Shown piece by piece: positions 1-39,787 of a stretch of 39,787 bases of DNA. Location of the stretch: positions 1-39,787 of IMG/VR virus record IMGVR_UViG_3300048930_000290; one strand, written 5' to 3'. Origin of the DNA: a virus. Within the stretch, counting starts at the first letter, position 1. Every line of letters begins with the position of its first letter. The notes beneath the pieces were generated by a model, which was not told the origin of the DNA, ran no database searches, and worked only from the letters and a program-made list of their open reading frames with translations. A program made the translations under genes and the position numbers.

Positions 1-124
1 TTTCTATCTCAAGCCGTCTCTTTTCAGCGAGTAGCTCTTCTGTGGTCATACCTTGGAAGGGGTTTTGCACTCTGTGGATCTGTTCATCTGGCACTTTACC
101 GATCAGTCGATTTAAAAAGAAGTC
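1..124. repeat. Terminal direct repeat (left copy); contig closes into a circle
   Basis: Identical to 39664-39787 except for one base (G at 101, T at 39764). The repeat lies inside the small terminase gene, whose frame continues across the join, so this is best read as the overlap of a circular or circularly permuted assembly. The unique genome length is then 39,663 bp. The mismatch is silent (ATC or ATA, both Ile, on the minus strand). Confidence 0.93.
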
Positions 125-376
125 AATCGTATGGGTGTCTCCCGTTCGGTAGCCTTTTAAAAACGCTTTGATGATGAGTGCCTCAAGAGTTGAAACTGGT
201 TCAGTTTGAAGTCGATGGATCAATTGCTCAGGTGTGAGATGCGAATTGAGCGTCATGTAGTTTGTGACGAGAGTCGCATCGATTCTGCGATTGATAAGCT
301 CTTCGCGGTTATAAGCTTTTTTGCCCTTTGCTTTCGGGCGCTCTTCTTTTTTTGGTCTAATGATTCGCCTTGCCAT
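1..376 (-). CDS. terS: Terminase small subunit (TerS), N-terminal part; continues across the contig join
   Basis: Minus-strand gene starting at ATG 376. It reads through position 1 and continues at 39663 to the stop at 39518, 173 aa in all. The protein begins MARRIIRPKKEERPKAKGKK, a basic N-terminus. A helical middle ends in NRLIGKVPDEQIHRVQNP, like the multimerisation/portal-binding end of phage small terminases. The C-terminal third is a charged coiled coil (MTTEELLAEKRRLEIENR). It recognises the packaging site on the concatemer and hands DNA to TerL, encoded directly downstream with an overlapping start. The call rests mainly on position before TerL, size and the coiled coil. The exact family is not certain. 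Confidence 0.75.
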   Translation of the reverse strand, partial: MARRIIRPKKEERPKAKGKKAYNREELINRRIDATLVTNYMTLNSHLTPEQLIHRLQTEPVSTLEALIIKAFLKGYRTGDTHTIDFFLNRLIGKVPDEQIHRVQNPFQGMTTEELLAEKRRLEIE

Positions 377-400
377 ATGCCACAATTGTGCTACATGGCA
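371..400. promoter_or_regulatory. Imperfect 30-bp palindrome at the terS start; candidate operator
   Basis: The site has perfect outer arms TGCCAT/ATGGCA and a perfect 10-bp centre CACAATTGTG; 24 of 30 positions are self-complementary. It covers the terS start codon. It lies just downstream of a consensus TTGACA on the minus strand (411-406), although a matching -10 box is weak. This would suit a repressor or activator switching on the packaging/late genes. No protein partner can be assigned. Confidence 0.4.
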
Positions 401-415
401 AGTTTTGTCAAGAGT

Positions 416-541
416 CTAGTCGGGGAGTGGGATCAAAGGCGCGATGAAAACCGCATAGCCTATAAAGATCGCGCAGAGCATGAACCAAAAGAAAAACTCG
501 CCCGGCTCTTGATTCATTTTTTCTTTAAGACTTGACCACAT
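416..541 (-). CDS. Small single-transmembrane protein (41 aa)
   Basis: ATG at 541 preceded by GAGG eight bases upstream; stop TAG 416-418. A short polar start (MWSSLKEKMNQEPGE) leads into one long hydrophobic segment rich in Phe/Ile (residues about 15-37), ending in PLIPLPD. Its first 28 bases overlap the end of the preceding 53-aa gene in another frame, which suggests translational coupling. It could be a small holin-like or membrane regulatory protein; nothing in the sequence decides this. It lies in the accessory operon just before terS. Confidence 0.55.
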   Translation of the reverse strand: MWSSLKEKMNQEPGEFFFWFMLCAIFIGYAVFIAPLIPLPD

Positions 542-675
542 GACGGGCACCTCTTATCAGCTAACGCCTTTTCAAGAGTAGAGCGCAAAAGATCTTTCAC
601 GTCAATACCTGACTCTTTGGCCCGTTGAATCAACTCATAGTTGATGCGAATTGAAAAATGATAGTTCTTTTTCAC
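514..675 (-). CDS. Small RHH/HTH-like protein with C-terminal CxxC knuckle (53 aa)
   Basis: GTG start at 675, overlapping the TGA of the upstream gene (GTGA junction), with GAGG nearby. A basic N-terminus (KKNYHFSIRINYEL) of beta-strand character is followed by helices (IQRAKESGIDVKDLLRSTL). The C-terminus carries CPSCGQ, half a zinc ribbon. The strand-helix-helix order resembles ribbon-helix-helix DNA-binding proteins such as CcdA-type antitoxins, but no toxin partner is seen. A phage transcriptional regulator is plausible; the function is inferred only. Confidence 0.5.
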   Translation of the reverse strand: MKKNYHFSIRINYELIQRAKESGIDVKDLLRSTLEKALADKRCPSCGQVLKKK

Positions 676-1277
676 CTGAGCCTCATAGGGGTGTTAGCTT
701 GACATTGGTAGGTAAGATCTCCACACACCAAGGTTGAGCCGCAGGACTCTTGCGCCACTTCAGAGCAATGAAGCCATTGACCTTGAATCAGGTATTCAGT
801 TTTTTTAAGTCTGATCTCATCACCACAACCGGGCAAAAAGATAAGGGCAATAAAGAGCAAGATGCCAATAGGCAAAAGGTCTGAAGAGTTTTGAGGTACA
901 TTGTTTGCTTTGTTTAGTGCATTGGCTTCATGCTCTAGAGCCGTTCTCACAGTCTTATAAGAAACCCCAAGACGTTTTGAGATCGTGGTCATCGGCAAGC
1001 CTGACTTGTAAAGCTTCACCACTTGAGCGTTGATCTCAAGACGTTTAGCAGGTGTGAGCATCCTGTATTTTGGTTCTCGTTTCATCTTAAAGACCTTTTT
1101 AAAAAGCGTTAAAAACGTTTTTGCAATCTTGTTTTCTACCTTCCAAGCCTCTTTTGACTTTCGATCTTCAATTTTTTCAATCAAGAAAACATGAGAGTTG
1201 AGGATCGATGCAATCGCTTCTATCTCTTGCGCGTTGAGCGTCACCTGAAACTTTTTTTCTCTTCTTTGAATCACCAT
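672..1277 (-). CDS. HTH protein with C-terminal hydrophobic/lipobox segment; start probably supplied by upstream frame
   Basis: 201 codons. Residues about 75-115 contain a resolvase-like helix-turn-helix (AQVVKLYKSGLPMTTISKRL). Residues about 134-152 are strongly hydrophobic and end in LPGC, a lipobox-like sequence. The Cys-rich tail (five Cys) would lie outside the inner membrane. A cytoplasmic HTH followed by a membrane or lipoprotein segment is unusual; two genes may have fused. The ATG at 1277 has no Shine-Dalgarno sequence and overlaps the preceding gene (1177-1377) by 101 bases. Removing one A from the A7 run at 1252-1258 joins that gene in frame to this one. The real product may therefore start at 1377. 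Confidence 0.5.
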   Translation of the reverse strand: MVIQRREKKFQVTLNAQEIEAIASILNSHVFLIEKIEDRKSKEAWKVENKIAKTFLTLFKKVFKMKREPKYRMLTPAKRLEINAQVVKLYKSGLPMTTISKRLGVSYKTVRTALEHEANALNKANNVPQNSSDLLPIGILLFIALIFLPGCGDEIRLKKTEYLIQGQWLHCSEVAQESCGSTLVCGDLTYQCQANTPMRLR

Positions 1278-1377
1278 GCGGTGAAATTAAAGTGGACTTA
1301 CAATAAAGGCAAGTGAGCCAAACCCGGTGTAAAGTTTTTTTAATTTGATGGGTCTGACCGCAGGTGCATTTTTTCAT
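1177..1377 (-). CDS. Small zinc-finger-like protein, probably the true N-terminus of the following HTH gene
   Basis: The ATG at 1377 overlaps the upstream stop (ATGA) and has GAAGG upstream, so translation very likely starts here. The N-terminus contains CTCG and, after about 17 residues, CLYC, a likely zinc ribbon. After residue 42 the frame passes an A7 run and the remaining 24 residues look random, consistent with a frame change into the 672-1277 frame. Either a one-base homopolymer error, slippage, or genuine gene overlap explains this. Confidence 0.5.
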   Translation of the reverse strand: MKKCTCGQTHQIKKTLHRVWLTCLYCKSTLISPHGDSKKRKKVSGDAQRARDRSDCIDPQLSCFLD

Positions 1378-1689
1378 AACTTATTGCCTTCAGCTTTGTT
1401 GATGCACTTTAAAATCCTAGACCTCACTAATTTTGCATATTCCGATTTTGAATCGAAGCCGTTCCAAAGAACTTCATGAGCAAGGTGTAAGACTTCTAAC
1501 ATCTCAGGTGCAGCGGCAATGAGATTGGCGTCCGCTGGATTGTCAACCTGACAAAGCTTGCCAGAATCTGAAGTCACGTCAGAGTGTTCTGCGTGACGAA
1601 AAAAAATCTTTGCCGTGTTTCGTCTTGTCGTAGACTTTTGCTGTAAAATGGCGAGCCTTCCAAGGTCCGGGCGTGTGTTTTGATTTCAT
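1374..1689 (-). pseudogene. Phage protein of the KHTPGPW...LIAAAPEML type, split by a frameshift
   Basis: The ATG at 1689 overlaps the upstream stop (ATGA) and follows GGAAGGTGAG. Frame one encodes MKSKHTPGPWKARHFTAKVY and more, then stops at 1579. Frame two (1374-1577) carries the family's C-terminal signature ANLIAAAPEMLEVL. The two halves are normally one small protein found in many phages of proteobacteria, function unknown. They join in frame if one base is removed from the 8-base homopolymer at 1599-1606. The choice between assembly error, true pseudogene and slippage cannot be made from sequence. Confidence 0.65.
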
Positions 1690-2108
1690 AACTCACCTTC
1701 CACTCTTATTGCTTCATAAACTTTGCAACCCTCGACATCACCCTCTTTGCACAAGTAAAGCGATGAGCCTTGAATTTGATACGTATATTGACCAACCAAA
1801 ACAGAACAATCGGCACCGCCCCATCCATCGATAAGATCAACCGACACCGTTTCAATGTAACCGCTGCACCCATCGTGCTCGACAATGTTATTGGTGTTGC
1901 ACTGAGCACCGTTTGAGAAGTGAACCGTTATCGACTCTTCAGGCGCTTCATGTCTCCATGTGTTCTCGCCATCTGACCATGTAGTAAGAAACATCGGAAC
2001 CGAACAAGATGCGCTTTCTGGTATTGAATCAATCGGCACCACGTTGATGGTCGGGCTTTCTTCGCAACTGACCACAAGAAAAAATAAAAAGGGTAAAAGC
2101 TTTTTCAT
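1686..2108 (-). CDS. Predicted lipoprotein (140 aa)
   Basis: Signal peptide MKKLLPFLFFLVVSC with lipobox VVSC, so the mature protein should start at Cys15 and be lipid-anchored. The mature part is polar with seven further cysteines, suggesting disulfides and a periplasmic or surface location. No family was recognised. It sits in a tightly packed minus-strand operon and its stop overlaps the next start (ATGA). Phage lipoproteins of this kind sometimes act in superinfection exclusion or lysis; that is only a possibility here. Confidence 0.65.
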   Translation of the reverse strand: MKKLLPFLFFLVVSCEESPTINVVPIDSIPESASCSVPMFLTTWSDGENTWRHEAPEESITVHFSNGAQCNTNNIVEHDGCSGYIETVSVDLIDGWGGADCSVLVGQYTYQIQGSSLYLCKEGDVEGCKVYEAIRVEGEL

Positions 2109-2117
2109 GATTGAACC

Positions 2118-2441
2118 TCAAGAAAGCGTTAAGGGTTGATAAGTTTTTGCCATCTCAACCAACCGCTCATTAGGTGTGGTCGAGTACATCGAGCGAAGAG
2201 TTTTAAGATAGTCCACTTGATCAGCATCAAGATCTTGAACCAAAAAGCTCACAAGGTTTTTGATTGTGTGGTTCCCGTTGTGAACAACTTGAGTGCCGAT
2301 CATGGGAAGAGCGATTGCATTGCCACCTTGATCGATCACCACAACTCGGCGCTGTCCGATGATGAACACCGTGTTGCCTTCAATTGTTTTTGTAGCCTGT
2401 AAGATTTTGCTCAATGTTTGAATCACTCTCTTTGTTTTCAT
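2118..2441 (-). CDS. Hypothetical protein, first gene of the accessory operon (107 aa)
   Basis: ATG at 2441 preceded by GCGAGG; a good promoter candidate lies 25-55 bases upstream (2466-2495). The soluble protein has a basic N-terminus (MKTKRVIQTLSKILQATKTI), a beta-rich centre (VFIIGQRRVVVIDQ) and a helical C-terminus. No family was recognised. It heads the run of small genes reaching to terS. Confidence 0.6.
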   Translation of the reverse strand: MKTKRVIQTLSKILQATKTIEGNTVFIIGQRRVVVIDQGGNAIALPMIGTQVVHNGNHTIKNLVSFLVQDLDADQVDYLKTLRSMYSTTPNERLVEMAKTYQPLTLS

Positions 2442-2465
2442 CTTTTACCTCGCCTTGTTTTAAAT

Positions 2466-2495
2466 AGTGTACCGCGTTTGTGGGACGCTTGACAA
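2466..2495 (-). promoter_or_regulatory. Sigma-70-type promoter for the accessory operon
   Basis: On the minus strand TTGTCA (2495-2490) and TACACT (2471-2466) are separated by 18 bases. Both match the consensus at 4-5 of 6 positions. The start of transcription would fall about 20 bases before ATG 2441. The genes downstream are arranged with overlapping starts, so one transcript could cover 2441-416. Confidence 0.55.
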
Positions 2496-2521
2496 GATAA
2501 AAAGCAAAAAACTTTTAACAT

Positions 2522-2998
2522 CTAAATATGAGACATCTCAACATATTTTAAAATCAAAAGCGCATCGATCACCCCTTCATGGGGCTTCTTTGCTTTGGGT
2601 GATAGAGGCACCAACTCAGGCCAGTCCGGGTAAAGGCGCTTTAAAGCTATCAGGCTTCGCGCTTTTGGCTTTAGCTGTGCATTGGTGCCTTGATGTATCA
2701 CCTTGGTCCACTTCTGTGGCTCTATCAGTGTATAAGGCTTTTTAGATACAATAGCTGCGATCTCTAGTGTTCTAAAATCCTGCCCGTAAAAGAAAGCTGA
2801 TTTTGCACCCATTGCAAAAGGGATGGCCCGCTCAATGTAAACGTGAGCGTTCTCAAAACCTTTTAGGATCTTATAAACTGAATTAAAACAGACCCGGCCT
2901 TCAGCCGTTGGCATTATATGGATTTGATACTCATTTTTTCTTTTGACCACGATTGCTCCGGTCAAACCGGGATCGATAGAAACCACCGTTTTTGTCAT
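2522..2998 (-). CDS. RuvC-like Holliday-junction endonuclease
   Basis: RNase H-fold resolvase that would cut four-way junctions and branched replication intermediates before packaging. With the start at ATG 2998 the protein has 158 aa. The first acidic residue is in VVSIDPGLTGAIV (D9). The second is in AHVYIERA (E56). The third motif is in KPHEGVIDALLI, with D145 preceded by His-Glu. These positions match the metal-binding set of phage RuvC-like enzymes. An upstream in-frame ATG (3055) is possible, but its extra 19 residues run through an iteron copy and look non-coding. GGGGG lies about 10 bases before 2998. The gene is next to the putative origin and the primase-helicase gene. Confidence 0.85.
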   Translation of the reverse strand: MTKTVVSIDPGLTGAIVVKRKNEYQIHIMPTAEGRVCFNSVYKILKGFENAHVYIERAIPFAMGAKSAFFYGQDFRTLEIAAIVSKKPYTLIEPQKWTKVIHQGTNAQLKPKARSLIALKRLYPDWPELVPLSPKAKKPHEGVIDALLILKYVEMSHI

Positions 2999-3027
2999 CA
3001 CTTTTTTACCCCCATTTTTAGCGCCAA

Positions 3028-3348
3028 TGTCCACACCCCTCCCTATCTTCATCAAAAGTCCAATAGTTTTAAAATCCTTGTTTTTCTAAATATATCTTAT
3101 TTAAAATATAAATATATACTATTTAAATATATCATTTCTCAGATCTACCTTAATGAAGGTTAGGAAGGTTATAAAGGTGTGGTCAATGTTAAAATAAAAC
3201 AAATAAATACAATAGCTTAAAAGTGTCCACACCTTTACTTTTAAAACTTTCGAAGGTGTGGACACGTTAGTAAGGTGGTGGCACCTGAAGTGTCCACACC
3301 TTGTCAAAAAACTTTTAATTATATAGGTGTGGACACAAGGTGTGGACA
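3028..3348. repeat. Iteron block with AT-rich stretch; candidate replication origin or operator array
   Basis: Seven copies of the 10-mer GGTGTGGACA, one with a mismatch, lie in mixed orientation. Minus-oriented copies are at 3028, 3224 and 3291; plus-oriented copies are at 3176 (GGTGTGGTCA), 3255, 3326 and 3339. The copies 3224/3255 and 3291/3326 form convergent inverted pairs with arms of 10-13 bases. Bases 3085-3140 are almost pure A/T. The block lies directly upstream of the primase-helicase stop codon and RuvC-like start, with no credible gene from 3056 to 3354. Clustered iterons beside an AT-rich element are typical of initiator-dependent origins; a repressor array is the alternative. 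Confidence 0.6.
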
Positions 3349-3354
3349 CTGCTT

Positions 3355-5832
3355 TTAACTCCAAAAAATACCCTTCTTTTTATTCCCTCTCTTTTGTCTT
3401 TTTGTAAACCCTTGGGCTTTTAAAAACTCCCCAACTGACATCTCTAAACCCTTGGTGATTTTATCTTTCTTTACTTTAGCTTTTTCAAACAACTCCTCAA
3501 TTGTGAACTCTTCACCTACCTCACCGGATAAAAGAACCTCGCCCAACTTTTCAATGATTGCATCTTCTTCTCTTTGAAGGGCTTTGAGTTCTTTGGCCCA
3601 ATAGTAGCCTTTTAAGCCTTTGATCTGCCTTTGCACTTTGCCGTAGCCTAAAACAGTGAGGCAAGATGCAACCCTCATTTGTGTGCTACGGTCATTTTTA
3701 AGCCCACTTGATGGCAAAAGAGCTATGAGGTCATTGAGAGTAAACGGGTCGGGAAGCCCGGCGCTTGCTTCACTATCAAAGAATTCAGTCAACTCTACCG
3801 TCAATGAATCAACTTCGGTTCTCATCTCTTGGATCTCTTGAGCTTGTCTTTGCGCCACCACCTGATCGAGATATAAAGGCTCACACGCAAGATAATATTC
3901 AATGGCTTCAGCTAACAATTGATCTCGATCACGCCTCAAACCTTCGGTGTCAATCGCCCCACAACTCACGGGCCAAAATCTTCGATTGCCTGTGATGTCT
4001 TTTAAGTACGCTTGGTTATTGGTGGTACCTATAAAGATGCATTGCCTTGGGTTTACAATAGTTCTACGCCCGTAGGGGAGCCTCACCTTGTCGGTGTCTC
4101 GACTGATAAATTGCTTCATGAGATTGACGTCATATCTTGTCATCGCTGAAAGCTCACCAAGTTCAATCACCCAATTGCCAAGCAAGTAAACCACCGCATC
4201 TGAATGACCTAGAGTTAATTCAGAATCAGAAAACCAAGGCTCTGATAAGATCCGGGCGGCTGTACTTTTACCGATCCCTTGAAGCCCTTCCAAGATCAAC
4301 ACGTTGTCAAACTTTGCACCCGGCTCAAAGATACGTGTCACCATCGCAACGATTGTCTTTCTTCCAACTGCGCTTAAATATTCTTTTGGACCTCTCGCAC
4401 CAAGATAAGTCTCAAGCCACCCATCAAGGCGCTTTACCCCATCCCATGTGAGAGTTTTTAAATAGTCTTTCACCGGGTGGTAAGAGTGCCGACCCGCTTC
4501 GATATCAAAAAACTCTTCAATTTTTTTTGTCTGAAACTCTACTTTATAATTTTGTGCGCACCATATCTTAAACCTCAACGCGCAAGAATCGGTGAGATAC
4601 TTGCCCGCTTCACTTCCCCACGGTGTTGGTGCAAGCCAAAAGATCATTTGTTGAAACGTATCCATCCCAATGGCGGGAAGGTTCAAAGTCGCATTTTTAA
4701 AAATCAATTCAAGGTTCAGCATCGAGGGCAATATTTTTTTATGCTTGCCCTTCCCCGTGGTTTCTAAAAAATCTTCCCACGTTTTTTCTTTCTCTTCCAC
4801 CTCGAGACTCAACGCTTGCTCAGTCGCCTCATCTTCTGAAAGTCTTTTTTCTTCACTCATGTCATCAAAGGCACCATCAAAGAACGCCTCTTTTTTGGCC
4901 TTACCGATGGTGTATTTATAAACCCACTCAGCCGCTTTCTTTCTCGACTTTGTTTGGGCGTGATCATACCCGACACTCCCTAGATAGTTTTCAGGATCGG
5001 TGAGAACGCTCAAGATTTGATTAGTGGTGAAGCCCGATCTCACCATCTCGATGGCCACACCAAAGATTGAGGCTGATCTATCCTCGACACCCTCGCCCGA
5101 TACGATCATCTCAACAGTTTCATCGGGAAGGTCTGAAAGATATAGGTCCACCTCTTCTATTTGAAAGTCGTTCTCAAGTTCAAGCTTTTGGTTTTCGCTT
5201 TGTGTTGATTGAAGATCTCGGACCATAAGGTTTTTTAAAGTGGGTTCATCACTCCAAGCGTATTTTAAACCGCTGTCAGGATGCACAGAAGGGGGCAACA
5301 CGCATTGCCTACCCGTTCCCATGACTGAGATCTCCCACGCGGGTCTGAGCCTTATTCCGGCTTCGATCTCTTCGGCTGACAATTCTTTTAACTCTTTGCG
5401 GCTAGGCTTTTGTGAGGGCATTTTGACCTTCACAATCTGTTTTGATTTTTTTAAAGTGAAAGATTTTTGTGGTGTGGTGGTCAAAAAATAAATATGCCTT
5501 GACCCGTTACCTCTTCCCGATTTAACAATGGGCGACTCATAGAGTTCAAGCTGATCTATCGCCGCTTCGAATTCCTTTTGGGCGCGGGTGTCGGTTGTTT
5601 TGATGTCACAATCGAAAGCTGCAAGATACCTCGCGCCTTCTTTTGTCTCTACCTTTGATGGTGCTCCTAATCGCACCCCCACGTTATACCCGGCCTTGTA
5701 AGAACTTTTAAGATCTTCAAGGCTCTTTTTCTTTTGCGTGGTCCAGTTGTTTTCGATGGGTGCTTTTGATTTTGGCTTCAGCCATATAATAGAAAACCCT
5801 AGGGCGTGAAGCCCTTTAATATCTTTTAACAT
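3355..5832 (-). CDS. Bifunctional primase-polymerase / VapE-type (D5-like) replicative helicase
   Basis: 825 aa. Residues about 1-200 form a prim-pol domain of the archaeo-eukaryotic primase type. It has the metal-binding AAFDCDI (D74, D76), the basic loop SGRGNGSRHIYF (105-116) and VLPPSVHPDSG. Residues about 450-640 are a virulence-associated-E/D5-like superfamily 3 ATPase. It has Walker A GLQGIGKS (516-523), Walker B-like WVIELGEL (554-561), sensor IGTTNN (601-606) and the arginine-finger-like TGNRRFW (614-620). The C-terminal 200 residues are helical and may bind DNA. This is the likely initiator or primosome of the phage, working with the family A polymerase at 16243. It is next to the iteron block, which it or an associated factor could recognise. 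It is complete and uninterrupted. Confidence 0.88.
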   Translation of the reverse strand: MLKDIKGLHALGFSIIWLKPKSKAPIENNWTTQKKKSLEDLKSSYKAGYNVGVRLGAPSKVETKEGARYLAAFDCDIKTTDTRAQKEFEAAIDQLELYESPIVKSGRGNGSRHIYFLTTTPQKSFTLKKSKQIVKVKMPSQKPSRKELKELSAEEIEAGIRLRPAWEISVMGTGRQCVLPPSVHPDSGLKYAWSDEPTLKNLMVRDLQSTQSENQKLELENDFQIEEVDLYLSDLPDETVEMIVSGEGVEDRSASIFGVAIEMVRSGFTTNQILSVLTDPENYLGSVGYDHAQTKSRKKAAEWVYKYTIGKAKKEAFFDGAFDDMSEEKRLSEDEATEQALSLEVEEKEKTWEDFLETTGKGKHKKILPSMLNLELIFKNATLNLPAIGMDTFQQMIFWLAPTPWGSEAGKYLTDSCALRFKIWCAQNYKVEFQTKKIEEFFDIEAGRHSYHPVKDYLKTLTWDGVKRLDGWLETYLGARGPKEYLSAVGRKTIVAMVTRIFEPGAKFDNVLILEGLQGIGKSTAARILSEPWFSDSELTLGHSDAVVYLLGNWVIELGELSAMTRYDVNLMKQFISRDTDKVRLPYGRRTIVNPRQCIFIGTTNNQAYLKDITGNRRFWPVSCGAIDTEGLRRDRDQLLAEAIEYYLACEPLYLDQVVAQRQAQEIQEMRTEVDSLTVELTEFFDSEASAGLPDPFTLNDLIALLPSSGLKNDRSTQMRVASCLTVLGYGKVQRQIKGLKGYYWAKELKALQREEDAIIEKLGEVLLSGEVGEEFTIEELFEKAKVKKDKITKGLEMSVGEFLKAQGFTKRQKRGNKKKGIFWS

Positions 5833-5846
5833 ATCCCACCACCGTC

Positions 5847-6059
5847 TTAGTTTTTGACTTTAAGTTTTGATCTTCGATAGTCGGTCATTGATTGCAGGAT
5901 GTCTACTTTGCCTTTTGACGCTTTGTGAACGGCAATCCATTTCGCCGCAGTTGGCAAGCAATGATAAGAGCACCACTGCGAAAGAGTTTGACGGCTGACT
6001 GAGAGAGTTTTGATGAGTTTTGTGCGGTCTTGAGTTGCGATCCAATCTTTGAGAGTCAT
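5847..6059 (-). CDS. Small Cro/CI-like HTH regulator
   Basis: 70 aa from ATG 6059, with AAGG eight bases upstream; a GTG three codons earlier is also possible. The helix-turn-helix is TKLIKTLSVSRQTLSQWCSY (about residues 12-31), as in short Cro-like repressors. It is the first gene leftward of a divergent intergenic region that contains a symmetrical operator candidate. It probably regulates itself and/or the rightward replication operon starting at 6169. It precedes the primase-helicase gene with a 14-base gap, so the two are likely cotranscribed. Confidence 0.7.
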   Translation of the reverse strand: MTLKDWIATQDRTKLIKTLSVSRQTLSQWCSYHCLPTAAKWIAVHKASKGKVDILQSMTDYRRSKLKVKN

Positions 6060-6086
6060 TTTGTCCACCTTTGGTTTTTTAAGTTT

Positions 6087-6140
6087 GAGGTGTTGACTTT
6101 AAACTTCTTTTGGCAAAAGAATCAACCTCTCGGGTATAAA
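6087..6140 (+). promoter_or_regulatory. Divergent control region with operator and rightward promoter
   Basis: A perfect inverted repeat TTCTTTT-GGC-AAAAGAA (6105-6121) is flanked by outer arms GAGGtgTTGA (6087-6096) and TCAACCTC (6122-6129). The rightward promoter candidate is TTGGCA (6110-6115) with TATAAA (6135-6140) and a 19-base spacer. The symmetrical site overlaps its -35 box, so a repressor bound there would block it. The natural candidate is the HTH protein at 5847-6059. Confidence 0.5.
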
Positions 6141-6168
6141 AATTTTTTAACGTGGTGCTAAAAGTTTT

Positions 6169-7725
6169 ATGTTGGTGACTTTCAAAGACGGGTTTTTCAC
6201 CGTTCAAGATTTTAATTCTATAGAGAAGATCAAACGCTTTGGTTTCAAAGTCCACCCGGTCACACGGGAACTTGTAACCAAAGACTTCTCGACCGCTTGC
6301 CGTTTGTCAAAGTTCTTTGACATGAAAGCCAAAAAACAATTTGACAGCTATTCAGTCAATGAACTTCTACACAAACGGGCAAGCGTTTTTTCTAAAGCAG
6401 AGCTTGACCCTTACCAAAAAGAAGCGGTGGAGTTTGCACTCTCGCGCAGTCATTCTTACCTTGCGTTAGAGCAAGGCTTGGGCAAAACGGTGATTGCCAT
6501 CTCAGTGATTGAGTCAATCATGCGGCGCTATCCTTATCTCAAAGTCACCATTGTGGTGCCACCTTTCTTAGTGTCGAATTGGATGAGAGAGTTTGAGCGG
6601 TTCTCGTCTTACACTTCGCAAGTGAAAGCAATCAGACAATCTAAAGATATTTTGAATCAAACCTCAAAGCACTTCATTCAGATTGTTGCCGACTCTTTGC
6701 TCATCAAACCTCAAGTGTCAGAATATTTAAAAGCCCACTCCCCTGACCTTGTGATTGTGGATGAGGCTCACAGGTTCAACTCTATAGATGCGAAAAGAAC
6801 AAAAGCCCTTTACTTTGACGGCGGTGGGATCATTAAAGATTCAGAGCGCGTGGTGCTCTTATCGGGAACGCCCATGAGAAACGGGCCAATAGAACTTTAT
6901 CCAAGTCTTTCTCGATTGGCTTTTAAACAGTTGGGCTTTTTGACTTACAGGCAATACGCTTTTCGATATTGTGCAGCGAGAGTCATTCAAGTCACCGCTC
7001 GAAAGAAGATCTTGGATGTTTCAGGCTCATCGAATCTTGGAGAGTTAAAACAAAAGACAAAAGATTTTTTCTTTGTTCGAAGAGTGAAAGACCTTCTCGA
7101 TCTCAAGTCAAAAGATATTCTTGTCACCATTGATGGTGAGAACAACAAGACTCTAAAAGCTTTAGAACTTAAGATCATCAAGCAAGCAAAGATTGGTGAC
7201 ATCATCAACGGTGATTCAGGTCTAGGCGAGATTGCAAGATATAGAAAAGAGATCTCGAAACTTAAAACCTCGCCGGGTATTGAATTCATCGAAAGCCTTT
7301 TAGAAAACAAAGAAAAATCAGTTTTGGTCTTTGGCCATCACCGAGAGATGCTAGAAGATATCCACCACCACTTTTTAAAAATAGGCTCTGGCCTTATCTA
7401 TGGTGGGGTAAAAAACAAAGAGCGCGACGAGATAGAAGAAGACTTCCAATCTGGCAAGATCCGGGTGATTGTGGCGAATGTGGCCGCGATGGTGGGGTTG
7501 AACCTGACACGCGCCGACTATTGTGTATTCGCTGAAAGCTCATGGGTTCCCGCAGACAATGATCAGGCAAAGAAGCGGGCTATAAGGCGCGGCCAGTTAA
7601 AAAAGGTTTTCATCTATCATTTAGCTCTTGCCAACACGCTTGACGAGGTTGTACTCCGTAAGGTCTTAAAAAAAGAAGAAGTCATAAATGAGTTTATCAA
7701 CACCAAAACAAGGGGTAAAAAATGA
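6169..7725 (+). CDS. SNF2-family DEAD/DEAH-box helicase
   Basis: 518 aa superfamily 2 ATPase. Motifs: Q-like DPYQKEAVEFAL, Walker A EQGLGKT (101-107), Walker B DEAH (198-201), SGTP motif III (232-235). The C-terminal RecA domain contains VLVFGHH, GLNLTRADYCVF and an arginine-rich motif VI-like QAKKRAIRRGQ. It starts with a short N-terminal HARP-like segment (MLVTFKDGFFTVQDF). Such helicases are standard in phage replication modules with DUF2800, DUF2815 and family A polymerase, where they probably remodel forks or support recombination. It is the first gene of the rightward operon, and its stop overlaps the next start (ATGA). Confidence 0.88.
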   Translation: MLVTFKDGFFTVQDFNSIEKIKRFGFKVHPVTRELVTKDFSTACRLSKFFDMKAKKQFDSYSVNELLHKRASVFSKAELDPYQKEAVEFALSRSHSYLALEQGLGKTVIAISVIESIMRRYPYLKVTIVVPPFLVSNWMREFERFSSYTSQVKAIRQSKDILNQTSKHFIQIVADSLLIKPQVSEYLKAHSPDLVIVDEAHRFNSIDAKRTKALYFDGGGIIKDSERVVLLSGTPMRNGPIELYPSLSRLAFKQLGFLTYRQYAFRYCAARVIQVTARKKILDVSGSSNLGELKQKTKDFFFVRRVKDLLDLKSKDILVTIDGENNKTLKALELKIIKQAKIGDIINGDSGLGEIARYRKEISKLKTSPGIEFIESLLENKEKSVLVFGHHREMLEDIHHHFLKIGSGLIYGGVKNKERDEIEEDFQSGKIRVIVANVAAMVGLNLTRADYCVFAESSWVPADNDQAKKRAIRRGQLKKVFIYHLALANTLDEVVLRKVLKKEEVINEFINTKTRGKK

Positions 7726-8138
7726 CCATTGAACAAATCTATAAGCTGGCAAAAGACTTTATCGCTCTTGTCGAATCTCAAAACCCACCAAAGGAAGAAG
7801 AGATCAAAGAGACAAAACCAAAAAAGCCAAAAGTCTCGAAACCTAAAAAAGTTGAGGTGGAAGAGATTGAAGAAGTGGAAGAGACTGAAGACACCGAGTC
7901 AGAAGACTTCGAAGATTTTGGTTTAGATGACGAGGAAGAAGCCGCACCCGAGATCACTCAAAAAGATATCATGCTTGCGTTCAAAGAGTTTGTAAAAAAG
8001 AAGAGCACTCAAAAAGGATATACTATTAAGAAAGCAAGAGAAGAAGCCAAAGCGATTTTGACAAAACATAAAGCCAAAAGCGTTGAATCTTTAAAGCCTG
8101 AACTTTATGAAAAAGTCATGGCCATCTTGAGCAAATAA
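7722..8138 (+). CDS. Acidic/lysine low-complexity protein with C-terminal helical domain (138 aa)
   Basis: The start overlaps the helicase stop (ATGA). Residues 20-50 are Lys/Pro/Glu-rich and residues 44-85 are strongly acidic (Glu/Asp). The C-terminal 50 residues form a compact helical unit (KDIMLAFKEFVKKKSTQKGY and following) resembling small C-terminal modules of phage recombination or replication accessory proteins. It could be an adaptor for the helicase or the ssDNA-binding protein. No enzyme motif is seen. Confidence 0.6.
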   Translation: MTIEQIYKLAKDFIALVESQNPPKEEEIKETKPKKPKVSKPKKVEVEEIEEVEETEDTESEDFEDFGLDDEEEAAPEITQKDIMLAFKEFVKKKSTQKGYTIKKAREEAKAILTKHKAKSVESLKPELYEKVMAILSK

Positions 8139-8139
8139 G

Positions 8140-8397
8140 ATGTCTTTACTTCAAGAAAAAGTAAAACCGGAAGTGATACAGGCTTATAGGGTAGTGTTCC
8201 CACTACCCCACATCGAAGTTTTGTTTAAAGACTTTTATCAAGGTGCGATGACAAAACTTCAAGATGATGAGGTGAGCTTGTTTTTCATGGCCTTTATGAG
8301 CGGCGTTTTAACTGCGCTTGACTATGAATCAAACTTCACAAAGTTTTTAAAAGAACAAAATAAGAAAGGCACCAATGAAGATCTATCCAACCCTTGA
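8140..8397 (+). CDS. Hypothetical protein (85 aa)
   Basis: The ATG lies two bases after the previous stop. The protein is helical and soluble, with a hydrophobic middle (VSLFFMAFMSGVLTALDY) that may be a buried helix or weak membrane segment. No family was recognised. It overlaps the next gene by 23 bases, so it belongs to the same rightward operon. Confidence 0.5.
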   Translation: MSLLQEKVKPEVIQAYRVVFPLPHIEVLFKDFYQGAMTKLQDDEVSLFFMAFMSGVLTALDYESNFTKFLKEQNKKGTNEDLSNP

Positions 8398-8989
8398 AAA
8401 ATGTTTGGACCTAACGGGTCTTAAAGACCATGACTGCCACCGAGAACTCCCACGCGATGGTGAGTTCAAAGGCATTGGCCTTGGTGGTGGGTCTATATGC
8501 TTAGAAGAAGCTCTATTCATCGCAGGGGTGTTGGGTGTTGTAAAGCCCGACCATGTGATAGAACTCGGCACTTCGCAAGGCGGGTCAACGGTGGCGATTG
8601 CAAGTGTGATGAAAGACATCTTGCCTAATTCAAAATTCACCACTGTGGATCTCGCACCTGTTCCACCAAAGACGGCCAAAGAGATTGATGAGGCGTTAGA
8701 TCTTGGCATTGAGTGGGTGTTGAGTACCAACTCTTTGGACTATTTAAAAAAGTTTAAGATCGAGCCGGGGCTTCGATACCTTGTGTTCTCTGATACTGAG
8801 ATCAAAGTTAGACCCGATGAGGTCAGTCTTGTTCTAGGCACCTTCCCTTTTGGAACTTACATCATTGTTCACGACACCTCAGATCTTCACCCGTTTGGCC
8901 CGATGAATTTAAGAGATGTGATCTCAATAGACGACGATATTGTAGATCTCCCAAGCCCTCGTGGGATTAGCATCCTAGAGGTAAGATGA
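8375..8989 (+). CDS. Class I SAM-dependent methyltransferase-like protein (CmcI/cephalosporin-hydroxylase-like fold)
   Basis: 204 aa. It has the Rossmann-type motif I VIELGTSQGGS (61-71) and an acidic end of the second strand FTTVDLAP (D92). The later strand YLVFSDTEI is followed by TFPFGTYIIVHDTSD, where His-Asp resembles the metal site of the CmcI group. CmcI-like proteins in phages and polysaccharide loci are usually sugar or small-molecule O-methyltransferases. It is one of four carbohydrate/methyl-transfer genes scattered through the plus-strand operon (with 10351, 14165 and 14740). The substrate is unknown. Confidence 0.65.
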   Translation: MKIYPTLEKCLDLTGLKDHDCHRELPRDGEFKGIGLGGGSICLEEALFIAGVLGVVKPDHVIELGTSQGGSTVAIASVMKDILPNSKFTTVDLAPVPPKTAKEIDEALDLGIEWVLSTNSLDYLKKFKIEPGLRYLVFSDTEIKVRPDEVSLVLGTFPFGTYIIVHDTSDLHPFGPMNLRDVISIDDDIVDLPSPRGISILEVR

Positions 8990-9159
8990 TAACAATATTT
9001 AGAGAGTACCACGTTTTAGAAAAACCCTATTTTGCAATTTGCTTTTTCGCTTTGGAATATCTAGATGAAGAAAATTGTTGGTGTACTTGTGTGACTTTAG
9101 TTCTTTGGAAGAGAGCACTTTCACTAGGGTTTATATGGGCATTTAAAAATAAAGGATGA
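8986..9159 (+). CDS. Small Cys/aromatic-rich protein (57 aa)
   Basis: The ATG at 8986 overlaps the previous stop (ATGA) and GAGG lies just upstream. The protein begins MITIFREYHVLEKPYFAI, has three cysteines in NCWCTC, and ends GFIWAFKNKG. Hydrophobic stretches are short, so a membrane association is possible but not clear. No family was recognised. The main support is the coupled start and coding length. Confidence 0.45.
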   Translation: MITIFREYHVLEKPYFAICFFALEYLDEENCWCTCVTLVLWKRALSLGFIWAFKNKG

Positions 9160-9162
9160 TAG

Positions 9163-9372
9163 ATGGACTGGCCTAAACCTAAAGCTTATTTTAAACCGAG
9201 TCAGAATTATGAAAAATCTTCGGATGGTTTGTTAACCTCAGAACCAGATTTTAAAATTCTGCATCTCTATTTTGAGTCAGATTCAGGGAGATTTTTGGAA
9301 ATGCCTCTAGTCCTCAGCTTAGACCAAGAGCAAAAAATCAAAAAATTTTATGAAGACTACACAAAAAGGTAA
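9163..9372 (+). CDS. Hypothetical protein (69 aa)
   Basis: ATG preceded by GGATGATAG. Soluble and charged, with a helix at the C-terminus (LDQEQKIKKFYEDYTK). No motif was recognised. It is part of the tightly spaced rightward gene string. Confidence 0.45.
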   Translation: MDWPKPKAYFKPSQNYEKSSDGLLTSEPDFKILHLYFESDSGRFLEMPLVLSLDQEQKIKKFYEDYTKR

Positions 9373-9378
9373 GATGAT

Positions 9379-9711
9379 ATGAAAAAAGGTTTGAGTGCAT
9401 TTGTGAGGTTGCAAGAAAAAGTCTCACGTGGTGAGCCTGATGTTTTTTATGGCGTTCTCTTAGGCGATACTAAAGATGAGTATCACACCATAAGCGTTGA
9501 GGCTTGCGATCATCCTACGATATCTCGGTATGAGTTCGCAAAAGAAGATTGGATCATAGAAGAAGCACAGAAAGAAAAAGTGCTTCATTGGTTTAAAGGT
9601 GGCATGAACTACCGAACGAAACAGCTCATAGATGCTGAGTTTGAGCTAGACCATCAGAAGTTAAAAATGAAAGAAGATCAAGATTTTTTCGATATGCTTT
9701 TTACGAGGTGA
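9379..9711 (+). CDS. Hypothetical protein (110 aa)
   Basis: ATG preceded by AAAGGTAAGATGAT. The soluble protein begins MKKGLSAFVRLQEKV, with a beta-rich middle (VFYGVLLGDTKDEYHTISV) and a helical charged C-terminus. No family was recognised. The two neighbouring small ORFs downstream are coupled to it. Confidence 0.5.
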   Translation: MKKGLSAFVRLQEKVSRGEPDVFYGVLLGDTKDEYHTISVEACDHPTISRYEFAKEDWIIEEAQKEKVLHWFKGGMNYRTKQLIDAEFELDHQKLKMKEDQDFFDMLFTR

Positions 9712-9715
9712 TCTC

Positions 9716-9912
9716 ATGGCAATAAATGAAATCGAGCTAGACCCAAAAGCCGTGGTGAAAAACATCACTTTGGTGGTGAGCACGAAAAAGCTCGAAAGTA
9801 TTTGAGGGTAAGGATGACAATTGCGAAGTGGTTTTTCTTTATAGGTGCTGCGATCCTTGGATGCAATATAGAGTTTGAAGCCTACACAAAAGAAGCAGAG
9901 CGCAACAAATAA
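9716..9912 (+). pseudogene. Small phage protein apparently split in two frames
   Basis: ATG 9716 opens a 29-codon frame (MAINEIELDPKAVVKNITLV...) that stops at 9803-9805. One base back, the frame starting at 9802 continues LRVRMTIAKWFFFIGAAILG and more, to TAA at 9910-9912. The two parts together look like one common 50-60 aa phage protein (LDPKAVV... followed by a R-R-hydrophobic helix and GCNIEFE). A missing T in ATTTG would explain the split. Alternatively the second part starts on its own at ATG 9814 with AGGGTAAGG as Shine-Dalgarno, giving a 32-aa membrane/lipoprotein-like peptide. Confidence 0.5.
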
Positions 9913-9975
9913 ATTTTTCTAGCTTATAAAAAAAGTTCAATCTAGATTGTTCTCTCAACCTATGGGGGCACAACT

Positions 9976-10344
9976 ATGAAACTTCTAATCTTATCACTTT
10001 TTTTGTTTTCAAATCTTGCACTGGCCAAAGGCTCATTCATGGCGCAACCAACCTATGACGAGACAACGGGTCGAACCTTCCCGGTCTTTGGGCTTTCAAT
10101 TTATGAAAACCTTTTCACCAAAAAGATCGCCTTCAATTCTTGGTCCGGGATCGGGAACTTGCCGGAATATGAGTTGATGGATAAGACCACAACCAATGAC
10201 GCTTGGTGGATGACCACAAGAAACCAGATTGATATCCATCACCGACGAGTGACTTTCTCACCCGGTGTTCAAGTTCTAAAGACCACTGAAGATCAGGCGT
10301 GGAACACGCGCTATTACTTACGCATGACCTTCCAACTCTGGTAA
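9976..10344 (+). CDS. Exported beta-rich protein, possibly outer-membrane (122 aa)
   Basis: Signal peptide MKLLILSLFLFSNLALA with cleavage before KGS. Strong Shine-Dalgarno GGGGG at -8. The mature part alternates polar and hydrophobic residues and ends YYLRMTFQLW, a terminal aromatic strand as in small outer-membrane barrels. It is directly upstream of the membrane glycosyltransferase (6-base gap), so it may act with that enzyme in secreting or altering a surface polymer. No family was recognised. Confidence 0.6.
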   Translation: MKLLILSLFLFSNLALAKGSFMAQPTYDETTGRTFPVFGLSIYENLFTKKIAFNSWSGIGNLPEYELMDKTTTNDAWWMTTRNQIDIHHRRVTFSPGVQVLKTTEDQAWNTRYYLRMTFQLW

Positions 10345-10350
10345 GTTGAC

Positions 10351-11874
10351 ATGATCCTGCCCACTCCACCGAGTGGCGATGAAAAAACGGCATATATTGG
10401 CACGAGAAGATTTTTATTCTACGTGCCAAGCTTTATCGCGTTTGTTTTGTTGGTCACTGGTATCTTTCTTTTTTCTTTCTCTAATCCTCATTTTTATGTC
10501 TACGCTCTCTTTGGTGCGGTCATAACTTTTTATCTTGGTGTGTCTTACTTTATTGGCTTTACAGGCCATGACTTTAATTTTATCTATCACAAGGCAATCG
10601 TTCGCGATTGGTCTGCGGCGATGGATAGGTGGGGCACTCATCCAAGTGTTGATATTTTTTATTGCACCTGCGGTGAAGACTCTCGCCTCATATCAAACGC
10701 CATGAAGTGGATCTCAAAGATTGAGTATAAGGGGCGTCTTAACGTCTTTGTGCTCGATGATGGCGCAAGCCCTTGGGTGAGGGCTTATGCTGAAACCTAT
10801 GGGTTCAACTACATCGTAAGACCTGATAGACCTCATTTAAAAAAGGCGGGCAATCTGCGCCACGCTTTTGCTCAAACAAGTGGTGACTTTATCTTGGTTC
10901 TCGATGCAGACTTTTGCCCCAACCGCGACATTCTTTCTGAGATGATACCTCATATGAAAAAGGATGAGCGCATAGGCATCTTGCAAAGCCCTCAATATTT
11001 CACCATAAGGGATGGTCAAAGCCCGATCGAAAAAGGCGCGGCCTACATTCAAGAGTTGTTCTACCGGATGATTCAAGTCTCAAGAAACCACTATGATGCT
11101 TCAATCTGCGTTGGCACTTGTGCGCTCTACAGAAGGCAAGCATTAGAGCCCTTTGGTGGCACTGCACCCATCGGATATTCTGAAGATGTCCACACGGGCT
11201 TTCAGATCATGCAACACGGGTGGAAGGTTAAATACATCCCGATAAACTTAGCAAAAGGTGTTTGCCCCGATACGTTGCCAGCTTTCTTCATGCAACAATA
11301 CAGGTGGGCAATGGGATCGATCACACTTTTCTTAAACCCAGAGTTTTGGAAGAGCCACCTCACTGTCATGCAAAGGCTTTGCTATTTGTCAGGAATGTTT
11401 TACTACATGGTCACAGGTGTGGCCGTAGTATTGACACCACTCCCCGCCATGATTTTGCTTGCATGGTATCCTGAACAGATCATGTGGTTTAACGCCGTCT
11501 TCTCAGTACCAAGCTTTCTCTTTGGTGTCTTTGGTGTGGCCATGTGGACCAAAGCACCCTTTGGATGGTACGCCCCCGCAATTAGGCAAGTTTCATTTTA
11601 CGCCCACCTATTCGCGTTCAAAGATAAAATCTTAGGAACCCTCGCCCCTTGGGAGTCTACGGGCGCAGTTAAGAAGTCGAACCGCTTTGATAGTTTTTAT
11701 AAGCTCTTCATGGGGTGGTCACTGATTCAGATTGTGTGGGCCATGGGCTTTGTGATTTTGAGAGTTCAAGAGTTTGCGTTCTATCATTTTTTACCAACTC
11801 TTTTTTTCTCTTGCTTCAATGCCTTCATTGCTTTTAAGGTCTACCAGTTTTCAAAGATTGGTGGTGAAAAATGA
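10351..11874 (+). CDS. Membrane glycosyltransferase family 2, cellulose-synthase-like (507 aa)
   Basis: Processive-type GT2. Two transmembrane helices at about 22-43 and 48-70 are followed by the cytosolic catalytic domain. It has VLDDGAS (D136, D137, UDP binding), the metal-binding LDADF (D185, D187), catalytic acid in GYSEDVHTGF (E278, D279) and QQYRW (315-319), the Q(Q/R)xRW acceptor/translocation motif. Four or more further membrane helices occupy about 340-500. This is the layout of BcsA/hyaluronan-synthase-like enzymes that make and export a beta-linked polysaccharide. Such an enzyme in a phage suggests that infected cells change their surface, for example to block superinfection. The donor sugar is unknown. 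Confidence 0.85.
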   Translation: MILPTPPSGDEKTAYIGTRRFLFYVPSFIAFVLLVTGIFLFSFSNPHFYVYALFGAVITFYLGVSYFIGFTGHDFNFIYHKAIVRDWSAAMDRWGTHPSVDIFYCTCGEDSRLISNAMKWISKIEYKGRLNVFVLDDGASPWVRAYAETYGFNYIVRPDRPHLKKAGNLRHAFAQTSGDFILVLDADFCPNRDILSEMIPHMKKDERIGILQSPQYFTIRDGQSPIEKGAAYIQELFYRMIQVSRNHYDASICVGTCALYRRQALEPFGGTAPIGYSEDVHTGFQIMQHGWKVKYIPINLAKGVCPDTLPAFFMQQYRWAMGSITLFLNPEFWKSHLTVMQRLCYLSGMFYYMVTGVAVVLTPLPAMILLAWYPEQIMWFNAVFSVPSFLFGVFGVAMWTKAPFGWYAPAIRQVSFYAHLFAFKDKILGTLAPWESTGAVKKSNRFDSFYKLFMGWSLIQIVWAMGFVILRVQEFAFYHFLPTLFFSCFNAFIAFKVYQFSKIGGEK

Positions 11875-12086
11875 AGCTTAAACATCTTTTTAAAAATGAA
11901 AACATCGAAGAAGACTTTATCGAAAACCACTTCGAAGGTGACTATTGGGAGAAAGCAAAAGACTTTTTAGACCACAATTGGGAACGGCAAGTCGCCACTC
12001 TTTCAGAAAAACAAATCGAGTGGGCTCATAAGATCTTAGAAGACTGCGTCGAAAAAAGAATTGACTTGCAATCAAGTAGGCGCTGA
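11871..12086 (+). CDS. Hypothetical protein (71 aa)
   Basis: The ATG overlaps the GT2 stop (ATGA), so translation is coupled. Charged helical protein with two Trp in the second half (HNWERQV, KQIEWAHKIL). No family was recognised. Confidence 0.5.
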   Translation: MKLKHLFKNENIEEDFIENHFEGDYWEKAKDFLDHNWERQVATLSEKQIEWAHKILEDCVEKRIDLQSSRR

Positions 12087-12119
12087 CCTAAGACTCTTAA
12101 AAAACCGTGGGGGTTATCA

Positions 12120-12350
12120 ATGGCAAACTATCATCGCTTTACAAAGAGAGTCGCAAAGCGTGAGGGCGGGAAGATCAATCTATCAATCGCTCAAATCAAT
12201 GAAGTCATCAAGTGTGCAGTAGAAGAGATTGTCACCGATTATTCATCTCTAAGAGACTTCAATGACTACGTCGAAAAGGTGAGATCAAATCTCAACCGAG
12301 AACTTTTAAGAAAATCTCGCAGTTCTAAACTTCAAAAGTCAAAAGTTTAA
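12120..12350 (+). CDS. Hypothetical basic helical protein (76 aa)
   Basis: GTGGGGG lies eight bases before ATG. Basic, helix-forming sequence (MANYHRFTKRVAKREGGKI). It may bind nucleic acid. It sits immediately before the DUF2800 nuclease gene (8-base gap) and is likely cotranscribed with it. No motif gives a function. Confidence 0.5.
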   Translation: MANYHRFTKRVAKREGGKINLSIAQINEVIKCAVEEIVTDYSSLRDFNDYVEKVRSNLNRELLRKSRSSKLQKSKV

Positions 12351-12358
12351 AACTCACC

Positions 12359-13174
12359 ATGAAGAAACATTCTGAACTATCGGCATCGGGTTCCGAGAGG
12401 TGGCTCAATTGCCCCGCATCGGTGAAACTATCAAGGGAAGTGGAACCACTACCCGATTCGAAAGCGGCATTGGAAGGCACCAAAGCCCATGATCTTTTAG
12501 AGATGTGGCTCAATCACTATTTAAGAGTGGGTGCAAAAAATATTCTGATCAAAGGCTATCCCGCCGATATGATCGAAGCGGTAAAAAAAGCGGTGAGCTT
12601 TATCGTGAAAAGATCCCACCAAAAAGAACTCATACCAGAAGAAAAGATCTCTTTAGAGTTCATCCACCCCTCAATGTTTGGAACCGCTGATGTCCAGATT
12701 GTCGAGCACTTCGGTGAGCTTGAAGTGTGGGATTATAAACACGGTGTGGGCAAGGTTGTGGATATCGTTGATAAGTCAGGTGAGATCAATTCACAACTGG
12801 CCTACTACGCTTTGGGCGTGGCTCATAAGTTTGATTTTGATTTTGAGAAGATCACCATTGGTGTCATACAACCAAGAGCAAAGTTTTATAAATCATCAAA
12901 GCATGGTGAAGAGTACCACGATGAATCGGGCTTTATCAGATCAAAGACTCTCACACCAAAAGAATTAAAAAGGTGGGTTGATAAGTTTAAGAGAGGAGTT
13001 GACGCGGTTCACTCGAAAGACCCTGACATCAATCCGGGCTCATGGTGTTGGTTTTGCCCGGCAAAAAAAATCTGTCCTGAATATGTGGACCAGAGAGCGT
13101 CTACCATGTTTGATGACAATGAGGCTTTCTTCGATGACTACGCGGCGATGTTTGATGACAATTTAGGGTTTTAA
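12359..13174 (+). CDS. DUF2800 Cas4/RecB-like PD-(D/E)XK nuclease
   Basis: 271 aa. The N-terminus SASGSERWLNCPASVKLS contains Cys18. The conserved GTKAHDLLE gives the His of motif I. FGTADVQIVE and LEVWDYKHG supply the catalytic Asp, Asp and Lys of the PD-(D/E)XK fold. INSQLAYYALG is the usual QxxxY motif. Cys230, Cys233 and Cys239 (WCWFCPAKKIC) with Cys18 form a likely 4Fe-4S cluster as in Cas4/AddB. The family is a regular partner of DUF2815 and family A polymerase in phage replication modules, presumably as an exonuclease for recombination-dependent replication. Confidence 0.85.
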   Translation: MKKHSELSASGSERWLNCPASVKLSREVEPLPDSKAALEGTKAHDLLEMWLNHYLRVGAKNILIKGYPADMIEAVKKAVSFIVKRSHQKELIPEEKISLEFIHPSMFGTADVQIVEHFGELEVWDYKHGVGKVVDIVDKSGEINSQLAYYALGVAHKFDFDFEKITIGVIQPRAKFYKSSKHGEEYHDESGFIRSKTLTPKELKRWVDKFKRGVDAVHSKDPDINPGSWCWFCPAKKICPEYVDQRASTMFDDNEAFFDDYAAMFDDNLGF

Positions 13175-13189
13175 AAAACGAGGTGAAAG

Positions 13190-13432
13190 ATGAAAAAGAA
13201 AACAAAGAAAAAAGCAAAAAAGGTTTTAAAGAAAAAGAAAGCTGTAAAGAAAACACCTTTAAAGAAAAAGAAGAAGGTGGTTGAAAAGAAACCGCGCTTT
13301 AAAAAGAAGGTGACAATTGATAGCATTGTCAAAGAGTTCATGACTGAAGAAGATGAGAACTTTGGCATCCATGCAACCGATGATTTTTTAGATCCTATCA
13401 ATGCGGCGATTGACGAGAACTTTATTTTTTAA
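13190..13432 (+). CDS. Histone-like lysine-rich N-terminus with acidic C-terminus (80 aa)
   Basis: The first 45 residues are almost half lysine (KKKTKKKAKKVLKKKK), followed by an acidic segment (EEDENFGIHATDDFLD). It resembles short DNA-coating or condensing tails. It lies between the nuclease and ssDNA-binding genes with its own GAGG Shine-Dalgarno. It may bind DNA non-specifically or act as a scaffold for those proteins. No family was recognised. Confidence 0.6.
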   Translation: MKKKTKKKAKKVLKKKKAVKKTPLKKKKKVVEKKPRFKKKVTIDSIVKEFMTEEDENFGIHATDDFLDPINAAIDENFIF

Positions 13433-13458
13433 ACAAACAAAAAAGGAAGGCAAAAAAC

Positions 13459-14052
13459 ATGAAGTCAAAAAAAGTAAAACTTAAAACTGATCTCAAAGGT
13501 GTGAAGTTCACAACACCAATCTTTAGGATGAGCTTCCCCCAACTTATAAAACCAAAAGCTTTTCAAGAGGGAGCAAAACCCGCTTATTCTGTAGTGATGC
13601 TCTTTGATAAAGATCAAGATTTATCCGAGATGAAAAAGGCAATCCTAAAAGCGGGTCAAGAAGGCTTTGGTCCAGACCGCAAGAGTTGGCCAGAAGTATC
13701 TTTGCCGTGGCGAGATGGTGACTCTCAAGAGTATGAAGGCTATGCCGATAAAATTTATGCGACTGCAAAATCATATAACCGCATCCTGCTAGTGGACCGG
13801 GATAAGCAAAAGATTTTAGACGAGTCAGAGATCTACGGCGGTTGCTATGGCCGGGCGGTTTGTGTTGCAAAGGCTACTGAATCAGGGGGCAAGTTTTTCA
13901 TCACTCTCTATCTTCAAGGGGTTCAAAAAATAAAAGATGGTGAGGCTTTCGGTGCGGGCGCTTCAGTTCATGACTTCGAAGATCTAGAAGATGATAACAC
14001 TTTAGAAGATGATGTTGATGATTCAGATGATGATGATGGATTAGGATTCTAA
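13459..14052 (+). CDS. DUF2815 single-stranded DNA-binding protein
   Basis: 197 aa. The N-terminal region LKGVKFTTPIFRMSFPQLIKP and PAYSVVMLFDK match the OB-fold-like DUF2815 family, followed by NRILLVDRD and YGGCYGRAVCVAKA. The C-terminus is a long acidic tail (about residues 172-197) ending DDDDGLGF, typical of SSB proteins that recruit partner enzymes. Preceded by AAGGAAGG. It works with the DUF2800 nuclease and the polymerase in this operon. Terminator-like structures follow. Confidence 0.85.
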   Translation: MKSKKVKLKTDLKGVKFTTPIFRMSFPQLIKPKAFQEGAKPAYSVVMLFDKDQDLSEMKKAILKAGQEGFGPDRKSWPEVSLPWRDGDSQEYEGYADKIYATAKSYNRILLVDRDKQKILDESEIYGGCYGRAVCVAKATESGGKFFITLYLQGVQKIKDGEAFGAGASVHDFEDLEDDNTLEDDVDDSDDDDGLGF

Positions 14053-14054
14053 AA

Positions 14055-14130
14055 TTTTGTTGATGGCGTAAAAACGAAAGCTTGACCCACCACGTGATCG
14101 CACCACTCGTTTTTAAAAGCCACCAACAAA
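14055..14130 (+). ncRNA. Structured untranslated RNA element
   Basis: Nested inverted repeats form a long helix. TTTGTTG (14056-14062) pairs with CAACAAA (14124-14130). GGC (14065-14067) pairs with GCC (14119-14121). AAAAACGA (14070-14077) pairs with TCGTTTTT (14107-14114). The 29-base apical part contains a small GTG-ATCG-CAC hairpin. It precedes a rho-independent terminator and a methyltransferase gene. It could be a 3' stabiliser of the SSB mRNA, a small RNA, or a cis-regulator. No known class was recognised. Confidence 0.4.
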
Positions 14131-14163
14131 GAGCGTGGCCCCGGCTATACGGGGCGCTTTTTA
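14131..14163 (+). terminator. Rho-independent terminator after the ssDNA-binding gene
   Basis: Stem GCCCCG (14138-14143) and CGGGGC (14150-14155) with a six-base loop GCTATA, extended by AGC/GCT with a small bulge, then TTTTT (14158-14162). It ends, or partly attenuates, the transcript before the TylF-like gene. Because the following gene starts at the end of this hairpin, some read-through is likely. Confidence 0.75.
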
Positions 14164-14164
14164 T

Positions 14165-14764
14165 ATGGGGGTGAAAAAAGTGCTTTCTCTTTTGGGCGAT
14201 AAAAAACTTTTGGTTTTCGAATCAATGGTTGATGCGGTCATCAACTTTTCAGTTGAGGGTGACTTTGCAGAGTTTGGGGTTTATCAAGGCGGCGGCCTTC
14301 AAAAGATTGCAGAAAGACTAAAGCTTCACCTTTGGGATTCTGAAAAACTGATACACGGCTATGACACCTTTCAGGGCTTGCCGTACTACGGCGGGCGGGG
14401 TTTGACTCAAGGTCGCTTTGCTTGTGCGATGGATCAGGTGAGACGCAACATAGGTCCGCAAGTGTATCACTCTGGCAACCCGGTGCCGATTCATCTTCAT
14501 GCGACTGAACTCCCCAATGGTATTTTAAAAAAGCCTTTGTGCTTTGCTCATGTGGATCTTGATTTAGGCGACCCAACTTTTTTGACTCTTTGTGAAGTGG
14601 GTGATCTTATAAGACCTGAAGGGATCATTTTAGTTGATGACTATGACTTCCCAGAAACACCAATGGTCAAGCCCGCAGTCGATTCATGGTTCAAACTCTA
14701 CGGCAAGTTTTTTGAAGTTATATATTCTGAGGGGTATCAATGGGCCGCAAAAAAAATCAAGTAA
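14165..14764 (+). CDS. TylF/macrocin O-methyltransferase-like protein
   Basis: The protein contains SAM-binding EFGVYQGGG. The later part has KLIHGYDTFQGLP, the acidic FAHVDLDLGDPT and ILVDDYDFPET, which are the Asp-rich metal and SAM features of the TylF family of sugar O-methyltransferases. An open frame reaches back to 14135 but would run through the terminator, so ATG 14165 or GTG 14180 (with GGGGG eight bases upstream) is the better start; about 194-199 aa. With the GT9-like gene that follows and overlaps it, it forms a likely glycan-modifying pair. Confidence 0.75.
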   Translation: MGVKKVLSLLGDKKLLVFESMVDAVINFSVEGDFAEFGVYQGGGLQKIAERLKLHLWDSEKLIHGYDTFQGLPYYGGRGLTQGRFACAMDQVRRNIGPQVYHSGNPVPIHLHATELPNGILKKPLCFAHVDLDLGDPTFLTLCEVGDLIRPEGIILVDDYDFPETPMVKPAVDSWFKLYGKFFEVIYSEGYQWAAKKIK

Positions 14765-15789
14765 AAGAGCTTTGCTATTTAGACCCCACCATCTTTAGGC
14801 CGCAAACAAAACATGAAAAAGTAAGGGTATGGTTTCACCTGATTAATGGTGGTATTGGTGACTATATCAACCACATGAGTGCGTTTAAGTGGCTCGCTGA
14901 AAAGAACCCTCACATTATAGGTCATATCGTTGCACCTTCACAGTTCTTTGAAATCGCCCAATTTATCATGAAGCCGTACACGCATTGGCAAGTTGTCGAG
15001 CGGTCCATATTCAATCGCTTTGCAAGAAAGATGTTGATACCCGGTGATGAGATTTTAGATCCATCCACTTTCAAAAAATATATCGGGGCACCCGGTGCTC
15101 ACCTTCTCGATTTAGGCTTTATGCTCTACGCCCAACTCGATAAGCCACCAGAAGGCTTTAACTTCATGGTGGACTTAAGCCACTACCAACCGTCACACCA
15201 TGAGTTTGAAGAGCTTGATCTTCATATGCCTTACGCGGTTTTTACACCCGGCTACACCGCTGAATCGAGAGTCTTTAAGGCTGAATATATGAACAAGCTT
15301 TTAGAGTACACAAAAAGTAAAGGCATCACACCTGTGTTCTTAGGCAAAAAAGATTTTGCCAATCGCGGTAAAGAAGCTTTTAACAAAGGTTACTTTGCAA
15401 GGTTCCAAGATGATATTGATTATTCTTTAGGTGTTGACCTAAGAGAGAAGACTTCTTTGCTTGATGCGATTTATATCATGGGCCGCGCAAAGTTTGTGAT
15501 TGGTATCGATAATGGACTTTTAAATTTAGCGGGCACCACAAAAGTGCCAATAATTTTTGGCCACACCATCACCCAAGTGAGACACCGAGACATAAGAAGA
15601 CGAGAAGGTAAGACCATCAACATCATAGTGGATGAGGTGACTCTTCCCTGTAGTGGGTGCCAGAGCAAAATGCGCTACATTATGAAGCATAAGTTTTCAA
15701 AGTGCATCTATGGCGACTATCAATGCCTTGACCTTTTGTTTGCAAACGACTGCGAAGCATGGAAGAAAGCCATTGATAGCGTTCTATGA
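14740..15789 (+). CDS. GT9-like (heptosyltransferase-fold) glycosyltransferase
   Basis: 349 aa. NGGIGDYINHMSAFKWL near the N-terminus (36-52) corresponds to the GxGD start of family 9 enzymes. Near residue 250, IMGRAKFVIGIDNGLLNLAG is the nucleotide-sugar/acceptor loop of the GT-B C-terminal domain. A Cys pair (CSGC) and more Cys near the end may hold zinc. It overlaps the methyltransferase by 25 bases and the next gene by 4. It probably adds a sugar to a host surface glycan or another acceptor; the substrate cannot be read from sequence. Confidence 0.65.
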   Translation: MGRKKNQVKELCYLDPTIFRPQTKHEKVRVWFHLINGGIGDYINHMSAFKWLAEKNPHIIGHIVAPSQFFEIAQFIMKPYTHWQVVERSIFNRFARKMLIPGDEILDPSTFKKYIGAPGAHLLDLGFMLYAQLDKPPEGFNFMVDLSHYQPSHHEFEELDLHMPYAVFTPGYTAESRVFKAEYMNKLLEYTKSKGITPVFLGKKDFANRGKEAFNKGYFARFQDDIDYSLGVDLREKTSLLDAIYIMGRAKFVIGIDNGLLNLAGTTKVPIIFGHTITQVRHRDIRRREGKTINIIVDEVTLPCSGCQSKMRYIMKHKFSKCIYGDYQCLDLLFANDCEAWKKAIDSVL

Positions 15790-16262
15790 TCCACCACAAA
15801 GTGACACCGGGAACAGAGATATTTTGCCACGCTTGCCGTCACAAGATTGCAGTTGTGGAAGAGATAGAAGTTGAGGCATCACACAACGAAGTAAAAGAAA
15901 AATTGAGCTTTTACATCTTCTCAAAAGACGAGATCATCACACCTCAAGATTTTGAGTTTTGCCCCATCTGTAAGTCTTTATGGTTTTGCAAAGGCTACTT
16001 CCTACCAAGCGCGCCTACCATTAGAGATTCTTTTTCAATTGCGAGAGAGTTTGAGAACCTAAACGAGTCAGTCAATTTTTACTATGAAAAAACTGTAAGG
16101 CAAGGGCGATTTATCGCAGAGTTGGCCGATGATATTTTTGCAATCGGACCGGATCAAGATCCAATACTTGCCGGGATATACCAAAGACTGGCAAGCTTTT
16201 TGACAAGTGAAGCAGATGCCATGAGAGAAAGAGTGAGCAAGCGTGAAGAAGAGAGTGACTAG
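15786..16262 (+). CDS. Zinc-knuckle protein of unknown function (158 aa)
   Basis: The ATG overlaps the previous stop (ATGA). CHAC near residue 14 and CPIC near residue 59 form a likely zinc site, with FCKGY following. The rest is helical and acidic. It overlaps the polymerase start by 20 bases, so expression of the two is coupled. No family was recognised. Confidence 0.6.
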   Translation: MIHHKVTPGTEIFCHACRHKIAVVEEIEVEASHNEVKEKLSFYIFSKDEIITPQDFEFCPICKSLWFCKGYFLPSAPTIRDSFSIAREFENLNESVNFYYEKTVRQGRFIAELADDIFAIGPDQDPILAGIYQRLASFLTSEADAMRERVSKREEESD

Positions 16263-18210
16263 AAAAAAGATCTACCTTGATTTTGAAACACGGTGCGAGT
16301 TAGATCTCAAAAAAGTTGGTGCCTATAAATATACCAAGCACCCATCATGTGAGATCATCTGTGGCGCTTATGCGATTGAGGGTGGCCCGGTTGAAACTTT
16401 TGGCAATTGGGTGCCAAAAGAACTCAATAGCAAAATTTTATCAAGAGAGTATCAGGTGGTAGCTCACAATGCTTTTTTCGAAAAATGCGTTTTAGAAAAC
16501 ATTGTTTATCAAGCGGGCTTAAGTCCTAAGAAGTTCAATGACACCGCTGCGCGGGCCGCCGTTTGCGCTCTTCCAAGATCTCTTGAAGGTGTGGCCCTTG
16601 CTTTAAACCTCACCACAAAAAAAGATATGGATGGCAATCGGTTGATAAAGAAGTTTTGTAAGCCCACAAAGGCGTGGACTGTGTGGGCTTTAAAACCTGA
16701 AGGGCCAGAGCCTAAGAAGTGGCATGATGATTTTTTAGAACTCATGTCAATCTATGACTACTGCTCAACCGATGTTGTGGTAATGAGGTTAGTTGATAAA
16801 GCGTTGCCGGAGTTGACTGAATCAGAATTTGAAACATGGGCCATCAACCAAGAGATGAACAAGCGGGGTATTGCCGTCGATGTAGAGTTGGCCAAAAAAG
16901 TGGTGGCGTTTGATTTAGAATTTAAAGCCCGCATCGATGAAGAGATGAACCGAGTGACAAAAGGTGTTGTCGATAAAGCCTCAAAAACCCAAAAGCTTTT
17001 AGAGTTTTTAGAACCGCTTAGGATCGAAGACGTTCAAGCAAAGACTTTGAAGAACTTAAAAAGCCTCGATGAACCTTTTAAAACTGTGGTGCATTTAAGA
17101 AAGCTTGCCTCAAAAACGAGTGTGAAAAAGTATCAAGCCATGATCAACCGCGCAGATCAAGACGGGCGAGTCAGAGACTTAACACTCTATCACGGGGCAT
17201 CGACTGGAAGAGATTCAGGGCGAGGGCTTCAGATTCAAAACCTTCCACGCGGTAACGTGAAAGATGTTGAGACGGCAATTGAGGTTTTAAAAGTGAGCGA
17301 GTCACTTGATGACTTCATGCTCTTTTACAATTCACCACTTGATGTCTTCTCAAGTCTGATCAGATCCATGCTTCATGCAACACCGGGTAAGATGCTTTTT
17401 GTGGCTGACTACAATGCGATTGAAGCGCGAGTCATTTCATGGCTTTCAGGCAATGAAGTGGGATTAGAACCCTTTAGACTTGGTATTGACCCTTATGTCT
17501 TGATGGCATCAAAGATCTTTCGGGTAAAGCCTGAAGATGTCACCGATGATCAACGCTTCATCGGTAAGACTGCGATCCTCGCTCTTGGATATCAACAAGG
17601 TGATAAAGGTTTTTTTAAAACCGCAACCGATTGGGGTGCCAAAGGTATGACCCCGGAACTGGCAAAAAGAACGGTGCAGATTTATAGAGAAGACAATTTT
17701 AAAATTGTAGAGTTTTGGGCGGCGCTTGAAGACGCTGCGATCAAAGCGGTGAGAACAAAGGGCAAGATCTTTTATGCTGAAAAGATCTCTTTTAAATGCG
17801 ATGATCAGTTTTTAAATATGATTCTACCGAGTGGAAGAAAGCTTTACTATTTTAGGCCCGATATAAAAAATGAGCCCACGCCATGGGGCGAGATGCGGCC
17901 AAAGCTTTATTTTTGGGGCGTTGAATCTCAGACAAAAAGATTTTTAAGATCTGCAACCTACGGCGGGGCACTCGCTGAAAACGCTTCTCAAGCCACTGCG
18001 AGAGACATCATGGTCAATGGGGTAAAGAAAACGGTGGCTTTAGGCTTTGACTTTCTCTTCCCCGTTCACGACGAGGTGGTGAGTGAATCGGTCGATGACA
18101 GTGAAGATAAGTTGACAAGATATGTGGATGCCCTTTTAGACTTACCACCGTGGGCGAAAGACCTTCCACTTGATGCAAAAGGTTTTAAAACTTTGAGGTA
18201 TAAAAAATGA
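16243..18210 (+). CDS. Family A DNA polymerase with 3'-5' exonuclease (T7-like)
   Basis: 655 aa. Exonuclease motifs: YLDFETR (D13, E15), VVAHNAFFEK (74-81 region) and YDYCSTDV (171-178). Polymerase motif A is VADYNAIEARVISWL (D389, E394). Motif B is QRFIGKTAILALGYQQG (437-453). Motif C is FPVHDEVVSE (H609, D610). No 5'-3' exonuclease domain is present. This is the replicative polymerase of the phage, working with the primase-helicase at 3355, the ssDNA-binding protein and the SNF2 helicase. The start overlaps the preceding gene; the stop overlaps the endolysin start (ATGA). Confidence 0.93.
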   Translation: MKKRVTRKKIYLDFETRCELDLKKVGAYKYTKHPSCEIICGAYAIEGGPVETFGNWVPKELNSKILSREYQVVAHNAFFEKCVLENIVYQAGLSPKKFNDTAARAAVCALPRSLEGVALALNLTTKKDMDGNRLIKKFCKPTKAWTVWALKPEGPEPKKWHDDFLELMSIYDYCSTDVVVMRLVDKALPELTESEFETWAINQEMNKRGIAVDVELAKKVVAFDLEFKARIDEEMNRVTKGVVDKASKTQKLLEFLEPLRIEDVQAKTLKNLKSLDEPFKTVVHLRKLASKTSVKKYQAMINRADQDGRVRDLTLYHGASTGRDSGRGLQIQNLPRGNVKDVETAIEVLKVSESLDDFMLFYNSPLDVFSSLIRSMLHATPGKMLFVADYNAIEARVISWLSGNEVGLEPFRLGIDPYVLMASKIFRVKPEDVTDDQRFIGKTAILALGYQQGDKGFFKTATDWGAKGMTPELAKRTVQIYREDNFKIVEFWAALEDAAIKAVRTKGKIFYAEKISFKCDDQFLNMILPSGRKLYYFRPDIKNEPTPWGEMRPKLYFWGVESQTKRFLRSATYGGALAENASQATARDIMVNGVKKTVALGFDFLFPVHDEVVSESVDDSEDKLTRYVDALLDLPPWAKDLPLDAKGFKTLRYKK

Positions 18211-19112
18211 AGACACCATCTAGTAGGCCGAAGCTATCAAGACAAGACATTGAAAGAGTCCTAAGTGCAAAAAAAGTTTTGCTAAAAAAACATCCTGTGA
18301 TTTTGGTAGGTATTAGGGGTTACTATGAAGACACTTTCGGCAAGCCCGGCCAGAATGACCGGGGGTTTTATGATGACGCCGCCTTTTGGATCACCAAAGA
18401 TTCTTTTCTTTCTTTTAACTATAACACCGATCCGAGCCGCTTTAGAGAGGGTGTGGGTGTAGGCTCACAAAAAGGGATGGCGGTTTTAAAGCTTGGGGTG
18501 TGGATGTATCAGCGTGGACCGCACAAAGGCTACGCCGCTTTCAGGCAAGCCCAAGCGGTGACGGTTCAAAGAGACAAACGGGGTGGCGGGTCTTATGAAG
18601 ACACCGGGTGGTTTGGGATCAACATCCACCGTGGTGGGGTTGGAACTACTTCAAGTGAGGGGTGTCAAACCTTGCCCGTGTCGCAATGGGTCGAGTTTAA
18701 AACTCACGGCTACAATGAACTCACCAAAAAAAACGTTGAGGTGTTCCCCTATATTCTGATCACCAATGATGAGTTAAACAAAATCTTGGGCCAATCGCAG
18801 AGCGTTATTAATGAACCCCTACCACCGACACCCCCCGAGACTCCAAGCGTGTCACATAGCTTTAAGCGGGGTGATACAGGGGAAGGGGTTAAAAACATCC
18901 AAAGCCTTGTCAATGACTTCAGATCTTACTTGAGTCTTGAACCGCTTTTAGAAGATGGTGACTTCGGGATAAAGACCGAAAGTGCAATAAAGCACTTTCA
19001 AAATATCATGGCTCTGAAGGTTGATGGGATTGTGGGGCCGAAGACGCTTCGAGCCCTTCAAATGACCCCGACACCTTCGATCGAACGACTCGAACCCCTA
19101 GACGCTGATTGA
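18207..19112 (+). CDS. Endolysin: L,D-transpeptidase-fold domain plus peptidoglycan-binding domain
   Basis: 301 aa. Residues about 30-190 contain FGINIHRGG (H141) and SSEGCQTLP (C153). This is the His...Ser-x-Gly-Cys pattern of YkuD-type L,D-transpeptidases, with the usual His replaced by Glu in S-(H)-G-C. Residues about 217-286 form a PG_binding_1 domain (FKRGDTGEGVKNIQSLVNDF ... VDGIVGPKTLRAL) after a Pro-rich linker. It probably cleaves or remodels peptidoglycan for lysis. No signal peptide is present, so a holin is needed. Its last 35 codons overlap the convergent lipoprotein gene. Confidence 0.75.
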   Translation: MKTPSSRPKLSRQDIERVLSAKKVLLKKHPVILVGIRGYYEDTFGKPGQNDRGFYDDAAFWITKDSFLSFNYNTDPSRFREGVGVGSQKGMAVLKLGVWMYQRGPHKGYAAFRQAQAVTVQRDKRGGGSYEDTGWFGINIHRGGVGTTSSEGCQTLPVSQWVEFKTHGYNELTKKNVEVFPYILITNDELNKILGQSQSVINEPLPPTPPETPSVSHSFKRGDTGEGVKNIQSLVNDFRSYLSLEPLLEDGDFGIKTESAIKHFQNIMALKVDGIVGPKTLRALQMTPTPSIERLEPLDAD

Positions 19113-19425
19113 AAGAATCGATCTGTTCTCGGACATCTTCGACCACACAGTTTTGATATCGGGCGCAAGTTTCTTCAATGAAGGTGATCATTTCACCATA
19201 CCCGTTAGGTGATAGAGATATGCGCCCGATTCTTTCAATGCGCCACTGATCAGCGGGAACACTTCTTTGATAGTTCTCTGAAAATGGTTGAGTGCAACGG
19301 GCGTTGCCGCGTGTGAGTTCAAGGCAAGCTTCAGGATTTGGGATCTTTGTTTGACAGCTAGAGAGGACCGCGACCATAGCGATTGAGGCGCTTAAACGCA
19401 TCAAGCATTTTTTTGTCGAGTTCAT
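19006..19425 (-). CDS. Spanin-like outer-membrane lipoprotein
   Basis: From ATG 19425, 139 aa. The signal peptide MRLSASIAMVAVLSSC has lipobox LSSC. The mature part has five Cys and a Pro/Ser-rich end. A longer frame reaches 19488 but the lipoprotein start fits at 19425. It overlaps the end of the 125-aa gene upstream by 68 bases in another frame, as o-spanin (Rz1) genes often overlap i-spanin genes. Its 3' end overlaps the endolysin on the opposite strand by 107 bases. Role in outer-membrane disruption is inferred from position and lipobox. Confidence 0.55.
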   Translation of the reverse strand: MNSTKKCLMRLSASIAMVAVLSSCQTKIPNPEACLELTRGNARCTQPFSENYQRSVPADQWRIERIGRISLSPNGYGEMITFIEETCARYQNCVVEDVREQIDSFNQRLGVRVVRSKVSGSFEGLEASSAPQSHQPSEP

Positions 19426-19735
19426 CGAGTTCTTTTTCAGTCGCCCCATTTTGTACCCCTTTGATTGCGTTTTGTCTTTTCTCTTCAAGATCTGCTACTT
19501 CATTTGAAACGTTGAGCCTAATCCACACCACGTTAAAGTAAACTATACCCTTGTCTGAAAGCCACTCCATTGTTTTTTGAAGGCCAAACTTTATGGTGTG
19601 TTTTAGAATCGGAAGTTTGAAAAACGGGAAGTGGACCACAAGAGATGTAAAGATTGACTCCACCGCTGCAACAACAAGAGCCGCTTGCGCGGCCCTCGTA
19701 TCTTTCTTTTTTTCGCCTATGTTTTTTGTACTCAT
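19358..19735 (-). CDS. Lysis-region protein with N-terminal hydrophobic segment (125 aa)
   Basis: After a basic start (MSTKNIGEKKKDTRAAQ), residues 18-38 are hydrophobic (ALVVAAVESIFTSLVVHFPF). A second amphipathic stretch and a C-terminal coiled coil (VADLEEKRQNAI ... LDELDKKMLDAF) follow. It may be an inner-membrane spanin partner or holin-like protein. The overlapping lipoprotein gene supports a lysis role, but no family match was recognised. Confidence 0.45.
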   Translation of the reverse strand: MSTKNIGEKKKDTRAAQAALVVAAVESIFTSLVVHFPFFKLPILKHTIKFGLQKTMEWLSDKGIVYFNVVWIRLNVSNEVADLEEKRQNAIKGVQNGATEKELDELDKKMLDAFKRLNRYGRGPL

Positions 19736-19741
19736 AAAAAC

Positions 19742-19984
19742 TTAAGCGGGCTCAACGGGTGCGGGAAGTTCAATCAACTCTGCCCATTGCTTTGCAACCC
19801 AGTCATTTAATTCTTTTTCAATCACCGGATACAAGGCTTCTTTGGCCATGTTGTCGAAAGGGTGAGAGGTATCATCCACAAGCTTCTGAAGAGCGGGCTC
19901 TAACACTTGGTCAAGCACACCTTTTAAAAGACCGGGCACGTTGATGTTTGCGGCTACAAGAGCTAAAAGAAGTTTTTTATCCAT
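19742..19984 (-). CDS. Small helical protein of the lysis region (80 aa)
   Basis: Start region MDKKLLLALVAANINVPGLL is hydrophobic but short. The rest is an amphipathic helix, ending in a Pro/Glu tail (ELPAPVEPA). It lies 6 bases from the next gene. It could be a pinholin-like or tail-associated protein. No family was recognised. Confidence 0.45.
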   Translation of the reverse strand: MDKKLLLALVAANINVPGLLKGVLDQVLEPALQKLVDDTSHPFDNMAKEALYPVIEKELNDWVAKQWAELIELPAPVEPA

Positions 19985-19995
19985 GTTGTTTACTC

Positions 19996-20388
19996 CTAGT
20001 TGATTGTTTGATTTTGTTTTTCTTCAATGACTTTTACTTGGTCTTTCAGAGTCTTGACACTTTCGCTTAAGTGGTCAAGCTTTTTCTCATGCTCTTTTTG
20101 CAGGTTCACAAGAGAGTCGTTGACCCTGCCCACAGAATCCACCAATTGACTAAAAGATTTTTTTACTTCTTCTGAGTGGTGGTGAAAGTCTTCTCTCAAA
20201 TCCTTAAGGCTTTTCTCAAAAGCTTCAGCGGCAGCTCGAGAGTTCTTTTCAGATTGAGCGATGACTTCGTTGATATATGGCTTTAATATTTTGACGCCTA
20301 TAAAAAGCAAGACTATTGACTGGCCAAACTCTACGGGCTTCATGTTTTTTGCCCACTCTAACAACGCACCCGAGATCAAAGCTTCCAA
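19996..20388 (-). CDS. Single-TM coiled-coil protein, holin/i-spanin candidate (130 aa)
   Basis: One transmembrane helix at about 21-38 (FGQSIVLLFIGVKILKPY), then about 90 residues of charged coiled coil (EKSLKDLREDF ... VKTLKDQVKVIEEK). An N-terminal anchor with a long periplasmic coiled coil is the layout of i-spanins. The start MEAL is preceded by GAGGTGATAATTG. Confidence 0.5.
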   Translation of the reverse strand: MEALISGALLEWAKNMKPVEFGQSIVLLFIGVKILKPYINEVIAQSEKNSRAAAEAFEKSLKDLREDFHHHSEEVKKSFSQLVDSVGRVNDSLVNLQKEHEKKLDHLSESVKTLKDQVKVIEEKQNQTIN

Positions 20389-20397
20389 TTATCACCT

Positions 20398-20423
20398 CAT
20401 CAAAACATGCCTTGTTTTTGATG
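20398..20423. other. Stem-loop before the lysis genes
   Basis: CATCAAAA (20398-20405) and TTTTGATG (20416-20423) form an 8-bp AT-rich stem with a 10-base loop, about 10 bases upstream of the 19996-20388 start. It has no T tract on the minus strand, so it is not a clear terminator. It may influence translation of the next gene. Confidence 0.3.
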
Positions 20424-20456
20424 GTCTTTAACATCTAGTGAATTGTCAAAGGGGTT

Positions 20457-20936
20457 TTAAAACCCTCTTTCTTTACAAATCAAAAGCTCGACCTCGCCTT
20501 TAGCCTTAGAGCAAGCTGCCTCCCAGTCAGACTTTTGTTTATCTTTCTTCGCCTTCTCTTGAACCTCTTTCTGAGCAATCGCATCAAGGCGCTGACCCTT
20601 CTTAGTCAGGTTCAACACACACTCAATCTCTTCATCCACCTCAACCGAATCCCCAGGAGTCCACGCTCTCGTGAGAGATGCTTTTAAGCCCACCGCTTCT
20701 TTTGCTTTATCGAGTAGCCCAAGCTCACGCTTTTTGATCTCGATGTCGTAGTCGTCTGAATCGTCTGGCACTTGGCACAGCATATCTTTTGGCACTTGGT
20801 TTGTGCCGATGTTGCAAGCACCTGAGCCGTCAAAGCATGGCACCAGATATCGTGTCATGACTTGGGCTTTAGCGTTTAGTGAAAGTACGAAACCACAGAA
20901 AAGAATCAGGTAAAAGTAAAATAAAAAGCGGTTCAT
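20457..20936 (-). CDS. Secreted protein of unknown function (159 aa)
   Basis: Signal peptide MNRFLFYFYLILFCGFVLSL followed by NAKAQV, with cleavage likely after AKA. The mature part has seven Cys and a Lys-rich helical C-terminus. It lies directly after the signal-peptide-bearing fibre gene (1-base gap). It may be a periplasmic or surface partner of that protein. No family was recognised. Confidence 0.55.
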   Translation of the reverse strand: MNRFLFYFYLILFCGFVLSLNAKAQVMTRYLVPCFDGSGACNIGTNQVPKDMLCQVPDDSDDYDIEIKKRELGLLDKAKEAVGLKASLTRAWTPGDSVEVDEEIECVLNLTKKGQRLDAIAQKEVQEKAKKDKQKSDWEAACSKAKGEVELLICKERGF

Positions 20937-20937
20937 A

Positions 20938-23166
20938 TTATTTTATCCTTTCCGCAAGTATTGAAACAAAGGCGCTAAAATTTGAAGGCGTTCCAGCGTC
21001 AATGATTGCGTTTAAATATATTGTATCAGACGTCGTTAAAGTAAGAATGATCGGTTGCCCGCCCGCTCTAAAATGATCTAGTTCTTGGGTTGTATTTGTT
21101 CCGATGTAAATCGGAGTTGATGTCGGGTAGTGGTCTGTTATTATGTTTGATGAGGTGCCCAAATTAGTAAAAGTATTTTGGGTTTCTGACCATATAGCCC
21201 GAAAGCCAGTTAGATTTGACGTCCCCGTTGTTCTACTCATGATGGCTTCTGGTGTAAGTCGCCATGTGCCAGGCGTTAAAGGCACACCATTGCCAGTCAA
21301 GGAGATATTAGCTCCTGAGCTTGACGCCGCAGTTGTCGAGCTATTCGCGGTCACAATTTCATATAACCCATACACCCCGAAAGTGGAGAAGTCGGGGATT
21401 GCCGTTACACTCAGCCATGAAGTTTGTTGGTTAGCTATAATGTCATAGCTTGTGTCAGAAGATGAATCGACAGCAATCTCCACAAAATCACCAGCGTTCA
21501 ACTGACGAGTCGATGAAATAAAAATTGTACTATCAGCGCCTTGATGTCTCTCAAACTCAGTGTTGACATCAACACCATTGACTCTAATATAAACCTGGTA
21601 AGTCTCATCAGAAGTTGTGTTGTTTAAATAAAGCTGCGACTCAATTTTATAAGTGCCGTTTTGCCTGACCGTTATTCGATTGTTTGTCGTATCTGCAAAA
21701 GCCGTTGAGCCATACTCGATAGTATTAAATGCTACCTTTGTTGCACTTGCAGATCCTATCGTTTGGTTGCTTGATCCACGATAGATCTTTGCCTTCATTG
21801 TCTCATAATCCGCCTGCGTCGTACTCACAAGCGCAGAGCCGTTGGCGAATTGGGTGATGGGGACTGTGAACTCAAAAGCTAGTTTACCGCTTGAAAGCAA
21901 ATAAGTGCTGGCATTGTCAATGACAAATAAATTTGCATCAGAATCAACTGTCGGAGCAATATAAACTCGACTGGTAGAAATCCCTGTGGATGTAACAATT
22001 GCGTAGGGCCCTCGCGTGCTTCCTGGAATCGCTACGGCGGTAGAGTTAGCGACAAATGCTGTACCGTACATTTTTGATTGCGCTGTACCTACGACTGCCG
22101 TGTTAATTGTCCAACTGTTTGGTAAGACAAAAGCCGCAGGAGCAGCACTCGGAGTTCCTAATGTAACCCATCCACGCACCGATAAATCAGACGTTGTTCT
22201 TTTACACTGCGTCTCTGCTCCAGTTACAGACCCCATGCTCTCATAGGTAAGGGTGCATGACTCCCAATCCGTCACAATAGGCGCAGGAACCGTCTGGTCT
22301 ACGCCGAGCTTGATCGTGTCTACGTCCAAGTCCCAAGTGCTAGTCCCTGTACCCGTGACAACCAGGCCGATACGAACCGCCGTCACCGCACTCGTGAGAT
22401 TCAAGGCGCATGAGAACTGCGTAGGCACTGATGCGACTGGCAGCACCGCACTGATCGAGCCGCCCAAGGTGCGTCCGTTACAAGCCTGAGCTGTAGAATC
22501 TAAACCAACTCTGAAATAGTAAACTGAGACTTGCTCTGTGGTGGCGTTGTAGTTAGCACTGGTCCGGTAGTTGAAGCTGTAGACAAGCGTTTTTCCGCTT
22601 TTTGCAAGATTGTCGAGCGTGTCGTCCACCAGCATCGTGACGCCTTCAAACTGAGCGTTGGCACCTGATTTTGAAATGCGGTAACTTGCAGCTTCAGAGA
22701 TTGGTGTTGAGGTATTTAAAACGGTTGAAAGGTTTGCAGCGGTGCCGCCTTCAATGTCACCAATTGAAGAGATATCATCGAACTCTGTGAGGTTTGCAAT
22801 GATATCGGCTTGAAAGTCTTCATAATAATTTAGACCATCACCACTGCCACCTGACCCGCTTCCAACTTCAGCCCATTGAACGCCATCATAGTAGTTGTAT
22901 TTGTCAGTGTCAGTGTTATAGATCGTAAGTCCTGCGGGTGGTGTTGTGATAGCGTTTCTTTGTACTTCAGTCATCTTCGGTGCAAAGATACTGCCCTTCG
23001 TTGTGCTTTGAAGTTCGAGCAACGAGTCAGCATCTGGTGTGGTGCCACCAATTGTCAGCGGTCCGGTTTCAACCGCAACCGTGCTTTTAAAAATCATGGG
23101 GTTCCACTCAGTCGCAGCGAGTGCCGCGATTGATAAGAACATAAAAATTAAAAAATATTTTTTCAT
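20938..23166 (-). CDS. Large exported fibre/adhesin-like protein with C1q-like modules (742 aa)
   Basis: Begins with a Sec-type signal peptide (MKKYFLIFMFLSIAALAA, cleavage before TEW), which is odd for a virion protein. Residues about 25-105 match the repeat-like start seen in tail and adhesin fibres (LLELQSTTKGSIFAPKMTEV, TIYNTDTDKYNYYDGVQW). The middle is beta-rich. Residues about 490-600 and 610-742 resemble C1q/TNF-type jelly rolls (GTYKIESQLYLN ... GDFVEIAVDSSS). It may be a receptor-binding fibre or a surface adhesin. It belongs to the tail end of the late operon, adjacent to 23167. Confidence 0.55.
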   Translation of the reverse strand: MKKYFLIFMFLSIAALAATEWNPMIFKSTVAVETGPLTIGGTTPDADSLLELQSTTKGSIFAPKMTEVQRNAITTPPAGLTIYNTDTDKYNYYDGVQWAEVGSGSGGSGDGLNYYEDFQADIIANLTEFDDISSIGDIEGGTAANLSTVLNTSTPISEAASYRISKSGANAQFEGVTMLVDDTLDNLAKSGKTLVYSFNYRTSANYNATTEQVSVYYFRVGLDSTAQACNGRTLGGSISAVLPVASVPTQFSCALNLTSAVTAVRIGLVVTGTGTSTWDLDVDTIKLGVDQTVPAPIVTDWESCTLTYESMGSVTGAETQCKRTTSDLSVRGWVTLGTPSAAPAAFVLPNSWTINTAVVGTAQSKMYGTAFVANSTAVAIPGSTRGPYAIVTSTGISTSRVYIAPTVDSDANLFVIDNASTYLLSSGKLAFEFTVPITQFANGSALVSTTQADYETMKAKIYRGSSNQTIGSASATKVAFNTIEYGSTAFADTTNNRITVRQNGTYKIESQLYLNNTTSDETYQVYIRVNGVDVNTEFERHQGADSTIFISSTRQLNAGDFVEIAVDSSSDTSYDIIANQQTSWLSVTAIPDFSTFGVYGLYEIVTANSSTTAASSSGANISLTGNGVPLTPGTWRLTPEAIMSRTTGTSNLTGFRAIWSETQNTFTNLGTSSNIITDHYPTSTPIYIGTNTTQELDHFRAGGQPIILTLTTSDTIYLNAIIDAGTPSNFSAFVSILAERIK

Positions 23167-23643
23167 CTATGCCTCGGTGTTAAAGGTTTGAGATACTTTA
23201 TAAGTCATGACGCCTTGATAGGTGCCACCCACTGAATCAGATTTATACTGCACCTGCGCGACCCCGCTTGACACGTTCAAAGCCAATGAGCTTGCAACGT
23301 TCAAAGCATCATCATCTTCTGATCTTCGATTGATGGTCCAAGTTTGTGCGGTTTTTTTGTAGTTTAAAATCAACGTGCCCGATTCTTTTCTCTCGGTGCC
23401 ACCACCGTTGGTTCTATAGATGGTGTATTCAATCTTCACGTGAGAGTAGTCATCACCGTCAAAAGAAAGCCCGGTGATATTTTGATATGATGCTTGGTTG
23501 TCTGCAATGGTGAAGATAGTTTCACCCGTGACGCCTTCACCAAAATATTCGATAAGTTTTGACCTGATAGTGTTCCACCAAGATGCATCGACAACATCGG
23601 TCTTTGCATTGGTGCGTATTGGGATGGAAGAAAACAAGCTCAT
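23167..23643 (-). CDS. Tail-associated hypothetical protein (158 aa)
   Basis: Beta-rich protein between the Gly-rich fibre and the large fibre. The start WWNTIRSKLIEYFGEG resembles short assembly segments in phage tail fibre connectors. No family was recognised. A tail tip or fibre-attachment role is inferred from location. Confidence 0.45.
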   Translation of the reverse strand: MSLFSSIPIRTNAKTDVVDASWWNTIRSKLIEYFGEGVTGETIFTIADNQASYQNITGLSFDGDDYSHVKIEYTIYRTNGGGTERKESGTLILNYKKTAQTWTINRRSEDDDALNVASSLALNVSSGVAQVQYKSDSVGGTYQGVMTYKVSQTFNTEA

Positions 23644-23658
23644 ATTTTTGACCCGCCT

Positions 23659-24804
23659 TTACTCGACATAAAAGATGTAGACTGCACCACTTGAACCATT
23701 GCCGCCCGCGCCCCCGCGTACCCATACGCCCACGCCTAGACCTGCGTTGTTTTGGCCTGCACCACCACCACCACCGCCGCCCGCGCCGTATCCTGAACCC
23801 GCTGCACCACCACTAACGTTTGACGTTCCGTTAGATGGGCCACCATCGGTGCCGTTACCACCTGCGCCGAACCCTGCGCCACCGCCGCCGCCCGGCCCAC
23901 CACGGTTTGACCCGATGGTGCCATTGCCATTGCCGCCGTTGCCATAAGTTGATGATTGCCCATCAACGCCATCGGTGTTGTTTACAGAAGCGGGTGAAGC
24001 CCCACCACCGTTGCCGCCGTTGCCGCCGTTGCATAAAGGCTGATTCACATAAGCCGCCGCCGCTGCGCCACCCGTACCACCTGCGGCGCCACTCCCGCCC
24101 GTTGTACCATTAGCACCAGCGGTGCCCGCTGCACCACCTTTGGCTCTTATAGTCCAGTCTCCGTTTGTCACAATAGTGTCCCCACCAGCAGTGCCATTAT
24201 TAGGACCTGCGGCGGCACCACCCGTGCCCCCGGCACCTACGGTGATGGTTACGTTGCTAGTTGGTACGACTCGAAAGGCACCCATCACAGGTGTAGAGCC
24301 TTGACCACCACCACCACCGCCGCCCGCTGCATCGGCGTTACCTGACCCAGACTCTTGAGACCCACCACCCGCACCACCACCACCGCCGCCGCCGACTGCA
24401 AAAACAATAATTTCTGAAACGTTTGCGGGAACGTTAAAAGTTCCGTTGCTTGTATAGAGTGAGCTTTTTAAATCTCTTAACGTGCCACTTGTTGGGAATG
24501 ACCCCCGAGTGATACCCGATGAGTTCACTCTCATCTTCTCAACACCACCAATGTTGATGATAAAATCGCCGCCGTCTTCTTCAACTGAGATCCCGCTTGC
24601 AATTTCACCGATGTTTATTTTGCCAGATACATACGCACTGGCCCATCGGTATATGGTTTGGCCTAAAGATCCTGCCTCATCTTCTGGTGCGCCCGACACA
24701 TTCCTAGGTACAACGTTTTGCGCAAGAGCTGATTTAAACTGATTTGGATCTTCTGAATCGACAACATCACCAGGGTTTTTTGTTTCAAGTGTATTGGTTC
24801 CCAT
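23659..24804 (-). CDS. Glycine-rich tail fibre protein
   Basis: About 381 aa. The N-terminal third has the fibre-stalk pattern (TIYRWASAYVSGKINIGEIA). From about residue 130 it is dominated by poly-Gly with Ala, Ser and Asn. Such regions may pack as polyglycine-II bundles at receptor-binding tips of siphophages. The start could be ATG 24804 or 24813; the latter overlaps the previous stop (ATGA). Its composition makes the antisense strand proline-rich. Confidence 0.65.
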   Translation of the reverse strand: MGTNTLETKNPGDVVDSEDPNQFKSALAQNVVPRNVSGAPEDEAGSLGQTIYRWASAYVSGKINIGEIASGISVEEDGGDFIINIGGVEKMRVNSSGITRGSFPTSGTLRDLKSSLYTSNGTFNVPANVSEIIVFAVGGGGGGGAGGGSQESGSGNADAAGGGGGGGQGSTPVMGAFRVVPTSNVTITVGAGGTGGAAAGPNNGTAGGDTIVTNGDWTIRAKGGAAGTAGANGTTGGSGAAGGTGGAAAAAYVNQPLCNGGNGGNGGGASPASVNNTDGVDGQSSTYGNGGNGNGTIGSNRGGPGGGGGAGFGAGGNGTDGGPSNGTSNVSGGAAGSGYGAGGGGGGGAGQNNAGLGVGVWVRGGAGGNGSSGAVYIFYVE

Positions 24805-24809
24805 ACCTA

Positions 24810-26024
24810 TCAAACCTCTCTAAGTAAAAAACTAACTGTGTTATTTTGAGTTTTAATTTTTTTTGAAAGTACTTTGAAACTTTGATTGGTGTTCAATGTA
24901 AAAGCAAGCAAGTTGAATGCGTATCTCGCCGCGCCATAGTTTGACATATTATATCGGGCCAACACTTCACCATTTGCGGTGTATATTGTTGGGTGATCAA
25001 TCTGCACCTTATCCAAAATCTGAAGCGCAAGAGTCGAGTACTCAAAAGGGGCGACAAGTTCAATCTCTAATTTTGGAAAGGCGAACTCGTCCCGGTTTGC
25101 AGTTAAGATGTTTGACCGCTTGGTGTTGTTTGTGATGATCTCGGTTGATAAAACTTTTTTTCTCACACCATAGAGATCAATCGATGAGGTATCTCTCACC
25201 ACCAATGTTGTCTCTTCCCAGTTCCAAAAATTAAAAATGCGGTTGACCCCGTCTCTAATCTTCGGGATGTCTATCAGGTTTTCAATCCCAAGGTTTGAAG
25301 CCTGACCATAAAAAATCTTTTTAACGTCTGGTGTCTCTTCTCTAGCCGTAACATAGACGGTGTTATTTTTTAAATAAAGAACCGAGTTAGAGGCTAGAAG
25401 AAGATCACTTAAAACTTCACCCACCGTTTGAGCTTCAAGGCTTGCCTTATCATCAATAGCAACATCAATGCCGGGGTTGATGTTTGCGGCATCAACCGTC
25501 ACATAAGTATTGAACGGCGCTTGGTCGAGCAACGTCAAAAATATATCGGAGAAAAGATCACCATTAGAGATTGAAGAAAAAGGAACTTCAATTGCATCGA
25601 GCACACTTTCGAAAGCTAGAATTTTGAAGCTCGCATTTTGTTGCCTAATATCTGAGATTGAGGTAACATCAAAGAGAAGACCTTGAAAGACTTCTTCTTC
25701 CCCACCTAAAGGTTCATTGCCAGGACTAAAGAAGCCGCAAATCAAATCATAGTTTCTAATATCCCAAGTGATCTTTACAATAGAGTCTTTTCTTCTCGAT
25801 CTAAAAATTGATTTGATGTTGTCGGCATCGCTGTACCTTGCTTGATCGTTTCGAAGTTTTAAAGTCACGCCATTATTTTTGACCACACCAACATCGAACT
25901 CAGTGTTGTCAATGGCTAAAGAGATATCGCTCAATGATATCACATCATTGGTGACTTCTATAAAGTCGGGCGCGTATTCGCCTGAATCTAAAAACGGCTT
26001 TATATAAACGCGCCACCTTGCCAT
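24810..26024 (-). CDS. Tail tip / baseplate hub-like protein (404 aa)
   Basis: Mixed alpha-beta protein beginning MARWRVYIKPFLDSGEYAP. The middle has repeated beta-strand segments (FQGLLFDVTSISDIR ... FKILAFESVLDAIEVPF) as in hub or central-fibre-anchor proteins. It follows a discoidin-like tail protein and precedes the fibre genes, the usual place for the host-recognition hub. Identity is inferred from order and beta-rich content. Confidence 0.55.
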   Translation of the reverse strand: MARWRVYIKPFLDSGEYAPDFIEVTNDVISLSDISLAIDNTEFDVGVVKNNGVTLKLRNDQARYSDADNIKSIFRSRRKDSIVKITWDIRNYDLICGFFSPGNEPLGGEEEVFQGLLFDVTSISDIRQQNASFKILAFESVLDAIEVPFSSISNGDLFSDIFLTLLDQAPFNTYVTVDAANINPGIDVAIDDKASLEAQTVGEVLSDLLLASNSVLYLKNNTVYVTAREETPDVKKIFYGQASNLGIENLIDIPKIRDGVNRIFNFWNWEETTLVVRDTSSIDLYGVRKKVLSTEIITNNTKRSNILTANRDEFAFPKLEIELVAPFEYSTLALQILDKVQIDHPTIYTANGEVLARYNMSNYGAARYAFNLLAFTLNTNQSFKVLSKKIKTQNNTVSFLLREV

Positions 26025-26827
26025 CAGTTGACCTCAACAAGTTTTAAGTCTATAGGCATTCCCATCTTCCACCGACTTTGAACGTACTCAGATTTTAAGT
26101 CATTTGAACAATTCATAAAAAAGATATCATCTAAAGTGTAGCCTTTTCTTTGTTGCTCAAACTGCGTATCATCGCCGCCTGATAGGTACACCAGAAACCC
26201 CTCATAAGAGTCAAATAAGGTTTCGACAATTTCTAAGTCTGCGCTTGACGCCACGGCTGACTTTTTTATTTGAAGGTTAAGCCCGCCCAAACTTTTCGAC
26301 ACAAAGCTTTTACCTGATAAATATTTTGTGACTCGTCTTTCTTGATCAAACACAGGTGAGACTTCTGGCTCTTCTGTAAAAGTGCCGATGATCTCGGTTG
26401 CAATGAATTGCTTGATAACTTTTTCAGAATTGGGCGTCTGAGTTCCAAGAATGATCAACTGCAATTTTTGAGTGGTCGCTGTGGTGAATTCAAAAAGGCT
26501 TGAAGTCTTTGAGACGTTAGTCGGTGCGATAGGTGTTGAGAAGTCCACCCAACTCGACCCGTTCCAATATTTTAAAGTAAAGCTTTTTAGGTTGTGACCA
26601 ATGAGCAAAATTGAATCGATGTTGACGGTGTCAATAAAATCAATCTCAATTGTTGTGTTGCCCGCATCGCTTGAGCCTGTGGTCATCCATCCCGAAGTGT
26701 TGTTGCGGTTTCTCATAAAGTTGACAAAATCTTCACCCGTCTCGGTAGCCACTGAATCGGTGACGGTTGTAGTCGGCAAGACGTTAGTCAGGTCATATCT
26801 GTTTTTCTTAAAAAATTTTATTCCCAT
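26024..26827 (-). CDS. Distal tail-like protein with discoidin-type module (267 aa)
   Basis: Residues about 45-150 resemble an F5/8-type C (discoidin) sandwich: SDAGNTTIEIDF, VNIDSILLIGHNLKSFTL, YWNGSSWVDFS. The gene immediately follows the tape measure, where distal tail proteins occur. It could bind carbohydrate or hold the fibres. Confidence 0.55.
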   Translation of the reverse strand: MGIKFFKKNRYDLTNVLPTTTVTDSVATETGEDFVNFMRNRNNTSGWMTTGSSDAGNTTIEIDFIDTVNIDSILLIGHNLKSFTLKYWNGSSWVDFSTPIAPTNVSKTSSLFEFTTATTQKLQLIILGTQTPNSEKVIKQFIATEIIGTFTEEPEVSPVFDQERRVTKYLSGKSFVSKSLGGLNLQIKKSAVASSADLEIVETLFDSYEGFLVYLSGGDDTQFEQQRKGYTLDDIFFMNCSNDLKSEYVQSRWKMGMPIDLKLVEVN

Positions 26828-28894
26828 CTAAACCGCCCCAAGTAAAGACACACCTTGCGCTTGCCGCTCGATGATTCTTGTCTCAATGAATTCTATCAAC
26901 TCGTCTTTTAGCGAGATCTCTACCATTACGTTTTGAGCTTGACCGCCACTATCTAAGAATGCTTTTAATTTATCTGTGGTCGATCTATCAACCACAGTCT
27001 CGCCCGGTGTGAGGCTTGCAGGTATTCTATCAACATTCGCACCGCCCCCCGCTAACGTCCCGCCTTTATTTAAACCTACACCTGCAATCTTTGCTACGTT
27101 CGCAGCGGTGGCCGCACCAACCGCAGCGGCAAGAGCAAAGTTAAAAGGCGGTGGTGCAGATGCTAACGCCTTTTGAACCGCTGCAATCCCGTCAATGGTG
27201 GCCGTTGAGATCGCCGCAGCTTTACCTATTGCGGCCAACTCTTTTGATCCACTTGAAGCTAAAGATGAGATAGTTGATAGAGTTGACGCGAGGTTTTGAG
27301 TTCTCAGTTTATTGGTTTCTTCTTCAAACTTTCTTTGATCATCTGCGATCTTCTTTGATTCTAAAGCTTGCTTTCTAACGAGTGCAGTTTTTGCGTCATT
27401 GAACTCTTGCTCTGTGATGAGATTCTGATCCCTTGCCGCTTGAAGCATCTCTTGTTCCAGAGTTTGGTTCTCTAGCAAAAGCGCCATGCGTGCTTCAAAG
27501 TAGTCAGCCTCAACAATTTGTTTGTTCGCAAGGTTTGATTCTAAGAGAGCCACCTCGAACTCGTATTGACTTTGAGCCGCTGCGCCTCTCTCAGCCAATG
27601 CACTTGCAAAAGATTTTAAAGCTTCATTCTGTTTGACTTGCTCTGCGGTAAGTTGAGCAACCGAAGCGGTGACATTGTTGATCGGCTCAATGGCGACTTC
27701 TGCTCCCGACTTCATAACCTTAAAGCCTTCTTCAGCCGCGCCCTTTATCTCCGCGATCTTATCAACAACACCACCTAAAGCCGTGTCACCCGTCACGGCA
27801 TCGGCAATGGCCACACCCGTCTCCGACCAATCGTTGTAAAACTCTTGAGCAAGGTCATCTGAGATCACACCTAAAAGATCAAGACCCGCCACCACCGGGT
27901 TGATGAAAGCTAATGCCGCAGCTTTGGCCATGTGAAAAGCGGCATCAAGCGCCCGGCCTACAGCATCGGCGGCAAGTACCGCGATGGCCAATGTATCAAT
28001 TGCTAATAAGATCCCTTGCCCGACTAAAGCTTTCCAATTCATCGCGTTGTCTTGAAGTGAATTCGACAAAGCACCAACCACGTTTTTAACTTCATTGATA
28101 ACGGCTAACACCACTTGGTTTTTTATGATGCCGTCACCAATCAATTCTAAGAAGTCACCCCATACCATATTGAGCGCAGTAGTCGCGCCTGAAAAAGTTT
28201 TCAGTTGAGCCGCACCTGAACCACCAAACTTTGAATTGATAGCACCTAAAGCGTTTGCAAAAGTCTCGGCTTGGGTTGCGCCTTTTTCAATCACCACACC
28301 GTATCTTGTAAAAGATCCGATCTCGCCCGCCGCAGCTTTACCGACAAGAGTCGCTGCACTTTTTAAATCAATGCCGAGTGCAGATGCCATATCAATGGCC
28401 GCTTGGGTTGCAGTCTTTAAACCTTCTTTTTCCAAGCCACCGAGTGATTGAATTAGAGCCGCGTTCTCCATCACAAGTTCATCACCAAACTTTGAGGTGG
28501 CTTGCATTTGAGATGCGAACTCTTGCATCTCTTTTGAAGTCTGACGAGAGTATTGGCCACTGAGTGCCAGCGCGGTGTTTAATTTATTGAGCGCGTCTTC
28601 TTGCTCTTGCGCAGCTTTTACCCCGTCTTTTAAAACACCAAACGCCGCACCGAGTGCATCTTTTAAAAGTCCAATGCCAGCAAGAACCGCTTGAGATCCC
28701 AATACCCCAAGCGAGGTGGCCATTGCCTGTTCCCAAAATGAGAGTTGTTTTTCAGAGCCTTCAGTAAAAGCCTTAACCGATTGTTCCATTGACTCGGTTG
28801 CTTTGGCCGTTGCTTTGGTGGCTTGATCAAGCCCTTTTCGTAGGTCTTTCGTCTCTGCTACGAGTGAAACTACCAGTTCTTCTAGTGTTGCCAT
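26828..28894 (-). CDS. Tape measure protein
   Basis: 688 aa, the longest tail gene. Alternating helical coiled coils (MATLEELVVSLVAETKDL, ATKATAKATESMEQ) are followed by central hydrophobic helices (LLAIDTLAIAVLAADAVGRA) and an Ala/Lys/Gln-rich C-terminal coil. It sets tail length and enters the cell with DNA. By length the tail would be about 100 nm if about 0.15 nm per residue applies. It overlaps the chaperone GT frame by 68 bases. Confidence 0.8.
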   Translation of the reverse strand: MATLEELVVSLVAETKDLRKGLDQATKATAKATESMEQSVKAFTEGSEKQLSFWEQAMATSLGVLGSQAVLAGIGLLKDALGAAFGVLKDGVKAAQEQEDALNKLNTALALSGQYSRQTSKEMQEFASQMQATSKFGDELVMENAALIQSLGGLEKEGLKTATQAAIDMASALGIDLKSAATLVGKAAAGEIGSFTRYGVVIEKGATQAETFANALGAINSKFGGSGAAQLKTFSGATTALNMVWGDFLELIGDGIIKNQVVLAVINEVKNVVGALSNSLQDNAMNWKALVGQGILLAIDTLAIAVLAADAVGRALDAAFHMAKAAALAFINPVVAGLDLLGVISDDLAQEFYNDWSETGVAIADAVTGDTALGGVVDKIAEIKGAAEEGFKVMKSGAEVAIEPINNVTASVAQLTAEQVKQNEALKSFASALAERGAAAQSQYEFEVALLESNLANKQIVEADYFEARMALLLENQTLEQEMLQAARDQNLITEQEFNDAKTALVRKQALESKKIADDQRKFEEETNKLRTQNLASTLSTISSLASSGSKELAAIGKAAAISTATIDGIAAVQKALASAPPPFNFALAAAVGAATAANVAKIAGVGLNKGGTLAGGGANVDRIPASLTPGETVVDRSTTDKLKAFLDSGGQAQNVMVEISLKDELIEFIETRIIERQAQGVSLLGAV

Positions 28895-29093
28895 TGATCC
28901 AAGCCTTTTCTAAGTTGTTCAAATCTTGAAGACGCATGGGCTTTTGATGCCTACCTACTACAGTATTATACATCGGCCAAAATTCTGCAAAGGTCAATTG
29001 CCAAAACTCTTTGGGAGATAGGTCTAGACTTTTCTTAGAGAAAACAAGCAACGACTCCCAAGGTAAAAAATTTTTTTCACCCGGGGAGGGCAT
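28827..29093 (-). CDS. Tail assembly chaperone, T extension made by -1 frameshift
   Basis: The frame encodes FWQLTFAEFWPMYNTVVG, typical of the small TAC proteins. It is connected to the upstream chaperone G by a -1 shift on A9 at 29104-29112, giving KKKLESMPSPGEK at the junction. Independent initiation at ATG 29093 is possible, but the fusion GT explains the lack of spacing. GT recruits the tape measure to the tail tube. Confidence 0.7.
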   Translation of the reverse strand: MPSPGEKNFLPWESLLVFSKKSLDLSPKEFWQLTFAEFWPMYNTVVGRHQKPMRLQDLNNLEKAWINGNTRRTGSFTRSRDERPTKRA

Positions 29094-29098
29094 TGACT

Positions 29099-29527
29099 CT
29101 AACTTTTTTTTTCTTCGGGAGTCATCTCGTCAATGGTCTGCGCGGTCTTATCACCCGCAGTCACCTTGCCGATGAAAAGGATCACATGCTTGCAAGCGCC
29201 CGCGCCTTCTTCGAGCACCATCTGGTGGATCTCTTCAAGCGAATATTTTTTTTGAGTCGGGTCTTCTGGTTTGGTGGCCGCTTGATTGTAGTAAATGATT
29301 TTTGCGGTTTCAGTCATTGAAGGTAGAGACTTGAGCGACAACTCGTTGACACTGTTTGGATCAACCTTGCCGTTCTCCATTCTAAGACCACGCGAGAACT
29401 TCCAAGATAAAAAAGCAACGCCGCCCAGGTCTGACTCCATAGCGGCGAGGTTTTCAAAAGTGGGTCTGAGAAGTATCTTCTCAGAGCCCAAAGTTATTTC
29501 GAGTTCGTTTCTGAATTTGTTTGCCAT
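29099..29527 (-). CDS. Tail assembly chaperone G (142 aa)
   Basis: N-terminus NELEITLGSEKILLRPTFENLAAMESDLGG matches the gene-transfer-agent/phage TAC family (LRPTFexLaaiE). The C-terminus is acidic and ends at TAG 29099 immediately after the A9 slippery run. It is placed between the major tail protein and the tape measure as usual. The frameshifted product GT runs on to 28827. Confidence 0.8.
   Translation of the reverse strand: MANKFRNELEITLGSEKILLRPTFENLAAMESDLGGVAFLSWKFSRGLRMENGKVDPNSVNELSLKSLPSMTETAKIIYYNQAATKPEDPTQKKYSLEEIHQMVLEEGAGACKHVILFIGKVTAGDKTAQTIDEMTPEEKKS
29104..29112 (-). other. -1 programmed frameshift site (A9 run)
   Basis: The minus strand reads GAAG then nine A, then GTTAG. 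In the G frame it gives E-E-K-K-S-stop. A one-base backward slip on the run continues E-E-K-K-K-L-E-S-M-P-S-P in the next frame. This produces the G/GT pair conserved in tailed phages. No pseudoknot was worked out. Confidence 0.75.
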
Positions 29528-29556
29528 GTTGTTTGCCCCGTTTTTTTAAAAGTTAA

Positions 29557-30228
29557 TTAAGCGGATTGATAGACTGTAACTTCCCCTGAACTTTCGGCGC
29601 TCATTGAGAAGGTTGCTTCACCATCGTACTCGCCCGTCTCTTCAAGAGCGGTGATTTTAAAGCAACCCGACTTGATACGCCCGCCCGCAACATCTACAAA
29701 GGCCAGACACACCAAGAGATTCGCAAAAGCTGAAACTTCCATTGCCCGATAGTTTGCGATGTTTGAGTAGACACCTGAACCAGAGATAGAGACTTGTCTC
29801 ATCCCTGCGCCATCTTTCATCTTACGCCACTGGTTTGAGCCATGTGATGAGATGTCAATCCCTTCAGATGCGAAAGCTGAACCGCTTGACCTTAAGCCAC
29901 CTACAGTTTCGAAAACTTCAATAGTCATGTCTGTGATGGCTTGATCAAAATCAATCGCCGTTCCCGTTGGTGTTGATGCAATCTTAAAAGCGTTTGCAGT
30001 CACCGACTTGATAAAATAAAGCTGATCAGCGGTCACATCGTCGATAGTTCCAAGCTCTACGGCGCTGAAACGTACCAAGTCACCTACTGAAAAACCGTGA
30101 GCCGTGAGCAATATCGCAGTCGGATCATCAGCGGTGCCCACCGCTACATCGATCTCAACTTCTTTGCAGATCTTAAGCAAAAGATCTTTACCGCTTCTTT
30201 CATTCTGTGCTGTGTTACATGATGGCAT
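29557..30228 (-). CDS. Major tail tube protein (TP901-1/GTA-type)
   Basis: 223 aa. The start PSCNTAQNERSGKDLLLKIC, the central GLRSSGSAFASEGIDISSHG and the following KMKDGAGMRQVSISGSGVYS are typical of TP901-1-like major tail proteins. An inserted loop (about 25-95) with GFSVGDLVRF resembles the small beta domain seen in some tail tubes. It forms the tube around the tape measure. Confidence 0.8.
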   Translation of the reverse strand: MPSCNTAQNERSGKDLLLKICKEVEIDVAVGTADDPTAILLTAHGFSVGDLVRFSAVELGTIDDVTADQLYFIKSVTANAFKIASTPTGTAIDFDQAITDMTIEVFETVGGLRSSGSAFASEGIDISSHGSNQWRKMKDGAGMRQVSISGSGVYSNIANYRAMEVSAFANLLVCLAFVDVAGGRIKSGCFKITALEETGEYDGEATFSMSAESSGEVTVYQSA

Positions 30229-30229
30229 C

Positions 30230-30679
30230 TTATGTCTCTCCTAGTAAAACGTTAAATCTTTGTATCCCGTGTCTCGTTACGTTGTCTTCTTCGACTTCGA
30301 TACTGATCAAACTACGCCTAAACTGTAGCGTGTTCCATCCCTCGACGCAAACACTTTGCTTGTGAAGAAGCTCATCAATGCGCTCTTGGATCAACTGCAA
30401 GCCTTTATTGCCCCGACCCGTCAAGCGGGCGCCCGGCCTATACCAAACGCTTATTTGAACCTCAGTGGTGAAGCCCTCGAAAGTATGGTTGCCCCGCTCT
30501 TCAAAGTCATTGTTAAAAATCACCACGTAAGGATAAGGGGTGTTGTCTGGCACGTGGTCAAAGACCTTGTCAGAAGTCGAGTCAGTGGTCGAGTCACCAC
30601 CTAAGAGATCGATCATCTCATCATCTGAAGCGATGATAAGATAGATAGCTTTTTGAAGTTCTAAGGGCGCCCATGTCAT
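30230..30679 (-). CDS. Tail terminator/completion protein (DUF3168-like)
   Basis: 149 aa. It has YLIIASDDEMIDLLG, VFDHVPDNTPYPYVVI and the hallmark EVQISVWYRPGARLTGRGNK, close to DUF3168 family head-tail joining proteins that cap the tail tube. The stop is next to the major tail gene and its start overlaps the gp10-like gene end (ATGA). Confidence 0.75.
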   Translation of the reverse strand: MTWAPLELQKAIYLIIASDDEMIDLLGGDSTTDSTSDKVFDHVPDNTPYPYVVIFNNDFEERGNHTFEGFTTEVQISVWYRPGARLTGRGNKGLQLIQERIDELLHKQSVCVEGWNTLQFRRSLISIEVEEDNVTRHGIQRFNVLLGET

Positions 30680-31131
30680 TTAACTGCATCCTTTTTTGAC
30701 TTCTCAAACGCAGTTTGGAAGATCTTTAAGACTTGTTTTTTTGTCTTCTTTAACGCCGCCGAAAGCCAAGGGCGTGGTGCCATTCTTTTGGTTCCAAACT
30801 CTAGATGAACACCATACTTGAGATTAGTCCCGACCAAAGCCTCAAGTCCATTGTTTAAGAACTCCATTTTAATTGACTGGACCAACCGCCCGGTGTCGGT
30901 GTTTGGTGGCTTGCCGGGCTCTGATACAACAACCGCCCTACGCCTACCGTTTGAATACCTGAAAGCAAGTTCACCTTTGTTGTTGCTTTGGATCGACTTG
31001 ACTGCGGTTCCATGCACCAAAGCCGCAGCTTTGAACACGGCTTCTTTTGCCCGCTTGTCAGAAGTCTCAGAAAAATCTAATAGCTTTTTTTGAATCTGTT
31101 TTGAACCTACAATTGAATATCCAAGCTTCAT
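30676..31131 (-). CDS. HK97 gp10-like head-tail connector
   Basis: From ATG 31131 (AAGGA seven bases upstream) 151 aa. KEAVFKAAALVHGTAVKSIQ, DTGRLVQSIKME and YGVHLEFGTKRMAPRPWL are the hallmark motifs of the HK97 gp10 family. It joins the head and tail. A longer frame reaches 31161 but would overlap the preceding gene's end. Confidence 0.85.
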   Translation of the reverse strand: MKLGYSIVGSKQIQKKLLDFSETSDKRAKEAVFKAAALVHGTAVKSIQSNNKGELAFRYSNGRRRAVVVSEPGKPPNTDTGRLVQSIKMEFLNNGLEALVGTNLKYGVHLEFGTKRMAPRPWLSAALKKTKKQVLKIFQTAFEKSKKDAVK

Positions 31132-31132
31132 G

Positions 31133-31474
31133 TCAGGTTCCTTGGTTTTCTTCGGCGTCAATAATCAAATAAAATTTTCTCTCATCTGGCCGTCTTACAC
31201 CTTTGATTTGAAAGGTCCTGCCATCATAGAGAAAACGCATCTCTTGAGTGATACCAGTCCGATGTCTTATGATCACCTCATGGCTTCTTTGATACTGAAT
31301 TTGATTCGATATCATCTTCTCTCTTGCACTCACGGGCTTTACATAAGCCCACACCGTCGCAAGATCTGTCCACGTTTCAGTGAACCCACCTTGACCATCG
31401 GTGGCCCGTGATAAAGTTTGAAACTTTATCCGGTGCCTCAGTGAGCCAATGCGGGCAATTGAAACGTCACTCAT
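31133..31474 (-). CDS. Head-closure / head-tail adaptor protein
   Basis: 113 aa. IGSLRHRIKFQTLSRATDGQ, ETWTDLATVWAYVKP and SHEVIIRHRTGITQEMRFLY match the phage head-tail joining (gp7/SPP1 gp16-like, PF05521) family. It closes the packaged head. Its start overlaps the stop of the preceding gene (ATGA). Confidence 0.85.
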   Translation of the reverse strand: MSDVSIARIGSLRHRIKFQTLSRATDGQGGFTETWTDLATVWAYVKPVSAREKMISNQIQYQRSHEVIIRHRTGITQEMRFLYDGRTFQIKGVRRPDERKFYLIIDAEENQGT

Positions 31475-32118
31475 ATTTTAAACCTTCTATAAGGCTCTAA
31501 GAGCATCGAAACCGCAGCGGGTATTTTAGGAAGTTCATCGCCCCTGTGTTCATACATGACGGCGCTCAATTGCTTTATCGCTTCTTTGATGTCATCAGGC
31601 ACGTTGGTATCAGCGGCGCCGAAGCCAAACACGCCTTGGATCTTGATCCCGTTCACAGGTCTTAAAATTGTAGTCGGCCATGTGGCACCAATCTTTAAAC
31701 CGATGCGGGCATAAGGTCCTGTAGCATCCACGGTGTAGTTTGAGTTAGAAAAAATATATTCAGTGTCATCCTCATCATAGCTATAGATGCCAGTAAGAGA
31801 ACTGAGAGGACCGATAGGAAGATTTAAAATTTTGCATTGAGAAGTGAGCATTGATATCGCACCATCTCTCACACCATCCCACCACTCGTCTTGATAGCCA
31901 CCAAACTTTGTGGGCCATTGATCATAGTAGATTGCCCATGTTTGGTTAATTAGCTTTTGATCTATTAGGGCTTCGATTCTTTTTGTTGCGGCCTTTACGA
32001 TTGATGTCACCACTGCGTCGTCGTCGGTTCCGTCTATTCTTAGGAACGTCTTCGCGTCTGTGGTCGAGAGTGCTTGGACCGCTGGTGGTGTGATGAGTGC
32101 TAACCTTGGTTGTGACAT
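31471..32118 (-). CDS. Head-tail connector (HK97 gp6-like)
   Basis: 215 aa. The N-terminus PPAVQALSTTDAKTFLRIDG and TDDDAVVTSIVKAATKRIEA are the typical gp6-like head-completion helices, followed by AIYYDQWP and EAIKQLSAVMYEHRG. Forms the connector ring below the portal. ATG 32118 has AAAGGTG as ribosome binding site. Confidence 0.85.
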   Translation of the reverse strand: MSQPRLALITPPAVQALSTTDAKTFLRIDGTDDDAVVTSIVKAATKRIEALIDQKLINQTWAIYYDQWPTKFGGYQDEWWDGVRDGAISMLTSQCKILNLPIGPLSSLTGIYSYDEDDTEYIFSNSNYTVDATGPYARIGLKIGATWPTTILRPVNGIKIQGVFGFGAADTNVPDDIKEAIKQLSAVMYEHRGDELPKIPAAVSMLLEPYRRFKI

Positions 32119-32290
32119 TGTTCACCTTTTTTTCAGTTTGCTTCAAGGGTGATGCGATCCCTAAAGCTTCGAAGTTTTCTGCGTCTTGTTTTTCAATCTC
32201 TAGTATCTCACCCGGTAACGCTAAAAATCCACGCCCTAAAACGTAGACAAAAGATGCTTTAAAAAATTGGACCTCTATCAGTTGAGCCAC
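31946..32290 (-). CDS. Small head-region protein with doubtful 3' end
   Basis: From about GTG 32290, the frame carries VAQLIEVQFFKASFVYVLGR and EILEIEKQDAENFEALGIAS, like small accessory head proteins of phages (an edge strand ending in a loop ALGxA). Its frame then runs 173 bases into the connector gene, where the product becomes basic and random. Removing one A from the A7 run just before ATG 32118 gives TGA there and a clean end. The real gene is probably about 32110-32290 or starting upstream. Confidence 0.45.
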   Translation of the reverse strand: MAQLIEVQFFKASFVYVLGRGFLALPGEILEIEKQDAENFEALGIASPLKQTEKKVNNVTTKVSTHHTTSGPSTLDHRREDVPKNRRNRRRRSGDINRKGRNKKNRSPNRSKAN

Positions 32291-32388
32291 AAATATTTTG
32301 CCTTTGTTTAAGGTGAGGTGATGGCTTTCTCTTTCAGGTGAAACAAGGCAAAAACACCTTGGGAGAAAACCACCACCCACAATTTTAA

Positions 32389-32814
32389 TTAAGAAGCGGG
32401 AAGAGCTTCAGGGTGCCCTTGGATCGCAGTCACGCCCACGATACAAGAAACTGTTCCTGTTTCTTCCAAGCGCACACGCACATAGCGCTTGTTACCTTTG
32501 TAATGTGCAAGGTGAACAGTGTTTTGATCATCAGTTGAATCAAGCACCTTCACGATTCCACTCGCGCCAGTTTCAGCGCCGATGATATCAGCATCAACAC
32601 AATCGGCAAAACTTCCATCGGTGTTGACATCTGCGTGTTGCAAAACAATGTCAAGCTTGTTTGAGTTGTCAAACGCAAATGCACCTACGTTCACCGCAAA
32701 AGTCACAGACCCATACTCTGCAACATCAACGCCCGTGGCGCTTGTGTTGGAAGTGATGGTTTGAGGTGAAAGAACTTGAGTAAATTTTAAAAGGGCTTTT
32801 AGTGTTCGTAACAT
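32389..32814 (-). CDS. Capsid-associated (decoration-like) protein
   Basis: 141 aa. The motif GSVTFAVNVGAFAF, followed by KLDIVLQHADVNTDGSFADC and HLAHYKGNKRYVRVRLEETG, is common in proteins directly downstream of HK97-type capsid genes, with a beta-sandwich ending in GHPEALPAS. It may decorate the head or act as a minor head protein. The family role is inferred. Confidence 0.6.
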   Translation of the reverse strand: MLRTLKALLKFTQVLSPQTITSNTSATGVDVAEYGSVTFAVNVGAFAFDNSNKLDIVLQHADVNTDGSFADCVDADIIGAETGASGIVKVLDSTDDQNTVHLAHYKGNKRYVRVRLEETGTVSCIVGVTAIQGHPEALPAS

Positions 32815-32856
32815 TTTTAAGTCTCCATTTTAGAGGTTTAATTTTTTTTGCTTTAA

Positions 32857-32880
32857 AACTGACGGGCCTTTCGACCCGCC
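32857..32880 (-). terminator. Weak rho-independent terminator after the capsid gene
   Basis: On the minus strand GGCGGG (32880-32875) pairs with CCCGTC (32866-32861, one G-U pair) around TCGAAAGG, followed by AGTTTT. It lies between the capsid stop and the downstream gene, where partial termination would raise capsid mRNA over downstream genes. Confidence 0.5.
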
Positions 32881-32903
32881 ATCAATTTGTTCGATGCTAA
32901 AAC

Positions 32904-34112
32904 TTAAGATGCTTTCATGATCAAAACTTTGAGGGCTTCAAAGTTTTTCACGCCGCCACCAACTCGCTTAGTTGTGTAGAACCCAACATAAGGCTTGTTA
33001 GTGTAAGGATCGCGAAGCACTCGGATACCTACTCGATCAACAATCTGATATCCCGCGCGGAAGTCACCATAGATGGCGATCTCGTTTGAGTTGTTCAGTG
33101 TTGATGCAAGCTCTGTGGCCATGCGTACAGGGCGACCAAGAAGCGTTCCCGGTTGGCCTACAGTCAAGCCCGGTTGCCAAATGTATTGACCTGTGTTGGT
33201 GTCTTTCAACTTTCGGATCTCACCAATGATCAATCGGTTGATCAACCATGTTGAGTTACCTTGATAAGGCTCTTTGAGTTTTGACTGAATGCCAATGAAG
33301 TCATTGCCGTCAAGAGTGGTGTTGTCTAAAGCTTCATGGCGCTCGATCTGATTGAAAGAAGTTCCCGAAGTGTAAGACAAAACGCCTTTCGGTTTTTGAA
33401 AACCGTTGCCAGAGATGAAAGCCGCAGCTTCATCACGTGCAAACTTCTCAGAAACTTTTGCAGCTAACCAAGCCTCAACGTTCACCGCTGCATCATCAAG
33501 CAATTTTTGAGTTGCTTGTGGGTTCGCATAAAGCTCATGCACCGGGATGTTGATCTTTTTAAGCTGTGGTGTATCGGTGGCCGTTCGAGCCGCAGTCTCA
33601 CCAACCCAACCGCTTGAAGCTTCATCAAGGTCTTGCATGATATCAAGGCTATCGCTTGAGATCACTTGAACGCTTGAGAGTTCACGCATGGGGTTTGATT
33701 CAAAAACTTTTGTGACAATCTCGGCACTCATTTCAGGCGTCACAAAAAAGCCACCATCTTCATCAACTTGAACTGACATGGACTTCTTAGCGAATTCTTT
33801 ATGAGCTTCTGTCATGTCGCCGCCCTTGCGCATGAAAGAAACGAAACCTTTTTTATATTCTTCGGCTTGCTTTTGCTCTTCTGTTTGAGCTTTAACATCT
33901 GCACCACCTTGCGCAGTTCGGGCAATGGCCGCGCTCATTTGTTCGATCTTTGCTTCAAGACCTGCAATGGCTTGGTTTGCTTTTTCAACCTTCTCGGTTG
34001 TCTCAGAAGATGCATGACCTTTGGTCTTGATCTCTTCAATGCGTGAATCGTTGGCTTTTTTAAACTCTTCGAAAGCTCTTCCAAGCTCATCAAGTTTGCG
34101 TTCTAGTTCCAT
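32904..34112 (-). CDS. Major capsid protein (HK97 fold)
   Basis: 402 aa. Residues 1-100 form a coiled coil (delta scaffold domain; RKLDELGRAFEEFKKAND ... EEYKKGFVSFMRKGG). The mature fold follows: SVQVDEDGGFFVTPEMSAEI, SSGWVGETAARTATDTPQLK, QATQKLLDDAAVNVEAWL and GNGFQKPKGVLSY. These are standard HK97-capsid motifs. It is cleaved by the protease encoded upstream and assembles the icosahedral head. Confidence 0.92.
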   Translation of the reverse strand: MELERKLDELGRAFEEFKKANDSRIEEIKTKGHASSETTEKVEKANQAIAGLEAKIEQMSAAIARTAQGGADVKAQTEEQKQAEEYKKGFVSFMRKGGDMTEAHKEFAKKSMSVQVDEDGGFFVTPEMSAEIVTKVFESNPMRELSSVQVISSDSLDIMQDLDEASSGWVGETAARTATDTPQLKKINIPVHELYANPQATQKLLDDAAVNVEAWLAAKVSEKFARDEAAAFISGNGFQKPKGVLSYTSGTSFNQIERHEALDNTTLDGNDFIGIQSKLKEPYQGNSTWLINRLIIGEIRKLKDTNTGQYIWQPGLTVGQPGTLLGRPVRMATELASTLNNSNEIAIYGDFRAGYQIVDRVGIRVLRDPYTNKPYVGFYTTKRVGGGVKNFEALKVLIMKAS

Positions 34113-34155
34113 GTTGTAACCTCTCTTGTTGTGGTGTCTTTGTTGTTTTAAATCT

Positions 34156-34821
34156 TTAGCCGTTTCGAAACTTATTGATCAGGTTGTCGATTGACTGACT
34201 AATCTTAGTCGGGTCTTCATCAACTTGTGCGGCTTCATAGCGAAGTGCAATCTCTAGATCTTTAAGTGAAACGCCTTGCGATTTTAATTGTTCAATCAAA
34301 ACTCTTGCCTTGTCAATAGCACCTATACTTTTAGCCGCAGTCACCATGGCTTCAGTGTTCATCGGGAAGGTGACGAGGCTATACTCAAAAAGCTTTAGTT
34401 CTTTTAAGTGCCTCACTCTTGGGTTGTCACGATTGGGTTCTGCGGTGATAGTCATGTAACCAATCGACAAGCCCATCTTTGCACCAAGCTTTAAGGCTTT
34501 TTTAGATAGTGAATAACGCTCTTTTGCTTTTTGAACGTTTAAGTCAAGAGCACCCCTCACCCAAAGTCCGGTTGCATCTTCTTTGGCTTCTTCGTTCCAA
34601 CCGATTTGATCATACGGCGAGTGATCGGCCAAAATCGGCACCCGGCCTTTTGAGTCTTTGATGGTTTTCTTGAAAGCGCCTTTATCAACAACGTCAAGAC
34701 CTAAGTCGATGTTGCCAAAGGTGGACGCATAGCCTTCAATCACGCCCTCATTCTCTCGCTCTTCCACATCACCGATCTTGAACTCAAATGTTTTATATTC
34801 GATCTTTTTTTCTTTGCTCAT
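34156..34821 (-). CDS. HK97-family prohead protease
   Basis: 221 aa. EGVIEGYASTFGNIDLGLDV and KGAFKKTIKDS are followed by VPILADHS (catalytic His67) and LGAKMGLSIGY (nucleophile Ser119). This is the serine protease that trims the scaffold domain of capsid protein. ATG 34821 follows the portal stop by two bases. Confidence 0.9.
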   Translation of the reverse strand: MSKEKKIEYKTFEFKIGDVEERENEGVIEGYASTFGNIDLGLDVVDKGAFKKTIKDSKGRVPILADHSPYDQIGWNEEAKEDATGLWVRGALDLNVQKAKERYSLSKKALKLGAKMGLSIGYMTITAEPNRDNPRVRHLKELKLFEYSLVTFPMNTEAMVTAAKSIGAIDKARVLIEQLKSQGVSLKDLEIALRYEAAQVDEDPTKISQSIDNLINKFRNG

Positions 34822-34823
34822 GA

Positions 34824-37800
34824 TTAGAGTTCCCCTTGATTCTTAGACTTATAAACTAGAACGCATCTGCAATTTGACACCACAACTCCATCACTGATAA
34901 GTAGGCCTGAATTTGATTGGAGATCATAAACATGGCCAGAATATCTAAAGACCTCAACCGATTCGACCTCATCAAAAAATACCAGTCCGGCGCTTCCATC
35001 AACCAACTCGCAAAGCTTTGCGGTTGTGATAGGGGAGTTATCTCTAGGTATTTGTTGAAGAAGGGCATCAAGCTTAGAAGTCAATCCGAACAAGAGTTTA
35101 TTAAGTGGCGCACTATCAAGAGTGACCCCATTTTGATTGAACGGCAATTGAAAAAAGCTTGGGTTGCCCGGCGTGGAAGCAGGGTCAGTCTCGACACCAA
35201 AATCAAAACCGCCAAGACTATTCAGAGAAGAAAGCTGCGAGTCTTTCTTTTCGAGACTGAGATTGCTAAGGCTCTTAAAAAGTTTAAGCCCGTCCAACAA
35301 TTCGCTATTGGCCACCACAACGTTGATATCGGACTGCCCACTCACCGCATCGCCGTGGAAGTTATCAGCTATCAGTTTTCTAGTAAAAGATTGCCCGTCC
35401 TTTTTAAGAAGTTCGAAGATCTCTTGGATGCGGGTTGGTTTGTTTTGTTCATTTACATCCCTGACATCTCTAAAGGCCTTGACCTCGCTTGCATAACTGA
35501 CAAGGTGAAGACCTTGAGTGATGTCCTTAGCAGGGATAAAACCCTTTTTGGACAATACGGGGTGATTTTTGGTAACGGTAAAAACTCGCCCCGATTTGGT
35601 CTTAACCTTCACCATATTCCCAACATATTTAAAACTAGACCCCGCTATAAAATACCCGGTGACTAAAGAATCAGGATGAAAACAGTTTATAACCTGATCA
35701 GCGCCCGCGCTTGAATCAAGCGGGCCATCCATCAGGGCATCAGGTGGCACCCCAAACTTTTCATCGAGTGGAACTTCTGCACCGTTCATAGCACCGTGAT
35801 CTGCACCACCATGAGCGCCGTCTCTTACGCGTGAATCATTAGCCGTGACCCACTCCTTCCACACACCGGGTATCTGAAGAGACTTGATAGCTTCCATTGA
35901 CCCATATTGTGAAGCAACCGCCACCTCAGTTCTCGCAATGCGCGTGGCTCTTGCAGGTGTTAGCTCTTCAAATTCTGATTGGATAAACTTTGAAAGCTCT
36001 GGTATAGAGTCACCATCTTCAATCGCGGTTTGTGTCCACTCACCTATGATCTTTTTGATGGTCTTTTGATTTGTCGAGGTGATGGTCTTGATCTGTTCGC
36101 CTGATCTTGTCTCGGTCCAATATTTTATAAAAGTGTCAAACTTTACGTTAGCTTTTTTCTCTATGTTGTAACCAAGACTCTTACCTTCTTCTAAGACCAT
36201 GTTGCCAAAGTCTTCAAGTGCATAGCGCGTATGGCGCATGAGAGTTTTCTTTAAGTCTTCATGCCACTCTGATTCAGTTTGAAGAAGGGCGTACTCGATG
36301 AGCTTTTTATCTTTGCCCTCTAGGGCTTTAGCCGTTTTTGAAAGTCGCTGAGAGAGGTCAAGGAAGTCTTGTTTAAGATCTCGCTCAAAGGAACCTTGAA
36401 GCCTTTTGCGTCTTTGGTTTTGTCTCTTCCAACTCTTTCGCTTTTCGTTTGCGTTGAGAAGGTTAATTGACTTCCATCCTTTTTCATCTTCTTCGAGTTC
36501 ATCATCTTCTGACTCGTCGTCTTCTGATTCATCATTTTGTTCTCTAGGTTCAGGTCCTGCATTGTTTGGTGCCTCATTAGTTGGTGGTGCCGTAGGTGTA
36601 AAAGATCTTCCTACTTCACCCATGATTTGTTCAGCTTGTTCCGATGTTAAATTAAAAGCCGTGATCAAAATGTTGACGCCCGTATCACGTGGCAATCTTC
36701 CACTTCCCACGGCTTCTATCACTGCAACCATTGAAGTGATCTGAATACCTGTGAGCGATTCTGTAGAGTCTGCGCCTTCTTCAGTTGATGGTTTAGCCGA
36801 TGATGCAAGTTCATAGTCATACATCATCTGACCACCGATGTTGTAAAAGTTAAGACCTTGCTGCTCTTCAAAACCCGCAGCTTCTCGCTTCTCATTGAGG
36901 GTCAAAAACTCAGTCGATTGAAGTGTGGAATATTTTTGCTCACGCTTCCACGTAAGGGCTTCGATATCGTCCTTGTCATAGTCAAGCCAAAGCCCTTCAC
37001 CAAACGCAGGGGTGAGCCACATATTCAATTGATCCCGCAAAGAATCCATCATTGGCAAAATTGTCTCTTCATAAAACGCAAGACGGGCTTCACGGTAGTT
37101 GTTAAAAGTCTTTTGGCCAAAGCCCATAAGTTCAGGTGGCACCCCTAAAGCGAGTGCTAGATCTGTGGCCGTGGTGGTTTTGTTATTTATAAAGTCCATA
37201 TCTTTCGGACCTAAAGAGATGGCTTGCCATGACAAACCACCTTCAATGATCATGGGGTTGCCAGCGTTTTTTGCACCCTTGTAGTTCGTCTCAAACTCTT
37301 TTCTCAAGCGTTCGTATTGTTCATTTGTTAGCTCACCCCTAGGGTTCGCATCTGACACTTTCATTTGAAGTACACCACTTGGTGTGGCCGAGTTCTGAAG
37401 AAGGGCTAGGTTCCATCTTTGACCCGCATTATTTTGATCAAGTGAAAGCATTGACGCCTCAAGTGGGCTCAACCCATACCAATCAGATAGTGGGTTGAAC
37501 GTCTTCCAATGCATGATTTGTGAAGTGAGAGTTATAGGATCAACATCCCATCTCTTTTCTTGTCCTGCATTTGAAAACACGTATTGCTTAGGATAGCCGT
37601 TTGCACCGGGTATGACTTTCATCTTGTCAGGTCTTACAGGCCACAACTCTAGAGGTGGTCCTGAAAGATTTAAACCTTTGTTGGCCTCAATGTATGAATT
37701 GCCCGCGATGCGGTTAAAGGCCACCACTGACTCAATGAACGCCGCTGTACCTTGTAAGGGGTTGGGCTTATCCCACAATGTGAGAAGTGGATGCTCTTCA

Positions 37801-38042
37801 ATCTCTTGCTTTCTTCCCCGACCTTTTTTCGAATAGAGAACCCAATTGATGCCAGAGCATGAGGTGGCAATCTTTGAGATTGCTGTATATACAACCACGT
37901 TTTTTGAAAACCCGAAGCGAGAGAAAGATTCATAGTTCGCATCGGTTGAGACGGGTCTACCTAAAAGATTTTTTGACATCACTATTCGAGCTTGAGATTC
38001 TTTAAGAGAAAAAGCGTACCTAAGTCGGTCGAGAAAGTTCAT
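34824..38042 (-). CDS. Portal-MuF fusion protein carrying an in-frame intein
   Basis: 1072 codons. Residues about 1-430 are an HK97-type portal (MSKNLLGRPVSTDANYESFS ... LGVPPELMGFGQKTFNNYRE). A Glu/Asp-rich linker (about 500-530) leads to a MuF head-morphogenesis domain (about 640-786). It has ARATRIARTEVAVASQYG, the WKEWVTANDSRVRDGAHGG motif and AMNGAEVPLDEKFGVPPDA. The MuF domain is interrupted after Ile-Asn by a 271-residue intein (787-1057); the remainder is Cys1058-Arg-Cys through the stop. Splicing would give an 801-aa protein with the full Asn-Cys-Arg-Cys. The portal forms the DNA entry ring; MuF proteins assist head assembly. Confidence 0.88.
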   Translation of the reverse strand: MNFLDRLRYAFSLKESQARIVMSKNLLGRPVSTDANYESFSRFGFSKNVVVYTAISKIATSCSGINWVLYSKKGRGRKQEIEEHPLLTLWDKPNPLQGTAAFIESVVAFNRIAGNSYIEANKGLNLSGPPLELWPVRPDKMKVIPGANGYPKQYVFSNAGQEKRWDVDPITLTSQIMHWKTFNPLSDWYGLSPLEASMLSLDQNNAGQRWNLALLQNSATPSGVLQMKVSDANPRGELTNEQYERLRKEFETNYKGAKNAGNPMIIEGGLSWQAISLGPKDMDFINNKTTTATDLALALGVPPELMGFGQKTFNNYREARLAFYEETILPMMDSLRDQLNMWLTPAFGEGLWLDYDKDDIEALTWKREQKYSTLQSTEFLTLNEKREAAGFEEQQGLNFYNIGGQMMYDYELASSAKPSTEEGADSTESLTGIQITSMVAVIEAVGSGRLPRDTGVNILITAFNLTSEQAEQIMGEVGRSFTPTAPPTNEAPNNAGPEPREQNDESEDDESEDDELEEDEKGWKSINLLNANEKRKSWKRQNQRRKRLQGSFERDLKQDFLDLSQRLSKTAKALEGKDKKLIEYALLQTESEWHEDLKKTLMRHTRYALEDFGNMVLEEGKSLGYNIEKKANVKFDTFIKYWTETRSGEQIKTITSTNQKTIKKIIGEWTQTAIEDGDSIPELSKFIQSEFEELTPARATRIARTEVAVASQYGSMEAIKSLQIPGVWKEWVTANDSRVRDGAHGGADHGAMNGAEVPLDEKFGVPPDALMDGPLDSSAGADQVINCFHPDSLVTGYFIAGSSFKYVGNMVKVKTKSGRVFTVTKNHPVLSKKGFIPAKDITQGLHLVSYASEVKAFRDVRDVNEQNKPTRIQEIFELLKKDGQSFTRKLIADNFHGDAVSGQSDINVVVANSELLDGLKLFKSLSNLSLEKKDSQLSSLNSLGGFDFGVETDPASTPGNPSFFQLPFNQNGVTLDSAPLNKLLFGLTSKLDALLQQIPRDNSPITTAKLCELVDGSAGLVFFDEVESVEVFRYSGHVYDLQSNSGLLISDGVVVSNCRCVLVYKSKNQGEL
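34874..34901 (+). promoter_or_regulatory. Antisense promoter inside the intein for the nuclease gene
   Basis: On the plus strand TTGACA (34874-34879, perfect consensus) lies over the intein's last codons. GATAAG (34896-34901, 4 of 6) follows after 16 bases. Transcription would start about 8-12 bases later, just before the Shine-Dalgarno GGAG at 34919. Both elements are inside the intein boundaries, so they move with the element. Confidence 0.5.
34919..34922 (+). promoter_or_regulatory. Shine-Dalgarno GGAG deciding the antisense nuclease start
   Basis: GGAG is followed nine bases later by ATG 34932. A TTG (34917) five codons upstream overlaps the GGAG itself and would have no ribosome site. 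The GGAG is the antisense of intein codons Leu255-Gln256, and ATG is the antisense of His251 (CAT) in block F. Confidence 0.7.
34932..35666 (+). CDS. Antisense-encoded homing endonuclease-like protein (HTH + Vsr/EDxHD-like nuclease)
   Basis: 244 aa. Residues 20-45 form a helix-turn-helix (ASINQLAKLCGCDRGVISRY), followed by RSQSEQEF. From about 100 a PD-(D/E)XK-type core follows: LRVFLFETEIAKAL (E108), HHNVDIGLP (D132), HRIAVEVIS (E143) and LLDAGWFVLFIYIPD. This layout matches Vsr-like EDxHD homing endonucleases known from inteins and introns. It lies wholly inside the intein on the other strand, with codons complementary in register (plus first base opposite minus third). It would cut intein-free portal genes to spread the intein. 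The His that usually follows the E-V motif is not evident, so activity is uncertain. Confidence 0.8.
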   Translation: MARISKDLNRFDLIKKYQSGASINQLAKLCGCDRGVISRYLLKKGIKLRSQSEQEFIKWRTIKSDPILIERQLKKAWVARRGSRVSLDTKIKTAKTIQRRKLRVFLFETEIAKALKKFKPVQQFAIGHHNVDIGLPTHRIAVEVISYQFSSKRLPVLFKKFEDLLDAGWFVLFIYIPDISKGLDLACITDKVKTLSDVLSRDKTLFGQYGVIFGNGKNSPRFGLNLHHIPNIFKTRPRYKIPGD

Positions 38043-38070
38043 TGAAGCCTCATCAAAGTTGAAAAATCTT

Positions 38071-39570
38071 TTAGATGATTGATCGAATTCTTGGGCCGCT
38101 TAAGCTGCGTTTAGAAAAGAACTCAATCATCATCGATGTCGTATCTACCATGTCATCGTGTTTTGTTTTTGGGAACTTGTTGTGCTGCTTTACAAATAGA
38201 TCAATCAAGTTCACCGTTTTTCTACTTTCATCATCCTGAATCATGATGGGCGCTTTTGGCAAGTAACACTTGCCCGCCCTAACCGTTGGTGTAGCTGCGG
38301 TGGCTCTTACCACCTTGTCACGTTGACCGGGATCAAAGGGCAAAACGGGAAGAGAAGTTTTATAGAGAAGGTACTGAATCAAAGATGATCCCGCAGATTT
38401 ATCCTCGATCACAACCGCATTGGGTCGCCACTTTTCAGAGTAAGAAAGAGTTAAGGCTTCCAGTGTTGGGGCGTCAGTTTTTTGTTGCCAAAGGTCCAGT
38501 AAAAAATAAGCGTTCTCAGTTCTAGCCCACACTGCAAAGACACTGTAGTCATTTGACACGCCGGGCTTTTGGGCCGCGTCAATAAAAAGTCCAGTTTCTA
38601 GGATGCTTGATGGACTGGCCTCATAAAACCGCCAATCCTCAATCGGGAATAGACCCCCCTTGGGTGGCTTAGGGGTCTGGTTCAACTGCGCCTCAGCGTC
38701 TTGACCAAGCGTTATTTTAGCGTCTTCTATGGCCTTCTCATCCCATTGATTGGGCCATAAAAGCTCACCTTTCTTTTGACGCGGGTCAATAAAGTTTAAA
38801 GCCGTCTTGCTCTTTGATTCATCATCTGCATCGGGATCGAATTCAGCGGGCAAGATCAAGCGGTCATAGTTATTAGTTTTGATGAGGTGGCCAGTGAGAT
38901 CATTCTCATGAAGCCTTTGCATGATAAGAACTTTTGCATATTTCTTGGGGTTGTTGATACGTGTTGATAACACGGTGTCGTTCCACCTGATAGCCTCATC
39001 TCTTGCAAGTTCAGAGTGGGCATCAAGTGCAGATGTAGGGTCATCAATAAAAAGAAAATCACCACCAAAGCCTGTGATACCAGAGCCCACACCGACTGAG
39101 TGACGAGTGCCACCACGTGAGTTCTTAAAAGAGGTCTTCAAGTTCTGATCGCCTAACAACTTCCAATCAATGTTAAACGTCTCACGGTAGAGTTGACTCT
39201 CAATGATTTGACGGGTCTTGATTGAGTCACGTGTGGCAAGTGTAGCCGAGTGAGAACCATAGATAAAAGATTTGTCAGGTTGATCCACCCACACCCATGC
39301 GGGAAAGGCCACGCATCCAAGTATCGACTTCATGTGACGAGGTGGGATGTTGATGATCAGCTTTTGAATATCAAACCGGGCCACCGCTTCTAGGTGATCA
39401 CAGATAGCTTTTATATGCCACCCATCGACAAAAGGTGTTTCAGGTTCTATCAACTTCCAAAAATATTTTGTGAAGTGATAAAGCGACACACGCGCAAGAC
39501 GGCGCGAGATCTCTTTCTCAATCTCGATCTGCTTCAATATCGATTGGTTCAGCTTCAAACTCTTGCTCAT
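38071..39570 (-). CDS. terL: Terminase large subunit (TerL)
   Basis: 499 aa from ATG 39570; a TTG 11 codons earlier is less likely. Counted from that TTG, the ATPase domain has Walker A-like INIPPRHMKS (85-93) and Walker B FLFIDDP (183-189), with a coupling motif later (KVLIMQRLHENDLTG). The nuclease domain has GLFIDAAQ (D342), VVIEDKSAGSS and KHDDMVDTTS, the RNase H-type acidic set. It packages DNA with the TerS protein encoded upstream; the genes overlap. The portal follows after 28 bases. Confidence 0.93.
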   Translation of the reverse strand: MSKSLKLNQSILKQIEIEKEISRRLARVSLYHFTKYFWKLIEPETPFVDGWHIKAICDHLEAVARFDIQKLIINIPPRHMKSILGCVAFPAWVWVDQPDKSFIYGSHSATLATRDSIKTRQIIESQLYRETFNIDWKLLGDQNLKTSFKNSRGGTRHSVGVGSGITGFGGDFLFIDDPTSALDAHSELARDEAIRWNDTVLSTRINNPKKYAKVLIMQRLHENDLTGHLIKTNNYDRLILPAEFDPDADDESKSKTALNFIDPRQKKGELLWPNQWDEKAIEDAKITLGQDAEAQLNQTPKPPKGGLFPIEDWRFYEASPSSILETGLFIDAAQKPGVSNDYSVFAVWARTENAYFLLDLWQQKTDAPTLEALTLSYSEKWRPNAVVIEDKSAGSSLIQYLLYKTSLPVLPFDPGQRDKVVRATAATPTVRAGKCYLPKAPIMIQDDESRKTVNLIDLFVKQHNKFPKTKHDDMVDTTSMMIEFFSKRSLSGPRIRSII

Positions 39571-39787
39571 ACTCGGATGTCTTTCTCTCGATCTTCTTTG
39601 CAATCTCTTGCTGTTTTTTTACCGTCTCGCTTGTTGCTTCAATCAACCTCATACTCTCACGGTTTTCTATCTCAAGCCGTCTCTTTTCAGCGAGTAGCTC
39701 TTCTGTGGTCATACCTTGGAAGGGGTTTTGCACTCTGTGGATCTGTTCATCTGGCACTTTACCTATCAGTCGATTTAAAAAGAAGTC
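39518..39787 (-). CDS. terS: Terminase small subunit, C-terminal part; continues into position 1
   Basis: Continuation of the gene at 1-376. The window end cuts it at 39787, while bases 39664-39787 repeat 1-124. The last part encodes a coiled coil (EIENRESMRLIEATSETVKK) and an acidic end (EAEPIDIEADRD). The stop at 39518 lies 53 bases inside TerL. An apparent GTG start at 39757 is an artefact of the window end; the true start is ATG 376. Confidence 0.75.
   Translation of the reverse strand, partial: DFFLNRLIGKVPDEQIHRVQNPFQGMTTEELLAEKRRLEIENRESMRLIEATSETVKKQQEIAKKIERKTSEYEQEFEAEPIDIEADRD
39664..39787. repeat. Terminal direct repeat (right copy)
   Basis: Repeats 1-124 with one difference at 39764 (T instead of G at 101). 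Marks the join of the circularised contig. Either linear overlap from assembly or a population variant accounts for the mismatch. Confidence 0.93.

Follow-up and report, generated by a model that had tools for sequence, protein, structure and literature searches.

An intein with a second gene on its other strand

Canonical inteins that contain a homing endonuclease carry it as an in-frame domain, on the same strand and at one conserved site (PMC6801210, PMC3943268). The window analyzed here, the 39,787-nucleotide virus record IMGVR_UViG_3300048930_000290 of IMG/VR, raises the question of whether an intein and its endonuclease can instead be written on opposite strands of the same bases. The original prediction, made from the letters alone, described a 244-codon gene antisense to an 813-bp intein in complementary register, and the coordinates of both frames bore this out (Table 1). 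The register is exact, with antisense codon position 1 facing sense position 3 and antisense position 3 facing sense position 1. Very probably, the locus is a mobile intein with its homing endonuclease encoded separately, by an opposite-strand gene in this register rather than by an in-frame domain.

The open reading frame that hosts the intein is a portal-MuF fusion (Pfam Phage_portal, 6.7e-73; Phage_Mu_F, 9.5e-8). Portal and MuF form a single fused gene in the window and are separate genes in most of the relatives fetched. The intein runs from CFHPDSLV to VVVSN, with Cys+1 as the next residue. The antisense gene is 244 aa long when read from the ATG at 34932 and would be 249 aa long if translation began at the alternative TTG at 34917.

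Table 1. Positions of the features discussed (window coordinates unless a locus number is given)
Feature	Position	Strand	Basis or remark
Portal-MuF fusion gene (host gene, exteins and intein)	34824..38042	-	Pfam; intein-less relatives
Intein, 271 aa, 813 bp	34872..35684	-	Before the conserved Cys of the MuF CRC motif
Putative antisense homing-endonuclease gene, 244 aa	34932..35666	+	Open frame in intein-embedded relatives; purifying selection
Splicing block A (CFHPDSLVTGYFI)	35646..35684	-	Sequence and alignment
Splicing block B (GRVFTVTKNHPVLSKKGFIPA)	35529..35591	-	Dual-coded with the nuclease C-terminus (GQYGVIFGNG)
Sense residues 128-219, linker, predicted disordered	35028..35303	-	pLDDT mostly 28-39
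Splicing blocks F and G (GHVYDLQ...VVVSN)	34872..34946	-	Alignment
Shine-Dalgarno-like GGAG	34919..34922	+	9 nt before ATG 34932; antisense to the block F Leu-Gln codons
Helix-turn-helix domain of the antisense protein	34965..35084	+	Pfam HTH_58, 1.1e-4; helices in the model
Nuclease core of the antisense protein	35238..35531	+	Invariant E108, Q123, N130, D132, A141, E143
Free-standing nuclease	L129 455-1348 (IME285); L130 2324-3217 (BUCT629)		
dCMP deaminase loci with intein and antisense nuclease	L136 2108-3514 (Rctr197k, KX853510); L137 2809-4152		

The antisense protein resembles a DNA-binding nuclease

A helix-turn-helix (HTH) followed by a Vsr/EDxHD-like core had been proposed for the antisense protein; the HTH and the likeness to Vsr-type nuclease profiles held, and the EDxHD motif was seen only in part. 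Among 31 antisense relatives, the HTH_7 model of resolvase matched 19, and the nuclease models MTES_1575, DUF559, and Vsr matched 23 (best 2.9e-9), 13, and 3, respectively. The antisense profile also matched 3hrl_A, an endonuclease-like protein (E = 3.9e-5), with E, Q, D, and E residues aligned. When the window protein was searched alone against Pfam, PHROGs, and PDB, only HTH matches were returned, the nuclease being seen with the family profile. Within the nuclease core, the six residues listed in Table 1 are invariant among the relatives, and the canonical ExK lysine is not conserved. As for the EDxHD set, E108 and D132 are invariant and E143 lies in the third strand, with the following His present only in some relatives; the profile search of the PDB gave no match to an I-Bth0305I entry.

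The predicted structure of the antisense protein (pLDDT 85.8) resembles predicted phage endonucleases of the DUF559/Vsr type. A Foldseek comparison of the full model with the PDB gave no significant match across the whole chain, so the nuclease fold rests on profile matches and predicted phage structures. Lack of such a fold had been named in advance as an observation that would count against the reading, and both profiles and structure prediction pointed to one. The closest description of the protein is therefore a putative resolvase-type HTH joined to a DUF559/MTES_1575 nuclease of the PD-(D/E)XK / Vsr-like kind. In many relatives (collected loci L005, L017, L019, L022, and others), the antisense protein has two tandem HTH repeats, which lengthen the intein by ~50 codons and may alter the target-site reach.

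The intein and the nuclease travel together

A tblastn search with the window antisense protein matched 39 phage records at 22-32% identity, opposite a MuF/minor-head gene at every locus fetched. Queries with two other members matched 105 and 121 records, including those of Salmonella Jerseyvirus, Klebsiella, Shigella, Edwardsiella, Pantoea, and Acinetobacter phages. Relatives were present in well over 100 named phages, Pseudomonas, Vibrio, and Gordonia phages among them, and further loci came from IMG/VR and one bacterial genome. In a profile scan of 66 collected loci and the window, the antisense protein was found in all, with both frames open in the same register; these loci encode 51 distinct antisense proteins, and both frames remain open even among proteins as little as ~22% identical. 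Homologous inteins with a broken antisense frame, which the original prediction had named as a possible refutation, did not occur among the 66 intein-borne loci collected.

Searches with the N-half of the sense intein and with the antisense protein recovered almost identical sets of phages, respectively 63 vs 62 phages of Salmonella, 8 vs 8 of Klebsiella, 14 vs 15 of Pseudomonas, and 15-21 vs 10-11 of Gordonia, two sets of queries that overlap on the DNA and thus do not form independent samples. Across 369 bacterial genomes of one class searched for free-standing full-length relatives, the sole full-length match was the already known Atlantibacter locus, and the other matches were partial, covering the HTH or the nuclease core only. 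The antisense-nuclease intein is widespread and old, not a one-off.

Its distribution in phages is sporadic. The Pseudomonas phages phi297 and JBD44 have a MuF gene without the insert, with flanks 94-98% identical to those of the intein-bearing BR313c; the junction falls between AAC and TGC, with zero bases gained or lost. The relatives of the window MuF at L070-L076 (57-76% identity) are likewise uninterrupted. When the Pseudomonas insertion flanks of L068/L069 were compared with L004, no clear co-conversion tract was seen, and the upstream mismatches were evenly spread.

Two further arrangements were found. In the Acinetobacter phages IME285, BUCT629, and P1068, a free-standing nuclease gene converges on the end of a MuF gene that is intact and lacks an intein, and the complementary frame of this nuclease gene has at least 10 stops; the phages that carry most of the related Acinetobacter MuF genes yielded no nuclease match. 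In a tree with midpoint rooting only, the free-standing copy is nested in a supported intein-borne set (97/99), and this position makes escape from an intein its most likely origin. In Virus Rctr197k and one IMG/VR contig, a gene for dCMP deaminase (PF00383, 5.1e-11) is interrupted by the intein and its antisense nuclease, the insert standing before the Cys of a PCxxC motif; this constitutes a second host gene and site. It is probable that these elements form a distinct, old, and widespread mobile class in which splicing motifs double as the start, ribosome-binding site, and C-terminus of the nuclease, a class that spread to many phage hosts and to dCMP deaminase and spawned a free-standing nuclease.

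An HTH combined with a nuclease could also fit other roles, and there are HEG-like nucleases that work in phage-phage competition. The antisense protein might then be a real DNA-binding nuclease with a non-homing role, such as late-gene regulation or the cutting of host or rival phage DNA. We consider this unlikely, because the nuclease travels with the intein, is absent from phages that are nearly identical apart from a clean empty site, and stands free directly beside the same target gene; this pattern of association, empty sites, and neighbors is the usual one for a homing nuclease. The distribution and the empty sites suggest that the antisense nuclease is likely the homing endonuclease of the intein, and the comparative data strongly upheld the earlier claim that a gene of the homing-endonuclease type shares the bases of the intein on the opposite strand. 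Under homing, the nuclease would be translated from an antisense transcript and would cut alleles that lack the intein, at its point of insertion ahead of the conserved Cys, after which recombination and repair would copy the whole 813-bp element. Splicing would remove the insert, so that the capsid-assembly protein would stay functional. In the sequence, the antisense start codon and its ribosome-binding site are located within block F, and the C-terminus of the nuclease faces blocks A and B.

Splicing domain of the sense protein

By its sequence, the sense protein is an intein with a complete splicing domain in portal-MuF. Pfam Intein_splicing matched the window intein with E = 1.5e-7 (31.8 bits, under the cut-off of 35.8) and matched 30/30 sense sequences of the relatives, and the NCBIfam model TIGR01445 intein_Nterm scored 26.3 bits, passing its cut-off of 24.5. 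The sense profile matched solved inteins, for example, 2jmz and 2cw7. C1, T38xxH41, and N271 followed by Cys+1 are conserved, with one exception: in Rhodococcus phage REQ3 (L016), position 1 of the intein is apparently Ala, not Cys. The antisense gene of that phage (3884-4507) lacks the HTH part, and REQ3 is possibly a decaying or differently splicing member. In the AlphaFold2 model of the intein, the splicing halves are confident and the middle is of low confidence; the disordered residues 128-219 face the HTH, linker, and first nuclease helix of the antisense protein. DFHGD, a conserved sense motif in the intein middle, was considered as an intein motif and rejected, being the reverse reading of the nuclease motif VAVEV.

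The weak constraint and predicted disorder of the sense middle would suit a different view, namely that the nuclease alone matters and that the sense frame is an unspliced, stop-free read-through insert of the ShiLan kind. That view is very improbable given the Intein_splicing match in every sense sequence, the intein_Nterm score above its cut-off, the conserved C1, TxxH, terminal N, and Cys+1, an omega_sense of 0.14-0.25 in the N-splicing half, and the exact insertion before a conserved Cys of a capsid gene.

Annotations of the element vary among records. In many well-studied phage genomes it is annotated merely as a head protein, and the record of Escherichia phage Snoke has the intein annotated and the antisense gene not. 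In Salmonella phages such as OQ507916 and MZ560703 (H219, H251), the intein-containing MuF is labeled NAD+--asparagine ADP-ribosyltransferase, probably a misannotation.

Codon avoidance and selection on both strands

For the antisense frame to be open, the sense codons TTA, CTA, and TCA must be avoided, and within the antisense span they account for 0 of 29 Leu and 25 Ser codons. The count by eye in the original prediction had been about 28 Leu and 25 Ser; the Ser count and the avoidance itself stood, and the Leu count was corrected to 29. Codons of this type do occur just outside the span, as had been claimed, at five positions (35666, 34916, 34910, 34904, and 34877). Phage-wide avoidance, another refutation proposed beforehand, was contradicted by the 14 other window genes, in which TTA, CTA, and TCA make up 31% of the Leu codons and 35% of the Ser codons and the longest stretch without them is 102 codons, vs 242 in the antisense span. 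The probability of such avoidance by chance is ~4e-10 with window usage and 10^-10.7 in redraws with the gene's own usage. The three codons are absent in 29/29 representative relatives, and for low-GC relatives the probability of a chance open antisense frame is ~1e-4 to 1e-11 each.

Selection was examined in 13 pairs by classing single-base differences according to their effect on each frame; only codons with a single difference were used, the rates are approximate, and the exteins of the same genes in the same pairs served as the control. In the N-exteins, the rates per possible change (x100) for the SS, SN, NS, and NN classes (sense effect first) were 8.6, 8.9, 0.7, and 0.9, indicating constraint on the sense frame alone. 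The corresponding rates were 10.7, 3.2, 2.6, and 0.4 in the N-splicing half of the intein, indicating that both frames are constrained there, and 9.6, 1.6, 5.4, and 0.6 in the intein middle. Expressed as ratios, omega_antisense was 1.0-1.3 in the N-exteins; in the N-splicing half, omega_sense was 0.14-0.25 and omega_antisense 0.17-0.30; and in the middle, omega_antisense was 0.11-0.17 and omega_sense 0.38-0.57. The contrast between intein and extein was large and was seen in nearly every pair. By these comparisons of aligned sequences, both intein frames are under purifying selection, and the exteins are without antisense constraint. The expectation that the antisense frame would prove open and selectively maintained in homologous MuF inteins was thereby confirmed by a pairwise substitution test.

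Strong double constraint is found mainly in two places, where the C-terminus of the nuclease opposes blocks A and B and where the antisense start opposes block F. The DNA of the intein middle is mainly nuclease gene, read by the sense ribosome as a disordered loop. It had been argued that neither the splicing element nor the endonuclease could be lost without harming the other; this holds at the ends of the intein and more weakly in its middle, but as an absolute claim it is too strong, because Acinetobacter phages have a free-standing nuclease beside an intein-less MuF.

Although the complementary register makes antisense similarity partly track sense similarity, and an open antisense frame is unsurprising in GC-rich phages (log10 P near 0 for several), the idea that this frame is an accident, a side effect of the codons used by the sense gene and of reading a conserved intein in reverse, has next to no probability and is refuted by the codon positions at which substitutions occur. 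Inside the intein, most differences are at sense position 1 (antisense position 3), and in the exteins they are at sense position 3. In addition, antisense identity is as high as sense identity or higher in the compared pairs (e.g., 62% vs 47% between the window and L002), the probabilities for low-GC members are as small as given above, the nuclease residues are invariant among relatives, and the free-standing Acinetobacter gene encodes the same protein with stops in its complementary frame. A chance open frame or codon bias was rejected on the codon avoidance statistics and substitution rates, and shadow conservation from the sense frame on the position-specific substitutions and the uncoupled Acinetobacter copy.

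Start signals inside splicing block F

Read on the other strand, the His codon in block F (GHVYDLQ) gives the antisense ATG. This codon is CAT, and hence an antisense ATG, in 36/40 relatives with 18.8 expected, and the block F Leu codon is CTC in 34/41 with 7.7 expected from each gene's usage. The match to a Shine-Dalgarno sequence averaged 4.31 bases in the relatives vs a maximum of 3.84 in 500 synonymous redraws; the start-codon and Shine-Dalgarno counts are inflated by the relatedness of the sequences. Because the Shine-Dalgarno bases are located upstream of the point where antisense coding begins, they constitute separate evidence for translation. A few relatives (e.g., L010, L019, and L062) must use another start, and the surroundings of the antisense gene showed no sigma-70-like promoter. 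Judging from these counts, a start codon and a Shine-Dalgarno-like site are kept through codon choice in block F.

Relation to known systems and implications

As in canonical inteins, in which a LAGLIDADG or HNH endonuclease sits in the Hint fold (PI-SceI, PI-PkoII), a splicing domain and an endonuclease are here parts of a single mobile insert, which occupies a conserved motif in a gene of importance to its carrier. In contrast to them, the nuclease is a separate antisense gene of another family that overlaps the splicing blocks; in place of an in-frame endonuclease domain in the Hint fold, the nuclease lies on the opposite strand and the middle of the sense protein is predicted to be disordered.

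The ShiLan domain is an out-of-frame HNH insertion in actinobacteriophage methylases, on the same strand and with no splicing domain found (PMC11855218). It resembles the present element in having a homing-type nuclease in another frame while the interrupted gene stays open across the insert, and differs in that the nuclease here is on the opposite strand, is DUF559/Vsr-like, and belongs to what appears to be a genuine intein. Group I introns in Porphyra rDNA carry a His-Cys box HEG on the complementary strand, in an extension of ribozyme P1 (PMC2585584). They share with our locus an endonuclease gene opposite a splicing element; in those introns, however, one strand is protein-coding, whereas here both strands code over the same bases, including catalytic parts. 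Dassa et al. in 2009 reportedly described fractured genes with split inteins in which a nuclease gene lies between the split intein halves. The EDxHD/Vsr-like family (I-Bth0305I) offers a likeness in that a Vsr-like homing nuclease is tied to phage inteins or introns. Unlike in the fractured genes, the intein here is continuous and the nuclease antisense, and the assignment is Vsr-like without the full EDxHD set. Searches of the open-access literature turned up no account of an intein with an antisense endonuclease; the preprint bioRxiv 2025.01.02.630785, on actinobacteriophage inteins of 'non-canonical architecture', may overlap with the present findings.

In bacteria and phages, long antisense gene pairs with measurable selection on both proteins are rare and debated. 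The pair described here is conserved over very deep divergence, and the internal control provided by the exteins, together with the uncoupled Acinetobacter version, makes the double-coding constraint directly measurable. The arrangement breaks the usual rule that the endonuclease of an intein is an in-frame domain at one site of the Hint fold. Placement of the nuclease opposite the catalytic splicing blocks may make loss of the endonuclease slower or costlier, and this hindered loss offers a possible reason for the overlap.
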